Of a stretch of 64,000 nt of DNA, positions 1 through 64,000 are shown in pieces. Positions within the stretch are counted from its first letter, which is position 1; the number at the start of each line of letters is the position of its first letter. The notes beneath the pieces are model-generated. The model was given only the letters and a program-made list of their open reading frames with translations. It ran no database searches and was not told where the DNA came from. Source of the DNA: Vulcanimicrobiota bacterium (GTDB lineage Bacteria; Vulcanimicrobiota; Vulcanimicrobiia; Vulcanimicrobiales; Vulcanimicrobiaceae); contig DAHUXH010000020.1 of NCBI GenBank assembly GCA_027307235.1, positions 124,001-188,000 on the forward strand, in the 5' to 3' direction. The translations under genes and the position numbers were made by a program.

Positions 1-1070
1 GCGAGACCGAGCGTGACGCCCGATGCGGTGCCGATGCGCTGCGGAAGATACTCTTGGCCGAGTACGACCACGACGCTCGACGAAAGTCCGAGCGCGAAGC
101 CGAACACGATGCCGACCGTTACGATCAGGGAGAAGAACGGAGCGAACGTGCCGACCGCGACAAACGCAGCGGCGGCGCACGCGGTGAGCCCGAGCGACAC
201 GGTGATCGCGCTGCGGCGACCGAACCGGTCGGCGACTCGTCCGCCGACGATCGTTCCGAATGCGCCCGCGATCAGCAATGCGCTGAGTGCGATGCTTCCG
301 CCGACACTGGTTTTCGAGAGGTGCGCTTGCGCGATTGCGAAGAGCGGCATGAACGTCACCGCCGCAAGAAATGTCGCCGAGCGCAGTGCAACGACGACGG
401 AGAGAGCCGCGAATCCGCGCCAATCGTCGGCGCCGCCGCGCGCGAGACGGCTGCCGTGCGCGCGTGTGCGCACCGATTCAAAGCGTGGCAGGTCGAGCAG
501 CATGAGCAACGCCAGCACAACGGCCGGAACCAACAAGAACGCGGTGCCGTGCAAGCCGAAGATCAACAGCAGCGGCGTCACGAAAATCGGACCGGCGGCG
601 AATCCCAAGTATCCGCCAAGCGTGAACCAGCCCATGCTCGTTGCCCGTCTGGAACCGCCGAAGTAATTGGCGAAGCGCGAGCCTTCCGGGTGGAACGCGG
701 CGACGCCGACGCCCGCCACCAGCGCCCCGAGAAACATGAGCGGCAACGACGGCGCGAAGCCGATGCAGGCCGTTCCGATACCGCCGAGCACGAGCGCCGC
801 CGGAAGCACCCACGCAAGCGACCTCCGGTCGGAAAGGTAGCCGAAGAGCGGCTGCACGACCGACGACGAGAGGTTCATCGCGAGCACCAGCGTCGCCGCC
901 GACGCGAGCGACATCCCGCGCTCCGCGATGAGGAACGGCAGAATCACCGGAATCGCGCTCTGTTGCGAGTCGTTGACGATGTGCGCGACAGCCAGCAGCG
1001 TGATGCCGCGGCGATCCGATCGGGCCGCATCAGGTGCGGCCGACGGAGGGCGAGAAACGGCTACCGACAT
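1..1070 (-). CDS. MFS transporter, fosmidomycin-resistance (Fsr) type, 3' end outside window
   Basis: About 356 residues are visible; the frame stays open to base 1, so the C-terminus is cut by the window. It begins with ATG at 1070 and has the alternating hydrophobic helices of a 12-helix major facilitator. The first helix contains AHIVNDSQQS, the loop after helix 2 contains GYLSDR, and helix 4 leads into a FHPEGSR motif, which is the hallmark pattern of the Fsr-like family; a second-half loop GGRVADRFGRRS matches the duplicated MFS motif A. Known members export drugs or small metabolites across the inner membrane; the substrate here cannot be told. Its start overlaps the divergent uracil-DNA glycosylase start by 2 bases, so the promoters of the two genes must lie inside each other's coding sequence. 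Confidence 0.85.
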   Translation of the reverse strand, partial: MSVAVSRPPSAAPDAARSDRRGITLLAVAHIVNDSQQSAIPVILPFLIAERGMSLASAATLVLAMNLSSSVVQPLFGYLSDRRSLAWVLPAALVLGGIGTACIGFAPSLPLMFLGALVAGVGVAAFHPEGSRFANYFGGSRRATSMGWFTLGGYLGFAAGPIFVTPLLLIFGLHGTAFLLVPAVVLALLMLLDLPRFESVRTRAHGSRLARGGADDWRGFAALSVVVALRSATFLAAVTFMPLFAIAQAHLSKTSVGGSIALSALLIAGAFGTIVGGRVADRFGRRSAITVSLGLTACAAAAFVAVGTFAPFFSLIVTVGIVFGFALGLSSSVVVVLGQEYLPQRIGTASGVTLGL

Positions 1071-1800
1071 GACAGTACGTTCTCACGATCCCGGCGGCGA
1101 AGCTACGAGTTGGGTCATAGCCGGGATCGAACGGCGTATCGTCGCCTGCGAACGATGCCCCGAACTGCGAGCGTATTGCGCCCAGGTCGCGCGGGAGAAG
1201 CGCCGCGCCTATCGCGATCGCGAGTACTGGGGCAAGCCGGTTCCGGCCTTCGGCGATCCGCACGCGCGCGTGATGTTGGTCGGGCTCGCACCCGGCGCTC
1301 ACGGCAGCAACCGCACCGGCCGTGCCTTCACCGGCGATGCATCAGGCGATTTTCTGTATCCGGCGCTCCATCGCGCTGGATTCGCGTCACAAGCGGCCGC
1401 GACCGGCCGTGACGACGGGATGCGTCTGATCGACTGCGTCATCACCGCTGCCGGGCGCTGCGCGCCACCGGACAATAAACCGACGCCGCAGCAACTGCGC
1501 AACTGTTTTCCGTTCTTGCTCGAAGAATTCGACGCATTCGCGTCGCTGCGCGTGCTGATTGGCCTGGGTGCGATCGGTTTCGACGCGATCGTGAAGGTGC
1601 TGCGCGAGCGCGACGCCGTGCTCAATCCCGCCAAACCGGCATTCGGACACGGCGTGGAGGTGCAGGCTCGCATCGGTTCGCGCCGCATCACCGCGATCGC
1701 GTCATACCATCCGAGCCGCCAAAACACGAACACCGGCAAGCTCACGCAGCCGATGTTCGATGCCGTCTTTGCGCGTGCTCGTGAACTTATTGCGGAGTGA
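1069..1800 (+). CDS. udgB: Type 5 uracil-DNA glycosylase (UdgB)
   Basis: A 243-residue protein that removes uracil and other deaminated bases from DNA at the start of base-excision repair. The N-terminal CERCPELRAYC segment (about residues 25-35) supplies iron-sulfur cluster cysteines, and VGLAPGAHGSNRTGRAFTGD (about 70-90) is the uracil-binding motif typical of family 5; the Ala after GL in place of the family 4 Glu fits UdgB. A later ASYHPSRQNT (about 215) gives the conserved His-containing loop. ATG at 1069 gives the usual family length; an earlier in-frame ATG at 928 would lie inside the divergent MFS gene and adds arginine-rich residues unlike the family. Its 3' end overlaps the convergent small gene by 14 bases. 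Confidence 0.92.
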   Translation: MTVRSHDPGGEATSWVIAGIERRIVACERCPELRAYCAQVAREKRRAYRDREYWGKPVPAFGDPHARVMLVGLAPGAHGSNRTGRAFTGDASGDFLYPALHRAGFASQAAATGRDDGMRLIDCVITAAGRCAPPDNKPTPQQLRNCFPFLLEEFDAFASLRVLIGLGAIGFDAIVKVLRERDAVLNPAKPAFGHGVEVQARIGSRRITAIASYHPSRQNTNTGKLTQPMFDAVFARARELIAE

Positions 1801-2167
1801 AGCTGATCTCGCGACCGCACGAATCGATCGCCTTGTCCGGGAGCATCATGCCGCCGCCCGGCGCCGGCTTGAAGCTCTTGATCGACAGCGGCGGCGCGTC
1901 GATGCCTTCTTTGCCATAGCGCGCCTCGAGTTTCAAGCGCGCGTCATGATCCTGTTCGGTGTTCTCGCTGTGCATGATGACGTATTGCTGCACCGCGCCG
2001 TTCTTGGCGAAGAGAATTTTGAAGACGACGCTGTCTTCCACGACGGTCGTCGTGCCGCACGATGGGCCGCCCGCGCGCGCCGCCGGCGGGAGGCACAGCA
2101 TAGCCGCCGCCACGGCCGCCGTCGCGGCCACGGCACAGATCGCTCGCCTGAAGGTCATTGCCAGCAT
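1787..2167 (-). CDS. Small secreted protein of unknown function
   Basis: 126 residues with a clear Sec signal: MTFRR, a hydrophobic core of about 20 residues, then PPAARAGG with a likely cut after ARA. The mature part has two cysteines (in GPSCGTT and DSCGRE, near the two ends of the domain) that could form one disulfide, and reads as a mixed alpha/beta fold. I recognise no family. ATG at 2167 or three codons later at 2158 are both possible starts. It lies 73 bases downstream of aspS on the same strand and could be the last gene of that transcript. It overlaps the 3' end of udgB by 14 bases in convergent orientation. Confidence 0.7.
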   Translation of the reverse strand: MLAMTFRRAICAVAATAAVAAAMLCLPPAARAGGPSCGTTTVVEDSVVFKILFAKNGAVQQYVIMHSENTEQDHDARLKLEARYGKEGIDAPPLSIKSFKPAPGGGMMLPDKAIDSCGREISFTPQ

Positions 2168-2240
2168 GCTCCCTCTTCACGATTCGGCAGAACCGGCCCG
2201 ATCGCACCGCTCCCGGCCGGTGTCACGGGTAAATTTTCGA

Positions 2241-4016
2241 TCAAGGAGCCGCTTCCCCGGTGACCTGAAGGGAAAGATCCCGCAGCATACGCGCCGGCAC
2301 CGGCGTCGGAGCGTCCATCATGACGTCGCGCGCGATCTGATTCTTCGGAAAGGCGATGACCTCGCGAATGTTGTTCTCGCCGCAGGCGAGCATCACCATG
2401 CGGTCGATCCCGAGGGCCATCCCGCCGTGCGGCGGCGCTCCGTAATCGAGCGCGCGCACGAAGAACCCGAAGCGGTCGTCGATGGTCTGCTGGTCCATCC
2501 CAAGCATCGTGAAGATGCGCCGCTGAAATTCCGGCTTGTGAATGCGAATCGACCCTGAGCCCAATTCGTATCCGTTGAGCACCATGTCGTAGTGCTGCGC
2601 CCGCATCGCGAGCGGGTTGGAGTCGATGAGATCCCATTGGTCGGGAAGCGGCGCGGTGAACGGATGGTGCGCGGGCACCGGCTGACCGGTCTCCTCGTCG
2701 ACTTCGCACAACGGGAAATCGGTGACCCAACAGAACGCGAATTCCCTGGGATTGCGCAGATGGCAGCGGTCGCCGATCTCGTTGCGAAGTTTTCCCGCGA
2801 CGATCCGCGCGGCGTCGCGGGCATCGCCGACGAGCAGGATGGCGTCGCCCGTTTCAGCTTCCGTCGCCTCGCGCAAGCGCGCGACAACGTCATCGGTGAG
2901 AAATTTCGCGATCGAACTCTTGTGACCGTCGGCGGCGAGCGCGATCCACACCAGACCTTTTGCCCCCAACTGCTTAGCCGTCTCGGTCAACGCATCGAAA
3001 TCCCGGCGCGAGAGCGCGGCGCCGCCCGGGTAGCGCAACGCGATCACGCTGCCGGTACCGCTCTGCGCCAGCGTGCGGAACAACGAGAACTCCGACGCCG
3101 CGAACGCCTGCGTCACATCACGCAGTTCCAGACCGAAACGCAAGTCGGGCTTGTCGATGCCGTAGCGTTCCATCGCCTCGGCGTGCTCCAAACGCGGAAA
3201 CGGCGCAAGCTCGATGCCGAGCGCTTTCTTCCAGGTATGGCGCATCGCAGACTCCATCGTTTCGAGCACATCGTCTTGCGTGCAGAACGACAGCTCAACG
3301 TCGAGCTGCGTGAACTCCGGCTGGCGGTCGGAACGCTGGTCTTCGTCACGGAAACAGCGCGCGATCTGCATGTAGCGGCCGAAGCCGGAGATCATGAGAA
3401 TCTGTTTGAGCAACTGCGGCGACTGCGGCAACGCGTAGAACGCGCCGTGATGCAAACGCGACGGCACGAGGTAGTCGCGCGCACCCTCCGGCGTGCTCTT
3501 GATGAGCATCGGCGTCTCGATTTCCAGAAAGTCACGCTCGTCAAAGAAGTCGCGCAGCGCCTTCACGATGCGGTGGCGCATCGCGATGTTCGCCTGCATG
3601 CGCGGACGGCGCAGATCGAGATACCGGTATTCCAGGCGGAGGTTCTCGTCGACGTCGTCGTCGGTGTTGACCTGAAACGGCGGGACTTCCGAGCGGTTGA
3701 GAATGTCCAGTTCCGCAATCCCGACCTCGATCTCGCCGGTTGCCAGGCGCAGATTTTCCGTGCCCGCCGGTCGCTTACGTACCAGACCGCGCACGCGCAG
3801 CACGTCCTCATGGCGCAGATGCTCGGCGTCCGTGAACACGCTCTGCTCGGGATCGACGACGATCTGCGTGAGGCCGTCGCGATCGCGCAGGTCGATGAAG
3901 ATCAGGCCGCCGTGGTCGCGGCGGCGGTGAACCCAGCCGCACAGTTCGACGTTTTGACCCGCATCGGTGGCGCGCAGCGCACCGCACGAGCGTTTGAGCA
4001 TGGAGGAGCTAGTCAC
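2241..4016 (-). CDS. aspS: Aspartyl-tRNA synthetase
   Basis: 591 residues, the normal size of bacterial AspRS. It attaches aspartate to tRNA-Asp using ATP. The order is an OB-fold anticodon-binding domain (about 20-110, CGWVHRRRDHGGLIFIDLRD), the class II catalytic core with motif 2 (ARCFRDEDQRSDRQPEFTQLD, about 220), a GAD insertion domain (about 300-410) and motif 3 (GMALGIDRMVML, about 540). Whether it is discriminating or also charges tRNA-Asn cannot be decided by eye. GTG at 4016 overlaps the stop of the upstream glycosyltransferase (GTGTGA) with GAAGGGA just before it; ATG at 4001 is an alternative. It is the last gene of the 12-gene minus-strand run that starts at hisS. Confidence 0.97.
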   Translation of the reverse strand: MTSSSMLKRSCGALRATDAGQNVELCGWVHRRRDHGGLIFIDLRDRDGLTQIVVDPEQSVFTDAEHLRHEDVLRVRGLVRKRPAGTENLRLATGEIEVGIAELDILNRSEVPPFQVNTDDDVDENLRLEYRYLDLRRPRMQANIAMRHRIVKALRDFFDERDFLEIETPMLIKSTPEGARDYLVPSRLHHGAFYALPQSPQLLKQILMISGFGRYMQIARCFRDEDQRSDRQPEFTQLDVELSFCTQDDVLETMESAMRHTWKKALGIELAPFPRLEHAEAMERYGIDKPDLRFGLELRDVTQAFAASEFSLFRTLAQSGTGSVIALRYPGGAALSRRDFDALTETAKQLGAKGLVWIALAADGHKSSIAKFLTDDVVARLREATEAETGDAILLVGDARDAARIVAGKLRNEIGDRCHLRNPREFAFCWVTDFPLCEVDEETGQPVPAHHPFTAPLPDQWDLIDSNPLAMRAQHYDMVLNGYELGSGSIRIHKPEFQRRIFTMLGMDQQTIDDRFGFFVRALDYGAPPHGGMALGIDRMVMLACGENNIREVIAFPKNQIARDVMMDAPTPVPARMLRDLSLQVTGEAAP

Positions 4017-4909
4017 ACGTGTCCCTTCAGAGCTTCTTTGATTCCGGAAACATAATGATACTGTTGCACGAGATCGCGGGCAAACTTCGAACGATCCGCG
4101 CGGCGGTCCAGCCAGCCGATCACACCCGGCACGCGCGAGAGCGCGCCGTGCAAGCCGAGCGAGACCGGCGTCATGCCCAAATTCAAGCGCACGGCAAAAT
4201 CAGGATGCTTGCGGAAGAAGCGCGCGGTCGAGCGGCCGGCGAGCTTCATCTTCTCCTTCTGATCGTCATGCGGCACGTCTTGGCAGTGATAGTTCACCGC
4301 ACGCGGTTCATAGAGAATGGTGATACCGGCCTTCTGCAAACGATAGCCGAGTTCCAAATCCTCATGACCGTATCCGGTGAAGTCTTCGTCGAAGCATCCT
4401 ACCCGTAACAGGTCGTCGCGACGCACCGATGCGTTGCCCGTCAAGAAATAGAGCCACGAGAGCGTCTTGCGTCCGGGCGGATGCAGGCTCCCGCGCGCCT
4501 CGATATGATCGCGCTTGTAGGCGAACTCGGCGAGATCTTTGACTTGCACTTCCCATCCGACTACCGCGATGCCGAGCTGCGCGCGGTGGCGCGCAAGGTG
4601 GCGCGAGAGCAGATCCGGTGAAGCGAGGATGTCGGCGTCGTTGAAGAGCACGACCTCGCCGCGCGCCGCTGTGATGCCGGCATTGCGCGCCATCGCGCGA
4701 CCGGTGTATGGGCCGGGGAGGTGGCGGACGTTGGGGTGCTCGGCAGCGACGCGCGCGAGAAATTCGGCCGTCCCGTCGCTCGAATTCGAATCGCACACGA
4801 GCACTTCGTACGCATCGTGCGCAAGGTCTTGCGCGAGCAGTGTCGGGATGACGTGCTGCAAGGTTTCCAGACGGTTGTACGTCGGTATGACGACAGATAA
4901 TTCAGGCAT
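4013..4909 (-). CDS. Family 2 glycosyltransferase
   Basis: 298 residues with the GT-A fold of GT2 enzymes, which move a sugar from a nucleotide donor to a growing glycan on the inner face of the membrane. Visible motifs are SVVIPTYNR at the N-terminus, VLVCDSNSSDGT (about 38-50), FNDADIL (the DxD-type metal site, about 90), and GYGHEDLELGYRL (about 175-190), the ED catalytic-base region. The C-terminal part is basic and lacks membrane helices. Start and stop overlap both neighbours (8 bases with the GT9 upstream, GTGTGA with aspS). It resembles the two other GT2 proteins in this cluster in domain plan, so donors and acceptors may differ only in detail; substrate unknown. Confidence 0.9.
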   Translation of the reverse strand: MPELSVVIPTYNRLETLQHVIPTLLAQDLAHDAYEVLVCDSNSSDGTAEFLARVAAEHPNVRHLPGPYTGRAMARNAGITAARGEVVLFNDADILASPDLLSRHLARHRAQLGIAVVGWEVQVKDLAEFAYKRDHIEARGSLHPPGRKTLSWLYFLTGNASVRRDDLLRVGCFDEDFTGYGHEDLELGYRLQKAGITILYEPRAVNYHCQDVPHDDQKEKMKLAGRSTARFFRKHPDFAVRLNLGMTPVSLGLHGALSRVPGVIGWLDRRADRSKFARDLVQQYHYVSGIKEALKGHV

Positions 4910-5885
4910 CGATCAGCGTGGCCACTCCGCGCACAACCTCGTCACGTAATTGCGCGAGGGACGCGGCGTCGATACCGGCAGGCTTGCGGATGAGCACATT
5001 CGGAACTCCGTACGGCGCCCATTCCTGCGAGTTCAGCCGGAAATAGCGATGTTCGAAAATCACGACCGTTGGCCTGCGCACGGCACTTGCGACATGCGTA
5101 GCACCGGTATCGACCGTCACGACGCAACGCGCGCGCTCGAACACCGCTGCCCATGCGTGAAACGACAGCCCGCGCAGCACGGCGTCGGCTGCGCCGAGCC
5201 GTTCGAACTCGCCGGCAAGCTCGTCGCTCTCCGGCGCGACCGTCAGCACGAGCGGCACACCGAACCCCCGCAACCGGCGCAGCAACTCGAGCGTGCTTGC
5301 CAGCGTGCTGCCGTCTTTGAACCAGCGCTGCGCGAGATGCAGCACGATGGGACGCTCGGGAAGGCGCTCGGCCACCGCGCGATCAGCGTCGATCAGGTCG
5401 AGCCGCAGGTCGGGAACGCGGGTGTGCGCGCCGGCCAGCGCGACGAGATCGAGCAACTGCTCGACCTCATGACGCACCGGCACCTCCGGCTTGCGGTCGG
5501 CCAAGTCGGGATCGGCTTCCGAAATCATCACGCGGTTCACATACCAGCGCAATGCCGCGCGCGCGAGGTAGCGCCGCACGTAGGTGTAGCCGACGCGCAC
5601 GGCGGCGCGGCTGGCATAGACGATCTGCAGATCGGTGTTACGCGGTGCGAGCGCGATCGCGATGTCGCAGTTGCGAAAGCGCGCGCCGAACGCGGTGGGC
5701 GTGACGCCCTCCGGAAACTCGACGAGCTCGTCGATGCCGTCGTTGCGTTCGACCGCCACGCGATTGTACGGACTAACAGCGAGCGTCACGTGCGCGCCGG
5801 GAAACGATGCGCGAACGGTCGCAATCGCCGGCGTGGAGAGAATCAAATCGCCGATGCGATCGGTGCGCGAGAGGAGGATGCGCAC
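4902..5885 (-). CDS. Family 9 glycosyltransferase (heptosyltransferase-like)
   Basis: GT9 enzymes transfer heptose from ADP-heptose to the lipopolysaccharide core. The N-terminus reads VRILLSRTDRIGDLILSTPA, the classic GT9 opening, and a conserved GT-B donor site appears at VTVDTGATHVASAVRRPTVVIF (about residue 265). About 327 residues from GTG at 5885, which sits 2 bases after the stop of the upstream gene (TGACGTG); an ATG at 5933 would add 16 poorly conserved residues and overlap that gene by 47 bases, so I prefer the GTG. It is one of two GT9 proteins alternating with GT2 proteins in the cluster, and the ADP-heptose genes upstream make a heptose donor plausible. Confidence 0.88.
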   Translation of the reverse strand: MRILLSRTDRIGDLILSTPAIATVRASFPGAHVTLAVSPYNRVAVERNDGIDELVEFPEGVTPTAFGARFRNCDIAIALAPRNTDLQIVYASRAAVRVGYTYVRRYLARAALRWYVNRVMISEADPDLADRKPEVPVRHEVEQLLDLVALAGAHTRVPDLRLDLIDADRAVAERLPERPIVLHLAQRWFKDGSTLASTLELLRRLRGFGVPLVLTVAPESDELAGEFERLGAADAVLRGLSFHAWAAVFERARCVVTVDTGATHVASAVRRPTVVIFEHRYFRLNSQEWAPYGVPNVLIRKPAGIDAASLAQLRDEVVRGVATLIDA

Positions 5886-5886
5886 G

Positions 5887-6780
5887 TCAACCGCGCGCGC
5901 GTTCGAGTTCGTCGAAGTAATCGACACGCGCAAGGCCGCGCGCCGCCCGCTCTTCGCGCGCGCTCAGTGGACGATCGGTCGATAGATCGCCGAGCATCTT
6001 CGTGTACCTTCGCGCCGCACCGATGCCGCGCAGCCACCGTTGCAGCAGCCGCGACGGCGTCATGTCGCCGGTCGCGAGCGCGGTCCGCCAGTGCGGATGC
6101 AGCTTCATCAGTTGCACGGCGGTGCGCGCCTGCGCGCGCGCCTGGCGCCGCATCTTCTCCACGTCGGCGCTGCGCGGGCGCGGTTTGTAATGGTAGGCGA
6201 TCGCACGCTTGTTGAACGCGGCGCGAACGCCTCCGAAGCGCAAGCGCAAACCCACGTCGATGTCTTCCCAACCGTACTCGGCGAAGGTTTCGTTGAAACC
6301 GCCGATCGCGCGAATGCTCGCGAGCGGAACCGAGACGTTGGTCGTCCAGAAGAAGTTGCCGCTATAGTTCTTCAGCGTGTAGAGCGGCAGCGGCAGATCG
6401 TCGAACGACTCGACGTTGATCGCGGCGCCGCGAACGATCGCTTTCGGGTGAGCGTCGTGCGTGCGCAGATGCTCTTCGACGAAATTGGGAGTGACGAGCA
6501 CGTCATCGTCGATGAAGATGATGCGCTCGCCGGCGGCACGCGCGATGCCGGCGTTTCTTCCCTTGGCAAGCCCGCCGTTAGCCTGATTGACGACCGTGAA
6601 TGACACGGGAGCGCGCGCGCGGGCGCGCTCGATGACGCTCGGCGTGTCATCGACCGATCCGTCGTTGACCAAGACGACCTCGTATGCGTCGCTTGGAACG
6701 GTCTGCTCGAAGCAGGCGTCGAGCACGCGTTCGAGCAGCCGGGCTCGGTTGTAGGTACACAATTGAATCGTGGCGCGCAT
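5887..6780 (-). CDS. Family 2 glycosyltransferase
   Basis: 297 residues. GT2 motifs: IQLCTYNRARLLERVLDAC at the start, VVLVNDGSVDDT (about 38-50), IFIDDDVLVT (DxD-like, about 92-101), and EYGWEDIDVGLRLRFGG (about 175-190). The C-terminal 70 residues are basic with a helix-rich tail. ATG at 6780 follows a strong purine-rich ribosome site (AAAGGGGGG, 7 bases ahead); the frame stays open further upstream only as a shadow of the GT9 gene. A 55-base gap to the upstream GT9 is the largest spacer inside this operon. Acceptor and donor unknown. Confidence 0.9.
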   Translation of the reverse strand: MRATIQLCTYNRARLLERVLDACFEQTVPSDAYEVVLVNDGSVDDTPSVIERARARAPVSFTVVNQANGGLAKGRNAGIARAAGERIIFIDDDVLVTPNFVEEHLRTHDAHPKAIVRGAAINVESFDDLPLPLYTLKNYSGNFFWTTNVSVPLASIRAIGGFNETFAEYGWEDIDVGLRLRFGGVRAAFNKRAIAYHYKPRPRSADVEKMRRQARAQARTAVQLMKLHPHWRTALATGDMTPSRLLQRWLRGIGAARRYTKMLGDLSTDRPLSAREERAARGLARVDYFDELERARG

Positions 6781-6835
6781 CGCGTCGCCCCCCTTTCGAC
6801 GCCTTCGGCTTCCCGCCTCGACCGCAGTGCTGTCG

Positions 6836-7846
6836 TTAAGCGATGAGGCTGTCGATGGCGGCGAGGATCCGGCCGACGGGCAAGTGCTCGATACATGCGT
6901 AGGTCGGGCAGGTCTCTTTGCGCTCGCCGGGCGGACACGGGTAGGAGGCGCGCACGACGCGCACCCGCGGGCCGGACGGCGCCCATCGGTCGGGAACGTC
7001 GTTCTGCATCGGAAAGAGCCCGACCGTTGGAGCGCCGACCGCGGCGGCGACGTGCATCGGACCTGAACTGAGCGCTGCGCAGAACATCGCGCGCTGCGCA
7101 AGCGCGGCGAACGTCCCGATCGACGTCGCCCCCGCGATCCCGACGGCAGATGCGCCGGCGGCGATCGCGGCGACGAGCGGGGTGTCGGCGGCCGAACCGC
7201 CGACCAGCACCGCGACGCCGTAGCGCTCGCGCGCCTCCGACACCAAGCGCTTCCATCCGGCAAGCGGCCACCCGGGGCGCTTGGCGGCGATCGAGTTGGT
7301 GGCGTGAACGATCGCGTACGCGCCGTTCACGCCATGCGCGGCGAGCAGCGCGTGCGCTTGCGCAACATCGTCTTCCGTCACCACGACGCGCGGCGTCGCA
7401 TCGCCGGTATCACAGCCGATCGCGCGCGCGTAGTCGAGCAGCACGTGCGACCACGGCGTCACGACGTCGCCGGTCTCGCTGCGCACCGTCACGCGATGCG
7501 TAAAGAGTCCCGAGTACAAACGGCGTGCCTGACCAACGCGTACCGGAATCTTCGCTTCCCGCGCGACGCGCGCGGTGCGTGCCGTCGCCCAGGTGACCAC
7601 GCATGCCGCGTACCCGCGCTCATTCACCGATCGCGCCAAGGTTCGTTCATCGCCGCCGTCGTCGACGAACACCTCGTCGAGGTCGGGAACGCGAACGAGA
7701 AGGTCGCGATGTCCCGCCAGCGTGAGCGCGTCGACGCGCGCGAAACGCGAACGCAGCGCCCGCGCGACGACCGAAGCGACGAGGGAGTCGCCGAGGCCGC
7801 CGCCCGCGCAGTAGAGCAGCGCGCGGCCGTTAGCGGCGCTCACCAT
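6836..7846 (-). CDS. Family 9 glycosyltransferase (heptosyltransferase-like)
   Basis: 336 residues from ATG at 7846. The opening ALLYCAGGGLGDSLVASVVARAL is the GT9 N-terminal nucleotide-fold loop, and the C-terminal donor-binding region includes CAALSSGPMHVAAAVGAPTVGLF (about 255-277) followed by WAPSGPRVRVVR. A cysteine pair near the end (YPCPPGERKETCPTYACIEHL) matches the cysteine-rich end common in heptosyltransferases of this family. It overlaps the upstream GT2 by 17 bases. Likely role: adding a heptose or related sugar to an envelope glycolipid; exact linkage unknown. Confidence 0.88.
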   Translation of the reverse strand: MVSAANGRALLYCAGGGLGDSLVASVVARALRSRFARVDALTLAGHRDLLVRVPDLDEVFVDDGGDERTLARSVNERGYAACVVTWATARTARVAREAKIPVRVGQARRLYSGLFTHRVTVRSETGDVVTPWSHVLLDYARAIGCDTGDATPRVVVTEDDVAQAHALLAAHGVNGAYAIVHATNSIAAKRPGWPLAGWKRLVSEARERYGVAVLVGGSAADTPLVAAIAAGASAVGIAGATSIGTFAALAQRAMFCAALSSGPMHVAAAVGAPTVGLFPMQNDVPDRWAPSGPRVRVVRASYPCPPGERKETCPTYACIEHLPVGRILAAIDSLIA

Positions 7847-8717
7847 CGAGTTCGCGTACGAGTTCGCGCGTGTACACGCCGTCGAGCAGTTGCCCGCGTG
7901 CGAAGGCGCGCAACGGTGCCGGCATCCGCGCGTCGCTCGCCGCGCCCGCGTAGACGGCGAGCAGCCATTCCGGCAGCAAGTAGCGGCCGCGCAGCACGTT
8001 GAGCGGATGCGCGCCGGTCGCCAGACGCGCGCGCGGCGTATCGCTCTTGGCAATGAAGCGGCGTGCCATCTTCGCCTTTTCAAGCGCCTTTTGCACTTCG
8101 ATGTCGAGCGAGGCGCTCTGTTCGGTTTTGATGTGCCAGATGTATGGATCCCACGCGAAACGCCAGCGCAGCCCGGCTTCGCGCAAACGAACCCCGAGTT
8201 CGGTGTCTTCCCACCCGTACAGAGTGAACTGCTCGTCGAAACCGCCGACCGCATCGAGCGCGTGCTTTGGAATCGACACGTTGCACGTGCACAGGAACGC
8301 GCGCGAGAAGTTGGCGGCCGTCGGACGCGGCCGCTCCTCATACGAGGGGACGTTAAGAATCGGTCCGTTCACCACCAAGTTGCCGGAGGCGTGATGCGCA
8401 GCGTCGTGCGCCGCGAGAAATCCCGGCGGCGCAAAGACATCGTCGTCACAAAAGACGATGAGCGAACCTTGCGCGAGCGCGATTCCGCGGTTGCGTGCCT
8501 TGCCGCGATTGGGTTCGGGCTCGAACGTGTAGCGCAGCGCGAACGGCACGCGCGCCGCCATCCGTTCGACGACGGCCTTGGTGTCATCGGTGGACGCGTT
8601 GTCGACGACCACGACCTCAAAAGACGGCGCACCGGCTTGCCGCTCAAACGATTCGATCGCGCGCTCGATGTAGCGGGCTCGATCCTTGGAGGCGATCACG
8701 ACCGAGATGCGCGTCAT
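7830..8717 (-). CDS. Family 2 glycosyltransferase
   Basis: 295 residues. Motifs: ISVVIASKDRARYIERAIES, VVVDNASTDDTKAV (about 36-49), VFCDDDVFAPP (about 92), and TLYGWEDTELGVRLREAG (about 170-187). ATG at 8717 overlaps the upstream stop as ATGA, so start choice is firm. The long frame running upstream to 9194 is a shadow of the LpxB-like gene. It is the first of the three GT2 genes in transcription order. Confidence 0.9.
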   Translation of the reverse strand: MTRISVVIASKDRARYIERAIESFERQAGAPSFEVVVVDNASTDDTKAVVERMAARVPFALRYTFEPEPNRGKARNRGIALAQGSLIVFCDDDVFAPPGFLAAHDAAHHASGNLVVNGPILNVPSYEERPRPTAANFSRAFLCTCNVSIPKHALDAVGGFDEQFTLYGWEDTELGVRLREAGLRWRFAWDPYIWHIKTEQSASLDIEVQKALEKAKMARRFIAKSDTPRARLATGAHPLNVLRGRYLLPEWLLAVYAGAASDARMPAPLRAFARGQLLDGVYTRELVRELDGERR

Positions 8718-9928
8718 GCCGCCAGCTCCGCGATGCGCGCTGCCATGCGCTGCGCCGCACCGGCATGCGGAGCATAGAGAGCGCCCAACCGCTCGCCGGT
8801 GCGTTCGATCCACGACAGGTCGTCGAAGCGTTCCAGCGCGATGCGCGCGACCCGCCCGGGCGTCAGCGTGCCGTGCACTTCGCAGACCACCGCCTCGCCC
8901 GCATCGATATTCGGTTGCGTGTGATACACGAACCGCTTGGAAACACCCAGCACGACGGCGCGCTTGAGCGGCACGCCGGCGAGCGGAATGCGGTCGAGAT
9001 AGGTGAGCGGTCCGTTGATCGCAATCTTCTCCGGCGCGTTGAGCGGGGTCACGGCGACGATCGGTTTGCCGAGCGCTGCGACCTCGATGGTCTTCGTTCC
9101 GGGAATCGTCAGCACCAATCGAGCATGCGCGGCCGCGGCCAGCGCATGGCGAACGATCGCGATGCGCGTCCGTCCGTCGTGCGCGAGGAGCCACGCCCGG
9201 CCGTTCTCTTCGAGAAGTGTTCCGCTCCGCGCGTACATGCGCGGATCGCCGCCGGCTTCAATTGCCGCGCGAACGGCCTGCAGCGACGTGAACGGCGAGA
9301 TACCGAATGCGATCGGAACCTCCGGCCGTTCGCGCGCGAGCCGCATCGCCGCCGTGAAGAAAAACGGAATCAACTGCTCGACCTCATGACCGCGCGAGCC
9401 CGGCATGATCAAGATGCCGTCTTCGGGCACACCGTCCTCGCGCGCCGCCTGCGCGTCGAGCAACGCGCCGTCGACCGCGAGGTTTCCGACGCGCTCGATG
9501 CGGGCCGCCGGCGTCCCCCAACCGCGCAACTGGCTCACGTTGGATTCATCGACCGCGAATGCGCACGCAAAGACGTCGCGGTACTTGGGACGCGAGAACT
9601 TGTAGGTCGTCGCCACGCCGCCCAAACGCTTGTGCAGCGCGACCGCGTGCATGAGATCACCGCCCATGTAGTGCACCACGTCGATGCCCTTGGGCAACTC
9701 GGCGCCGCGCATACCGTACGCGAGCGCCGGAAAATCGCGCGGCTCGTGAACCGTCAAGCGCGGAAACCACGAGCGCGCCACGCTGTTTTCGCGGCCGGTC
9801 GCGAAATCGTCGGGAACCAGAAAGAGATGAACGTCGGCGCCGGGATCGCGGTCGTAGAGCGCACGAACGAACGGACGCACCCAACCGGCGATCTCTCCCG
9901 GACCGTTGGCGGTGATCGCGATGCGCAC
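8714..9928 (-). CDS. LpxB-like (lipid-A-disaccharide synthase-related) glycosyltransferase
   Basis: 404 residues. The start RIAITANGPGEIAGWVRPFVRAL has the GPGE-type loop seen in LpxB and its relatives, and the C-terminal half has GT-B features: ILIMPGSRGHEVEQLIPFF (about 170-190, the GSR-xE nucleotide-sugar site) and LTIPGTKTIEVAALGKPIVAV (about 285-305, the TxT-E-A motif of LpxB). True LpxB joins UDP-diacylglucosamine to lipid X in lipid A synthesis; proteins of this shorter-matching type are usually called lipid-A-disaccharide synthase-related and their reaction is not settled. GTG at 9928 with GGCGGGA just upstream is the best start. It sits between ADP-heptose genes and glycosyltransferases, fitting an envelope glycolipid role. 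Confidence 0.75.
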   Translation of the reverse strand: MRIAITANGPGEIAGWVRPFVRALYDRDPGADVHLFLVPDDFATGRENSVARSWFPRLTVHEPRDFPALAYGMRGAELPKGIDVVHYMGGDLMHAVALHKRLGGVATTYKFSRPKYRDVFACAFAVDESNVSQLRGWGTPAARIERVGNLAVDGALLDAQAAREDGVPEDGILIMPGSRGHEVEQLIPFFFTAAMRLARERPEVPIAFGISPFTSLQAVRAAIEAGGDPRMYARSGTLLEENGRAWLLAHDGRTRIAIVRHALAAAAHARLVLTIPGTKTIEVAALGKPIVAVTPLNAPEKIAINGPLTYLDRIPLAGVPLKRAVVLGVSKRFVYHTQPNIDAGEAVVCEVHGTLTPGRVARIALERFDDLSWIERTGERLGALYAPHAGAAQRMAARIAELAA

Positions 9929-9939
9929 GATCCCGCCTG

Positions 9940-10428
9940 CTACTGATAGCGCGCGAGGATGCGCGCGATGGTGTCCGTTGTGCTCATCCCCGCGAGGTGC
10001 GGCGCCAAGCGAATCTCGCCGCCGTGCTGCAGCACGACGGTGCGCTCTGGCAGATCTTCTTCGCGGTACTGCGCGCTCTTGACGTGTATGTCGGGACGAA
10101 TGCGATCGAGCAAAACTTCCGGCGTGCGTTGCGCGAAACCGACGACCGCGTCGACGCTGCGCAGCGCGCACAGGATGCGCGCGCGTTCGGCGAACGGAAC
10201 GATCGGGCGCGCTTCACCCTTGAGCGCGCGCACCGACTCGTCGAGATTGAGTCCGAGAATCAGCGCGTCGCCTTGCTCGCGCGCCCACGCCAGATATTCG
10301 ACGTGCCCCGCGTGCAGCACGTCGAAGACGCCGTTGGTGAACACCACGCGCTTGCCGCGCGCGCGCATCGCCTCGCGCCAGGCCGCCGCCGCTTCAATTT
10401 CCATCAGCTCACCGAAGAACGCGCTCAT
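9940..10428 (-). CDS. hldC: D-glycero-beta-D-manno-heptose 1-phosphate adenylyltransferase (RfaE domain II)
   Basis: 162 residues forming a single nucleotidyltransferase domain that makes ADP-heptose from heptose 1-phosphate and ATP. The cytidylyltransferase-like signature VVFTNGVFDVLHAGHVEYL (about residues 28-46) gives the HxGH catalytic site. In Escherichia coli this activity is the second half of HldE; here it is a separate gene whose ATG overlaps the stop of the kinase gene (ATGA). The split is genuine, not a frameshift, because both pieces start and end cleanly at domain borders. Confidence 0.93.
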   Translation of the reverse strand: MSAFFGELMEIEAAAAWREAMRARGKRVVFTNGVFDVLHAGHVEYLAWAREQGDALILGLNLDESVRALKGEARPIVPFAERARILCALRSVDAVVGFAQRTPEVLLDRIRPDIHVKSAQYREEDLPERTVVLQHGGEIRLAPHLAGMSTTDTIARILARYQ

Positions 10429-11417
10429 GACGTCAACCCGTGCTCCACGAGCGCGACGATTTCATCGGCTGACGCGGTGGCGGTGCCGAGTTTCTCGACC
10501 ACCGCACCGGCTGCGAAATTGGCAAGCTGCATGGCAAGCTCGATCGGCGCCGCCGCCGCGAGCGCGAGCGACAGCACCGCGATCACGGTGTCACCGGCGC
10601 CGCTCACGTCGAACACGGTGCGCGCGACCGAGGGCACGTGCAGGCGTTCGCCGTCGCGGCCGAACAGCGACATGCCGGCTTCGCCCCGCGTGATCACGAC
10701 GTAGCGGCACGCCAGGCGTTCCAGCAGCCGCGCGCCCGCGGCTTCGAGCGAGACGTCATCGACGATCGCGATGCCGGTCGCCGCGCCGGCTTCGTGAACG
10801 TTGGGAGCGACACAGGCGACGCCGCTGAACAGCGCGAGATTCCGCGGCTTGGGATCGGCGAGCACGAGCGGACACGCCCGCGCCGCCTCGACGATCTCGC
10901 GCGAGAGCAGCCCCTTGGCGTAGTCACTCAAGATGACGGCATCGGCGGCGGCCGCGCGTTCACGCACGACCGCGGCGATGCGTTCGCGATCGGACGCAAG
11001 CAACGGGGCGGTGGATTCCCAATCGGCGCGCACCACCTGCTGGTTGTGCGCCACGATGCGCGTCTTACGCGTCGTCGGGCGGTCGGTGAGTTCGATCAAT
11101 CCCGTCGCGTCTACGTGCTCGCTGCGCAGCAGTGACCGTCCGTGCGCGGCGAACTCGTCGCGGCCGACGACCGCGACGATACTCACCTGCGCGTCGAGCG
11201 CGCGCAGATTGTTGGCGACGTTCCCCGCGCCGCCGAGCGTGAACGAGTGATCGTTCACCGCGACCACCGGCACCGGCGCTTCGGGCGAGATGCGCGTCAC
11301 CGAGCCCCAAATCCATTCGTCGATCATCACGTCACCCACGACGAGAATGGTGCGGCCACGCATCCGTTCGAAGAGCGCGCGCGCATCGGGTGGGGCGAGC
11401 GTCGCGCCGAAACTCAC
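10425..11417 (-). CDS. hldA: D-beta-D-heptose 7-phosphate kinase (RfaE domain I)
   Basis: 330 residues of the PfkB/ribokinase family; phosphorylates heptose 7-phosphate at C1 in ADP-heptose synthesis. Visible: ILVVGDVMIDEWIWGSVTRISPEAPVP split over the N-terminus, FTLGGAGNVANNL (about 60-72, sugar-site glycines), and the C-terminal catalytic DVSGAGDTVIAVLSLAL (about 270-286) with the Asp base. GTG at 11417 overlaps the gmhA stop as GTGA. Together with gmhA and hldC it gives three of the usual steps; no gmhB phosphatase or hldD epimerase gene is present in the window. Confidence 0.94.
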   Translation of the reverse strand: MSFGATLAPPDARALFERMRGRTILVVGDVMIDEWIWGSVTRISPEAPVPVVAVNDHSFTLGGAGNVANNLRALDAQVSIVAVVGRDEFAAHGRSLLRSEHVDATGLIELTDRPTTRKTRIVAHNQQVVRADWESTAPLLASDRERIAAVVRERAAAADAVILSDYAKGLLSREIVEAARACPLVLADPKPRNLALFSGVACVAPNVHEAGAATGIAIVDDVSLEAAGARLLERLACRYVVITRGEAGMSLFGRDGERLHVPSVARTVFDVSGAGDTVIAVLSLALAAAAPIELAMQLANFAAGAVVEKLGTATASADEIVALVEHGLTS

Positions 11418-12010
11418 GCGCCGTCTCCGAAGATGAGGCGCTGTTCGACGAGATCGCAGACGATGTGCGCCATCACTTGATGCACTTCTTGAACGATTGC
11501 GGCGTACCCGTCGGGTCCGAGCAGCACGAGATCGGCGATCTGCGCGACCGCGCCGCCACCGTTTCCGGTGAAGGCCACGGCCGTCGCGCCCTTGTTCTTT
11601 GCGGCTTCCAGGGCCAGCACGACGTTGCGCGACGTGCCGCTGGTCGTCATGCCGATGACGACGTCGCCGGGCTGCGCGAACGCTTCAACTTGGCGCGAGA
11701 AGATGACGTCGTATCCGTAGTCGTTGCCGATGCAGGTGAGCGTCGAGGTGTTGACCGAGAGCGCTTCGCTGTGCAGTCCGGGCCGTTCGCGCAAGAAACG
11801 ACCGGACAGTTCGGCCGCCATATGCTGCGCTTCGGCGGCGCTTCCACCATTGCCGCACCACAGCACCTTCTTGTTCGCGCGCAACGCCGCGACGATCGCT
11901 TGGGCGATCGCTTCGACTTGCGCGCGGTAGTGCGGCGCATCGAGCAGCCCGCGCCGGTCGGCCATGAGAGCGTCGAACCCGCGTTTGCCTTTGACGTCGC
12001 TCGCCGTCAC
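11414..12010 (-). CDS. gmhA: Sedoheptulose 7-phosphate isomerase
   Basis: About 198 residues with a SIS fold; converts sedoheptulose 7-phosphate into heptose 7-phosphate, the first step to ADP-heptose. Key stretches are LWCGNGGSAAEAQHMAAELSG (about 50-70), LTCIGNDYGYDVIFSRQVEA (about 90-110) and IGMTTSGTSRNV (about 120), all typical of GmhA, with the late EVHQVMAHIVCDLVE helix supplying the zinc-site histidines. GTG at 12010 overlaps the accB stop as GTGA; an ATG four codons earlier is possible. Confidence 0.95.
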   Translation of the reverse strand: MTASDVKGKRGFDALMADRRGLLDAPHYRAQVEAIAQAIVAALRANKKVLWCGNGGSAAEAQHMAAELSGRFLRERPGLHSEALSVNTSTLTCIGNDYGYDVIFSRQVEAFAQPGDVVIGMTTSGTSRNVVLALEAAKNKGATAVAFTGNGGGAVAQIADLVLLGPDGYAAIVQEVHQVMAHIVCDLVEQRLIFGDGA

Positions 12011-12444
12011 GGCGCGATCCAAAACAGATCGTCTCCTTGCGATACGAGTTCGCCGTTCTGCGGAATGATGCGCACGACCGTGCCGGCGTAGTCGCTTTGA
12101 ATTTCGTTGAACAGTTTCATCGCTTCGAGAATGCAGACCACGTCGCCCGCATTCACGCGATCGCCGTCGTTCACGAACGACTCGGCATCGGGAGACGACG
12201 CACGGTAGAACACGCCGGTCAGCGGAGCGACGATTTTCTTGACGTTTGCCGGAGCCTGCCCGGTCGGCGCCGCTGCCGGTGCGGCGGTGGCGGCGGGCGC
12301 GGCCGCGTAGACGGGCATCGCCGCGGGTGCGGCCTCACGGCGAACCATCTCGTAGACGGCGCCCTCCACCGTCACCTTGATTGCATCGAGATCGTGCTCG
12401 TGCATAATGTCGAGCAGCTCGCGGAGCGTCGTCAATTCGTCCAT
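12007..12444 (-). CDS. accB: Biotin carboxyl carrier protein of acetyl-CoA carboxylase
   Basis: 145 residues. The N-terminal helix (ELLDIMHEHDLDAIKVTVEG) and Ala/Pro-rich linker (about 45-75) precede the biotinyl domain; the lysine to be biotinylated is in ILEAMKLFNEI (about residue 112). The usual motif is EAMKLMNE; Phe replaces the second Met. It carries carboxybiotin between AccC and the transferase for malonyl-CoA synthesis. accC, its usual partner, is not next to it. Start and stop overlap hisS (TGATG) and gmhA (GTGA). Confidence 0.95.
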   Translation of the reverse strand: MDELTTLRELLDIMHEHDLDAIKVTVEGAVYEMVRREAAPAAMPVYAAAPAATAAPAAAPTGQAPANVKKIVAPLTGVFYRASSPDAESFVNDGDRVNAGDVVCILEAMKLFNEIQSDYAGTVVRIIPQNGELVSQGDDLFWIAP

Positions 12445-13715
12445 CAGCGCATCCTTTCGACGAGTCGGGCGGCAACGTCTTGCGCGCGGCCGAGCGGCAG
12501 GCGCTCCTCGTCGCGCGTGGCGAGGTCGCGCAAGACGAACTCGCCGGCAGCGAGTTCATCGCTTCCCACGATGATGGCGTGGCGCGCGTTGTTGCGATCG
12601 GCGATCTTCAGATGGGCCAGCACTTTGCGATCGTTGAAGTCGATGAACGCAGGACGTTCCAGCCGGCGCAGTTCGGCGACGATCGGCAGCAGCGTCAAGC
12701 GCGCCTGCGCGCCCAGCGCAATGGCCTGCACGCCGCGCCGCGGCGGGGTTTCAAAGGCGCCGCGTGCTTCGAGCATCATCTCGAAGCGTTCGATTCCCAA
12801 TCCGAACCCGACGCCGGGAACGGCCGGGCCGCCGAGCGATGCGACCAGATCGTCGTAGCGGCCGCCGCCGCAGACCGTCGATTGCGCGCCAAGCGCGCTC
12901 GACGTGATTTCGAAAACGGTGCGTGTGTAGTAATCGAGCCCGCGCACGATGCGCGGGTTGACCGCGTAGGGGATGCCGAGCGTGTCGAGCAGCGATCGCA
13001 CGGCCGCGAAATGCTCGCGGCATCCCTCGCAGAGCACGTCTTCAAAGGTCGGCGCGGTGGCGATGAGCGGCACATCGCGCTCGTCCTTGCTATCGAGGAT
13101 GCGCAGCGGATTGCGTTCCAATCGCCGTTGCGAATCTTCCGAGAGAGCGCCTGCGTGCGGACGAAAATGCGCGAGCAATGCCTCACGATAGCGCGGGCGG
13201 CACTGCGCATCGCCCACCGAGTTGACGTTGAGCACCGCATCGCTGATGCCATGGATGCGCACCAGTTCCCATGCGATCGAGATGACCTCGGCCTCGGCCT
13301 CGGGTCCCGTGTAGCCGAAGCACTCGACCCCGAATTGATGGGCCTGACGAAAGCGCCCCTTTTGCGGGCGCTCTTGCCGGAAAAACGGCCCGACATAGTA
13401 CAGGCGCTGCGGACCTTGGGCGAAGAGTTTGTGTTCGAGCGCGGCGCGCACCACCGGCGCCGTGAACTCCGGGCGCAGCGTCAGGCTGCGCTCGCCCTTG
13501 TCGGTGAACGTGTACATCTCTTTCTCGACGATGTCGGTCGTGCCGCCGACGCCGCGCTCGAAGAGTTCGGTCGCTTCGAAGATCGGCGTGCGAATCTCGC
13601 CGTACCCGAACCGCGCCGCGAGCACGTGAATGCGCGCCTCGAGCGCTTGCCGGCGCGTCGATTCGGGGGGAAGGAGGTCTTGCGTCCCACGCGGGGCGGT
13701 GATGTTCGTTGACAT
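12444..13715 (-). CDS. hisS: Histidyl-tRNA synthetase
   Basis: 423 residues, standard HisRS length. It charges tRNA-His. Class II motifs are visible: the N-terminal ITAPRGTQDLLPPES, motif 2 region YYVGPFFRQERPQKGRFRQ (about 105-125), the histidine-specific RGLDYYTRTVFEI (about 255-268), motif 3 GFGLGIERFEMML (about 310) and a C-terminal anticodon-binding domain (about 330-423). ATG at 13715 matches the usual N-terminus; it overlaps the divergent membrane-protein ATG by two bases. It is the first gene of the 11.5-kb minus-strand run ending with aspS. Confidence 0.97.
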   Translation of the reverse strand: MSTNITAPRGTQDLLPPESTRRQALEARIHVLAARFGYGEIRTPIFEATELFERGVGGTTDIVEKEMYTFTDKGERSLTLRPEFTAPVVRAALEHKLFAQGPQRLYYVGPFFRQERPQKGRFRQAHQFGVECFGYTGPEAEAEVISIAWELVRIHGISDAVLNVNSVGDAQCRPRYREALLAHFRPHAGALSEDSQRRLERNPLRILDSKDERDVPLIATAPTFEDVLCEGCREHFAAVRSLLDTLGIPYAVNPRIVRGLDYYTRTVFEITSSALGAQSTVCGGGRYDDLVASLGGPAVPGVGFGLGIERFEMMLEARGAFETPPRRGVQAIALGAQARLTLLPIVAELRRLERPAFIDFNDRKVLAHLKIADRNNARHAIIVGSDELAAGEFVLRDLATRDEERLPLGRAQDVAARLVERMR

Positions 13716-14850
13716 GAATCCGTTGCTGATCGTTGTTGCTGTGGTGGCGCTGCTCGCCCTCGTGCCGATAGCGACCGCGCATGCGGCGCTGTCGACGGCT
13801 GCGGCCACCCTGTTCGAAGGGATGCCGCTGATTCTTGCTTCGCGGCTGGCCGAGCGCGCCTTTCGCACGCGTGCAGCCATGCTGGTCGCCCTTGCCGGTT
13901 GCGGATGCGGCGGTGCGCCCGCCGCGCTCTCGTTCGCGGGGCTCGTCGCCGCCTGGTGGACGTTCGGTCCGCTGACCGCGGTGCTGCGCTTGGGCGGCGG
14001 CATCAGCGCGTGGTTGCTTCTCAGGCGCAGCGCCCATCCGGCAGGCCACGGCGACAGCCTCTTGACGAGCCTGAATGCGCTGCTTCCATGTGCGGTGCTC
14101 GGCGGTCTGGCCGCCAACGTGCTGCCCTCGCTCGGCGGCCTGGCGCGCGCGGCCCCTTGGGAGCAATTCGCGCTCGGGGCCGCGCTCGGCGCGACGGCTG
14201 CGCCATGCGGTCTGGGTGCGATCGCCGTGGCCGCCGCCCTCCATGCCACGATGCCGCCGGCCGGCTTCGGCGTGCTCTGCACCGCCGGGATCGCCGATGC
14301 GCGGTTGCTGCTGCACCGCGATCGGCAGTGCGGCGAACACCGGTTCGGGTATGCGATCGCGGCGGCCGCCTGCGCGCTGGTCGCCGCTCACGGCGGCGAT
14401 GCGCTCGTGAACCCGCGCTGGTGCGCGGCGCTCTGGGTCTGTTGCGCCGCGTGCGCGTGGCGTGCGGTGCGAATGCGCGCGGCCGGTGCACCGGCGGCCC
14501 TGACGGCCCCGGCCGCGATGCTGGTGGCCGCACTCGCCGGGACCCCGCTGCCACCAGAGCCAATCGCCACCGCTACCACGCTCTCCGGCGCCTACGCGGG
14601 CGAGCGCGTCGACTTCACCGGACGGCTGACACATCGTCCGGACGGCGACGCGTTGGTCCGCTACGCGATCACGTGCTGCCGCGCGGACGCAGCACCGGTA
14701 ATCGTCCGGCTCGATCGCCGGGCAGCCTTCGCGCCCGGCACCTGGCTGCACGCGCGCGGGTCGCTCGTCGACCGGGCCGGCGACCTGCGTCTGGCCTCAG
14801 GCAGCCTGGATGCGATCTCCGCGCCCGGCGATCCGTTCGTCTATCGCTGA
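13714..14850 (+). CDS. Membrane protein with YcgQ-like (DUF1980/TIGR03943) C-terminal domain
   Basis: About 378 residues. Residues 1-285 hold roughly eight hydrophobic helices with a CGCGG turn near residue 65; the first part (LFEGMPLILASRLAE) weakly recalls permeases of the ArsP/YcgR group. Residues 290-378 match the soluble tail of YcgQ-type proteins: GERVDFTGRL, then RYAITCCRADAAPVIVRL, the ITCC-x-ADA-P-V pattern typical of that family, then WLHARGSL. In other bacteria YcgQ and the YcgR permease are separate neighbours; here the two parts may be fused. No molecular function is established. ATG at 13714 or 13702 are possible starts; the first directly overlaps the divergent hisS start. Confidence 0.65.
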   Translation: MNPLLIVVAVVALLALVPIATAHAALSTAAATLFEGMPLILASRLAERAFRTRAAMLVALAGCGCGGAPAALSFAGLVAAWWTFGPLTAVLRLGGGISAWLLLRRSAHPAGHGDSLLTSLNALLPCAVLGGLAANVLPSLGGLARAAPWEQFALGAALGATAAPCGLGAIAVAAALHATMPPAGFGVLCTAGIADARLLLHRDRQCGEHRFGYAIAAAACALVAAHGGDALVNPRWCAALWVCCAACAWRAVRMRAAGAPAALTAPAAMLVAALAGTPLPPEPIATATTLSGAYAGERVDFTGRLTHRPDGDALVRYAITCCRADAAPVIVRLDRRAAFAPGTWLHARGSLVDRAGDLRLASGSLDAISAPGDPFVYR

Positions 14851-14873
14851 GGTCGAACCGTGAAGCAGTCTTC

Positions 14874-15275
14874 CTAGCTCAGGGTTGGTCGGGTTCGGGG
14901 TTCCAGGAGTTCCACCGGGATGCCGTTGGGGTCTTCGATGAACGCGATCGCGCGCGTTCCGCCCGGCGAGCGGTAGGCGTCCTTGAGAATCTTCACGCCC
15001 TTGCCTTTGATGGCGGAAATGTAAGCGGGGAGATCGCCCTCGACTTCGAGCGCGAGGTGCTCGTAGCGGTTGCCGAGCTGATACGGCGGATGTGCTTCGA
15101 GATCGTAGACCAGTTCGATATACGCGTTCCAGTCGTGTCCGACGAACGCCATGTCGGCGTTGCCCGGGTAGTGAAATGGACCGTCGAGCAGCTTCAGTCC
15201 GAGTTTCTCGGTGTAGAACGCGATGGACTCGGCCATGTCGTTGACAAAAATCGACGTGTGCAGAAAACGCGGCAT
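14874..15275 (-). CDS. Glyoxalase I / VOC superfamily protein
   Basis: 133 residues, the size of bacterial glyoxalase I. Two beta-alpha-beta-beta-beta modules are visible. The metal ligands can be placed: His in FLHTSIFV, Glu in YIELVYD, His in RYEHLALEV and Glu in IPVELLEP, i.e. the H/E/H/E set of GloA. GloA converts the methylglyoxal hemithioacetal to S-lactoylglutathione; whether this organism uses glutathione or another thiol is unknown, so a different VOC substrate is possible. ATG at 15275 follows GAGGAAAG; a GTG lies one codon earlier. It ends the fabF-to-VOC minus-strand run, 10 bases after the phosphatase. Confidence 0.82.
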   Translation of the reverse strand: MPRFLHTSIFVNDMAESIAFYTEKLGLKLLDGPFHYPGNADMAFVGHDWNAYIELVYDLEAHPPYQLGNRYEHLALEVEGDLPAYISAIKGKGVKILKDAYRSPGGTRAIAFIEDPNGIPVELLEPRTRPTLS

Positions 15276-15285
15276 CACACTTTCC

Positions 15286-16650
15286 TCATGCGGAACGAAA
15301 CGAAACGGTGAGAATGGCGACGTCGTCGACCGGAGCGGTGTCGGCGAAGATCGTGTTCAGAATGGAATTTGCCGGATCGAGCGACGTCCTCGCCTTCGAC
15401 GCCGCCGCCAACAAGCGCTGCTCTCCGGCGACGATGTCGCGATCGTACTCGATCAAACCATCGGTGTAGAGCACCAGCAGTTCTCCGGGCTGCGCCTGCG
15501 CGGTGAAATCGCGATAGGTGGTCGATTCGTCGGTTCCCATCACCAGCCCGTCGTGCGGCAAGAACACGCTGCTGCCGTCGCTGCGGACGAGGATCGGCGG
15601 CGGGTGACCGGCGGTCGCATAGTTGATCTCAAACTTCTCGGGGTCGATAAAGCCGCAGATCGCCGTGACCATGCGCGTGTCTTGGACGAGAATCGCACGG
15701 TTGGTCTGTTCCAGTACCTTTCCGGGCCGCTCTTCGTGCAGTGACGAGATCAATATTGACTGGCGCGCGCGGTTCATCAATATCGCCGCTTCGAGTCCGT
15801 GCCCCGCGACGTCGCCGATCGAGATCAGCAACCGGCGCTCCGAGATGTCGAAGGCGTCATACCAATCGCCGCCGACCCGCGCTTCGGCCGACGCGGGATG
15901 ATACGTGCGGCTGAGCAGAAGGCGCGGCACCGCCGGGAGATTCTCGGCCAGAAACGCTTCTTGCAAGGCGTCGGCGACGCGCCGCTCGTTTTCGTAGAGC
16001 ATACGCTGCTCGTCGAGCGCGCGCTCCATCACCATTTGGCGCCGCATCATCGCCGTGCCGACCAGCACGATCCCGATGATGCCGCTTGCGGCGAAGACCA
16101 AGATCGCGATCGACGTTCGCCGGAAATCGCGATCGGCCGCGTCACCGCGCGCCGAGAGCGCATCGGCGATGCGGGCGTCGTCGAGGTGAAAGATGTCGGT
16201 GAGTTGCTTGCCGCGCAGTTCCACGTTGATCGTGTTCTTCAGCGGGCTGCCGAGCGTCAGCGGCGCGACCACGCCCTGCACCCACTGCGCATGCAGCGTT
16301 CGTTCGTGGTCGACTTGTGCGCGCGCATCGGGAATCGACAGCGCCGCGAGGATCCGGTCGAGCGCGCCGAAATCGCCGTCGATCACCGCCGCCGCTTCAT
16401 TGTACGGTTCCAAGAACAATGGGTTCTGCGTGGCGGCATACCCGCGAATGCCGCTCTCTTCGTCGAGCTGATCGCTGAGCACGCGCGCGCGCACCACTTC
16501 GGCGTCACGCACTTGGCGCTGCACGAGCCCAAGCGAGACGGCATTCTGAAAGATGATCCAGCCCGCGACGATCATGATCGCGACGATGACCGTGGTCGCG
16601 ACGAAGATGGCGCGTCCCCCGTAGGGGATGGCAAGGCCGCTGGAATTCAA
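15286..16650 (-). CDS. CHASE3-domain membrane PP2C (SpoIIE/RsbU-type) serine phosphatase
   Basis: 454 residues. An N-terminal helix (about 14-34), a periplasmic CHASE3 sensor (about 35-175, with LDEESGIRGYAAT and FLEPYNEA, the family's signature), a second helix (about 183-203), a short coiled linker, then a SpoIIE-type phosphatase (about 230-454). Catalytic metal-binding parts are GGDWYDAF, SIGDVAGHGLEAAI, YTDGLIEYD and VDDVAILTV. Such proteins dephosphorylate an anti-sigma antagonist or similar target when the outer domain senses a signal; no anti-sigma partner is adjacent. Start codon would be TTG at 16650. It lies 39 bases after purH. Confidence 0.9.
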   Translation of the reverse strand: MNSSGLAIPYGGRAIFVATTVIVAIMIVAGWIIFQNAVSLGLVQRQVRDAEVVRARVLSDQLDEESGIRGYAATQNPLFLEPYNEAAAVIDGDFGALDRILAALSIPDARAQVDHERTLHAQWVQGVVAPLTLGSPLKNTINVELRGKQLTDIFHLDDARIADALSARGDAADRDFRRTSIAILVFAASGIIGIVLVGTAMMRRQMVMERALDEQRMLYENERRVADALQEAFLAENLPAVPRLLLSRTYHPASAEARVGGDWYDAFDISERRLLISIGDVAGHGLEAAILMNRARQSILISSLHEERPGKVLEQTNRAILVQDTRMVTAICGFIDPEKFEINYATAGHPPPILVRSDGSSVFLPHDGLVMGTDESTTYRDFTAQAQPGELLVLYTDGLIEYDRDIVAGEQRLLAAASKARTSLDPANSILNTIFADTAPVDDVAILTVSFRSA

Positions 16651-16689
16651 CCGGGGTTCGCCCTCCGTGTTGACGTCGTGTTCAGGAGG

Positions 16690-18252
16690 CTAGTGCAAAA
16701 AGTAGCGATACGACGAGAAGATGAGGCTGACGCCCACCCGGTTGGCAGCCGCGATCACTTCGTCGTCGCGCACGCTTCCACCAGGTGCGATGATCGCACT
16801 GCAACCGGCCGCAGCCGCCGCTTCCAATCCGTCGGCGAAAGGAAAGAAGCCGTCGCTTGCGCAGGCCGCGCCATGCGCTTGGTCGCCGGCGCGATGCGCC
16901 GCGATTTGGACCGCGCTCACCCGGTTGGTCTGTCCGGCGCAGATGCCGCGCGTCGTTCCGCCTTTGGCGATCACGATACCGTTACTCTTCACGTGACGCA
17001 CGACATCCCATGCAAACGCCACGTCGTGCCATTCTTGCGGCGTCGGCTGGCGTTTGCTGACAACGGTCCACGTCTCCGCCGGCGCTTGCGGATCGTCGTT
17101 CTCGGCGAGCACGCCGCCGAGCGCACTGCGCACGCGCAGCTCACGCGCAAGCTCGTCCGGAAGCGACGGCTGGAAGCGCATGATACGCAGGTTTTTCTTT
17201 TTTCGCAAAATGTCGAGCGCATCGTCGTCGAAGGCCGGCGCGGCGACGATCTCCAGAAAATACTTGCTCAACGACTGCGCTGCCTCGCAATCGATGCGCG
17301 CGTCGACCGCGACGATCCCGCCGAACGCCGACACGGCATCGGCTTCGAGCGCCGCAAAGACCGCCTTGGCCACCGATGAACGCTGCGCAACGCCGCACGG
17401 CACGGTATGTTTGACCACGGCCGCGCGCACGAAGCGTTCGCGCTGACTGCCGAACTGCGCGCCGAGCGGCGCGCGCGAGAGCAGGCGCAGCGTCGCATCG
17501 AGATCGAGCAAGTTGTTGTAGGAAAGCGCTTTTCCGTGCAATTGCTCGGGAAGGCGGTCGCTGCGATCCAGGTAGAATGCCGCACGCTCTTGCGGATTGG
17601 TTCCGTAGCGCAGGCGCTGCGCAAGCGGCAGCGTGAGCGCAAGCGCACCGGGAAGATCGCTCGGCAACACTTGACCTTCGGCCGCGAGATAGTGTGAGAT
17701 CGCGATGTCGTATTCGGCCGTGCGTTCGAATGCGGCTACCGCCCATTTGCGCCGCGACGCCGCGCTCAACGCGCCGCTGCCGAGCTCGGTGAGGAAGTCT
17801 GCGTATTGCGACGGATGCGTCAAGACCGCAACGTGCGCGAAGTTTTTCGCCGCGGCCCGCAGCAGCGAGACGCCTCCGATGTCGATCTGCTCGATCGCCT
17901 CGTCGAGCGTCGTCTCCGGCCGGGCCACCGTCGCTTCGAACGGATACAAGTTGACGCACACCGTCCAGATGTTCGCGATCGCGTACTGCTCGATCTGGGC
18001 GACGTGCTCGGCGCTCGCGCGATCGTAGAGGATCGCCCCGAAAATCTTGGGATGCAGCGTCTTCACCCGGCCGCTGAACAGCGCCGGAAAGCCGGTGATG
18101 TCCTCAACGTCGCGCGCCGGGATGCCGTGCTCCTCGAGATACGTGCGCGTGCCGCCGGTCGCGTAGATCAGCGTGCCGCGCTCGTGCAGCACGCGCGCAA
18201 TGTGTTCCGCGCCGGTTTTGTCGGAGAGAGAAAAGAGCGCAGCGTCAGGCAA
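16690..18252 (-). CDS. purH: Bifunctional AICAR transformylase / IMP cyclohydrolase
   Basis: 520 residues, full length. It performs the last two steps of IMP synthesis: formylation of AICAR with 10-formyl-tetrahydrofolate and ring closure. The N-terminal cyclohydrolase part (about 1-190) has ALFSLSDKTG, GGTRTYLEEHGI and NLYPFEATV; the transformylase part has YGTNPQERAAFY, AAVVKHTVPCGVA (about 285, usual reading KHTNPCGV, with the catalytic Lys-His pair) and CSAIIAPGGSVRDDEVI near the end. TTG at 18252 overlaps the smc stop by 8 bases. Purine synthesis downstream of smc is an unusual pairing. Confidence 0.97.
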   Translation of the reverse strand: MPDAALFSLSDKTGAEHIARVLHERGTLIYATGGTRTYLEEHGIPARDVEDITGFPALFSGRVKTLHPKIFGAILYDRASAEHVAQIEQYAIANIWTVCVNLYPFEATVARPETTLDEAIEQIDIGGVSLLRAAAKNFAHVAVLTHPSQYADFLTELGSGALSAASRRKWAVAAFERTAEYDIAISHYLAAEGQVLPSDLPGALALTLPLAQRLRYGTNPQERAAFYLDRSDRLPEQLHGKALSYNNLLDLDATLRLLSRAPLGAQFGSQRERFVRAAVVKHTVPCGVAQRSSVAKAVFAALEADAVSAFGGIVAVDARIDCEAAQSLSKYFLEIVAAPAFDDDALDILRKKKNLRIMRFQPSLPDELARELRVRSALGGVLAENDDPQAPAETWTVVSKRQPTPQEWHDVAFAWDVVRHVKSNGIVIAKGGTTRGICAGQTNRVSAVQIAAHRAGDQAHGAACASDGFFPFADGLEAAAAAGCSAIIAPGGSVRDDEVIAAANRVGVSLIFSSYRYFLH

Positions 18253-21200
18253 GTGCCGCTTCTCTTTCCCCGTCGCGCACCAGTTCCGCCGAGATGATCG
18301 TGCTGACGCCCGCTTCGGCCATCGTCACGCCGTAGAGGCGGTCGGCCAACTCCATCGTTTGCTTATTGTGCGTGACGATGATCATCTGCGAGTCGGACGC
18401 GAGGTCGCGCACCATCCCCGAGAAGCGTTCCACGTTCGCGTCGTCGAGCGCCGCGTCGACTTCGTCGAGCAGGTAGAACGGCGCCGGCTTGACGCGAATC
18501 AGAGCGAAGATCAGTGCCGCCGCGGTCATCGCGCGCTCGCCGCCGGAGAGCGTCGCCAACGGCATCAGTTTCTTTCCGGGAGGCTGGATCGAGATCTCCA
18601 CGCCGGTCTCGGAGAGATTCTCGGGATTGGTCTGCCACATCTTGGCCTGGCCGCCCGGGAACAGTTTCGTGTAGATCTCCGTGAATGCCGTCGAGACTTT
18701 CTCGAACGTCTCGTTGAACTGCACTTGCGTTTGCGCTTCGATCTCGCGAATCGACGCCAGCAGCGTTTCGCGCGCCCGCGTCAGATCGTCGAGCTGCTCG
18801 CGCAAGAATGCATCGCGCGTTCCCAGTTCTTCTCGTTCCGCTTCTGCGTTGAGGTTGACGTTGGCTTGCAGACGCGCCAACTCTTCGCGCAGACGCGGCA
18901 ACTCCTCGATGACCTCGTCGGGCTCTTCCTTATAGCGTTCCTCGACGTCGCGCATCTCGTCGTCGCCCGCCGGATTCTGCGCAAACTGCGACACCAGCAT
19001 GCCGAGTTCGGCTTCGATCTCGGCCATGCGCGTGCGATGCTGCTCGCCGCCGGCTTGCGCGTCGCGCTCCTCGTTCTCGGCGATACGCAGATCCGACTCG
19101 GCCTGCATCACGCGGTTGCCGAGTTCTTCGCGCTGCCGGCGCGCCGCTTCGAGCTTCACGTCGGCATCGGCGACGCCGCCTTTGAGCCCTTCGAGATGCG
19201 CGTGCGAAGTGCGCGTCTGTTCCGCCAGCGCCGCGATCTCCGCGAGCATCTGCTCGCGCGCATTGCGGGCGCGCTCTTCGTCTTGATCGAGAATGCCCAG
19301 GCGCGCTTGTGCGCCGTCGCGTTCGGCCGTTAGCGCAGCCTGTCTCTCGCGCAGTCCGGCCGCGTGTTCGCTCGCGTTGATCTGCGCGCGCTCGGCGGCC
19401 GCGATCTCCTCTCGCGCGCGCGCCAACTCGGACTCCAAGCGGTGGCGCTCGGCGTCACCGGCATGCCCGTCGCCTCCGGCCGATGCCAACGTCTGCTCGC
19501 GTTCGCGCGCCTCGCGCGCTTGGGCGTGCAACTGCTCTGCGCGCGCGCGCGCGCCGCTCGAATCGGCAGTGCTGCGCTCGGCCTCATTCTGAAGGCCGGC
19601 CATCTCCGCGCGCAGCTCCGCGAGCTGCACGTCCAGACGCGCCAAGGTTTCGCGCGCATCGTCGCGCGCCGCGACGGCTGCTTGCGCATCGACGGCGGCG
19701 CGCTCGGCGGTGCGCTCGGCTTGCGCAAGCTTGGCGCGCAGCTCGACGAGTTGGCCGCGCAACGTCTCGGCTTGAACGCGCCGCGAGAGAATCGACTTCT
19801 CGCGCGTGAAGCGCCCGCCGGTGATCGCGCCGCCGCCCGTGATCTGCTCGCCCGAGAGCGTCACAATCGTGTCGCGCAGTCCGCGCTCGCGCGCGAGCTT
19901 GATCCCGGTTTGCAGTGTGTCGACGATCAGTACGTTGCCGACCAGAAACCGCACGACGCCTTCGTACTGCGGCTGCGTGCGCACGAGCGTATGCGCGTAG
20001 CCGACGACGCCATGGACGCTTGCGAGGTCGTGCGAGAGCTGTTTGGCCTCCCGATTGCCGAGCGTATCGAGCGGCATGAAGGTTGCGCGGCCTAACTCAC
20101 GAGCATTCAAGAATTCGATGGCGCGCTCGGCGTCCTCGGACGTCTTCACCACGATGTTCGACAAGCGCGCGCCGAACGCGATGTCCATGGCACGGGCATA
20201 GCGCTCGTCGGTGGTGATCAAATTCGAAACGATGCCTTCGATGCCGTGGAGTTCGTTGCGCCGCCACGCCTCGACGACGGCGCGCGTACCCGGCACGTGG
20301 CCTTCGAGCGCGTTCTCCAACTCCTCGATGGTGTGCAGACGCGACTCGGCCCCGCGCACTTCGGCGGTGGATTCGCGGACGGCTCCGGTGGCATGCGTCA
20401 GAGCCGACTGGGTCTGAACGACCGTGCGTTCGGTTTCGTCGACGTGCGTGCGTGCGCCGGTGAACTTGGCCTCGACGGTCGCGAGATCGCGTTCGCGTTC
20501 GCTGTAGCGGTGCGCGGCGGCGCCGGCCGCGATCTCGGCTTCTTCGGCACGAACGCGCGCCGCATGCGCTTCGTGTTCCAGCCGTTCGATTTCGGCGCGC
20601 AGATTCTCGCCGTGCGCCCGCGCCTCGGCACGTTTGGCGGCAAACTCGGCGGCCGCCGCTTCGACTTGCCGCAACCGCGTGAAGATCGAATCGAGCAAGG
20701 CGCGCGCCTGCGAGAGCGCGCTCTGCGCCGCGAGTTCCGCCTCGCGGGCATGTTCGACGTCGAGCGCGAGCGGCGTAATGCGCGCCGCGAGCGTCGCGAT
20801 CGTTTCGGCGAGCTGATCGCGTTCGGCCTGAACGCGCGCCGCGTCTTGCGAGGTCTGCGTCGACTGCGCTTCGAGTGTCTCGCGCCGCGCGAGCACGGCA
20901 GCGTAGTCCGCTTCGGTGCGGGCGAGTTGCGCGCGCACCGCCTGCGCGTGTCCGCGCAGTTCTTCGAGTTCGAGTTCCTGACGGTACGCTTGCGTGCGCA
21001 GATCGGCCAGCAGCGCGCCGAGCGACGCCGCCTTCGCGGCGGCTGCTCCGCGCAACTCATCGTTCTTTTCGAGTTCGACGCGCAGGCTCTCACGCTCGGC
21101 GCGGCGCGACGCGCTCGCGCGCATGTACGAGAGAATCTCCAGATCGCGCGAACGCGCGCTCACCTTGCGGAAGCGCTTGGCTCGGCGCACCTGCGTTTCG

Positions 21201-21814
21201 AGCTCGGGGATGCGTTTCTCGATCTCGCTCAGCAAATCGTTGATGCGAATCGCGTTTTGCTCGGTCTGTTCCAGACGCCGCATTGACTCGTTCTTACGTG
21301 CAAGAAACTTGTTGATGCCGGCCGTCTCTTCAAACAGCGCGCGCCTGTCGGTCGGCTTGCTGGTGAGAATGGCGTCGATCTGCCCCTGCGAGACGATCGA
21401 ATACGATCCCGGCCCGAGCCCGGTGCCCATCAGCAGATCGTGAATGTCGCGCAAGCGCACCTGGTTACGGTTAATGTAATACTCGATGTCGCCCGCGCGA
21501 TAGGCGCGGCGCGTGATCTCGACCTCGCTGTACTCGGTGTGCAGCTTGCCTTCGGTGTTGTCGAACGTCAGCGAGACCTCGGCCAGACCCAACGGCTTGC
21601 GCTTGTCGTTGCCGAGGAAGATGACGTCGTCGGTCTTACCCGAGCGCAGCGACTTGCTCGACGTTTCGCCCAGAACCCAGCGGAACGCGTCGACCATGTT
21701 CGACTTGCCCGACCCGTTCGGACCGACGATAGCCGTGACGCCGCCCGCGAAATCGAGTCGCGTCGGCTCGGCGAACGTCTTGAAGCCAAAGGCTTTAATG
21801 CTTTTGAGTTTCAC
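18245..21814 (-). CDS. smc: Chromosome segregation protein SMC
   Basis: 1189 residues. A condensin ATPase that organises and helps segregate the chromosome. The N-terminal head has Walker A GPNGSGKSNMVDAFRWVLGE (about 31-50); two long coiled coils (about 165-500 and 660-1010, rich in Glu, Arg and Ala) flank a hinge (about 510-650, with GIEGIVSNLI and ARELGRATFMPLDTL); the C-terminal head has the ABC signature LSGGERAMTAAALIFAL and Walker B PFYLLDEVDAALDD. GTG at 21814 follows GGAAAG. It overlaps rnc by 20 bases. SMC is loaded at parS-bound ParB, and three parS sites are in this window. scpA and scpB are not here. Confidence 0.98.
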   Translation of the reverse strand: MKLKSIKAFGFKTFAEPTRLDFAGGVTAIVGPNGSGKSNMVDAFRWVLGETSSKSLRSGKTDDVIFLGNDKRKPLGLAEVSLTFDNTEGKLHTEYSEVEITRRAYRAGDIEYYINRNQVRLRDIHDLLMGTGLGPGSYSIVSQGQIDAILTSKPTDRRALFEETAGINKFLARKNESMRRLEQTEQNAIRINDLLSEIEKRIPELETQVRRAKRFRKVSARSRDLEILSYMRASASRRAERESLRVELEKNDELRGAAAAKAASLGALLADLRTQAYRQELELEELRGHAQAVRAQLARTEADYAAVLARRETLEAQSTQTSQDAARVQAERDQLAETIATLAARITPLALDVEHAREAELAAQSALSQARALLDSIFTRLRQVEAAAAEFAAKRAEARAHGENLRAEIERLEHEAHAARVRAEEAEIAAGAAAHRYSERERDLATVEAKFTGARTHVDETERTVVQTQSALTHATGAVRESTAEVRGAESRLHTIEELENALEGHVPGTRAVVEAWRRNELHGIEGIVSNLITTDERYARAMDIAFGARLSNIVVKTSEDAERAIEFLNARELGRATFMPLDTLGNREAKQLSHDLASVHGVVGYAHTLVRTQPQYEGVVRFLVGNVLIVDTLQTGIKLARERGLRDTIVTLSGEQITGGGAITGGRFTREKSILSRRVQAETLRGQLVELRAKLAQAERTAERAAVDAQAAVAARDDARETLARLDVQLAELRAEMAGLQNEAERSTADSSGARARAEQLHAQAREAREREQTLASAGGDGHAGDAERHRLESELARAREEIAAAERAQINASEHAAGLRERQAALTAERDGAQARLGILDQDEERARNAREQMLAEIAALAEQTRTSHAHLEGLKGGVADADVKLEAARRQREELGNRVMQAESDLRIAENEERDAQAGGEQHRTRMAEIEAELGMLVSQFAQNPAGDDEMRDVEERYKEEPDEVIEELPRLREELARLQANVNLNAEAEREELGTRDAFLREQLDDLTRARETLLASIREIEAQTQVQFNETFEKVSTAFTEIYTKLFPGGQAKMWQTNPENLSETGVEISIQPPGKKLMPLATLSGGERAMTAAALIFALIRVKPAPFYLLDEVDAALDDANVERFSGMVRDLASDSQMIIVTHNKQTMELADRLYGVTMAEAGVSTIISAELVRDGEREAALA

Positions 21815-22514
21815 GTACTTTCCGCGTTTCTAGGTTCTGGAGTGCGGCGGTCGCTGCCGCCTGCTGCGCTGCCTTCTTCGACAGACCCTCGCCGGAGCCC
21901 AACTTCTTCTTGCCCGCGCTCACGACCGAGGAAAAGGAGGGTTTCTGCGGCGTCCCACGGCTCTCGTCTTTGTAGACGGGGGTCGCGCCCAGATGCTCCT
22001 GCGCCCAGTGCTGGAGGCGCGACTTGGCGTCGAGGAGTGACTCGGCCGCGTGGTCGAGTTGCGCGATGTGCTCGCCCTCGACGAACCGGCGGGCCGGTTC
22101 GATCCCATACCGCAGAAATAGCGCCGCGACGAAGGCCTCGAAGGCGTCGGCCAGGATCGAGGTGTTGTCGGTGCCGCCCGCGTTGCGCATGCCGGCGCCT
22201 ATCGCGAGCACCGCCGCGAAATCCAGCCGCCGCCCGGTCTGCGCGAGTTGCGGGTCGTTGACGATGCGCGCCTTGCGCACGGTGAGCGCTCCTTCGTCGT
22301 CGCCGGGGAACCTCTCGAACAGCCAACTCGCGGTGATGAAGCCGAGCACCGAGTCACCCAAAAACTCCAGGCGCTCGTTCGATTCCCCGCCGTGTTCCTT
22401 GACGAAGCTTTCGTGCGTGAACGCGCGCTCAACGGTGTCGAGGTCGCCCACGACCTTTACGCCCGCGAGCCGCACGAGCGCGCGCAAGCGGCGTCGCCGC
22501 GCTTCGCCACTCAT
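21795..22514 (-). CDS. rnc: Ribonuclease III
   Basis: 239 residues. Cuts double-stranded RNA, including rRNA precursors. The catalytic domain carries the signature NERLEFLGDSVLGF (about 42-55) and a second acidic cluster at LADAFEAFVAALFL (about 115-128); a C-terminal double-stranded RNA-binding domain (about 160-235) includes ARSxK-like GSGEGLSKKAAQQAAATAAL. The rnc-smc order is that of Bacillus subtilis. The gene between fabF and rnc there, acpP, is absent: only 9 bases separate fabF and rnc. Confidence 0.96.
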   Translation of the reverse strand: MSGEARRRRLRALVRLAGVKVVGDLDTVERAFTHESFVKEHGGESNERLEFLGDSVLGFITASWLFERFPGDDEGALTVRKARIVNDPQLAQTGRRLDFAAVLAIGAGMRNAGGTDNTSILADAFEAFVAALFLRYGIEPARRFVEGEHIAQLDHAAESLLDAKSRLQHWAQEHLGATPVYKDESRGTPQKPSFSSVVSAGKKKLGSGEGLSKKAAQQAAATAALQNLETRKVRETQKH

Positions 22515-22523
22515 GACGGCGTC

Positions 22524-23768
22524 TTAGCGAACTTTGCCGAACACGAGCACGCTATTGTGCCCGCCGAATCCGAACGAATTGGAGAAGGCGACGTTCACGC
22601 TCGCTTTGCGCGCGATGTTCGGAACGTAGTCAAGACGGCATTCGGGATCGGGAAATTCGTAGTTGATGGTCGGCGGCATGACATCGTTGTGCACGGCGAG
22701 CACGGTCGCGACGCCTTCGATGCCGCCCGCGCCGCCGAGCGCGTGGCCATGCATCGACTTAGTCGAACTCACGCCGATCTTGAACGCATGATCACCGAAC
22801 GCACGCTCGATCGCCTTGGATTCAGCGACATCACCGGCCGGCGTCGAGGTTCCGTGCGCATTGATGTACTGCACGTCCGCCGGCACAATGGCGGCACTCG
22901 CAAAGGCGCGCCGCAGCGCGATCGCGACGCCGGTTCCCTCGGGATCGGGCGCGACCAGATCGTGAGCGTCGGCCGACTGGCCGTACCCGAACAGCTCGCA
23001 ATAGATCTTCGCGCCGCGAGCCTTGGCGTGTTCGTACTCCTCGATCACAAGAATGCCGGCGCCTTCGCCAAGCACGAAACCGTCGCGCTCTTTATCGAAC
23101 GGACGGCTGGCACGATGCGGATCGTCGTTGCGCGTCGACATCGCGCGCATGGAGCAAAAACCACCGACGCCGAGCGGTGAGATCGCCGCTTCGGTGCCGC
23201 CGGTGATCATCGCCAACGCATCGCCGTGCGCCACCGCATTGAAGGCGGTCACGATGGCGTCATTGGCACTTGCGCAGGCACTCGAAGCCGAAAAGAACGG
23301 GCCGCGGAAGCCGTAGGTCATCGAGATGTGCGCGGGCGCCGCGTTTGACATCAGCATGGGAATGAAGAACGGCGACGTCTTCGACCAGGTGCCCAGCGAA
23401 TTCGCACGCTCGGACTGGTGCCAGAAGGTAAGGATCCCGCCGATCCCCGCGCCGATGACCCCGCCCACCGATTCCTTGAACGCCGCGTCCTCGGGAAGCT
23501 GCGCATCCTCAATCGCCTCGCGCGCCGCAACGAACGAAAGCTGCGCGAACCGATCCATGCGCCGCGCTTCCTTCCGCCCGATCAGGGCCTCGGGATCGAA
23601 GTCCTTGACTTCGGCGGCGATGCGCGTCGAGAAATCACTCGCGTCGAAGGCCGTGATCGGGCCCACGCCGGACTCGCCGGCAACCAGCCGGCGCCAGAAT
23701 TCATCGCGGGTATTTCCCAGCGGCGTCACGGCCCCAAGGCCGGTGACGACGACACGTCGTTTGCTCAA
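22524..23768 (-). CDS. fabF: 3-oxoacyl-ACP synthase II
   Basis: 414 residues, standard KAS II. It condenses malonyl-ACP with acyl-ACP to lengthen fatty acids. The Cys-His-His triad is visible: Cys in FFSASSACASAND (about 166), His in YINAHGTSTPAGD (about 305) and His in STKSMHGHALGGAGG (about 342, with the conserved Lys). The start would be TTG at 23768 (SKRRVVVTGLGAVTPLG), the expected N-terminus, after GGCGGGG. First gene of the run to 14.9 kb; it may be transcribed from the 100-base spacer shared with the divergent secreted-protein gene. Confidence 0.97.
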   Translation of the reverse strand: MSKRRVVVTGLGAVTPLGNTRDEFWRRLVAGESGVGPITAFDASDFSTRIAAEVKDFDPEALIGRKEARRMDRFAQLSFVAAREAIEDAQLPEDAAFKESVGGVIGAGIGGILTFWHQSERANSLGTWSKTSPFFIPMLMSNAAPAHISMTYGFRGPFFSASSACASANDAIVTAFNAVAHGDALAMITGGTEAAISPLGVGGFCSMRAMSTRNDDPHRASRPFDKERDGFVLGEGAGILVIEEYEHAKARGAKIYCELFGYGQSADAHDLVAPDPEGTGVAIALRRAFASAAIVPADVQYINAHGTSTPAGDVAESKAIERAFGDHAFKIGVSSTKSMHGHALGGAGGIEGVATVLAVHNDVMPPTINYEFPDPECRLDYVPNIARKASVNVAFSNSFGFGGHNSVLVFGKVR

Positions 23769-23869
23769 AACCCCGCCAAGTTACGCCGACTCGCGGACGG
23801 ACCCTCTCGGTACCGGGGGTGGAACCGCAGCGGCTTCCGCTTCGTTTGACACCAAAAGGAGAGCAGCAC

Positions 23870-24145
23870 ATGCGTTTTTTGGTAGCAGCGGTCACGGCAA
23901 CACTCCTGGTTTCAACAGCGCTTCCGGCGCTGGCTGATCGCGACGATCACGGCCACGGCTACGGCCGCAACCACGGCGAACAGCGGTACCGCGACGCCCG
24001 CCACGACGCCTTCCATCGCCACGACGGTGACGACCATCGCTTCGATCGGGACGACTACCGCCGCGATCGGGACGACCGCTATCGCCATGACCGCGACGAT
24101 CGCCGTCACCAGCACGGCGGTATCGTCATTCGCATCCCTCTCTAG
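23870..24145 (+). CDS. Small secreted Asp/His/Arg-rich protein
   Basis: 91 residues. A signal peptide ([20 protein letters not shown], likely cut after ALA at residue 22) is followed by a strongly charged, low-complexity mature region in which Asp, His and Arg make up most residues (units such as [21 protein letters not shown]). A short hydrophobic end, GIVIRIPL, closes the protein. It resembles metal-binding or RcnB-like periplasmic proteins in composition but no family is certain; binding of Ni, Zn or Cu is a guess. AAAAGGAG 8 bases before ATG 23870 fixes the start. It stands alone upstream of rpmA, which has its own promoter. Confidence 0.75.
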
Positions 24146-24174
24146 CAGGAAGGGGGAGGACCGGCAGACGGCGC

Positions 24175-24204
24175 TTGCCAAGGGGCGGCGCCTTTTGCTA
24201 TCAT
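24175..24204 (+). promoter_or_regulatory. Predicted sigma-70-type promoter of rpmA
   Basis: TTGCCA at 24175-24180 and TATCAT at 24199-24204, 18 bases apart. Transcription would begin near 24211, only about three bases before the rpmA ATG at 24214, and no ribosome-binding sequence precedes that ATG, so the mRNA may be leaderless. Confidence 0.55.
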
Positions 24205-24213
24205 CGCCCGGCT

Positions 24214-24492
24214 ATGTTCCGCTTTGATCTTCAGCTTTTCGCGTCCAAGAAGGGCGCCGGCTCGACCCGCAACGGCCGCGACTCCAACGCGCAGCGTCTG
24301 GGCGTCAAGCGTTTCGGCGGCGAAGCCGTGATCGCGGGCAACATCCTGCTGCGTCAGCGCGGCACCAAGTTCTACCCCGGCGAGAACGTCGGCATCGGTC
24401 GCGACCACACCCTGTTCGCGCTGGTCGACGGCACCGTGGAATTTACGACGCGCCGCAACCGCAAGCACGTCAACGTCCGGGCTGTCGCCTAA
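24214..24492 (+). CDS. rpmA: 50S ribosomal protein L27 with cleavable N-terminal leader
   Basis: 92 residues. L27 reaches toward the peptidyl-transferase centre with its N-terminus. The body is typical ([15 protein letters not shown], then [11 protein letters not shown] and [13 protein letters not shown]). Ahead of the normal start residue is the nine-residue leader MFRFDLQLF, ending in the LQxF-A pattern that in Firmicutes, Fusobacteria and relatives is cut by the protease Prp to expose the mature end. rplU and the prp gene, usually just upstream, are not here. A terminator hairpin follows at 24520. Confidence 0.97.
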
Positions 24493-24519
24493 GCCGCGCC
24501 CGCCTGCGTACGATCTTCA

Positions 24520-24549
24520 CGAGGGCCGATAAGGCCCTCGTTCATTTTT
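24520..24549 (+). terminator. Rho-independent terminator after rpmA
   Basis: An 8-base-pair perfect stem (CGAGGGCC at 24520-24527 with GGCCCTCG at 24533-24540), a GATAA loop, then TTCATTTTT. It lies between rpmA and obgE, so the two are probably separate transcripts or joined only by read-through. Confidence 0.85.
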
Positions 24550-24567
24550 GACGAATCGCGCTCTCCC

Positions 24568-25833
24568 GTGCAATTCATCGACGAAGCTACCGTGACGGTC
24601 GCTGCCGGAAACGGCGGCGACGGTATCGTTGCGTGGCGACGAGAGAAATACGTTCCCAAGGGCGGGCCGTCCGGTGGTGACGGCGGCGGCGGCGGCAGCG
24701 TGTACGTCGAGGCCACGCCGGAACTCTCGACGCTCGTCGAGTTCCGCTTCAAGCGTCAGTTCGCGGCAGAATCCGGCAAGCACGGCGGCACGTCGAACAA
24801 GTCGGGGCGCAGCGCGGCCGACCTGACGATCTTCGTTCCGGTCGGGACGATCGTCTATCGAACCCTCGAAGGCCAAAGCGAGACGCTCTTCTCCGATCTC
24901 ACCGATCCGGGCGAGCGTGTGCTCGTCGCCAAAGGCGGGCGCGGGGGCCTGGGCAATCAGCACTTCGCGACCAGCACACGCCAAGCGCCGCGATTCGCCG
25001 AGAAGGGCGAGCCCGGCGAGCAGTGCAGCCTCCGCTTCGAGCTGCGCCTTCTGGCCGACGCCGGTCTAGTCGGCTTGCCCAACGCCGGCAAATCCACCCT
25101 GCTCTCGGTGGTCTCGGCGGCGCGACCGAAGATCGCCGACTATCCGTTTACAACGCTTGAGCCGCAGCTCGGCGTCGTGCGCGTCTCCGACGAAGAATCG
25201 TTCGTCCTGGTCGACATCCCCGGGCTGATTGAAGGGGCGCACGACGGCGCCGGGCTGGGCGACCGTTTTCTGCGGCACATCGAGCGCACGCGCGTGCTCG
25301 TCCACCTGCTCGACGGCGCGCTGCCGCTCGACGAGATCGTCCACAACAAGACGATCATCGAGCACGAGCTCGCGTCCTGGAATCCAAAGCTCGTCGAGAA
25401 GCCGACGCTCCTCGTGCTCAACAAGCTCGACCTTCCCGACGCCCAAGCGCGCTACGACGAGTTGCACGCGAGGTTTCCGGAACTGCTCGCGATCAGCGCC
25501 GCGACGCAGCGCGGCGTCGACGATCTCGTCTACGCGATCGCGCGCGCCATCGAGTCGGCGCCGGTTCCGCAGATCGAGGCGCCCGAGCCCGCGCTCATTC
25601 GCCTCAAGCCCCATGAAGCGTTCCACATCGAACGTGCCTCCGATGGAGCGTTCGCGATCTCCGGCGAGCGCATCGAGCGCCTCGCCAGCATGACGAACTT
25701 CGACTCGGACGAAGGGCTGGGACGCTTCGAGCGAATTCTGGCAAAGATGGGCGTGGAAAAGAAGCTGCGCGAGATGGGCGCGCAGGAGGGCGACACCGTG
25801 CGGATCGGCGAGTACGAGTTCACCTACTCATGA
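24568..25833 (+). CDS. obgE: Obg family GTPase involved in ribosome assembly
   Basis: 421 residues. N-terminal glycine-rich Obg domain (about 1-158, AGNGGDGIVAWRREKYVPKG and GGDGGGGGSVY), GTPase domain (about 159-330: P-loop GLPNAGKST, switch II DIPGLIEGAH, NKxD as LNKLDLP) and a C-terminal OCT domain (about 345-421). It acts on the 50S subunit and links GTP/ppGpp levels to growth. GTG at 24568 gives the exact family N-terminus (QFIDEATV). It starts a plus-strand run of overlapping genes reaching mrdA; it overlaps nadD as ATGA. Confidence 0.97.
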   Translation: MQFIDEATVTVAAGNGGDGIVAWRREKYVPKGGPSGGDGGGGGSVYVEATPELSTLVEFRFKRQFAAESGKHGGTSNKSGRSAADLTIFVPVGTIVYRTLEGQSETLFSDLTDPGERVLVAKGGRGGLGNQHFATSTRQAPRFAEKGEPGEQCSLRFELRLLADAGLVGLPNAGKSTLLSVVSAARPKIADYPFTTLEPQLGVVRVSDEESFVLVDIPGLIEGAHDGAGLGDRFLRHIERTRVLVHLLDGALPLDEIVHNKTIIEHELASWNPKLVEKPTLLVLNKLDLPDAQARYDELHARFPELLAISAATQRGVDDLVYAIARAIESAPVPQIEAPEPALIRLKPHEAFHIERASDGAFAISGERIERLASMTNFDSDEGLGRFERILAKMGVEKKLREMGAQEGDTVRIGEYEFTYS

Positions 25834-26441
25834 AGCTCGGCATCTTCGGCGGCACGTTCGACCCGGTTCACAACGCGCATCTCTTTGTCGCGGAGCAGGC
25901 GCGTTTGCTCGAAGAACTCGACCGCGTGCTCTTCGTTCCGACCAAGAATCAGCAGCACCGCAATCAGGCCTTGGCATCGGCACAAGATCGCTGCGCGATG
26001 CTCTCGCGCGCCATCGCGCCCAACGACGCCTTCGTCCTCGACGAGACCGATCTGCGCGACGACGCGACCGGTCTTACCGCCGACTTGCTACCGAAATTGC
26101 AGGAACGCCACCCGCACGCACGGTTCACCTTCATCATCGGCGCGGATTCATTGGTCAATTCGACCTGGATGCGCTTTGACGAAGTGCTCGAACACCTCGA
26201 GCGTTTTGTGATCGCTCCGCGGCCCGGAGTTCGCCCCGAAGCGCTGCAACGGGCGATCGGCGCCGTGCCGCATCGTTTGCGCGAAAAGATCGGAACGTTG
26301 AACATGCCGGAGATTGCGGAATCCGCGACGCTGGTGCGCACCCTGCTCGCGCAGGGCCGCAGCGTGCGGTATCTCGTGCCCGACGCGGTATGGGAGCACA
26401 TTCGCTCGCACGGATTGTACAACGTCGCCGCGCATGCGTAG
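25830..26441 (+). CDS. nadD: Nicotinate-nucleotide adenylyltransferase
   Basis: 203 residues. Makes nicotinate adenine dinucleotide from NaMN and ATP on the way to NAD. N-terminal GIFGGTFDPVHNAHL supplies the nucleotidyltransferase H-x-x-H site (His at about 16 and 19); FVPTKNQQHR (about 41) and FIIGADSLVN (about 100) are also typical. In many genomes nadD is followed by yqeK and rsfS; here it is followed by a DUF3465 lipoprotein gene that overlaps it by 8 bases. Confidence 0.95.
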   Translation: MKLGIFGGTFDPVHNAHLFVAEQARLLEELDRVLFVPTKNQQHRNQALASAQDRCAMLSRAIAPNDAFVLDETDLRDDATGLTADLLPKLQERHPHARFTFIIGADSLVNSTWMRFDEVLEHLERFVIAPRPGVRPEALQRAIGAVPHRLREKIGTLNMPEIAESATLVRTLLAQGRSVRYLVPDAVWEHIRSHGLYNVAAHA

Positions 26442-26838
26442 CGCATCGGCGGCCGTCATCTGCGCTCTCGCGCTCGTTTCATGCGCGCCGGACCGGGTGG
26501 ACAACGACACATTGTGCCATGCCTACCTCAACCGTGCGTCGCACGTCGAAGTGGTTGCCGGCGGAACGGTGTTGCGGCTCCTGGGGACACGCGGCGAATC
26601 CGCTAGTCCGCACGAAGGATTTCTGTTGCGCGTCACCACCCCGTGCGACGCAATCTTGCGCGTCGAGACCAACGTGGCATTCACCGGGACGATTCCGGTG
26701 CAACGCGGCCAACGCGTGGTCGTCAAGGGCGAGTACGAGACCGATGCGACCGGCGGCGTCATCCATTGGACTCACCGCGATCCGCGCGGGCACCATCCCG
26801 ACGGCTTCATCGACGTGGGCGGACACCGCTACAACTGA
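26434..26838 (+). CDS. DUF3465 family lipoprotein
   Basis: 134 residues from ATG 26434. The N-terminus (RSASAAVICALALVSCAP) is a lipoprotein signal with the lipidated Cys at residue 17. The rest matches DUF3465: a short OB-like barrel with VRxE-type strands, RVVVKGEYETDATGGVIHW and THRDPRGHHPDGFIDVGG near the end, the GGxIHWTHxDP signature of the family. Function of DUF3465 is unknown. It overlaps nadD by 8 bases and the maf ATG (TGATG), so it belongs to this operon rather than being an insertion. Confidence 0.8.
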   Translation: MRSASAAVICALALVSCAPDRVDNDTLCHAYLNRASHVEVVAGGTVLRLLGTRGESASPHEGFLLRVTTPCDAILRVETNVAFTGTIPVQRGQRVVVKGEYETDATGGVIHWTHRDPRGHHPDGFIDVGGHRYN

Positions 26839-27446
26839 TGCGCACGCTCGAACGCATCGTCTTGGCGAGCGCATCGCCGCGGCGGCTCGAGTTGTTGCGC
26901 GCGCTCGGTCTCGAGGTGCTGGTCGTCCCAAGCGACTACCACGAACCTGACGTTCCGAACCTAACGCCGCGGGAGTTGGCGATCGCGCATGCGCGCGAAA
27001 AAGCCATGGACGTGCGCAACCGCGTTCCGCACAACGTCCTGGTCGCGGCGGACACCGTAGTGGACGTTGACGGGACGCCCCTGGGCAAGCCGAAGGACGC
27101 AGCGCACGCGGCGGCGATGCTGCGCGCGCTCTCCGGACGGACGCACCTGGTGCACACCGCGTTCGCGCTCGCTCTTCCCGATGGTGGTGCGCTGGTCGAA
27201 GCGTGTGAGACAGCAAGCGTGCGCTTTTTCGCTCTCGACGACGATGAGATCGCCGGCTACGTGGCCGGCGGCGAGCCGATGGACAAAGCCGGCGCGTACG
27301 GCATTCAAGGCTACGGCGCGACGCTGGTCGAGCGGATCGAGGGCGACTTCTACACGGTCATGGGACTGCCGGTGGCACGCTTGGCACGCGCATTGCGCGG
27401 CTTGGGAATCGCGCTGCCGACGGCGAACCCTCGCCTCCAGCCGTGA
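26838..27446 (+). CDS. maf: Maf family nucleotide pyrophosphatase
   Basis: 202 residues. Maf proteins hydrolyse dTTP/UTP or modified nucleotides to monophosphates, keeping them out of nucleic acids. Visible: IVLASASPRRLELL at the start, VAADTVVDVDGTPLGKP (about 68-84, catalytic Asp), and GEPMDKAGAYGIQGYG (about 145-160) with the substrate-specificity region. The KAGAYGIQG pattern is typical of dTTP/UTP-type YhdE members. ATG 26838 overlaps the preceding stop by one base. maf next to mreC is a common arrangement. Confidence 0.94.
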   Translation: MRTLERIVLASASPRRLELLRALGLEVLVVPSDYHEPDVPNLTPRELAIAHAREKAMDVRNRVPHNVLVAADTVVDVDGTPLGKPKDAAHAAAMLRALSGRTHLVHTAFALALPDGGALVEACETASVRFFALDDDEIAGYVAGGEPMDKAGAYGIQGYGATLVERIEGDFYTVMGLPVARLARALRGLGIALPTANPRLQP

Positions 27447-27465
27447 TCACCGCTCAAGGCGCATT

Positions 27466-28272
27466 GTGTTGACCTATCGCGACGAACGCCGTCTCATCGC
27501 GTTGCTTGCGATTATCATTCTGTCCGCGGCCGTCGCGTTGATGCAGATCACCGCCGCGCGCAACGGCACGACCAGCCCGATCGCCGTCGCCGGCTCAACC
27601 ATCTTCGCCGGAATCGAAAACGTCATCGGGATCACGACGTCGTGGGTTCGCACGACGACCGGCACCGTGCTCGATCTGCCCAATCTCGCACGCGACAACG
27701 CGACGTTGCGCGCGCGCAACGGCGCGCTTGCTCAAGAGAATGCGCGCTTGAATGAAGTCGTTCACGCCTATCGTGCCGATGCGGCGCTGCAACCGTTGAT
27801 CGAACGCTATCCGCGCGCGATCGAAGCACGCGCCATCGGTTTTCCGCCGGAGAACGAATCGCGCACGATCACGATCGATCGAGGCGCCAACGCCGGCATT
27901 CACAAGGACGATGGCGTGATATCGAACGGCGGCGTCGTGGGGCGCGTCGCCCAGGTCGGTCCGTTCACGAGCACGGTCGTCCTCATCACCGATTACACCA
28001 GCCGCATTCCCGCGGTGGTGCGTCGCGGACGCTGGTGGGGCATCGCCCGCGGCAACCTCGGCAGTGTGCGCATGGAATATATTTCACAAGATGCGCCGGT
28101 GCGTGCCGGCGACATGGTGGTCACCGGTGAAGGACGGTCGTTTCATGCCGGCGAGTTAATCGGTACCATCGTGTCGACCGAGCGCAGCGCCGCCAGTCTC
28201 TTCCAAACGGCCGTGGTGAAGACCGCGGTTGAACTCGGTGCCGTCGACCGCGTCCTCGTCGTCCCGAAGTAA
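27466..28272 (+). CDS. mreC: Rod shape-determining protein MreC
   Basis: 268 residues. One N-terminal membrane helix (about 10-28), a coiled coil (about 68-100, ARDNATLRARNGALAQENARLNEV read in two halves) and a periplasmic beta domain with DRGANAGIHKDDGVIS and GVVGRVAQVGPFTSTVVLI, the diagnostic MreC stretches. It links MreB filaments with peptidoglycan synthases in the elongation machinery. GTG at 27466 gives the normal N-terminus; the long frame upstream is a shadow of maf. mreB, usually upstream, is not in the window. Confidence 0.93.
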   Translation: MLTYRDERRLIALLAIIILSAAVALMQITAARNGTTSPIAVAGSTIFAGIENVIGITTSWVRTTTGTVLDLPNLARDNATLRARNGALAQENARLNEVVHAYRADAALQPLIERYPRAIEARAIGFPPENESRTITIDRGANAGIHKDDGVISNGGVVGRVAQVGPFTSTVVLITDYTSRIPAVVRRGRWWGIARGNLGSVRMEYISQDAPVRAGDMVVTGEGRSFHAGELIGTIVSTERSAASLFQTAVVKTAVELGAVDRVLVVPK

Positions 28273-28780
28273 GCCGCACGAAGCGCCGTACGTCGGCCCA
28301 CGCTGGTGGGTCGCGGCGCTGTGGCTCTTCGGTGCGATCATCGTGCAGCTCTCGCTCGCGCGCATGATCAACGTGCGCGGGACGATCCCGAGCACGATCG
28401 CGGTCGTCGTCGCGTGGTACGCGCTGCGCGCCGACGCGCGGCGTTCCGCATCGTTCGGACTGATCGCCGGACTCTGCGAAGATGTCATTGCGGGAACGAC
28501 CGGCGGGGCGTGGACGGTGTCGACGACACTCGCCGCGCTGTTCGCCAACCGCATCTCGAGCGGTTTCTTCGCCGACTCGATTCCGCTTGCGGCATTCGTC
28601 GCGTTCGCCACCACCATCGCGCGCAACACGATGTTTTGGGTAATGATGCGGTTTGAAGGCTATCCGCCGGGACTCGGCCGCATGCACCTGCGCGAGGCGA
28701 TCGTGCAAGCGATTCTCAACGCCGCCGTGATGATCGCACTCGTCGCGTTCACACGACGCGATCGGGCGCATCTGGCTTGA
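28229..28780 (+). CDS. mreD: Rod shape-determining protein MreD
   Basis: About 183 residues from TTG 28229, or 180 from GTG 28238; starts are ambiguous because both lie inside mreC. Five to six hydrophobic helices begin at WWVAALWLFGAIIVQLSLARM. LIAGLCEDVIAGTTGGAWTVSTTLAAL carries the conserved Gly/Asp-containing turn of MreD. It is a polytopic inner-membrane subunit of the elongation complex. It overlaps mreC by 44 bases and mrdA by three. Confidence 0.85.
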   Translation: MNSVPSTASSSSRSKPHEAPYVGPRWWVAALWLFGAIIVQLSLARMINVRGTIPSTIAVVVAWYALRADARRSASFGLIAGLCEDVIAGTTGGAWTVSTTLAALFANRISSGFFADSIPLAAFVAFATTIARNTMFWVMMRFEGYPPGLGRMHLREAIVQAILNAAVMIALVAFTRRDRAHLA

Positions 28781-30645
28781 GCACGTTCGCGGGACGCCCG
28801 TCACGGCGCAGCGACTGGCAGCGCTCGCCTTGGCGCATCGCCGGCTTCATCGCGGCTCTGGCGGCATTACTATTGGCACTGCTCGTGCGCTTGATCGACG
28901 TGCAACTCGTCCACGGCGAGCGCTATCGCAGCCAAGCGCAAGCCAATCAAATTCGCTTGATCCCGGTGGCGGCGCCGCGCGGCATCATCACCGATCGCAA
29001 CGGCGTGGTGCTGGTGCGCAGCCGGCCGTCGTTCGTCGTCGCGCTGATTCCCTCTGAAGTTCGCGACATCGACCGCGAACTCGATTCGCTCGCGAATGCC
29101 ATCGCGGTGCCGCGTGCAACGTTGATGCAGCGGCTGTTGCATCACCGCGGCATCAACTACAAGAATTTCGACGAGGTCGTCACGTACGAACCGTACGGTC
29201 CGGTGATTCTCGCGAGCGACCTGAAGGGTCCGTTGGTCGCGCGCATCGCCGAGCTGGTCGCCGATCTTCCCGGCGTCGATCTCGAAGTGCAGCCGGTGCG
29301 TGACTATCCGACCGGACCGTACGGCGCGCATCTGTTCGGCTACGTCGGAGCGATTACCGAAGACGAGTATCGCACGCTCAAGAGCAAAGGCTATTCGCCC
29401 AATGACGTTATCGGAAAAGATGGGCTCGAGTACACGTACGACGAGGAGTTGCGCGGTGTCCCAGGCGGCCAGCAAATCGCGGTGGATGCCGCGGGCGCCG
29501 TCGTCGCCGATGCGAAACTGCCGGCTAAAGCCGCGATTCCCGGCGACACGCTGGCGCTCAACGTGGATTGGCGGCTGCAGAGCATCGCCGAGCATGCGCT
29601 CGAAGATAAGCTCGTGGCCTGGGGTCACGCGACCGGACGAAAACTCTCCGGCGCCGTCGTCATCGAGGATCCCTGGACTGGCGCGATACTCGCGCTCGCG
29701 AGTTATCCCAACTTCAATCCGAACGATTTCGCCAACGGCATCGACGCACGCACGTTTTCACGCTACTTGAACGATCCGGCGATGCCGCTCTTCAATCGCG
29801 CTGTCGGTGCGGCGACGCCGACCGGCTCGACGTTCAAGCTTGTCACCGGCACCGCTGCGATCACCGAACATGCGGTAGGCGTCGACGAACCCGTCTACGA
29901 CAGCGGCGCGTGGAACTGCGGCGGCGCGATCTTTCGCGACATCGCGGCGCGCGGTCTGGGAAGAACGACGTTCGTGCCGGCGCTCGCCGCGTCGTCCGAC
30001 GGATACTTCTACCAGTTGTCGTGGCGTCTTGGCAACGAGCGATTGCGCAAATGGGCGCTGCTGTTCGGTCTTGCGAAACGCACCGGTATCGACGTTCCCG
30101 GTGAATACGAAGGCAATTGGCCGACCAACGAATGGATGATGAAGGTCGCGGGCGTTCCGCTCGAACCGAGCGACGTGTGCAGTCTGGGCATCGGGCAAGG
30201 CGCCATGCAAGCGACTCCCGTGCAGATGGCCAACGTCGTGAGCGTCGTCGTCAACGGCGGAACGCTGTACCGCCCGCAGATCGTGCATGCGATCCGCAAT
30301 CCGCACGGGGTCACCATCAAGACCTTCACGCCGCAAGTGATTCGCGACGTGCCGGGTGATCCGCAAGCATTTGCCGCAGTGCGCGACGGCATGGCGCGCG
30401 TCACGTCGCCGGGTGGAACCGCATACGGACTTGCCATCGACGGACTTCCTTTCGGCGGCAAGACGGGAACCGCCGAAACCGAAGGCGGTCGCGGGCCGAA
30501 CACGACCTGGTTCGTCGCTTTCGCTCCGGTCGATCATCCACAACTCGCGATGGCGGTCTTCGTCGAGAAGAGCGGCGGCTACGGCTCGGAAGTCGCCGCT
30601 CCGGTCGCACGCGAAATTCTCGTCAAATACTTCAATAAGAAATAA
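28777..30645 (+). CDS. mrdA: Penicillin-binding protein 2, elongation transpeptidase
   Basis: 622 residues. An N-terminal membrane helix (about 17-38), a pedestal domain (about 55-230, with GIITDRNGVVL) and the transpeptidase. Catalytic motifs: SxxK as TGSTFKLVTG (Ser near 350), SxN region as ASSDGYFYQL (about 408, SSD rather than SxN), and GGKTGTAET (about 560). It cross-links side-wall peptidoglycan with the partner polymerase RodA, which is not here. TTG at 28777 overlaps the mreD stop (TTGA). No plausible terminator follows; the next 199 bases (30646-30844) hold no gene I can support. Confidence 0.96.
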   Translation: MSTFAGRPSRRSDWQRSPWRIAGFIAALAALLLALLVRLIDVQLVHGERYRSQAQANQIRLIPVAAPRGIITDRNGVVLVRSRPSFVVALIPSEVRDIDRELDSLANAIAVPRATLMQRLLHHRGINYKNFDEVVTYEPYGPVILASDLKGPLVARIAELVADLPGVDLEVQPVRDYPTGPYGAHLFGYVGAITEDEYRTLKSKGYSPNDVIGKDGLEYTYDEELRGVPGGQQIAVDAAGAVVADAKLPAKAAIPGDTLALNVDWRLQSIAEHALEDKLVAWGHATGRKLSGAVVIEDPWTGAILALASYPNFNPNDFANGIDARTFSRYLNDPAMPLFNRAVGAATPTGSTFKLVTGTAAITEHAVGVDEPVYDSGAWNCGGAIFRDIAARGLGRTTFVPALAASSDGYFYQLSWRLGNERLRKWALLFGLAKRTGIDVPGEYEGNWPTNEWMMKVAGVPLEPSDVCSLGIGQGAMQATPVQMANVVSVVVNGGTLYRPQIVHAIRNPHGVTIKTFTPQVIRDVPGDPQAFAAVRDGMARVTSPGGTAYGLAIDGLPFGGKTGTAETEGGRGPNTTWFVAFAPVDHPQLAMAVFVEKSGGYGSEVAAPVAREILVKYFNKK

Positions 30646-30844
30646 CGCCCTCTCGGTTCGTCAAGCCGAGGCTCAGGAATCCTCCTCTCGAAGCCGCTAC
30701 CCCCAGGACGAGATTATCGTATGCGATGGAGTTATGAAACACGTCCGAAAGAACGATTGAAAATCAACATCCGATACCGTTAATGGATGCAATCGAACCG
30801 TAAGACGATGCCACCCAATTCCGGGCGGTTCCCATGGGCTTCTC

Positions 30845-31204
30845 TCACTTATGGCACGGTGCATCCAACAAATGTGGAACAACCATCATTAGACATGCAA
30901 GACCTGAACTGAGAATCGCAGCGGCTGCTAAGGCAATGATCATGCTTGAATGAAAGCTAGAGACTGCTGGAACGGTCTCCTTCGTTACGAACACGACTAT
31001 AGCGCCAATCACCAAACCGATCGCTGCAAACTCAATACTGTAAAGAACAGCCCATATGCGCAACAAGTCGATCTTTATTCCCCATCGCGGCGCGCATCCG
31101 ATTGTCGTCGTGGTCAGCGAATACATCGCTCCGAAACACGCGCCTCCGATGCCCCATGCAGCTAGAACCCCGAGCAACCCAAATAGATTTCTTGGCGCCT
31201 TCAC
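30845..31204 (-). CDS. Small three-helix membrane protein of unknown function
   Basis: 119 residues with three hydrophobic segments, about 5-28 (LFGLLGVLAAWGIGG), 46-74 (IWAVLYSIEFAAIGLVIGAI) and 84-112. I recognise no family. GTG at 31204 follows AAAGGAG at 11 bases, a good ribosome site. The surrounding 30.7-31.25 kb is near 45-50% GC, clearly below the rest of the window, so the gene may be a recent arrival. No adjacent gene on the same strand suggests a partner: the next upstream gene ends 45 bases away at 31249. Confidence 0.6.
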   Translation of the reverse strand: MKAPRNLFGLLGVLAAWGIGGACFGAMYSLTTTTIGCAPRWGIKIDLLRIWAVLYSIEFAAIGLVIGAIVVFVTKETVPAVSSFHSSMIIALAAAAILSSGLACLMMVVPHLLDAPCHK

Positions 31205-31248
31205 GGCTTTGACAACTCCTTTAGCAAATCAATGTCCGGTGCCCGGAG

Positions 31249-31578
31249 TTATGCGCTGCGGCGCGCTCCGTTGAGCGCTTCGCGTGTGAGGGCGAGCATC
31301 TCGCCGTGTTCCTCGCCGAGCGCGCGCTCCAAGTAGTCGATGCACCAGGGTTGTGCGATCAGCGCGAGGCGTTCGATGAGGTCGCGCCGCTGCGTTTGGT
31401 CGAGCGGTGTCTCTCCTTCGCTGAAGTCCAGCGCCCACGTGATCGCCGGCGGTTGGACCGGCGTTTCTTCCACGAGCGCGTGCGGTGCCGCGCTGCGAAC
31501 GACGATCGTTCCGGCGATGAAGAGCGCGATGCCGATCAGAAAGACGGCAAAGAACGCAAGCTCGAGATTACTCGGCAA
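31249..31578 (-). CDS. Small single-helix membrane protein, partner of downstream-copy DUF11 protein
   Basis: About 109 residues if it starts at TTG 31578, which overlaps the stop of the large DUF11-repeat gene; a longer frame to 31662 adds arginine-rich residues that shadow that gene. A single N-terminal helix (ELAFFAVFLIGIALFIAG, about 4-24) is followed by a linker and a helical tail with RLALIAQPWCIDYLERAL and EMLALTREALNG. The tail weakly resembles the HEAT-like tail of the 34884-35285 protein, and both genes sit directly after a large DUF11 gene. I infer they are paralogous partners. Function unknown. Confidence 0.6.
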   Translation of the reverse strand: MPSNLELAFFAVFLIGIALFIAGTIVVRSAAPHALVEETPVQPPAITWALDFSEGETPLDQTQRRDLIERLALIAQPWCIDYLERALGEEHGEMLALTREALNGARRSA

Positions 31579-34500
31579 CGACCTGTGCCGCCGCGCGCAA
31601 TTCCTCGAAGACGGCGGCGAGGGCTTCGTCGAGCGAACGATTTCCGCTCGTCGAGAGAACACGGTGAAATTCGTCGATCGGCAGATCCGCTAGCACACCG
31701 AACACCTCGAGCGCGGTGCGACGATAGGTGTCGAGTGCGTCGCTGCCGACGCCGTCACGCACCACGCGTGTGCCGAGCAGGTGCGCGTTGAGCAACCATG
31801 GCGTCACCGAACCGAGCGGCGCCGCCGCATCCATCTGCGCGATCAAGGCACGCAGCTCACCGGATGCGACCGGGCCGATCAAACGCACGGTGCCGGACGC
31901 AGGTGGTGCCAGCATCCCCGGCACGGCGTCGACGGCCAGTTGCGCCAGGTCGAGCATCGCGACGCGCGCGTCACGATCTTCCAAGTCCTTCGCCGTCACA
32001 GCCAAACGCGGCAGGCGCAACCGAACGAAAAACCGCTCGATCGGAGCGCGAGCGGCGCGCACGCTCTCGGAAAAGCGCGCTGCCTGATCGGGCGACGCAC
32101 CGGCGAGCGCGGTCGGCATCAAGAAGCGTAACGCGAAGAGGTGCTGCACGACGCCGCCCGCATCGGTACGTTCGAGCGTGCGCAACGTCTTGGTCAGCGC
32201 GTCGGCCGAAAAATCGGCGTACAGCGTCGGCTCGACGACGACAGGCGGCGCGGCCGGTTCCGGCTCGACCACGGTCACGATCTGCGCAACCGGCGCGACG
32301 GCGGGCGGCGGCACCGATACTTCAGGTGCCGGCAGCGCTGCCGGCGTGGGCGCTTCGAGCGGCGGCGCGGCGTGAGCTTCAGGCTCCTGCGTCAGCGCAG
32401 CCGCTGCTGGCGGCGGTGCGAACAGCGTCGCCACAGAGAGCGGCATGCCCGCGCTCGTCTCCGAGAGCGACGGATGCGCCAGCACGCGCAGCGCCGGCGC
32501 CGCGAGCGCCAGCGTTTCGCCGCCGTCCCATTCGAGCACGGCACGCGTCTCCAGCAAGGCGGTCGCCGGCAGCGGCGACATCGCCATCATCTCCCACGTC
32601 ATGCGCAGCGCAATCCCCGGAAGCACGTCGGCGAGCATCAAGCCGCGTTGCGACCACAACTGCGACATGCCCGCGTCATCAGGCACGCTGACGCCGTTGA
32701 TCGTCGTGGTTCCCGGAACATACACGGCAAGGTTCGTCGGCACGACACGCGCGAGCAGCCGTTCCGCGGGCCCGTCGCCGTCATTCCGCACCAAGAGTTC
32801 GTAACTCACGCGCTCGTTGGGTTCGATCGTTTCGCCGGGCGTCGAGCGCAGCGTCGCGCTTGCGGAGAACAGCGGTTTGGCGAAGGTCGGAATCGCGAGC
32901 GGCGGAAGCTGCAGCGCGCCGATACCGCGACCGTGCAGCCATCCTTCGATTTCCAGCGGCGCGTTGTGCGGAACCGCACGCAACAAACGGACGATGATGC
33001 GCGCTTCGCGCGAGGTCTCGGCCGGCACGTCGCCGAGCATCAAGCCGTCACGTTCACGGCGCGCGTCGATGGCGCGATCGATGGCAAGTTCGCTTGGAAG
33101 CGCGAGCGTCAGTTTGGCGTCGCGCAACACGTCGGAACCCGAGTTGGTGAAGCGCACCACTACTTCGGCGGTGCGATTGGGACGCATCGGCTCGCCGCCG
33201 ACGAACTCCCACGCCAGCCGCGTCGCATCGACGTGCGAACGCGAGCGTGCGATCACGGTGGCCGATCCGAGATCGACCTTGCCGGTGCCGTGTTCGAGCA
33301 TCGCGCCGAGCGTCACCGCCGTGCGATCGGGAACCGGCGACGCGATTCGCGCCGTGACGACGAACGTGCGCGCGACGTGCGGCAGCACGACGCCCAAATC
33401 AACGGTGAGGTCGTGCAGGGCCATCTCGCCGTCGCCTTCGGCGATGCGCACGTGTTCGAGATACGGACCGGGCAATAAGCGCAAGCGAATCGGGCGCTCG
33501 GGCGCCGTGCCGTCGTTGTAGACGTGAACGAGGAAACGCACGTCCTCGCGCGATTGTGCGACTCCCGACTCTGCTTCGACGAAGTTGCGCGCACGCACGA
33601 AGCGCGACATCGTGCGCACCGAGAGGCGGCGTCCGAACCGCCGTTCGCCGCCGCGCCAGCGCAAGAGCGCATCGACCGCGAGCGCGGGATCGCCGCCGGT
33701 GGGCACCGCGACGGTCGCATCGCATCCGACTTCAACAATGCGTCCCGCGCCGAGGTTTCCGATCGCGAAGATGCCCGCACCGACCACGTCGTCGGCGACC
33801 GGTTGTCCGTCGACGTGCGCGGAACCGTTGGTGAACGCCAAGCCCGGCGGGAGTGTGAACGCCACCGTCACGTTCTGCGCGATGCCGGTTCCGGTGTTGG
33901 CCGCGCGCACCACGATCGGAACGCGCTGCCCCGGAATCACGACGTCGTCGGTGAGAATCACGAGCGCCGTCTCGCCGTTGTCGAAATCGACCGGCGATGC
34001 GACGACGATCTCCGCGGAAGACACCGCGAACTCGCCGCACTCGCGCGCGGCGATCACGCCGGTGGCGTTGATGCGCGTGCCGTCGGGCAACGGTGAATCG
34101 ATCGCGGCTTGATATTCGACAATGACGCTCTGCCCGGGAGCGACGCGCTCGGCAACCACCTGCGCGCGATCGTAGTCGAACGGTTCGCCGTCCCCTTCAG
34201 GCAACGCGCGCCCGCCGACACGCGCGCTGCGCGCGACGTACGCGGTATGCTGCGGCACCGGAAGCATCGCGACCACGTCGTGCGCGCTCGACTGCCCGCT
34301 GTTGGCGATGGTCGCGCGCACCGAGATCACATCCCCGGGTTTGGGTTGCACCGGCGAGATGATGGTCAGCACCGTGTCGCTGCCGCGCAGATCGGGTTTA
34401 CTGCGCACGACGATGCGTTCGACATTGGACCCGATCGGTTGCGTTTGATCGGTCGCGAGCGCCGCCTGAACAAATAACTCGGTTCCGTCTTCGATCGTGT

Positions 34501-34834
34501 CTCCGATGCGGAACGTACTGACCACGCGGTGCTGCGACCCCGGCTCGAGGTCACCGACCGCCGCTCCGTTCAGATCAACGAACGTTTCATCGATCCCGAG
34601 CGGCCGATCGTCAATCGCATCGCTCTCGGCGACGTGCGACGCGCCCGGCGGCAGGGAGAAGCGCACGCGCGCGCCGGTCGCGGCGGCTCCGCCCAGGTTG
34701 GAAAAGGTGAACTCCGCGCGAATCGTCTCGCCCGGCGCGACGAAGCGCGACGGAACGAGCACGAGCGTGCGAAGACGCTCGGGGAGTGCGGGTGCGCCCG
34801 CTGCAAAAACTCCGGTCAGTGAACCTGCGGCCAC
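31568..34834 (-). CDS. Large DUF11/CARDB-like repeat protein, copy B
   Basis: 1088 residues. From about 20 to 790 there are six beta-sandwich repeats of about 120 residues, each built on a pattern like PGETIRAEFTFSNLGGAAATG, then VRFSLPPG and a DxxPGS-type strand; this is the DUF11/CARDB conserved-repeat style. A Pro/Ala-rich linker (about 800-880) leads to a conserved helical domain (about 890-1088) that includes VQHLFALRFLMP, RFFVRLRLPRLAV and VTPWLLNAHLLG. There is no signal peptide or membrane helix, although such repeats are normally on secreted proteins. GTG 34834 follows AAAGGAAG. It is a clear paralog of the protein at 35285-38533, with matching order throughout. Function unknown; a cytoplasmic scaffold or a protein exported in a non-classical way are both possible. 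Confidence 0.8.
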   Translation of the reverse strand: MAAGSLTGVFAAGAPALPERLRTLVLVPSRFVAPGETIRAEFTFSNLGGAAATGARVRFSLPPGASHVAESDAIDDRPLGIDETFVDLNGAAVGDLEPGSQHRVVSTFRIGDTIEDGTELFVQAALATDQTQPIGSNVERIVVRSKPDLRGSDTVLTIISPVQPKPGDVISVRATIANSGQSSAHDVVAMLPVPQHTAYVARSARVGGRALPEGDGEPFDYDRAQVVAERVAPGQSVIVEYQAAIDSPLPDGTRINATGVIAARECGEFAVSSAEIVVASPVDFDNGETALVILTDDVVIPGQRVPIVVRAANTGTGIAQNVTVAFTLPPGLAFTNGSAHVDGQPVADDVVGAGIFAIGNLGAGRIVEVGCDATVAVPTGGDPALAVDALLRWRGGERRFGRRLSVRTMSRFVRARNFVEAESGVAQSREDVRFLVHVYNDGTAPERPIRLRLLPGPYLEHVRIAEGDGEMALHDLTVDLGVVLPHVARTFVVTARIASPVPDRTAVTLGAMLEHGTGKVDLGSATVIARSRSHVDATRLAWEFVGGEPMRPNRTAEVVVRFTNSGSDVLRDAKLTLALPSELAIDRAIDARRERDGLMLGDVPAETSREARIIVRLLRAVPHNAPLEIEGWLHGRGIGALQLPPLAIPTFAKPLFSASATLRSTPGETIEPNERVSYELLVRNDGDGPAERLLARVVPTNLAVYVPGTTTINGVSVPDDAGMSQLWSQRGLMLADVLPGIALRMTWEMMAMSPLPATALLETRAVLEWDGGETLALAAPALRVLAHPSLSETSAGMPLSVATLFAPPPAAAALTQEPEAHAAPPLEAPTPAALPAPEVSVPPPAVAPVAQIVTVVEPEPAAPPVVVEPTLYADFSADALTKTLRTLERTDAGGVVQHLFALRFLMPTALAGASPDQAARFSESVRAARAPIERFFVRLRLPRLAVTAKDLEDRDARVAMLDLAQLAVDAVPGMLAPPASGTVRLIGPVASGELRALIAQMDAAAPLGSVTPWLLNAHLLGTRVVRDGVGSDALDTYRRTALEVFGVLADLPIDEFHRVLSTSGNRSLDEALAAVFEELRAAAQVVAE

Positions 34835-34883
34835 CTTGCTTCCTTTCCGTCTTGCCCCGGTGACGCCCTAGCGACTGCGGCGC

Positions 34884-35285
34884 TTACTCGAGAAATGCGA
34901 GCGTTTCCACCAGGCGCCGAGCACGCTCGCTCGGCTCGCGCTGCGCGTACTGCGCGACCAGGTCGCCCCGGCCCCGCGTCGCGAGCGCATGCGCCGCCGC
35001 CAGCGCCACCGCTTCGGCCGGATCGTCCAGCGCGAACTCGAGCAGCCGCCGCGAACGCTCGTCGTCGATGGAGGCCGCCGCGAAGATCATCTCGCAGCGA
35101 GCCGCCTCGTTCAGCCGCTCGAACTCCTCGACCACCTCCGACGGCCACGCCTCGTCGCGTGCCAGTTCTTCGACGAGCGTCGGCTCACGGTGCGCCGGTT
35201 CCCGGCGAGGAGCGAACAACGCGTACGCGCCGATCGCGGCACCCACGATGAAGACCGCGGCGAGGACGATGGTGAGCACGGCCAT
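34884..35285 (-). CDS. Small membrane-anchored HEAT-like protein, partner of copy A
   Basis: 133 residues. An N-terminal helix (about 4-24, LTIVLAAVFIVGAAIGAYAL) without a cleavage site, an acidic linker, then four or five short helices in HEAT/ARM style (RRLLEFALDDPAEAVALAAA, then ALATRGRGDLVAQY). Such repeats bind other proteins. ATG 35285 overlaps the stop of the large DUF11 gene by one base, so the two are translationally coupled. The tail shares a faint pattern with the other small protein at 31249-31578. It likely anchors or docks its large partner at the membrane; this is inference. Confidence 0.65.
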   Translation of the reverse strand: MAVLTIVLAAVFIVGAAIGAYALFAPRREPAHREPTLVEELARDEAWPSEVVEEFERLNEAARCEMIFAAASIDDERSRRLLEFALDDPAEAVALAAAHALATRGRGDLVAQYAQREPSERARRLVETLAFLE

Positions 35286-38200
35286 CAGATGTGCGCCGCC
35301 GCAAGCGATGCACGCACGATGTCGAGCGACGCGTCGAGGACCGGATACTCACGGCGCACGAGCACGTCGAGAAACTCCGGGCTTTCAGCTTGGGTGAGCT
35401 CTTCGAGCACGGTGATCAGCGCGGTGCGATAGTGAGCGAGCTGCTCGGACCCGTTCGGGATGACGCACGCGATCGCAAGCCACGGCACGGCGGTTGCGAG
35501 CGGCGCTTCATGAACGCGATCGATGAGCGCGACCAGGCGGTCGAGATCGACGTCTCCGCGCAGCACGACCGCCGCCGTCGGCGGATCGCCCGGAACGCCG
35601 CGCGCCACCGCCGTCTCCGCGATGAAACGTTCGAGCGTCGCGCGCGACGCGCTCGTTTCTATATCCCGCGGCACCGGAATGTACGTCGGCAGGCGCAGCT
35701 TGATGAACAGGCGGTCAAGCGTTTCGCGCAAGGTCTCGCGCTGCCCGCCAATTGAACTGAGGTGCGCGCTGCCGATCGTGTCGGGGAAGAGCGCGCGCAT
35801 CGCAAAGAGATGCGTCGAAAATCCCGGAAAGCGGGACTCTTCGAGAAAGCGCAACATGCGGCGCGCACGGTCGCTTTCAAATGCGACCACCACGCCGGGG
35901 CCGCCGGACGTCACGCCGTTGTGCGACTCGCCGTTGGTCGCGCGCCCGCCTTCGAGCGAGAGGTAGCGCGGGGCGTTCGGCATCGCGACCGCCGCGTCGA
36001 CGTAGCCCGCGTCTACCGGCGTGGCCGGGGGCAATTCGACGAAACGCTCCTCGGTGAGCGCACGCGTGCCGCCCAGCGACGGCCCGACCATTCCGTCCAA
36101 CCCGAACGGCAACCCGGGAATCATGTTGGCAAACGCCGGCGTTGCGCGCACGCGCAATTCTCCGGCGATCAGTTCGTCGGTGCGCTCGCCGTCGTAGCGG
36201 ATTGTTGCAACGCGCTCGATCGCGTCGCCGGCGGCCAAGCCGTTGTGCACGACGTCGCGCCACCGGATCGTCGCTTCGATGCCGGGATCGACGTCGTTGA
36301 GCACGACGCCGCGCTCGCTCGAAATCGGCGAGACCGCCCCGACGTCGCGAACCGGAACGCCGTTGACCGTCGTGCTGTTGGGAACGTAGATCAGCGCATC
36401 GCTCGGCGCAACCGAGATGTGCACTCGCCGTGAGGGGCCGTCGCCGCCGTTGCGAACGTGCAGGACGAACTCGACGGTGTCGCCGACGTCGACCACGTCG
36501 GCCGGCTCGCTGCGGAACGTGCCGACTGAGAAGTCAGGCTCCGCGGTCGTTTCGATCGTGAGCCGCTCGAGCGGCACGGGGAGCATCGCGTCCGACGTCA
36601 GCACGGCGTCGATGGTGACGGGGTAGTCCTTGGCCAGACTGCGCAGCAAGCGTAGTCCCAAACGCGCCTCGAGCACCGCCCCCGGCGCGACGTCACCGAA
36701 GAGCAGCGACGACTTCTCGCGCGCCGCTCCGTCAACGGTTTCCAATCGCGCCTCGGGAGAGACGTAAACACGCACGCGCACGTTGTGCGCGACGTCGGTG
36801 CCGCGATTGGTCAAACGAACGATCGCGTCGGCGATTTGATTGGGGCGCAAAACCGCGTCGCTCGCAAGTTCAAGATGCGAACCCTCGAGCGTGAACGACG
36901 GATGCGAGTCGACCTGCCATCGGAGTTCGCCAAGCGGTGTTTCACCGAGTTCGTGCGTGTGCAGGCTCGCACCGATGCGCACTTCACTACGATCCGCATA
37001 CGGCGTCCGCAGGCGGGCGCGCAGCGTAATACGGCGCTGGGTATACGGCTCGATCGCGCCGAGTTCCACCGCGTCGCCGTCGATCGGCAGACGTGCGTTC
37101 TTCTCCACCACCCGAACGTCATCGAATCCGGCATCGACGCGCAATCGCAGCGTGCAATCGGTAGCCGGCGCGCTGCCGTCGTTGGCGAGCACGATCGCGA
37201 CCTCGACTTCTTCGCTCGGATGCACGATGGTGCCCGAGACGTTTTCGAGCGCGTTCTTGCGCGCCGGAAGATATGGCTCGGAGCGCACGGCGACGGCACG
37301 CTCGAAGGTCCGCTCGACCTCGCGCGCCTCGCTGCCATGCTGCCATGCAAGGCGCAAGCCGACGTCGAGCTGCGTGCCGTTGGGCATCGGCGAGATGACG
37401 CAGGCCTCGGCGCGCAGTTCCACGCCGGCGCGCGCGTCGATCCGCCCCAGATCGAAGACCGGCGCGTCCTTCTTGCGGTCGCGCACCGGACGTCCGTCCA
37501 CGCGCGCCGATCCGCGGGCGAGCACCAAGCCCTCGGGCAACGTCAGGATCGCGCTCACGCCATCGGCCGCGCAGGTGCCGGCGTTGTGCGCGTTCAGCAT
37601 CAGCGTCACGCGATCGCCGGGCTGCACGTCGAACGCGGGCTCAAGGGTGAACGACGTGAGTTCGCTCGAAAAGTCCGGCGCCGATCGCACCGAAAACGCC
37701 GCCGGTTCGAGATCGAACGCCGGCGTTTCCTGGGAAGCGACGTGCGCGGTCGCGACAATGCGCGTTCCGTCGGCCAGCGGATCGTCGATGCGCACGCGGT
37801 AGATCAGCGTTGCCGTCGCCGATGCGGGCAGATTCGCGATGACGACCGGCGCATGGACGCGGTCGAAACTCGCGCCCAAGTCGCGCTCGATCTCGCGGCC
37901 GTTGACGCGCGCCGAATTGGGCACGTAGCTCGTGAACTCCGGGATCGGTGCGACAACGACGACGTCGTGCGCGCTCGACTCTCCGGCGTTGTGCACGCGC
38001 ACGATCACTTGCGCTTCGCTGCCCGGCGCCGGATCGCGGCGCGGCTCGATCGCCACCGCCGTGATGGCATTGCCGAGCTGCGGCTTGCTGCGAGCGACCA
38101 AACGGACGACGTTGGTGCCGACCGGTGACAATTCAAAGGAAGCAACCGCTGCCTGAAGCTCGATGGTCGAGCCGTTCTCGATCGCACCCGCAACGCTGTA

Positions 38201-38533
38201 GGCGATCTCCAGCCGCCGCTCCTCACCGGGCTCGACATCCCCGATCTGCGCGCCGGAACGCGCGAGCAGCGGCGAGTTGCCCAAGTCGTCGTCCAGACAC
38301 TCGCCGTCGAGCAGGCCCGTCCCGACGAGATAGACTAGGCCGTCGGGGAGATTGAAGCGCACGCGCACGCCGGTTGCGGTGGCACCGCCTTGATTACGAA
38401 ACGTGAACATTGCCCGGACCGTGATCCCAGGTTCGAGTTCGCGGTCGGGCGAAACGACGAGCGTTCGGAGGCCTTCCGGAAGCGTCGGTGCTCCCGGCGC
38501 AAAAACTTCGGTGAGCGTGCGCATGGGCGACAC
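35285..38533 (-). CDS. Large DUF11/CARDB-like repeat protein, copy A
   Basis: 1082 residues from GTG 38533, or 1079 from ATG 38524. It has the same plan as copy B: N-terminal LTEVFAPGAPTLPEGLRTLV (copy B: LTGVFAAGAPALPERLRTLV), six DUF11-like sandwiches at about 25-140, 150-270, 280-400, 410-530, 540-660 and 680-800, a linker, and a helical domain (about 890-1082) with STHLFAMRALFPD, LFIKLRLPTYIPV and TAVPWLAIACVI. Repeat 2 has PEFTSYVPNSARVNG, and repeat 6 has LIYVPNSTTVNGVPV, both also in copy B. No signal peptide. First gene of a four-gene minus-strand set (big A, small A, big B, small B), facing a divergent aminotransferase across about 75 bases. Function unknown. Confidence 0.8.
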   Translation of the reverse strand: MSPMRTLTEVFAPGAPTLPEGLRTLVVSPDRELEPGITVRAMFTFRNQGGATATGVRVRFNLPDGLVYLVGTGLLDGECLDDDLGNSPLLARSGAQIGDVEPGEERRLEIAYSVAGAIENGSTIELQAAVASFELSPVGTNVVRLVARSKPQLGNAITAVAIEPRRDPAPGSEAQVIVRVHNAGESSAHDVVVVAPIPEFTSYVPNSARVNGREIERDLGASFDRVHAPVVIANLPASATATLIYRVRIDDPLADGTRIVATAHVASQETPAFDLEPAAFSVRSAPDFSSELTSFTLEPAFDVQPGDRVTLMLNAHNAGTCAADGVSAILTLPEGLVLARGSARVDGRPVRDRKKDAPVFDLGRIDARAGVELRAEACVISPMPNGTQLDVGLRLAWQHGSEAREVERTFERAVAVRSEPYLPARKNALENVSGTIVHPSEEVEVAIVLANDGSAPATDCTLRLRVDAGFDDVRVVEKNARLPIDGDAVELGAIEPYTQRRITLRARLRTPYADRSEVRIGASLHTHELGETPLGELRWQVDSHPSFTLEGSHLELASDAVLRPNQIADAIVRLTNRGTDVAHNVRVRVYVSPEARLETVDGAAREKSSLLFGDVAPGAVLEARLGLRLLRSLAKDYPVTIDAVLTSDAMLPVPLERLTIETTAEPDFSVGTFRSEPADVVDVGDTVEFVLHVRNGGDGPSRRVHISVAPSDALIYVPNSTTVNGVPVRDVGAVSPISSERGVVLNDVDPGIEATIRWRDVVHNGLAAGDAIERVATIRYDGERTDELIAGELRVRATPAFANMIPGLPFGLDGMVGPSLGGTRALTEERFVELPPATPVDAGYVDAAVAMPNAPRYLSLEGGRATNGESHNGVTSGGPGVVVAFESDRARRMLRFLEESRFPGFSTHLFAMRALFPDTIGSAHLSSIGGQRETLRETLDRLFIKLRLPTYIPVPRDIETSASRATLERFIAETAVARGVPGDPPTAAVVLRGDVDLDRLVALIDRVHEAPLATAVPWLAIACVIPNGSEQLAHYRTALITVLEELTQAESPEFLDVLVRREYPVLDASLDIVRASLAAAHI

Positions 38534-38608
38534 CGATTCGCCGCCGGAAATCGGCCCCCTTGACTAAGGTCGTATTAACAAACTCGTTTGAAAGGGATGC
38601 TCGTCACG

Positions 38609-39802
38609 ATGCTTGCTGCCACCGACGATCGGATCGCCGCCGCCGTTTCACGCTTGGGAAGCGAGAACGCCTTTGAGGTACTGGCGCGCGCACGCGTGCT
38701 CGAAGCCGCGGGAAAGCGCGTCGTGCACATGGAGATCGGTGAACCGGATTTCGACACACCCGGCCATATCAAGGAAGCGGGCATTGCCGCGATGCACGCC
38801 AACTTCACGCACTACTCGCCCTCGGCCGGCATCCCCGAGCTGCGCGCGACGATCGCCGAGTATGCCAGCGCTTTCCGCAAGCTCGACAAACCGTACACGC
38901 TGGACAACGTCACCGTCTCCCCGGGCGCCAAACCCATCATCTGGAACATCCTCTCGGCGATTCTCAATCCGGGTGACGACTTCGTGTACTTCGATCCGGC
39001 GTATCCGGCGTATGCATCAGCGGCGAGCTACCTGCAAGCGAAGGTCACCGCGATTCCGCTGCGCGAGTCGCACAACTGGCGCATGGATCTCGACGAACTC
39101 GATCGCGCGGTGACGCCGCGGACCAAGGCGATCGTGATCAACTCGCCGCACAATCCGACCGGCGGCGTGCTCACGCCCGGCGATCTGGAACGCATCGCCG
39201 AGATCGCGCAGCGCAACGACGCCTTGGTCATCGCCGACGAGATCTACAGCCGCAACTTCTACCTCGACTCGCCCTTCGTTTCGATCGCCTCGCTTCCGGG
39301 GATGCGCGAGCGCACGATCATCGTCGACGGTTTTTCAAAGGCCTATGCGATGACCGGCTGGCGCCTCGGTTACGCGATCATGCCCGAAGAGCTGCAAAAA
39401 GTCGTGACGCTCTTCAACAACAACACGTTCAGCTGCGTGACGACGTTCGTGCAGAAGGCCGGCATCGCCGCGCTGACCGGCCCCGATGCGCCGGTGCAGA
39501 AGATGAACGCCATCTTCCGCGAGCGGCGCGATGCGCTGGTCAGCGGATTGAACGCGCTGCCGGGGATGACATGCACGCTGCCGGAAGGCGCGTTCTACGC
39601 GTTTCCAAACGTGTCGAAGATCACCAGTGACGACCGCGCGTTGGCGCGCTTCCTCCTCGAAGAAGCCGGTGTCGCCTGCACCGGCGGATCGTCGTTCGGC
39701 GCCGCGGGCAAAGGGTATCTGCGCTTCTCCTACGCCGCCTCGATCGAAGACATCCAGTTCGCGCTTGCGCAAATTGCCAAGCACCTCCCCGACTTCAAGT
39801 AG
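38609..39802 (+). CDS. Class I/II PLP-dependent aminotransferase
   Basis: 397 residues from ATG 38609, which follows GAAAGGGA by 11 bases; TTG 38588 and ATG 38597 are earlier options. Fold type I motifs: MEIGEPDFDTPGHI (about 40-53), YSPSAGIPELR (about 70-80), NSPHNPTGGV (about 170), ADEIYS (about 205, Asp and Tyr near PLP) and the PLP lysine in DGFSKAYAMTGWRLGY (about 238). These fit the aspartate/aromatic aminotransferase subgroup I-gamma; substrate cannot be fixed by eye. The gene stands alone. Its stop is the first base of the 102-bp hairpin repeat, which may act as its transcription end. Confidence 0.93.
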   Translation: MLAATDDRIAAAVSRLGSENAFEVLARARVLEAAGKRVVHMEIGEPDFDTPGHIKEAGIAAMHANFTHYSPSAGIPELRATIAEYASAFRKLDKPYTLDNVTVSPGAKPIIWNILSAILNPGDDFVYFDPAYPAYASAASYLQAKVTAIPLRESHNWRMDLDELDRAVTPRTKAIVINSPHNPTGGVLTPGDLERIAEIAQRNDALVIADEIYSRNFYLDSPFVSIASLPGMRERTIIVDGFSKAYAMTGWRLGYAIMPEELQKVVTLFNNNTFSCVTTFVQKAGIAALTGPDAPVQKMNAIFRERRDALVSGLNALPGMTCTLPEGAFYAFPNVSKITSDDRALARFLLEEAGVACTGGSSFGAAGKGYLRFSYAASIEDIQFALAQIAKHLPDFK

Positions 39803-39903
39803 GGAAGTGCTGATTTCCGCCATGCCGTCGTTGCGGGGAGGCTCGTGTACCGTAGTACACTTCGCCTCTCCGCGCCTCGGCCTGACGGAAATCAGCGCTT
39901 CCT
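39802..39903. repeat. 102-bp imperfect inverted repeat, copy 1
   Basis: The sequence can fold into one long hairpin: ends GAAGTGCTGATTTCCG and CGGAAATCAGCGCTTCC pair, and the core GTGTAC-CGTA-GTACAC forms the tip. A second copy at 46087-46188 differs at about eight positions. It fills exactly the gap between two convergent genes (aminotransferase stop and phosphatase stop), a typical place for REP/MITE-like elements or bidirectional terminators. Confidence 0.85.
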
Positions 39904-40396
39904 AGGCTAGCGGGGAAAAGAAGTGTTCCAATGCGGTTTTGAGTACGGGGCGGACTTCGATGACCGGGCGGTGCGCTCGGACGAATGCGAAGGCCTCGTC
40001 GTACGACAGGCCTGCCACCATAAACAAGAAGATCACGAAGTGCGCGGAGCGGTGCATGCCGTTCTTGCAGTGCACGTAGACGCTCTGTTTCGGCGAACGC
40101 AAACGAAAGCGCCGAAAGGTACGCAGGGCCTTGCGATACTCGTCGAGCGCGCCGGCTCCGGTATCATCGTCGATGTAAAAATGCCGAAACGTCGTCGTGG
40201 CCTGCTTGAGGTCACGCTCTAGGAGCTTGGTCGCTGCGGCATCGCCGGTGATTTGCATGATGCGCGTGGCGCTGCGATCGCGAGCGTGGTTGAACGCTAA
40301 CACCAATCCGAAACGTTCGATCAGTTGATGATAGTCGTCGCGCGTCTGCGGCTCTTCGCCGAGATAGAGCTGTGCGCCGATGCGGTCGAACGTCAC
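39902..40396 (-). CDS. Dual-specificity protein phosphatase
   Basis: 164 residues. The active-site loop VHCKNGMHRSAHF (about residues 111-123) is the HC-x5-R-S signature of cysteine-dependent tyrosine/dual-specificity phosphatases; N-terminal QLYLGEEP resembles the usual opening of the DSP domain. The substitution of the usual A-G inside the loop by N-G-M-H still keeps Cys and Arg. It would remove phosphate from tyrosine, serine or threonine, or from phospholipid or RNA substrates in some relatives. GTG 40396 overlaps the trpS stop (GTGA), so it is co-transcribed with trpS. It ends in the hairpin repeat. Confidence 0.85.
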   Translation of the reverse strand: MTFDRIGAQLYLGEEPQTRDDYHQLIERFGLVLAFNHARDRSATRIMQITGDAAATKLLERDLKQATTTFRHFYIDDDTGAGALDEYRKALRTFRRFRLRSPKQSVYVHCKNGMHRSAHFVIFLFMVAGLSYDEAFAFVRAHRPVIEVRPVLKTALEHFFSPLA

Positions 40397-41382
40397 GATA
40401 GCTTCATCGCGGCTTTGACATCGGCCACGACCGCGGCCGCGACCTCGCGCGTGCGCTGCGTGCCTTCGGCGATGACGTGCTCGATATATCCGCGATCCGC
40501 GCGATACGCCTCCAGGCGTTCGCGCACCGGCCGCAGATATGCGTTGAGCGCTTGCGCGAAGTCGCCCTTGTCTTGGACGCACCCAAGCGCGCCCGAACGG
40601 CAATCGGTCGCGATCTGCTCCAGACGCGGCGTCTTCACGAGGCCCCACAGCGAGAAGACCGGGCAGATCTCCGGACGGCCGGGATCGCCACGGCGCAGCT
40701 TCTGCGGATCGGTGAGCATCGCGCGGACTTTCTTGGTGGTGGTCGCTTCGTCGTCGGCGATCAGGATGGCGTTGTCGTAGGATTTGCTCATCTTGCGGCC
40801 GTCGACGCCAGGCACCTCGGGGAACTCCGAGAGGGTCGGCTGCGGTTCGACCAAGACGTCGGTTCCATTACCGTACAGAAAATTGAAGCGGCGCACCACT
40901 TCGCGTCCGAACTCCAGATGCGCGAGCTGATCTCGACCGATCGGAATGCGTTCGCCGCGCACGATCGCGATATCACACAATTGCAACAACGGATAGCCGA
41001 GAAAACCGAAGGTTGCGACGTCGCCGCCGAGTTGTTCGATCTGCCCCTTGTACGTGGGAACGCGTTCGAGCCATGACACCGGAACGATCATCGAAAGCAT
41101 GGCGTACAGTTGCGCGATCTCCGGCACCGCCGATTGCAGGTAGATCGTCGACTTCTTTGGATCGACGCCGGCTGCAAGCCACACCGCGACCATCTCGTTG
41201 CGAGCGTCGCGAATCTTCTGCGGATCGGAGAAGCTGGTCGTGTACGCATGCAGATCGGCGATCTCGAAATACGCATCCGCGCTATCGCAGTACTCGGCCC
41301 ATTGGGTGAGCACACCGACGAGATGGCCTAGGTGTAAATCACCGGTCGGGCGCATCCCCGACATCACGCGCGGCTTGCTCAT
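40393..41382 (-). CDS. trpS: Tryptophanyl-tRNA synthetase
   Basis: 329 residues, the usual size. Class I synthetase with the HIGH-like motif GDLHLGHLVG (about 14-23) and KMSKS at GRKMSKSYDNAI (about 195). SGMRPTGDLHLG and DIAIVRGERIPIGRDQLAHLEF are TrpRS-specific. Charges tRNA-Trp. ATG 41382 is 40 bases downstream of the thiD stop on the same strand. Confidence 0.97.
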   Translation of the reverse strand: MSKPRVMSGMRPTGDLHLGHLVGVLTQWAEYCDSADAYFEIADLHAYTTSFSDPQKIRDARNEMVAVWLAAGVDPKKSTIYLQSAVPEIAQLYAMLSMIVPVSWLERVPTYKGQIEQLGGDVATFGFLGYPLLQLCDIAIVRGERIPIGRDQLAHLEFGREVVRRFNFLYGNGTDVLVEPQPTLSEFPEVPGVDGRKMSKSYDNAILIADDEATTTKKVRAMLTDPQKLRRGDPGRPEICPVFSLWGLVKTPRLEQIATDCRSGALGCVQDKGDFAQALNAYLRPVRERLEAYRADRGYIEHVIAEGTQRTREVAAAVVADVKAAMKLS

Positions 41383-41422
41383 ATGAAGCTACGCCGTTTT
41401 GGGTTGATCGTCGCCGAGCCCT

Positions 41423-42172
41423 TCAGCGGCTCGCCGAACGCTCGCGCAGCAGTCGCGCCCGAACGATGCCGCGCGCATACTCGGCGGCCGCACGCAGGTC
41501 TTCACCGCGCGCGAGCGCCGCAGCCAGCGCCATCGCGAGCGCACACCCCGTTCCCGGCATCGTCGCGTCGATACGCTCACCTCGCCATGCGATCACGCCC
41601 TCGTCATCGGCGAGCACGTCGACCGGCTCGCCTGGCGCATGTCCGCCTTTCACCAGCACGGCGCGCGCGCCGCGAGCGCGCAGCCGTTGCGCGGCCCCGG
41701 CGCTTCCATCCGCAGCGATTTCCTCGACGCCCAGCAGCCGTGCGGCCTCCGGGAGATTGGGCGTCACCACCACCGACGGAGCGGTTGCGAGTTCGTCACG
41801 CAGGACGGCAAACGCGTTCTCGTCGAGAAACGACCCGCCTCGCGTCGCGCCCAGCACCGGATCGACCACCGCCGGGATGCCGGCGTGGCCGCGCACGAAG
41901 GCCGCCACGGCGCGAACGTTCGCGGCACCGGTCAAAGCGCCGATCCGCAGGGCGCGCGCCTGGGCGGCATGCACGGCCGCGAACTGCGCGCGGACGACGT
42001 CGTTCGGGACGGCGTGCAGCGCGCGCACGCCGCCTTCGTCTTGTGCGCTCACGCCCACGACGACCGTCTCGACGCGAACGCCCAGCTCGTGAGCCAACGC
42101 CAGATCGAGACCGATCCCGGCGACGTTCCACGGATGCGTCGTACCGATCGAGATGACCAGGGGCTCGCGCAC
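41423..42172 (-). CDS. thiD: Hydroxymethylpyrimidine (phosphate) kinase-like protein
   Basis: 249 residues of the ThiD branch of the ribokinase fold: it phosphorylates hydroxymethylpyrimidine to the diphosphate for thiamin assembly. Visible are VVVGVSAQDEGGV (about 38, the substrate Gln), GALTGAANV, VVDPVLGATRGGSFLDENA (about 118) and the catalytic ATMPGTGCALAMALAAALARG (about 205). The usual N-terminal GSDSGGGAGIQAD is replaced by GTTHPWNVAGIGLDL, so the first glycine loop is unusual. GTG 42172 starts one base after the thiE stop. Confidence 0.85.
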   Translation of the reverse strand: MREPLVISIGTTHPWNVAGIGLDLALAHELGVRVETVVVGVSAQDEGGVRALHAVPNDVVRAQFAAVHAAQARALRIGALTGAANVRAVAAFVRGHAGIPAVVDPVLGATRGGSFLDENAFAVLRDELATAPSVVVTPNLPEAARLLGVEEIAADGSAGAAQRLRARGARAVLVKGGHAPGEPVDVLADDEGVIAWRGERIDATMPGTGCALAMALAAALARGEDLRAAAEYARGIVRARLLRERSASR

Positions 42173-42173
42173 G

Positions 42174-42809
42174 TTACGGCCCGGCCTCGTCCCACGCGCG
42201 CACCAGGTCTTGCGCGGCCGCACGCGCATCCGGGGCTTGGGCGATCGCCGAGATCACCGCGGCCATCGCGACACCGGTGGCGCGCACGTCGGGCAGATGC
42301 TCGGCCGTGATCCCGCCGATCGCCGCGACCGGCAGTGCCGTGGCCGAGGCGACGCGACGCAGCCCATTCACGCCGATCGGCGCGCCCGCGTCGGCTTTGG
42401 ACGCGGTCGCGTAGACCGCGCCGACGCCGATGTAATCCACGTCGCTTGCGTCGGCCACGCGCGCTTCCTCAACGGTGCCGCACGACAGTCCGATGAGCCG
42501 ATCGCCCAGCTCGCTGCGCACCGCTGCCACGCGCGAAAAGCCGTCGTCATCGGGTCCTAGATGCACCCCGTCGGCATCGCAGTCGCGCGCCGCGCGCCAG
42601 TCGTCGTTGACGATCAGGAGCGCCCCGCACGCACGGGTGAGATCGCGCAGCGCGCGCAGATGTTCGGGGACCATGGCGCGCTTGGCACGGTATTGCACGA
42701 TTCGCACGCCGGCGTCGAGAGCGGCACGCGCGAGCGCAACCACGCGTTCGTTTTCATTGACGATGCAGTAGATGCCGTGCAGGCGCGCCGCACGCTGCGC
42801 GCGGTTCAC
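42174..42809 (-). CDS. thiE: Thiamine-phosphate synthase
   Basis: 211 residues, a TIM-barrel enzyme joining the pyrimidine and thiazole parts into thiamin phosphate. Typical stretches: VRIVQYRAKR (about 33-42), LIVNDDWRAARDCDADGVHLGPDD (about 67-90), IGLSCGTVEEA (about 104), DYIGVGAVYATASKAD (about 121-136) and VAAIGGITAEHL (about 160). GTG 42809 overlaps the stop of the small membrane gene (GTGA); TTG 42830 is an alternative. Coupled to thiD downstream. Confidence 0.94.
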   Translation of the reverse strand: MNRAQRAARLHGIYCIVNENERVVALARAALDAGVRIVQYRAKRAMVPEHLRALRDLTRACGALLIVNDDWRAARDCDADGVHLGPDDDGFSRVAAVRSELGDRLIGLSCGTVEEARVADASDVDYIGVGAVYATASKADAGAPIGVNGLRRVASATALPVAAIGGITAEHLPDVRATGVAMAAVISAIAQAPDARAAAQDLVRAWDEAGP

Positions 42810-42985
42810 GTGCGCCGTAATCGCCGCCAAACCACGACGTTGACGACGAGATAGACGGCATACACGCCCGCGATTACGAGCGCGAGCGCGACGTCGTGCT
42901 TGCGCACTGCCAGCGGCACCAGCAGCCCAAAACAGATGACGCCGGCCATGACGACCGCCATCACGCGCGTGAACCCGACGAACAT
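42806..42985 (-). CDS. Small two-helix membrane protein between parB and thiE
   Basis: 59 residues (start MFVGFTRVMAVV, end RLRRT). Two hydrophobic helices, about 5-24 and 32-52, separated by a short VRKHD turn, with a basic end. It is too short for most gene finders' cut-offs but has clean coupling: ATG 42985 lies 7 bases after the parB stop and its stop overlaps the thiE GTG. No known family recognised. Whether it belongs functionally to ParAB or to thiamine synthesis cannot be said. Confidence 0.7.
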   Translation of the reverse strand: MFVGFTRVMAVVMAGVICFGLLVPLAVRKHDVALALVIAGVYAVYLVVNVVVWRRLRRT

Positions 42986-42991
42986 GCGCGC

Positions 42992-43861
42992 TTACTCCCG
43001 TTCGTCGAGCAGCAGATCGCCCAGGCGCAGCAAGTCCGCGTCGCTCGAGAAGCGGAACTCGATGGTCCCGCCCTTTCCGGATCGCCGCAGCGACACGTGC
43101 GTGCCGAAACGGCGGCGTAGACGCGATTCAAAGGCGAGTTCATCGGCGGAGAGATCCCGCAGATGCGGCCCGGCGGTTTTCGCTGCCGGCGTCGTGACCG
43201 CACCGGCTAAACGCTCGAGCGCGCGCACCGAGAGACCTTCGACCACGGTGCGCTCGGCGAGGTGCACTTGCTTCTCGGGCGCCGCGGCGAGCAACGCACG
43301 CGCATGCCCCGCGCTCAAACGCCCGTCGACGAGCATTCCTTTGACCGCATCGGGCAATTGCAGCAGACGCAGCGTGTTGGCGATCGCGGGACGGCTCTTC
43401 CCCAAGCGTTTGGCAAGCTCGTCTTGCGTGAACGCATACTCGTCGATGAGATGCGCGAAGCCGGCGGCTTCTTCGAGCGGGTTGAGATTTTCGCGTTGCA
43501 GATTCTCGACGATGGCGACCTCGAGTGAGTCCTTGTCGTCGCTCTCGCGCACGATTGCCGGAATCGTCACGCGGTGCAGCGCGGCGGCCGCACGCCACCG
43601 GCGCTCGCCCGCGATCAGTTCGTAACGTTCGCCGCGCTTGCGCACGATGATCGGAACGAGCACTCCGTACTCGGCGACCGAGGCCTGCAAGTCGTGCAGC
43701 GCTTGCGCATCGAAATGTTTGCGCGGTTGGTGCGGGTTGGGCACGATCTGCGCGACCGCGATGTCGCGCATCTTCTCGGTTGCCGTTGGCGAGGTGTGCA
43801 CCGGCGCATCTCCGAGCAACGCGCCCAGACCCTTGCCGAGCCCGCGTTTGGGTTGGCTCAT
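42992..43861 (-). CDS. parB: Chromosome partitioning protein ParB (Spo0J)
   Basis: 289 residues. A CTP-dependent DNA clamp that loads at parS and spreads, and recruits SMC. N-terminal VAQIVPNPHQPRKHFD (about 31-46), the CTPase region with ERYELIAGERRWRAAA (about 78-93, GERR box) and VENLQRENLNPLEEA (about 116-130), then the helix-turn-helix FTQDELAKRLGKSRPAIANTLRLL (read in two halves, about 145-170) that contacts parS; a C-terminal dimer domain with FSSDADLLRLGDLL. ATG 43861 overlaps parA as ATGA. Confidence 0.97.
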   Translation of the reverse strand: MSQPKRGLGKGLGALLGDAPVHTSPTATEKMRDIAVAQIVPNPHQPRKHFDAQALHDLQASVAEYGVLVPIIVRKRGERYELIAGERRWRAAAALHRVTIPAIVRESDDKDSLEVAIVENLQRENLNPLEEAAGFAHLIDEYAFTQDELAKRLGKSRPAIANTLRLLQLPDAVKGMLVDGRLSAGHARALLAAAPEKQVHLAERTVVEGLSVRALERLAGAVTTPAAKTAGPHLRDLSADELAFESRLRRRFGTHVSLRRSGKGGTIEFRFSSDADLLRLGDLLLDERE

Positions 43862-44631
43862 ACGCGCGCTCCCTCGACGCCGAGCATCTCGCGCGCGAGC
43901 GCGAGATAGGCCTGCGCGCCGCGCGATTTCACGTCGAACGTGACCGCCGGCTTGCCGTACGACGGCGCTTCGCTCAGCCGGATGTTGCGCGGAATCTGTG
44001 TCGCGAAGATCTGCTGCGGAAAATACCCCGCAAGTTCGGCGAGCACGTCCATCGCGAGCTTCGTTCGACCGTCGAACATCGTGACCAGCACGCCGCTGAC
44101 GTGCAGCGTGGGATTGAGCGCCTCGCGCACGTGACTGACGATCTTCGTCAATTGTGAAAGACCTTCGAGCGCGTAGAACTCAGCCTGAACCGGGATGATC
44201 AATTCATGCGCCGCCGTCAAGGCGTTGATGGTCAGCAGTCCGAGCGACGGCGGGCAATCGATCAGCACGTAGTCGTACGCACCGGCTACCGGCGCGAGGC
44301 CGCTGCGCAAGCGCGTTTCACGCGAGATCGCCGAGACGAGTTCGAGTTCGGCACCGGCGAGATCGATCGTGGTGGGCAGCACGTCCAACCCGGCTATCTC
44401 GGTGCGATGAATCGCGCCCTGCGCGCCGTCGCCGCGCATCAAAACGTCGTACACGTCGGTTGCGATCGCGCTCTTGTCGATGCCGAAACCGGTGGTCGTA
44501 TTTCCTTGCGGATCGAAGTCGACTACGAGGACGCGCTTGCCCAGCACCGCAAGAGATGCGCCGAGGTTGACGGCGGTCGTGCTCTTTCCGACGCCGCCTT
44601 TTTGGTTGACGATGGCGATGATCCGCGACAG
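43858..44631 (-). CDS. parA: Chromosome partitioning ATPase ParA (Soj), probable CTG start
   Basis: About 257 residues. MinD/ParA ATPase that moves origin regions apart. The deviant Walker A is IVNQKGGVGKSTTAVNLGAS; an ATG at 44547 would leave it out, so the start must be upstream. No ATG, GTG or TTG lies in frame between the upstream stop and the Walker A. CTG at 44631 is preceded by CGGAG at 9 bases, giving residues SRIIAIVNQKGG as in relatives. Also visible: VDFDPQGNTTTGFGID (about 45), LIDCPPSLGLLTINAL (about 118). It begins 20 bases from the parS inside cca. Confidence 0.93.
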   Translation of the reverse strand: MSRIIAIVNQKGGVGKSTTAVNLGASLAVLGKRVLVVDFDPQGNTTTGFGIDKSAIATDVYDVLMRGDGAQGAIHRTEIAGLDVLPTTIDLAGAELELVSAISRETRLRSGLAPVAGAYDYVLIDCPPSLGLLTINALTAAHELIIPVQAEFYALEGLSQLTKIVSHVREALNPTLHVSGVLVTMFDGRTKLAMDVLAELAGYFPQQIFATQIPRNIRLSEAPSYGKPAVTFDVKSRGAQAYLALAREMLGVEGARV

Positions 44632-44644
44632 GGTGGTTCTCCGA

Positions 44645-46066
44645 TTATGAATGTTTCACGTGAAACATTCCGGCCGGGTTTGAAGGCGCGGCGAGTCGAT
44701 CGAGAGCCTGCTCGACCAGGGCCAGCAGCGTCTGGCGCTCGTTACGCTGCGGGTCATCGACGACCTGCTCGAGCAGTTGGTTCAAGATCGCGCCAACGCG
44801 AACATCGCCGCGAAAGCCGGCCGGAGCGAGACCGCGCTCGATCATCGCCGCGATCACCTCGGCTCCGCCGATGGATAGGCTCGCGACCGTCAGCGGCGGG
44901 CGGCGCGCCACTTCTTCCCAGACGCGCGCTTCAAAACGTTCGTTGGAGTCGTCGCGCTTGGGCAAGCCCGAACCCGCGATGTCGGCATGGCGCAGCGCGA
45001 ACTGCCGCTCCAGCTGCCGCGGTCCGATCCGGCGGATGAAGCGCCGCAGCGTCGCATCCTTGATCAGCGGATCGGCCGCGTACATGTGCTGACGCACGAG
45101 GTGCTCGGTGGTCTCCACCACCTCGGTCGAGAAGCGGAAGCGCGCCAGCATCGCGCGGGTCATGTCGGCTCCGACCTGCTCGTGTTTGTAGAAATGCGGG
45201 CCTTCCTTCGTTCGCGGCTTCCCGACGTCATGGAGCAACGCTGCCAGCCGCAGCACCAGGTCGCCGGGCGCGGTGGCGTCGAGGGTCGCCAGATTGTGAC
45301 GCCACACGTCGTAGGCATGGAACTCGTTCTGCTCGACCCCGACGCCTTCGAGCAGTTCCGGCCACAGGTGCGCGAGCAGCCCGGATTCGCGCAACAGCTC
45401 AAGGCCGGCGGACGGACGCGGTGCGCGCTCGAGCAGTTTCGTCAGCTCGTCGGAGACCCGTTCGGCCGAGACGGTCGTGACCAGCGCGGCGGCGGCCTTC
45501 ATCGCGGCACCGGTGGCCGGACTCAAGCGATAGGCGAAACGCGCCGCGAACTGTACGGCGCGCAGCATCCGCAGCGGATCCTCACGGAACGTTTGCGGGG
45601 TGAGAATGTCGATCCGGCGCTCGGCGATGTCGGCCGCACCGCCGTACGGATCGACGAGCAGGCCACCCGGGAGCGCCCGCGCCATCATGTTCATGCGGAA
45701 GTCGCGCCGCGCCAGATCGTCGGCCAGCGGGACACCGGGTCCGCTCTGCACGTCGAAGTCACGATGGCCGGTTCCGTGAGAGTGCTCGCGACGCGGAAGC
45801 GCCACGTCCACGGTCTGCCCGTCGAACGTGACCTTGAGGACGGCGAACGCCGCGCCGACCAGATCGACGCGCCCGATCTGCGCCAAGCGCCGCTGAAGCT
45901 CGTCGAGCGGAACGCCGGTCACGACGTAGTCGAGGTCCTTGACCGGGATCGCCGTTCCTTCAACCTCGCCCCGGACCTCGTCACGCACGCGGCCGCCGAC
46001 GGCGAAGAGCGAGCCCGGCGGAAGCACGGAGGCGAGTCGCTCGTCGGTGGGCAGCAGAACATACAT
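44645..46066 (-). CDS. cca: CCA-adding tRNA nucleotidyltransferase / poly(A) polymerase family
   Basis: 473 residues from ATG 46066. Adds or repairs the 3' CCA of tRNA. The head has SLFAVGGRVRDEVRGE (about 22-37) and KDLDYVVTG (catalytic DxD, about 45); the RRDFRMNMMARAL motif (about 115-127) and an HD domain, LLHDVGKPRTKEGPHFYKHE (about 270-290), follow. Longer frames to 46207 run into the 102-bp repeat and are not family-like. The last residues, GMFHVKHS, are encoded by the perfect parS site at 44652, a common hidden parS-coded peptide. It leads the parAB transcript. Confidence 0.93.
   Translation of the reverse strand: MYVLLPTDERLASVLPPGSLFAVGGRVRDEVRGEVEGTAIPVKDLDYVVTGVPLDELQRRLAQIGRVDLVGAAFAVLKVTFDGQTVDVALPRREHSHGTGHRDFDVQSGPGVPLADDLARRDFRMNMMARALPGGLLVDPYGGAADIAERRIDILTPQTFREDPLRMLRAVQFAARFAYRLSPATGAAMKAAAALVTTVSAERVSDELTKLLERAPRPSAGLELLRESGLLAHLWPELLEGVGVEQNEFHAYDVWRHNLATLDATAPGDLVLRLAALLHDVGKPRTKEGPHFYKHEQVGADMTRAMLARFRFSTEVVETTEHLVRQHMYAADPLIKDATLRRFIRRIGPRQLERQFALRHADIAGSGLPKRDDSNERFEARVWEEVARRPPLTVASLSIGGAEVIAAMIERGLAPAGFRGDVRVGAILNQLLEQVVDDPQRNERQTLLALVEQALDRLAAPSNPAGMFHVKHS
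44652..44667. promoter_or_regulatory. parS site, perfect palindrome
   Basis: TGTTTCACGTGAAACA, identical to the widespread chromosomal parS consensus. It lies within the last codons of cca and about 21 bases upstream of parA, and so should be bound by the ParB encoded here. Confidence 0.93.
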
Positions 46067-46086
46067 GACCGTTCCGTTTTTGTTCG

Positions 46087-46188
46087 GGGAAGCGCCGATT
46101 TCCGCCATGCCTTCGTTGCGGAGAGCCTCGTGTACCGTAGTACACTTCGGCTCTCCGCGCCTCGGCCTGACGAAAATCAACGCTTCCT
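46087..46188. repeat. 102-bp imperfect inverted repeat, copy 2
   Basis: Second copy of the element at 39802. It shares the GTGTAC-CGTA-GTACAC tip and both arms. Compared with copy 1, base 46126 (C for G) and base 46150 (G for C) change together and keep the pair, and 46122 (A for G) turns a G-T into an A-T pair. It sits between the cca start and the second parS. Confidence 0.85.
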
Positions 46189-46215
46189 CAGAAGTTTCAA
46201 CTCTCAAGGGGCTTA

Positions 46216-46231
46216 CGTTTCACGTGGAACG
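46216..46231. promoter_or_regulatory. parS-like site, second copy
   Basis: CGTTTCACGTGGAACG; the core GTTTCACGTGGAAC (46217-46230) differs from the perfect palindrome at one position (G for A). It lies in the spacer between cca and the amidotransferase gene. Confidence 0.8.
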
Positions 46232-46315
46232 GGATGGGAAATGTAAAGATTGGGCGAGATTGAATCTTCTTTGAGGTTGGTTTGGGTAGATTTGGGCCCG
46301 GAGGTGTACAAGGAC

Positions 46316-47077
46316 GTGACGACCAGCGTTTCACGTGGAACATGGGAACCGGCTAGGGGCGGCCGGCTGCTTATCGGCCTAAGCTACTCGCAGGGCACTG
46401 CGAAGTACCCGCTTTACCGGGAGGCGCTTCATGCAGCAGCGGACGCCGCCGGCTTGTCCATCGACGTGGAGTGGCTAGCGGAACCGGCGCGCCAGGTCGA
46501 CTGGGACCAGTTGCGCCGCATCGACGGCCTCCTCCTGACGGGCGGTGCCGACGTCGAACCGGCCCGCTACGGCTTGGTCGACAACGGCGGTCTCTGTCGC
46601 ACGTTCCCCGGCCGCGACGCCGTCGAACTCGAGATTATCGAAGCCGCCTTCGCCCGGTCCATCCCGATCTTCGCCATCTGTCGCGGCATGCAGCTCGTCA
46701 ACGTCTGGCGGGGCGGTACGCTGATTCCCAACCTTCCGCGCGCAGTCGACCATCAGTTGCCCGATGCCGAGCGTCACCCCGTCCGCATTGAACCCGATTC
46801 GCAACTCGCCCGACTCTGCGGTTCGGCGACCGCCGGCGTCACCTCGATCCATCATCAAGCCGTCGATCGGCCCGGCGACGGGCTGCGCATCGTCGCGACC
46901 GCCTCCGATGGCGTTGTTGAAGCGGTCGAATGGGCCGATCCAAGCGGGAAGCCGTGGCTGGTGGCCGTGCAGTGGCATCCCGAGCGCATGAGCCTCGACG
47001 AGCCGCTGGCCGGTCCGCTGTACGAGGCGTTTCTAGCCGCGGTGAGGAGCGGCGCCGCCGTCCGGGCGTCCGGCTGA
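46316..47077 (+). CDS. Class I glutamine amidotransferase, gamma-glutamyl-GABA hydrolase family
   Basis: About 253 residues if it starts at GTG 46316. Peptidase C26 fold: PRGG-like RLLIGLSYSQ at the N-terminus, IDGLLLTGGADVEPARYG (about 70-87), the nucleophile Cys in FAICRGMQLVNVWRGGTL (about 124; usually GICRG), SIHHQAVDRPGDGL (about 178) and the catalytic His/Glu in VAVQWHPERM (about 222). Family members hydrolyse gamma-glutamyl compounds. The start is uncertain: GTG at 46304 and 46316 both lie near the parS site at 46327, which is inside the predicted coding part. Convergent with rsmG, overlapping by 45 bases. Confidence 0.85.
   Translation: MTTSVSRGTWEPARGGRLLIGLSYSQGTAKYPLYREALHAAADAAGLSIDVEWLAEPARQVDWDQLRRIDGLLLTGGADVEPARYGLVDNGGLCRTFPGRDAVELEIIEAAFARSIPIFAICRGMQLVNVWRGGTLIPNLPRAVDHQLPDAERHPVRIEPDSQLARLCGSATAGVTSIHHQAVDRPGDGLRIVATASDGVVEAVEWADPSGKPWLVAVQWHPERMSLDEPLAGPLYEAFLAAVRSGAAVRASG
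46327..46342. promoter_or_regulatory. parS-like site, third copy
   Basis: CGTTTCACGTGGAACA with the same single change as the second site. It lies in or just before the start of the amidotransferase gene, coding for part of VSRGTW. Confidence 0.8.
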
Positions 47078-47761
47078 GCCGGTCACGCAGAGCGGACGCT
47101 TTTCGGGAACGCCGGTTCGGCGCGGGAAGCGCGGCGGCGTCGGCCGCTCCTTGCGAACCACGATAATGCGCCGCTCGCCGGTGAGCCGAATCTCGCGTTC
47201 GACCACACCGCCGAGCATCATGGCCGCGTCGCCCAGCGCGTCGCGCTCGGCGCGGTCGAGGTGTCCGCGCTGGAGCACGGCGACGCCGCCCACCGCCAAG
47301 AGCGGCAGGAGCAACTCTACGACCGTCGGCGCCGAGGAGACCGCCCGCGCGGTCGCGCTCGCAAAGTGCTCGCGCAGGGCCGGCTCATGACCCGCGACCT
47401 CGGCGCGTTGCGCGATCACCCGCCCTTGTAGTCCGAGTTCGCCCATCAGCTCCTCCAAGAAGCGAGCCTTCTTGAGGGTGGTCTCGATGAGCGTGACCGA
47501 CACACCGGTTGCCAAAGCGACCGGGATGGCCGGCAGACCGGCCCCCGAGCCCACATCGACCAAGGGATCGGCCACATAGGGAGCGACCGTCAGACTATCG
47601 GTCACGTGCACGGCGAATTCGGCGGCCGTCTTGGCGCCGGTCAGGTTGAAGCGGCGATTTTCCGCCAGGACACGCTGCCCGTACAGCGCCAGCGGCTCGA
47701 CCAGCGCGGGATCGACACCGCTGGCGGCGAGCAGATGGGCGAGATCGTCGCGCTCGGTCAC
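47033..47761 (-). CDS. rsmG: 16S rRNA (guanine 527-N7)-methyltransferase RsmG
   Basis: 242 residues. Methylates G527 of 16S r[21 protein letters not shown] (about 35-53), the SAM-binding [17 protein letters not shown] (about 65-82), and [18 protein letters not shown] (about 136-154) are conserved. GTG 47761 overlaps the mnmG stop as GTGA, the usual start for this pair. The C-terminal 25 residues after RIIVVRKER are longer than average and overlap the convergent amidotransferase gene. Confidence 0.95.
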
Positions 47762-49611
47762 GCGGGAACGTCGCGGCGGACGTAGACGCCGAGAATCGCT
47801 ACATCGGCGGGGGTCACGCCAGGGATACGAGCGGCGGCGCCGAGCGTCCGCGGGCGCTGCGCACGCAGCTTCTCGCGCGCTTCCCGCGAGAGGGCGACGA
47901 TGCTCGCGTAATCGAGCGTCTCCGGGATGACGACCGATTCCGCCTTGGCCGCCTGCTCGATCGCCAATTGCTGACGCCGAACGTACCCTGCGCACTTGAT
48001 CTCTATGGTCACCCGCTCGCCGATCGCCGGCGTCAGCGGCGGGTCGAAATAACCCTCTATATCACCAAACATTAACGCCGGGCGCCGCAGCGCATCGGCA
48101 ACGGTCGCTCCCGCATCGAACTGTTCCCCGCCGACCTGTGCGCCGACGCGCGTGCGCTCAGCCCGGCGCAGTCCGTCGCGCAGCGCGGCTTGGCGCCGCT
48201 CGAACGCCTCCCACGCAGACGGCGTTACGAGTCCGATCTCCCGTCCGCGCGGCGTCAGCCGCGTGTCGGCGTTGTCGTGACGCAAGACCACGCGATGCTC
48301 GGCGCGCGACGTCAGCATGCGATATGGTTCGTCCACGCCTTTCGTGACCAAATCGTCGATCATCACGCCGATGTACGCCTCGCTGCGCTGCAGACGCAGC
48401 GGCGCGCGTCCCTGCGCGGCGCACGCGGCGTTCACGCCCGCGATCAATCCTTGCGCCGCGGCTTCTTCGTATCCGGAGGTACCGTTGAGTTGGCCGCAAT
48501 GATAGAGCCCGGCGATGCGGCGCGTTTCCAGCGTGTCGTGCAGCTCCGTCGGCGGCACCATGTCGTACTCGACCGCGTATCCGGGGCGCACCATGACGCA
48601 CGCTTCCAAACCCGGCAGCGTATGCAGCATCTCGAGTTGAACGTCGGCGGGAAGCGACGTTGAAAAACCGCCGACGTAGAGCGTCGGCTCATGCCAGCCC
48701 TCGGGCTCGATGAACAGTTGGTGCGTCGGATTGTGCGCGAACTTCACGACCTTGTCTTCGATCGACGGACAATAGCGCGGTCCGATGCCGCGAATCAAAT
48801 CGAGCCCGTAGAGCGGCGATTTGGCGAGGTTGTCGCGCACGAGCGCATGCGTCCGGTCGTTGGTGTGCGTGAGATAACACGGCAGTTGCTCGCCCGAGAA
48901 CGCCGCTTCACCGTCATACGAAAACACCAGCGGCACATCGCTTGGATCTTGCCGTTGCATCGCGCCGTACGCGACGCTGTCGCGATGGATGCGCGGCGGA
49001 GTGCCGGTTTTCAAGCGTTTGGTCGGGAATCCCAAACGTTGCAGCGCGTGTGACAATCCGGTCGCCGGTGCTTCGCCGAAACGGCCTTCGAGCTGCACGA
49101 CGTCACCGCGAAAGGTCTTGCCGCCCAGAAACGTTCCGGTCGCGAGTACGACGCGCCGAGCGGAATAGCGCGTCCCGTCGGCGCAGATGACGCCGCGCAC
49201 TGCGCCGTCCGCGACGATCAGGTCGTCGACGAGACCGCGCACGATCGTAAGATTAGGCTGCGCCCGGAGCATCTCGATCGCCAGGCGCGCGTACGTGGGC
49301 TTGTCCATCTGTTGGCGCAACGCGCGCACCGCCGGGCCTTTGCTCTCGTTCAGGAAGCGCGCGTGGAGGCTCGCGCGATCGGCGATCCGCGCCATCGCTC
49401 CCCCGAGCGCGTCGATCTCGCGCACGAGCTGCCCTTTGGCACTGCCGCCGATCGAGGGATTGCACGGCAGCGTGCAGATTTTCTCCGGGTCGCCGGTGAC
49501 GAGGAGCGTCGGCACACCGATGCGCGCGGCCGCCAATGCGGCTTCCACGCCGGCGTGCCCGCCGCCGACGACGATCACCGCCGCATCATCGGACCGCATC
49601 GGCTCGCTCAT
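47758..49611 (-). CDS. mnmG: tRNA uridine 5-carboxymethylaminomethyl modification enzyme, FAD subunit
   Basis: 617 residues. Works with MnmE to modify U34 of certain tRNAs. N-terminal FAD motif [19 protein letters not shown] (about 11-30), [19 protein letters not shown] (about 47-65), [15 protein letters not shown] (about 270) and [19 protein letters not shown] (about 370-390) are typical MnmG sequences; the C-terminal helical domain meets MnmE. ATG 49611. It follows mnmE by 33 bases. Confidence 0.97.
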
Positions 49612-49644
49612 ATGCCGGTAGTGTACCAGGTCGCGGTCCGTGCA

Positions 49645-50985
49645 TCATTTTCCGATGCAGAAGCGCGCGAAGACACCGTCGAGATACTCTTCCTCGGCAA
49701 CGTCGCCGGTGACGTGCCCCAACGCTGCGAAGGCGTGCTGCAGCTCGCCCGCGATGAAGTCGAGCGCATCACCGCGTGCGATGGTCTCATCCGCACGCGA
49801 CAGCGCGTCGCGCGCCGCGGCCACGGCGTCGAACTCGCGCAATGACGCAAGGTGCGGGCGTTCGAGGTCCGGGCGCACGCCGCCCCATCCGATGCGCGCG
49901 ATCGCGCGCCGTATCGCATCGAGCGTGTCCGCATCGCGCACGCTGCCGACGATCTTGTCAGACACATCGACCTCTCGTGCGCCGGCGTCGCCGAGATCGG
50001 CCTTGTTGCAGATCACGACGCGGTCGCGCGACGCGGTGAGCGTCAGCAGCGCGCGTGCTTCGTCGTCGAGCGGCCGGGAACCGTCGATCACGACCAGCGC
50101 CAGACGCGCGGCTTCCAGCGCACTGCGGCTGCGCTCGATTCCGGCGCGTTCGAGCCGATCGGCGTGCGCGCGAATCCCCGCGGTATCGATCAACCGCACC
50201 AGCACACCGTCGATCGCGATCGATTCCTCGATGGTGTCGCGCGTCGTACCAGCGATCTCCGAGACGATCGCGCGCTCCTCGCCGAGCAACGCGTTGAGCA
50301 GCGACGACTTCCCGGCGTTGGGCGGACCGACGATGGCGACGCCGATGCCGTCGCGCACCAAGCGCCCGACCTCGCCGTCGTGCAGCAGCGTGTCGAGGTC
50401 CGCACGCAGCGTTGCGAGGCCGGCGCGCACGCGCGTGCGATCGGGTTCGGGCACTTCTTCGGGAAAATCGATCGAGCCGGCGAGTTCTTCGAGCAGGCTC
50501 GCCAGACGCGCGCGCACCGCGCGCACGGCGACCGCCAGGCCGCCGCCGAGGTTGGCAAGCGCCGCGCGAGCCTGCGAACGCGACTCCGCGTCGATCAAAT
50601 CGGCGACCGCCGCCGCCGCGTGCAGGTCGAGTTTGCCATTCAGAAACGCACGGCGCGTGAACTCGCCCGGCTGCGCCACACGCGCGCCGAGCGCCACCAA
50701 CGCGCGCACGACGTCGCGGGCCACCACCGGCGCGCCATGCACGTGAAATTCGACGACGTCCTCTCCGGTGTAACTCCGGGGCGCGCGAAAGAAGAGCACG
50801 AGGCCGCGATCGATCGCCGCACCACGTTCATCGGCGATGGTTGCACTGGTCGCCACGCGCGGGCGCAAGACCACGCCGGTCATGCGTGTCGCGAGCGCAT
50901 GCGCCTGCGTTCCGCTGACGCGCACGACCGCGATCCCGCCACGCCCGGGCGGCGTCGCGATCGCCGCGATCGTCTCGTCGGTCAC
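49645..50985 (-). CDS. mnmE: tRNA modification GTPase MnmE
   Basis: 446 residues. N-terminal folate-binding domain (ETIAAIATPPGRGGIAVVRV), a helical domain, the GTPase inserted in it (about 215-370; GPPNAGKSSLLNALLG, DTAGIRAHAD, NKAD), and the C-terminal FCIGK tail whose Cys is catalytic in family members. It overlaps no neighbour. GTG 50985 gives the normal start; the frame continues upstream but only as a shadow of the PH-domain gene. Confidence 0.97.
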   Translation of the reverse strand: MTDETIAAIATPPGRGGIAVVRVSGTQAHALATRMTGVVLRPRVATSATIADERGAAIDRGLVLFFRAPRSYTGEDVVEFHVHGAPVVARDVVRALVALGARVAQPGEFTRRAFLNGKLDLHAAAAVADLIDAESRSQARAALANLGGGLAVAVRAVRARLASLLEELAGSIDFPEEVPEPDRTRVRAGLATLRADLDTLLHDGEVGRLVRDGIGVAIVGPPNAGKSSLLNALLGEERAIVSEIAGTTRDTIEESIAIDGVLVRLIDTAGIRAHADRLERAGIERSRSALEAARLALVVIDGSRPLDDEARALLTLTASRDRVVICNKADLGDAGAREVDVSDKIVGSVRDADTLDAIRRAIARIGWGGVRPDLERPHLASLREFDAVAAARDALSRADETIARGDALDFIAGELQHAFAALGHVTGDVAEEEYLDGVFARFCIGK

Positions 50986-50995
50986 AGGGTGGACT

Positions 50996-51430
50996 TCAGG
51001 TGCGCGCGTGCGTCGCCTGCGCGATCGCCGCGCACAGGCCGCTCGGATCGGAGGTTCCGAGCACAATCGGAGCACCCTCGGTGCGATGCAGGCATACGGC
51101 GTCACCGAGGCGATCGTTCCACACCCAACCGCGCAGGGTACGGTGAATGCCGATGCCATCCAAGAACGTCGTGGCCGTCGGTTCCACGCGAGCAAGCTGC
51201 GTCAGCGGCAGCCGTCCAGCCGGCACGCCTAAGCGGAAGTACCAGCGGATCTCACGCGCGTCGACCTCGATCGTGAACGCGGAGAACGCATAGCCGATCA
51301 GCGCCAGCAGCACAGAGGTGCCGGCTGCTCCCCACGATGAGAGCGGCGCGAGCGCGACATACGCGATCACCGCCGCGACTCCGAGGATGAGGAGCATCCA
51401 CGTACCGGGCTCTGTCCGCTGGTAGATCAC
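50996..51430 (-). CDS. Membrane protein with PH-like domain, unknown function
   Basis: 144 residues. Two N-terminal helices (about 10-29 and 31-50) then a small beta-rich domain (about 52-144) with IEVDAREIRWYFRLGVPAGRL, split by a turn, RLGDAVCLHRTEG and IVLGTSDPSGLCAAI, resembling bacterial PH-domain membrane proteins. Function unknown. It is inserted between khpB and mnmE, where most genomes have nothing. GTG 51430 begins 43 bases after the khpB stop. Confidence 0.7.
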   Translation of the reverse strand: MIYQRTEPGTWMLLILGVAAVIAYVALAPLSSWGAAGTSVLLALIGYAFSAFTIEVDAREIRWYFRLGVPAGRLPLTQLARVEPTATTFLDGIGIHRTLRGWVWNDRLGDAVCLHRTEGAPIVLGTSDPSGLCAAIAQATHART

Positions 51431-51473
51431 GCCCGCTCATACCGGTATGGTGCGGGCGAAGTTTCGCGACCGA

Positions 51474-52109
51474 TCACACCGGGAAGATGACGACGCGGCG
51501 CTCGGGTTCGACCCCTTCGGATTCGGTGCGCACGCGTGCGTCGTCGGCGATGGCAAGATGCACGATCTTGCGTTCGGACGGCAGCATCGGCTCGAGCTTC
51601 ACCGGTTTCTTTCCGCTCACCACCCGCTCGAGCGTCTCGAGCGCGAGTTCCTTGAGATCGTCGGCCCGCTTGGCGCGATAGCCTTCCGCGTCGATCGTGT
51701 AATAGCGGCGGTTGGTGCGCGAGCCCGCGTTGATGATGTTGTTGAAGATCAGATTGACGGCTTCAAGTGTCGAGCCGTGGCGGCCGATCAGCGCAGCCAA
51801 GTCCGGTCCGGAAATCTCGAAGTACTCGCCTTCGCTGCGCGGCACGTACGCGATCTCCACCGCTTGCACGCCCATGCGTTCGAGCAGCTCCTTCAGTAAA
51901 TCGTGCGCGGGCTTCGCGTCCTCGGGCAGCGGCTGCGGCTTTCCGGCGTCGAAGGCGACGTGGCGTCGGCCTTCACCGTACGAGCGGCGGCCTTCACCGC
52001 GGCCGCCGCCGCGGCGCGGTCCGCCGCGATCGCCGCCCCGGCCGGGCACGTTGCGGTCGCGAATATTGGCGGGCTGTTCTTCGAATTCGAAATCGTCTTC
52101 GTATAGCAT
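51474..52109 (-). CDS. khpB: RNA-binding protein KhpB/Jag (KH and R3H domains)
   Basis: 211 residues. N-terminus is acidic then Gly/Arg-rich (repeats such as GRGGDRGGPRRGGGRGEG, about 23-42), then a KH domain (about 65-140; ISGPDLAALIGRHGSTLEAV) and R3H (about 145-205; LPSERKIVHLAIADDARVRT). Family members bind RNA in cell-wall and division control. The normal N-terminal Jag_N domain is missing and replaced by the RG-rich segment. ATG 52109 overlaps the yidC stop by one base (TAATG). Confidence 0.9.
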   Translation of the reverse strand: MLYEDDFEFEEQPANIRDRNVPGRGGDRGGPRRGGGRGEGRRSYGEGRRHVAFDAGKPQPLPEDAKPAHDLLKELLERMGVQAVEIAYVPRSEGEYFEISGPDLAALIGRHGSTLEAVNLIFNNIINAGSRTNRRYYTIDAEGYRAKRADDLKELALETLERVVSGKKPVKLEPMLPSERKIVHLAIADDARVRTESEGVEPERRVVIFPV

Positions 52110-52924
52110 TATTTTTTCGGAGCGCCTTTCTTGCGCGTTTTTGCCGCGCCGTTCTTGGACGTCGCCGGCTTCTCGGGAACCGCGGGAACGTTTTCGACGA
52201 TCGCATGTTCGCTATCGATGGCCGAGAGCGGGACATGATAACGCCGCAAGAGATAGAGTTGCTGCGCCATCGCAAAGAGATTGAACGCAAGCCAGTACAG
52301 CACCATTGCCGACGGCCATTTGTATTGGAAACCGACGAAGCCGAGCATCAGCGGTGAGAAGAACTGCATGATCTTCATCTGTTGTGCTTGCGCGGGATCA
52401 CTCGGCGGCATCGTCGTGTACCGCATGTTCACGTACTGCGAGACCATGTAGAGCACGAGCAGAATCACGTCGGGGTGCGCAAGACTGTCGGCGATGATCT
52501 TCGGCCACGCCTGGGCGAGCGGCGAGCCGACCCATAGGAAGTTGGCGTGCTCGTAGAGGTCTTTGTGCGCGGTGACCGCCCAGTAGACGCTGAAGAGAAT
52601 CGGCAACTGCACGAGCATCGGCAGACAGCCGGCAAGCGGATTGACGCCCTCGGATTTGTAGAGCGCCATCGTCTCTTGCTGGAGCTTTTGCGGATCGCTC
52701 TTGAATTTGGCTTGGAGCGCCTTGAGTTTCGGCGCGACGCCCTGCATTTTGATCATCGACTTGAACTGTGCGGCGTTCAAGCTCCAGAACGCGAGGCGAA
52801 TCAGAAGCGCCAGCAGGACGAGGCTGAGCCCGAGGTCGTGCACTACATGGTTGATCGCGACGATCGCCCAGGTGAGGCCGTCGACGATCGGCTGGAGAAA
52901 CGAGGCGGCAAAAACGAGGTCCAA
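52109..52924 (-). CDS. yidC: YidC/Oxa1 membrane protein insertase
   Basis: 271 residues, the short form without the large periplasmic P1 domain of Gram-negative YidC. Five or so helices: an N-terminal re-entrant segment, then LGLSLVLLALLIRL, CLPMLVQLPILFSVYWAV, and FFSPLMLGFVGFQYKWPSAMVLYWLAFNLF (split). KLKALQAKFKSDPQKL is the cytoplasmic coiled region. The basic C-tail (KKGAPKK) could contact ribosomes. Start is TTG 52924 after GAAAGG. It inserts membrane proteins with or without Sec. Confidence 0.95.
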   Translation of the reverse strand: MDLVFAASFLQPIVDGLTWAIVAINHVVHDLGLSLVLLALLIRLAFWSLNAAQFKSMIKMQGVAPKLKALQAKFKSDPQKLQQETMALYKSEGVNPLAGCLPMLVQLPILFSVYWAVTAHKDLYEHANFLWVGSPLAQAWPKIIADSLAHPDVILLVLYMVSQYVNMRYTTMPPSDPAQAQQMKIMQFFSPLMLGFVGFQYKWPSAMVLYWLAFNLFAMAQQLYLLRRYHVPLSAIDSEHAIVENVPAVPEKPATSKNGAAKTRKKGAPKK

Positions 52925-52951
52925 GGAAAACCTTTCGAGCGGGAAGAGCGC

Positions 52952-53170
52952 TTAGGGTACCGGGTCGACGCCGCCTGGGTTCCACGGGTGGCAGCGACCG
53001 ATCCGCGCGAGCGAAAGCACCGTCCCGCGGACGACCCCGTGTTTCTCGATCGCCTCGAACGCGTACTGCGAGCACGACGGATAGAAACGGCAGGCCGGGG
53101 AGAGCAGCGGCGACACCAAGCGCCGGTACAGTGTGATGAGGCCGAGCGCCAAGCGGCGGACGGGATTCAT
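52952..53170 (-). CDS. yidD: Membrane protein insertion efficiency factor YidD
   Basis: 72 residues. Contains [37 protein letters not shown] (in two parts), whose paired cysteines and YPSCSxY are the family signature, then [10 protein letters not shown]. Supports YidC function at the inner membrane. ATG 53170 overlaps the rnpA stop as ATGA. Confidence 0.95.
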
Positions 53171-53484
53171 GCCAGCGCCCGATGGAGGTCGGCGCGCAAT
53201 GCCGCGAAGCCGGCGGCGGCAGCCGGAGGATTGGCGACCACGAGCAGCCGCTCGGGCGGACGGCCGGCGAGCCCGTCGTGCAGCAGCGCGGCTAGGCGGC
53301 GCCGCACGCGATTGCGGACGACGGCCTTGCCGACGGCCTTGCTGACGACAATACCGACCTCGGCGCGGCCATCAGGGGCGGCGCCGGGAGAGCGATACAG
53401 CACGAGCGTCGGTTGCGCGCTGCGGCGCCCGCGGCGCACGGCGCGAAAGGCCCCGGCGCGACGCAGGCTCGTGAACCGGCGCAT
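53167..53484 (-). CDS. rnpA: Ribonuclease P protein component
   Basis: 105 residues. Binds the RNase P RNA, which matures tRNA 5' ends. Basic; the conserved RNR box appears as [19 protein letters not shown] (about 50-68). ATG 53484 overlaps the rpmH stop by one base. Confidence 0.95.
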
Positions 53485-53618
53485 CAGACGGTGAGGCGGT
53501 GACGCCCCTTCTTGCGGCGGCGCGCGATCACCGCACGGCCATTCTTCGTACTCATACGTTCGAGAAAGCCGTGGACGCGCTTGCGACGCCGATTGTGCGG
53601 CTGAAAGGTCCGCTTCAT
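53484..53618 (-). CDS. rpmH: 50S ribosomal protein L34
   Basis: 44 residues, the exact usual length. Begins [20 protein letters not shown] and ends [17 protein letters not shown] 11 bases ahead of ATG 53618 is the ribosome site. A strong promoter lies upstream at 53681-53710. Too short for a usual ORF list, but unmistakable. Confidence 0.98.
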
Positions 53619-54101
53619 GGTAACTGGTCTCTCCTAGGAATGAAGCACCGCCTCACGATGGGGGCGGCACACAGCGCCTCAGTATAGTCGGTGCGCCCGC
53701 ACACCGTCAAGGCGAAACGACGGCGGCGACGGCGGCGGGGCGCAGGTGCGCTCCGCACGACGGTTCTTAACCTTCTTTTGGGGCGTCGTTGCGTTGTCCA
53801 CACCTGTGGGGCGTTTTGTGGAGAACGTGTCGCGCAGGCGCGGCGTCGCTGACACGCAAATCGCGTCATTGCCGCATTTTCACACACTGTCAAGGGTTGG
53901 AGAAGACGCCGATCGCGGCACGCAAAACGCGCGCAAAACGCCATTTTTCGGCCTGTGTATAGGTGCATAAGTCTGTGGAAATTTTCCGCAGGAGAGCGTC
54001 TCCATTAAGCCAATCATCGCGCCTCACGCTCGGCGTCCAATCGACTTTTGTCGCTGAAAATGCCGCGCGAAACTCGTGCGAAAACAAGGACGGATTTGGG
54101 A
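53619..54101. other. rpmH-dnaA spacer with DnaA-box-like sites
   Basis: 483 bases without a gene. Besides the rpmH promoter it holds TTGTCCACA (53794-53802, one mismatch to TTATCCACA), TGTGGAGAA (53817-53825, one mismatch to the reverse box) and weaker TGTGTATAG (53954-53962) and TGTGGAAAT (53974-53982). This may be a dnaA autoregulatory region or one half of a bipartite origin. Confidence 0.65.
53681..53710 (-). promoter_or_regulatory. Predicted sigma-70-type promoter of rpmH-rnpA operon
   Basis: On the minus strand: TTGACG (53705-53710) and TATACT (53681-53686), 18 bases apart, reading toward rpmH. It would give a 5' leader of about 55 bases. Confidence 0.7.
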
Positions 54102-55457
54102 ATGGCGCTTGCTTTCGGCAGTTCTGACGTCTCGAACGATCTCTGGCGCTCATCTTTGGACGCGCTGGAACAGAAATTTTCCAAAGCGGTCTTCGAGATG
54201 TGGATCAAGCCGATTCGTTTGGTCTCACTCGACGACAACGTCTTGTTGCTCGCCGTTCAAAGCAACTTTGCGCGCGACTGGGTTGAGAATCGTTTGAAGA
54301 CACAGATCGTCGGCGTGCTGACCGAACTCTTCGGCGCGGACATCGAGCTGCGCTTCACCGTGGCTGAGGACGCCGCCGATCCGGTCTCGGCGCCCCCGGC
54401 CGCCGCCGCACGTCCGGCCGAAGAGCTGCGAACCGGCAACCTGAATCCGCGCTACATCTTCGACGAATTCGTGATCGGCAACTCGAACCGGTTTGCGCAC
54501 GCGGCCGCGCAGGCGGTTGCCGGAGCGCCTGCTCGCGCCTACAATCCGCTGTTCTTGTACGGCGGGGTCGGTTTGGGCAAGACCCACCTGATGCACGCCA
54601 TCGGGCATCGCGTGCTTGCGGACAATGCGCAGGCCAACGTCGTCTACGTTACCTGCGAGAAGTTCACCAACGAGTTCATCATCGCGATCAAAAACAACCA
54701 GACGCTCGAATTCCGCAACAAATACCGGCATGTCGACGTGCTCTTGATCGACGACATCCAGTTCCTCGAAGGCAAGGAACAGACGCAAGAAGAGTTCTTC
54801 CATACCTTCAACGCGCTGCATGAGTCGGGGCGTCAACTGGTGATCTCCAGCGACCGGCCGCCCAAGGAAATTCAAACCCTTGAGTCGCGTCTGCGGTCGC
54901 GCTTCGAGTGGGGGTTGCTCACCGACATCCAGACCCCCGACCTCGAAACCCGTGAAGCGATCTTGCGCAAGAAAGCCGAGAGCGAGCAGATTCCGGTTCC
55001 CAACGAGGTGACGTCGTTCATCGCCAAAGTGATCCCATCCAACATCCGCGAGCTTGAAGGCGCGCTCATTCGCGTGGTCGCCTACGCGTCGCTCACCAAG
55101 TCGCCGATCACCGTCGACCTCGCGGCCGAGGTGCTCAAGAGCGCGGTGGCGCAGGCGCCGCTGCAGCGCATCACCATCGGCAAGATCAAGGAGACCGTCT
55201 CCGGCGCACACGGCCTGACCGTCAAGGAGATGGACAACCAGCGCCGCGATCAGCGCCTGGCGGCGCCCCGCCAGATCGCGATGTATATCGCGACCGAGTT
55301 GACGGACTACTCGCTGCCGCAGATCGCCCGCGAGTTCGGCAAGAAAGATCACACGACCGTGATGTACGCCCGCGACAAGATCAAAGACCAGATGCAGCGC
55401 GATGAAGCCTACCGCAATCGGATCCGGCAGTTGATCGCGATGTGCCAGAACCCGTGA
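54102..55457 (+). CDS. dnaA: Chromosomal replication initiator DnaA
   Basis: 451 residues from ATG 54102, which has AAGGA 11 bases ahead; ATG 54060 and TTG 54048 would add 14 or 18 basic residues. Domain I (about 1-85, LWRSSLDALEQKFSKAVFEMWI), a short linker (about 90-115), the AAA+ domain (Walker A GGVGLGKTH at about 154, Walker B LLIDDIQFLEG) and the DNA-binding domain IV (about 345-451; LAAPRQIAMYIATELTDYSL and FGKKDHTTVMYA). It opens oriC and is encoded between two DnaA-box spacers. Confidence 0.97.
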   Translation: MALAFGSSDVSNDLWRSSLDALEQKFSKAVFEMWIKPIRLVSLDDNVLLLAVQSNFARDWVENRLKTQIVGVLTELFGADIELRFTVAEDAADPVSAPPAAAARPAEELRTGNLNPRYIFDEFVIGNSNRFAHAAAQAVAGAPARAYNPLFLYGGVGLGKTHLMHAIGHRVLADNAQANVVYVTCEKFTNEFIIAIKNNQTLEFRNKYRHVDVLLIDDIQFLEGKEQTQEEFFHTFNALHESGRQLVISSDRPPKEIQTLESRLRSRFEWGLLTDIQTPDLETREAILRKKAESEQIPVPNEVTSFIAKVIPSNIRELEGALIRVVAYASLTKSPITVDLAAEVLKSAVAQAPLQRITIGKIKETVSGAHGLTVKEMDNQRRDQRLAAPRQIAMYIATELTDYSLPQIAREFGKKDHTTVMYARDKIKDQMQRDEAYRNRIRQLIAMCQNP

Positions 55458-55758
55458 GCGACACCTCACAGACGCGGCCCGGACAGTCGTCCGGGCCGCT
55501 TTCTTTTCCGCCCGCTATCCCCACTGTCCACGGTTACGGCGCACAGGTTCGCGTCCGCACCGTGGATAACAGCCGTCTGTCGATAACACGCTCGGCTTCC
55601 ACACCTTCCGCGTGTCGGCATACACAACTCATGCAACCGGCAAAGCCGCATTCTCGCGAGGAAAAAGCCAGTTCTTCGCAGGATGCACCGCCTTACTACT
55701 ATTACGACGATCTTTCTTTCTTAAAAGAGAACCAAAAACCGCACACGATCGGTGGAGT
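55458..55758. other. Probable oriC (dnaA-dnaN spacer)
   Basis: 301 bases without a gene. Reverse DnaA boxes CGTGGATAA (55561-55569) and TGTCGATAA (55578-55586), each one mismatch from TGTGGATAA; weaker CTATCCCCA (55515-55523). About 105 bases after them come a GC cluster, a DnaA-trio (55693-55710) and an AT-rich tract (about 55711-55745) before dnaN. This order matches the basal unwinding system known from Bacillus. Confidence 0.75.
55693..55710 (+). promoter_or_regulatory. DnaA-trio-like element
   Basis: Read in threes: TTA CTA CTA TTA, then CGA CGA. The opposite strand gives four TAR-type trios, the pattern DnaA grips on single strands when opening an origin, followed by an AT-rich stretch. 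Confidence 0.6.
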
Positions 55759-56874
55759 ATGAAGTTCACCTGTAACACCAAAGACATCGCCTCAGCCGTC
55801 GGCGCGGCCAGCAAAGTGGTCAACGTTCACACGACGGTGCCGATTCTCTCCAACGTGTTGTTAACCGCGGCCGACGGGAAGATCGCCGTGCGCGCCACCG
55901 ATCTCGAGCTAACGCTCGAACACGCCTTCCCGGCCGAGGTGGGTGAAGGCGGCGCGGTCACCGTGCCGGCGAAACTGTTCTCCAGCTACCTTGCGAATTT
56001 GGCGCCGGGAATGTTGGAGTTGACCGGCACGCCGACGCGGGCTAGCGTTAAATGCGAGCGCAGCAACTACGATTTCAACGCCCTGCCGCCCGATGAGTAT
56101 CCGCCGCTGCCGAGCGCATCGAAAAGCGCGCAGTTTACGGTGACCGGAAAACGCCTTCGTGACGGCATCAACTCCACCATCTTCGCCGCCTCGAACGAAG
56201 AAGCGCGTGGTGCCGTGCTGATGGGAACGCTCATCGAGATCGAAGGGCGCAACCTCACCATGGTCGCGACCGACGGCTATCGTCTGGCGAAATGGCAGAC
56301 GACGATGGACGAAGGCATCTCCGGCAGCGAGCGGTTCATCGTCCCGTCGCGGGCGCTCGCCGAAGTGGCGCGTAATCTCGGCGGCGGTGAAGCGATCGCC
56401 GTCTCCGCGCTCGGCGCGCAGAACAACCAACTCGCCTTCAGCAGCGGTGACGTCGCGATCACGGTGCGGCTGGTGGACGGTCAGTACCCCAACTACGGAC
56501 AGGTCATCCCCGCCAAGTTCGATCGCCAGATCGTCGTGAACACGCAAGCGCTGATCGCGAGCCTCAAGCGTGCGGAGTTGGTGGCGGGCGATCGCGCGAG
56601 CATGGTTAAGATTGCGATCTCGAATCAAACCTTGATCGTGACCGCGAGCAGCGACATCTCGGGCAACGCGTACGAAGAACTCGAAGTCGAGCAGACCGGC
56701 GAAGACTTGACGATCGCCTTTAATGCGCGCTACTTGCTCGATGTGCTCAATCACGTGGACGGCGAGCGGGCAGTCATGGAGTTTCTCGGACCGCTCTCGC
56801 CGGCGGCGATTCGTCCGCTGCAACCGGTCGATGGCGAGCAGCAACTCTATGTGTTGATGCCGCTGCGTCAGTAG
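55759..56874 (+). CDS. dnaN: DNA polymerase III beta sliding clamp
   Basis: 371 residues, full length, three clamp domains. Begins KFTCNTKDIASAVGAASKVV; VPILSNVLLTA (about 30), ATDLELTLEH (about 47), TDGYRLAKWQT (about 170) and the C-terminal PIRPLQPVDGEQQLYVLMPLR-type end (here AIRPLQP) bind partners. ATG 55759 follows GGTGGAG. Confers processivity on replication. Confidence 0.97.
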   Translation: MKFTCNTKDIASAVGAASKVVNVHTTVPILSNVLLTAADGKIAVRATDLELTLEHAFPAEVGEGGAVTVPAKLFSSYLANLAPGMLELTGTPTRASVKCERSNYDFNALPPDEYPPLPSASKSAQFTVTGKRLRDGINSTIFAASNEEARGAVLMGTLIEIEGRNLTMVATDGYRLAKWQTTMDEGISGSERFIVPSRALAEVARNLGGGEAIAVSALGAQNNQLAFSSGDVAITVRLVDGQYPNYGQVIPAKFDRQIVVNTQALIASLKRAELVAGDRASMVKIAISNQTLIVTASSDISGNAYEELEVEQTGEDLTIAFNARYLLDVLNHVDGERAVMEFLGPLSPAAIRPLQPVDGEQQLYVLMPLRQ

Positions 56875-56883
56875 CGAGCGGCC

Positions 56884-57981
56884 GTGCGCCTCGACCGCGT
56901 CGCGCTGTCGAATTTTCGCAACTATTCGACGCTCGAACTCGCCTTGAGTTCGGGCGTCAACGTCTTTCTCGGTGAGAACGCGCAAGGCAAGAGCAATCTG
57001 CTGGAAGCGATCGCCATGCTCGGTACGGGAAAGTCGTTTCGCACGACGCGCGATGCCGAGGTGATTCGCGAGGGACTCGAGCTAGCGAGCATCGCCGGCA
57101 CGGCCACGATGCGAGCGGGAAGCGTCCATCTCAGTTGCACGGTCACTCGCGGCGCGCGCGGCACGCGCAAAGTCTACACCGTCAACGGACAAGCCGTGCG
57201 ATACGCGGCGTTTCTCGGCCGCGCCAAAGTCGTGACGTTCGTTCCCGCCGACCTCCACTTGATCGACGGAGCGCCCAGCGGCCGCCGCGGGCTGCTCAAC
57301 AGCGCGCTTGCACAAGATGACGTCCGGTATTTCCGGCATCTCGCGCGCTATCAGCGCGCCGTGCAGCAAAAAGCCGCGCTGCTGCGCAGCGGCGAACACC
57401 CCGATGCCGCATTGCTGCAGATCTACGACGAGGCGATCGTCGAGATCGGCACGGAGCTGATGCTGGCGCGCGATCACTTCGTGCGAGAGCTCGCGCGCGA
57501 AGCCGAGCGCGCGCACGCGCACCTCGCGCCGCACGAGCGCCTGACCGTGCGCTATCACCCGAACGTGCCGTTCGAAGGCGCAACGCGCGACGCCGTTATC
57601 ACCGCGTTTCGCGCCCGTCTGCGCGAGCGGGCCGCCGCCGAAGCGCAGCGCGCGACGTGTCTGGTCGGCCCGCATCGCGACGACCTCGTCCTCGAACTCG
57701 ACGCGCGCGCGCTCGACGTATTCGGTTCGCAAGGGCAAAAGCGCACGGCGGTACTGGCTCTCAAGATTGCCGAATACACGGTCATGCGCGACCGGAACGA
57801 CGAGGCGCCCCTCTTGCTGCTCGACGACGTCCTCTCCGAACTGGATGACGCGCGTGCTCGGGCGCTGGTCGCCGTGCTCGCCGGTGCCGAGCAAGCGTTC
57901 GTTACCGCTACCCATCTGCCGCCCGAGCTGCAAGCCGCCCGCCGCTTCCGGATCGTTGCCGGCGCCGTCGAGGCCGCGTAG
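56884..57981 (+). CDS. recF: DNA replication and repair protein RecF
   Basis: 365 residues. SMC-like ATPase that helps load RecA at gaps. N-terminal LSNFRNYSTLELALSSGVNVFLG is typical; Walker A GENAQGKSNLLEAI (about 31-44); signature GSQGQKRTAVLALKIAE (about 280); Walker B LLLDDVLSELDDARA (about 315). GTG 56884. It overlaps dciA by one base. Confidence 0.96.
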   Translation: MRLDRVALSNFRNYSTLELALSSGVNVFLGENAQGKSNLLEAIAMLGTGKSFRTTRDAEVIREGLELASIAGTATMRAGSVHLSCTVTRGARGTRKVYTVNGQAVRYAAFLGRAKVVTFVPADLHLIDGAPSGRRGLLNSALAQDDVRYFRHLARYQRAVQQKAALLRSGEHPDAALLQIYDEAIVEIGTELMLARDHFVRELAREAERAHAHLAPHERLTVRYHPNVPFEGATRDAVITAFRARLRERAAAEAQRATCLVGPHRDDLVLELDARALDVFGSQGQKRTAVLALKIAEYTVMRDRNDEAPLLLLDDVLSELDDARARALVAVLAGAEQAFVTATHLPPELQAARRFRIVAGAVEAA

Positions 57982-58824
57982 TGCTGCGTCCGCTGCGGGA
58001 ATCGCTGCGCTCCTGGGCGCCGCGGGCGGGGGGGCCGCGCGAGCCGCTCGATGCCGTGCGCGCGCTGTGGCCGGAGATCGTCGGCGCGCATGTCGCCCAG
58101 CACACGCGGCCGCTCGTGCTCGAGCGCGACACGCTGATCGTCGCCGTGCGCTCGAACGCCTGGGCGGCGCAACTCGGCTTTGAGACCGAACGCATCGTGG
58201 AAGCGCTGCGCGCGAAAGTCCCGCGGCTGGCCGTGAGCGGCGTTCGCTTTCGTGTCGGCATGGGAACGGTTGCTACGTCCGGCGGCGTCGACGACGCGGC
58301 GCCGCGCAAACGCCGGATCGTGCGCGTGGCGCAGCGACCGCCCACGGCCGATGCCGGAGAGGCGCTGGCACGCTTTCGCGAAGACGTCGTCGCGGATCAG
58401 CGGGCCAAGCGCGCCGCCGGGTGGAAAGAATGTCAAGGATGCGGGGCGCAGATCGCTCCCGGACGCGCAACCGAGTGCATTCCGTGTCGGAACGCACGGT
58501 TTCAGGCGAGATCGCAGGCGGTCGCACGGGTCCTCTTTGAGGCCCCCGGGCTTGGTTTCGAAGGCGTGCAGGCGCACGTCGAAGGCCTCTCACGCGAAGC
58601 CTACCAGGCCGAACGGCGGCGGCTGCTCGCCCGCTGGCGGCTCGACTTGGAGCGCGCGGCGCGTGACGGGAGATGTTCGAGCGACGGACGCGAACGGCGG
58701 ATCGCCGATTCCTACGTCTTGCTCAAGACCGGGATCGCGCCCGGACATATCGCGCCCGCGACGATCCGCAACGAACTCGGCGACGCGATTTATGCGTTGC
58801 TCTATGGGATGAACGAAGAAACGA

Positions 58825-58847
<23 letters not shown>
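57981..58847 (+). CDS. dciA: DciA/DUF721-like helicase-loader protein with zinc ribbon
   Basis: 288 residues. Residues about 1-85 match DUF721/DciA (AVRALWPEIVGAHVAQHTRP and LIVAVRSNAWAAQLGFE), the factor that helps place replicative helicase DnaB. Then a basic linker, a four-cysteine ribbon CQGCG-x12-CIPC (about 152-172), and a helical C-terminal region without recognised match. DciA proteins are usually 100-180 residues, so the ribbon and tail are an addition. GTG 57981 overlaps the recF stop; its end overlaps gyrB by 23 bases. Placement in dnaN-recF-dciA-gyrB is common in Actinobacteria. Confidence 0.8.
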
Positions 58848-60729
<1,882 letters not shown>

Positions 60730-60746
60730 GGTTGCGCCATCCGGTG

Positions 60747-63700
60747 ATGCGCAAGCGGTATTGGATCGCGGCACTCATCGCCATCGCGTTCGTCCTTCTC
60801 GTCGCGAACCGGCACGCGGTCATGCGGTCGGTGCTCTGGCCCCTTACCGGCGCGGTCACCGGCTATTCCGTCGCCTACGATGCGTTGCAGGTCGGACCGT
60901 CGGCGATGTTCGTGCGCGGACTGCGCATCGGGCACGGGGGCGATCCGCTCTTCGATGCGAAGCGCGTGACGATCGCGTACGCGGCGCGCGATCTCTTGCC
61001 GGGAAGCACGCATCGTTTCGGCGTGCGCGCGATCGACATTGAATCGCCGGTTCTCACGATCGTGCGCCACAGCGATCAATCGCTGAACCTTCCCACCGGC
61101 GCGGCGCTGCCGGCTCAGAGACCCCTGCGCCTCAATTCCGTGCCCCTGCGCTTGGACGCGCGCGTGCGTAACGGCACCATCGTCGTCGTCGACGACCCGG
61201 TTGACGGCGCGCCGCGCGAAGTGCAGCGGGTCGAACATCTTGCCGTGGACGCCCATGTTGACGATGCCGGGCGCACGCACCTTGACGCGACGGCGTCGCT
61301 GGCCGGCGGCGGCGCGGTGCGCGCGCAGGGAACCATCGATCTCGCACGAGGCTATGCAATGCACCGCATCATTGCAACCGACGTGCCGCTCGGCGCGATC
61401 GCCAATGCCGCGATCGACAGCGGCGCGCTGCGCGCGACCGGCGGGCGTGCGCGCAGCATCGACGTGAAACTCTATGCGTTTGACGTCGCGCCGCAACAGT
61501 CGCCGCAGTATCATCTGGCCGGACGCTTCGACATCGGCGATGCATCGCTGCATCTCTCGTCGCTCGCACAGCCGGCGGTCGCGCTGCACGGAACGATCGA
61601 ACTGCTCGACGACGAAGTGTTCGCCGTCGCCGCCCGTGCGCGCACCGCGAACACGACCGTGCGGCTCGCAGGCGGCATCTTCGACTTTGCGCATCCGCAG
61701 CTGAACATCGGCATCGTGGGCAGCGGCGATCTCGCGGATCTGCGCCGTCTGCACCATTCGATCGCGTCGCGCCCGCTCGCCGGACGCACGTCGCTTGGCA
61801 TTCGTTTGACCGCAAGCGCCGATGCGCCGCTGGTGCTCATCGACGGAAGCTCCGCGCATCTGCACTACGGCCACGTGCCTCTCGACGACGTGCGCGCGCA
61901 CGTCGCCATCGATGGACAAGGCCTGATATTCACGCGATCGACTGCGCGCTACGGTGGTGTGAACCTGACGCTGCACGGTGCGCTCTCTTTCGATGATGCG
62001 AACACGGTTGCGCTCGACGTCCACGCCCGCGGTCCCGCGCGCGCGGTACCCTACCTCTCGGCGTTGCTCGCGCGCGAACACGTCGTGACCGACGCCACCC
62101 TGCGCGGACCGATCGCGCACGTCAGCGCGCGCGGTTTGCTGACAGCGTCGGGCGAGGGCAGTGCGTCGGTTCCGTTCACGCTGACCGGCGACGGTCACAC
62201 CTCGATCGGACCGATGCGCGCCGCCGTAGGAACGGGAACGGTCGCGGCCGGATGGACGATCGATCGCAGCGACGGCGACACCGCATTTTGGCTCGACGCC
62301 GATGGAATCAGCCTGCATCCCGCTCCGGCCTTCCCCGGCTTGCCGGCACCGGCCATCCCCCTCGAGGGCCGGGTCGTCCACGCCGGCCTCGCCGGCGGCG
62401 GCTCCTCGATCGCTCCGATCGTGGCTGGCCGGGTCGCCTTTGAGCGCACGCGCATCGCCGGACTCGGGATCGACCGGCTGGACGCCTCGTTCGCGGGTCC
62501 GCTCGCGGGCGCGCTGGTGAGCCGCCTGGACGGCGCCGGGCCGTGGGGGCGCTTCTCCGGCGAGGGCTCGGTCTCGCCGCACCGGATCGCGCTGCGCGGC
62601 ACGATCGACGGGACCCTCCAAGGCCTGGACGGAGAGCTCGGCTCGCTCCACGCTCGCGGACATGCGAGCGGGCCCTTTTCGATCGATGTGGGGCCGTCGG
62701 GCCTGCGTCTTGCGTCGGCGGGCCTCGCCATCGCGGGCGGGAGCGTCAATGGATTGCCGATATCGCGGGCGTCCGGGGAGCTGAGCGTCGCGGGGGGGCG
62801 CTTGGACGTGGGAGAGGCCCAGCTTGGGTTGGCGGGCGGGCGTGTGGTGGCCGCCGGTCCGGAGGACGCCGGCATCGCCTTCGTCGCGCGCGGCATCGAC
62901 GCGTCGCAACTCGGCGCGCTCGGACTCCCGCCCGCGCGCGGAACCATCGATGCCGCCGGCGCCTTTCGCGGTGGGCAATCCGCCGCGTTTCGCGGGAACG
63001 TCGTGCTGCGCGACGGCCGAGTGGGCCGCGTGCCGGTCGCCGGCTCGGCGGCGGTCGACTACGCAGGCAGCTCGGTCGGGATCGCGGACGCGGTGATCGG
63101 CGCCGCCGGTGCCCACGGCGAGGTCTCGGGCTCGATCTCCGGCCTCTCACAGGGCGCACCCGCCTACAACCTATTCGCGCACGTCGCGGCCGGCGATGCG
63201 GCGGCGGCGCTCGACCTCGCGCGCCGGCCGCATCCCGGCAGCGACGGCTTTTACGGCGCCGACCTTCACGTGACCGGGGAGGGACACGCCCCAAACGCGG
63301 TCGGCGTCTTGCGCATTCCGGTTGCTTCGGTCAACGGCTTGCCGATTCTCGACGGCTCCGCCGCGCTCGTCTACAACGGGGGCTTCGATCTGCGGCAGGG
63401 ACGGGTGCAGATCGGCTCGACCGCGCTCGCATTCTCGGCCCAGAACATCGACGGCCTCACCGGCGTGCGCGTGCGCTCGCCGCGTGCCGACCTTTCGGAC
63501 TTCGATGGACTCTTCGATACCGGCGACACGCTGGCCGGGACGGGTGCCTTGAACGCGCGCGTCACGATCACTCCGAACGACGTCAGCACCGGCGCCGACA
63601 TCAACCTGCTCGGCCTTCGGTATCTGAATTATCCGATCGGCGACACGACGGCGTCATGGTCGAGCCGGCACGGGTCGGTGACCGGAACGCTGCGCATCGC

Positions 63701-64000
63701 CGGCCGGGCCGGAACGCTGGTCGCGAACGGGCGAGTCGATCGCGCGCGCAGCGGCATCTCGCTCAAGCCCGGCCCCGATTTCTGGCAGCGCATCGTGAAA
63801 CGGTCGAGGTTCGGACTGACGCTTTCCCTGACGAATCTCGATCTGGGAACGTGGCTGCCCGCGCTCGGGTACGGCGGACCGTTCGAGGGGCGGCTGGACG
63901 GGCAGGGGACGGTGGCCGGGGTCTTTCCGGGGATCGCGCTGCACGGGGCGTTGCGCGTTCACGACGGCAGCATCGGGCGGCTCCCGATCGATCGCCTCGA
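60747..64000 (+). CDS. Large TamB/AsmA-like envelope protein, 3' end outside window
   Basis: 1084 codons are open to the window end. An N-terminal helix (about 6-24, YWIAALIAIAFVLLVANR) is followed by long runs of beta strands in the AsmA/TamB style: SVAYDALQVGPSAMFVRGLR, TIAYAARDLL, FGVRAIDIESPVL near the start and many repeats of short strands ending in G-x-(L/V) and GTIDLARG-type turns. Such proteins bridge inner and outer membranes for lipid movement or outer-membrane protein assembly. The anticodon-strand frame of 806 codons at 60696-63116 is a high-GC shadow. ATG 60747 is 17 bases after gyrB. Confidence 0.75.
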   Translation, partial: MRKRYWIAALIAIAFVLLVANRHAVMRSVLWPLTGAVTGYSVAYDALQVGPSAMFVRGLRIGHGGDPLFDAKRVTIAYAARDLLPGSTHRFGVRAIDIESPVLTIVRHSDQSLNLPTGAALPAQRPLRLNSVPLRLDARVRNGTIVVVDDPVDGAPREVQRVEHLAVDAHVDDAGRTHLDATASLAGGGAVRAQGTIDLARGYAMHRIIATDVPLGAIANAAIDSGALRATGGRARSIDVKLYAFDVAPQQSPQYHLAGRFDIGDASLHLSSLAQPAVALHGTIELLDDEVFAVAARARTANTTVRLAGGIFDFAHPQLNIGIVGSGDLADLRRLHHSIASRPLAGRTSLGIRLTASADAPLVLIDGSSAHLHYGHVPLDDVRAHVAIDGQGLIFTRSTARYGGVNLTLHGALSFDDANTVALDVHARGPARAVPYLSALLAREHVVTDATLRGPIAHVSARGLLTASGEGSASVPFTLTGDGHTSIGPMRAAVGTGTVAAGWTIDRSDGDTAFWLDADGISLHPAPAFPGLPAPAIPLEGRVVHAGLAGGGSSIAPIVAGRVAFERTRIAGLGIDRLDASFAGPLAGALVSRLDGAGPWGRFSGEGSVSPHRIALRGTIDGTLQGLDGELGSLHARGHASGPFSIDVGPSGLRLASAGLAIAGGSVNGLPISRASGELSVAGGRLDVGEAQLGLAGGRVVAAGPEDAGIAFVARGIDASQLGALGLPPARGTIDAAGAFRGGQSAAFRGNVVLRDGRVGRVPVAGSAAVDYAGSSVGIADAVIGAAGAHGEVSGSISGLSQGAPAYNLFAHVAAGDAAAALDLARRPHPGSDGFYGADLHVTGEGHAPNAVGVLRIPVASVNGLPILDGSAALVYNGGFDLRQGRVQIGSTALAFSAQNIDGLTGVRVRSPRADLSDFDGLFDTGDTLAGTGALNARVTITPNDVSTGADINLLGLRYLNYPIGDTTASWSSRHGSVTGTLRIAGRAGTLVANGRVDRARSGISLKPGPDFWQRIVKRSRFGLTLSLTNLDLGTWLPALGYGGPFEGRLDGQGTVAGVFPGIALHGALRVHDGSIGRLPIDRL

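Follow-up and report, generated by a model that had tools for sequence, protein, structure and literature searches.

The A-a-B-b locus and its proteins

A row of four genes, designated A, a, B, and b, occupies the minus strand of the window, the whole 64,000-nucleotide stretch of DNA that was analyzed, which belongs to a 2.41 Mb genome of 20 contigs from a little-studied soil phylum with very few cultured members. The row is sited between an aspC-like gene and mreC-mreD-mrdA. Each of the two large genes, A and B, is followed by a small gene, a or b, and the features are listed here by window position, with CTD denoting the C-terminal domain of the large proteins.

27466-30645, direction opposite to the cassette: mreC-mreD-mrdA, flanking the row
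31249-31578, minus strand: small partner b, 109 aa, with a transmembrane (TM) helix and a HEAT-like segment; TTG start
31568-34834, minus strand: large protein B, 1088 aa, with the same architecture as A
31571-32227, minus strand: CTD of B, from the alignment of homologs
32510-34783, minus strand: array of DUF11 repeats in B, with approximate limits set by the Pfam match and the alignment to A
34884-35285, minus strand: small partner a, 133 aa, with an N-terminal TM helix, an Arg-rich flank, and a HEAT-like helical domain
35285-38524, minus strand: large protein A, 1079 aa, with six DUF11-like repeats, a linker, and the CTD; its ATG start is conserved in orthologs
35288-35896, minus strand: CTD of A (residues 877-1079), from the alignment of homologs and an AlphaFold2 model
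36155-38461, minus strand: array of DUF11 repeats in A, spanning roughly residues 22-790, with approximate limits set by the N-x-G anchors and repeat-pair alignment
38597-39802: aspC-like gene, the other flank of the row

These coordinates agree overall with those in the preliminary description of the locus, except that the conserved ATG of A (38524) lies three codons inside the GTG (38533) at which the gene had been started. Coupled starts had also been proposed, and both overlaps are present, as the ATG of a overlaps the stop codon of A and the start codon of b overlaps the stop codon of B; the start of b is the TTG at 31578 rather than a codon at 31662. Directly downstream of b, a 119-aa membrane-protein-like ORF (window 30845-31204, minus strand) is absent from the gene caller output.

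The two large proteins had been described as sharing one order of six DUF11-like repeats, a linker, and a helical end, and their end-to-end alignment bears this out (34% identity over 1096 columns, E 1e-150). The repeats match the Pfam DUF11 family with E-values of 1e-28 in A and 4e-17 in B, and the modules of both proteins score far above the curated cut-offs of PF01345/TIGR01451. When profiles of the six repeats were compared, each pair aligned with a probability of 85-99%, and all six repeats carry an N-x-G motif that does not vary among 41 homologs (residues 44, 179, 314, 448, 573, and 692 of A). A variable linker separates the repeat array from the CTD in both A and B. DUF11 repeats are familiar chiefly from surface proteins, which are usually secreted. 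The reported lack of a signal peptide or membrane helix holds across 44 relatives of the large proteins, as judged by hydropathy only: the highest 19-residue hydropathy was 1.31 in the first 60 residues and 1.83 over the whole protein. A sequence search of the PDB with A returned nothing useful.

What had been termed a conserved helical end is a folded domain of 203 aa, for which AlphaFold2 produced a model from A with a pLDDT of 96.8 and a pTM of 0.92. Its predicted secondary structure consists of two successive units of a strand plus helices. Since the sequence signal for an internal duplication is weak (E 0.018 in one comparison), the proposed duplication rests on the order of the secondary structure elements. 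The CTD had no significant match among Pfam and PDB sequences, and a Foldseek comparison of CTD folds with PDB structures and viral models gave best E-values of 0.41 and 0.66 at TM scores of about 0.2, which are meaningless. No CTD was found on plasmids.

The presence of a small protein with one TM helix directly after each large protein was likewise upheld for both a and b. The small proteins are almost uncharged before the N-terminal TM helix and carry approximately three Lys/Arg residues after it, followed by HEAT-like helices; in 38 of the 39 small proteins, Lys/Arg residues are more numerous after the helix than ahead of it. This charge pattern suggests an N-out/C-in anchor that would place the HEAT-like domain in the cytoplasm. 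Protein a matches HEAT_2 (PF13646) with an E-value of 0.001 and 19.8 bits, under the cut-off of 27.7 bits, which the longer partner of a sister family exceeds (33.9 bits), whereas b had no HEAT_2 match. A direct BLAST comparison of a and b detected no similarity, but the two are related at the profile level, where a profile of b (17-sequence set) matched the a protein of the window with an E-value of 6.8e-9.

Longer partners of about 200-220 aa are present in the sister family and in genus g9. A profile of a scored highest against the C-terminal part of these (E 1e-10 for residues 165-217 in a partner of 218, for example), and a profile of b matched the N-terminal part (residues 49-123, E 1e-12), both with a 27-sequence set. 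The simplest reading is that a kept the C-terminal half and b the N-terminal half of a longer, ancestral-type HEAT partner, although this reading is suggestive rather than proven because HEAT repeats resemble one another. Such complementary halves hint that A-a and B-b may work together.

Conservation and age of the cassette

Orthologs of A were identified across the family with 48-66% identity, in many cases with B adjacent, and in much of the family the complete A-a-B-b row occupies a single locus between aspC and mrdA. This side-by-side conservation across many genera argues that the arrangement is not due to chance. In the tree of the large proteins, A and B fall on opposite sides of a split with a support of 97, and genus g9 has both, which suggests a duplication of roughly the same age as the family. 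Placement of the sister family and of some g9 members on the B side depends partly on a weak node (support 12). The tandem duplication in the preliminary description is thus a doubling of a two-gene cassette as proposed, but an old one conserved across many genera and not a recent local event.

Several variants of the locus were observed. In one genome (G006, L040:7889-8529), a toxin-antitoxin-like pair, recognized by eye as a PIN-type toxin and a small antitoxin, is inserted between a and B. Another genome (G005, L135:7366-10411) carries at the same locus a shrunken cassette encoding a 551-aa DUF11-CTD protein and an 85-aa partner, together with an extra 369-aa gene. Genus g9 has an additional, shorter pair of DUF11-CTD and small-protein genes (L134, L140, L143, L145, L148, L149, and L152), which in several genomes lies close to clpX and to priA-like and CRP-like genes.

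Nearly every CTD gene in the two families is followed directly by a small-protein gene, which usually touches or overlaps it. All 10 genomes of genus g24 encode a and the CTD of B as a single, fused polypeptide, and in genus g18, B has lost the DUF11 arm while the CTD and b are kept. From these sequences, the CTD and its HEAT-like partner appear to be the core unit, and the DUF11 arm appears to be optional. In an AlphaFold model of the natural a-CTD fusion, the individual domains are confident and the segment orthologous to a forms a helical bundle. Foldseek returned weak matches to the fusion model, mostly of the HEAT, ARM, and alphaRep types, none of them significant. As the linkers score below 50 and are floppy and the pTM is 0.59, no interface between the HEAT-like domain and the CTD can be read from this model. 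The idea of a dedicated complex is therefore borne out as far as a two-protein unit is concerned, through gene adjacency and the fusion in 10 genomes, while the fused model has no confident interface.

Relation of the cassette to flagella and type IV pili

The occurrence of the cassette was compared with that of flagella in 81 genomes on a GyrB tree, with flagellated genomes called by the presence of a flagellar-type FlhA or a flagellin. One genome called non-flagellated (G008) is probably that of the cultured isolate Vulcanimicrobium alpinus, which is reported to be without flagella and to move by type IV pili (PMC9758169), consistent with the call. Among genomes with a full-length B-side protein, 27 of 28 are flagellated, compared with 14 of 53 genomes without one (Fisher p 4e-10). 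A Pagel-type test on the GyrB tree, in which few branches are strongly supported, indicated correlated evolution of B and flagella (LRT 23.8, p 8.6e-5), the flagellum trait having been chosen after the data were seen; the association was also found within the B clade alone (p 0.0023) and when doubtful calls were set to unknown (p 3e-5). The corresponding tests gave p 0.03 for A and flagella and p 0.28 for B and type IV pili. An independent-pairs test of B and flagella was consistent in direction and not significant, as there are too few supported pairs. Flagella occur without B (G001, G018, G027, and G102), such that B is not essential for them, and in one genome that is 86% complete (G025), B is present and no flagellar genes were found. 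The cassette adjoins a flagellin gene in 4 of 4 sister-family genomes, all of one genus, and is not adjacent to flagellar genes in family f1.

The association of B with flagella could also be a side effect of gene losses shared by streamlined lineages, with the cassette acting inside the cell as a scaffold whose function is general and unrelated to flagella. We regard this as rather unlikely. It would fit the survival of A in lineages without flagella and type IV pili, the patchiness of the losses, and the post hoc choice of the trait, but A and type IV pili, which have disappeared from many of these lineages too, are without an equally strong association, and genus g18 loses the arm of B alone and leaves the remaining cassette in place.

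The CTD also occurs beside other surface machinery. In five genomes (G003, G013, G016, G030, and G103; in a sixth, G130, the region is cut off by the end of a contig), a CTD protein free of DUF11 is encoded directly after the pilQ secretin gene in a pil operon in which secretin, PilM, and T2SSE domains were found. The CTD gene is followed there by a gene for a protein without a TM helix, HEAT-like where tested, and then by a gene for a second PilT-like ATPase. These genomes belong to other genera and, where sampled, group in one GyrB clade, so that this arrangement probably reflects one event. The pilM-N-O-P-Q operon of the window genome itself (L156:6529-10568) contains no CTD gene, and A-bearing genomes without PilM exist; these two observations rule out an obligate link of the cassette to type IV pili. 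Elsewhere, a DUF11-CTD and HEAT-like pair lies in an operon with secretin, GGDEF, and HD-domain genes (G038, L065:8313-15499), and a distant genome of the phylum has a weak relative of the CTD (E 1e-5) beside a DUF11 protein and ExeA-like ATPases. At that distant locus (L063:3954-11728), two genes for ExeA-like AAA ATPases alternate with CTD-like genes and a gene for a DUF11 protein of 1333 aa; of the CTD-like proteins, the second (9752) is a marginal match only. The role of the cassette, previously given as unknown, is thereby narrowed to a B copy that co-evolves with the flagellum and a CTD-HEAT core that elsewhere is part of a type IV pilus operon.

A putative membrane-tethered scaffold and its relation to known systems

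Our preferred reading, which we put forward tentatively at slightly under an even chance, is that the cassette encodes a scaffold that lies in the cytoplasm, is tethered to the inner membrane, and in its B copy serves the flagellum. The small protein would span the membrane a single time, with the N-terminus facing outward and the HEAT-like domain facing the cytoplasm, and the CTD of the large protein would dock on or near that domain to form a physical complex. The absence of export signals and the charge pattern of the partner support an intracellular location of the large proteins, in which case the six immunoglobulin-like DUF11 modules could form a long cytoplasmic arm that binds client proteins. 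Following the ancient duplication, the A and B copies may have specialized while keeping complementary halves of the ancestral HEAT partner: full-length B would have become tied to the flagellum as a membrane organizer or assembly scaffold, and A would have retained a broader role, independent of both flagella and type IV pili.

A scaffold for cell elongation or shape, acting with MreC, MreD, and PBP2, seems improbable. The cassette is convergent with mreC-mreD-mrdA in most f1 genomes that have it, and in some of them mreB is present there as well; however, convergent genes are not co-transcribed, the sister-family cassettes and the second copies in g9 have other neighbors, and gene neighborhood does not explain why B tracks flagella. 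Sec-independent export of the large proteins through a type III export gate, either that of the flagellum or a second, non-flagellar one, to act outside as a filament, cap, or adhesin with the small protein as an export tether or chaperone, would suit the usual extracellular location of DUF11, the absence of Sec signals from flagellar substrates, the tracking of flagella by B, and a second FHIPEP paralogue in nearly all family genomes, but is decidedly improbable given that A, unlike a flagellar export substrate restricted to genomes with FHIPEP, occurs in near-complete genomes in which no FHIPEP gene was found (G004, G024, and G106), that the DUF11-free versions of the module have soluble partners amid cytoplasmic pilus ATPases, and that the charge pattern of the partner puts its domain in the cytoplasm. 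On the FHIPEP criterion, B may still be such a substrate. The second FHIPEP (FlhA-like) gene (G000:C18:45287-47230) scores about 640 bits, compared with about 850 for the flagellar one, and is present in most f1 genomes, non-flagellated ones included, where it may represent a non-flagellar type III export gate.

The tethered scaffold can be extended to a broader proposal, which we consider unlikely yet worth stating: the CTD would be a new fold peculiar to Eremiobacterota and would act with the HEAT protein as a lineage-specific adaptor linking surface machines to an immunoglobulin-like arm inside the cell; the machines would be the flagellum, through B, and, in another clade, type IV pili.

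The repeats of A and B match those of DUF11/B_ant_repeat proteins (PF01345, TIGR01451) above the cut-off, and the two proteins differ from known members in having no export signal, a helical end without known relatives, and a dedicated membrane partner. A large, conserved DUF11 family that apparently stays intracellular would alter the annotation of DUF11 genes, which are now marked as surface proteins. Likeness to HEAT repeat proteins (PF13646) passes the cut-off in the sister-family partner and stays below it in a; compared with these proteins, the small partners are very short, have an N-terminal membrane anchor, and are paired with a CTD protein. With the type IV pilus genes (pilMNOPQ, pilT) the cassette shares an operon context in another clade, where the CTD and its HEAT-like partner are encoded among them, although the CTD matches no pilus protein family. 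Co-evolution with flagella gives this conserved gene unit a concrete, testable role. In manner of working, and in that respect only, a close parallel is offered by the polar landmark proteins HubP/FimV/TspA, which form a cytoplasmic scaffold tethered at the inner membrane and connected with both flagella and type IV pili (PMC12918733). HubP/FimV are single proteins with a periplasmic LysM-like domain, an acidic cytoplasmic region, and a C-terminal TPR/FimV domain; no Pfam or NCBIfam match to a LysM-like or TPR/FimV domain was found in A, a, B, or b. If the adaptor proposal is true, the cassette would constitute a landmark system, or a scaffold for assembly, with no relation to HubP/FimV.
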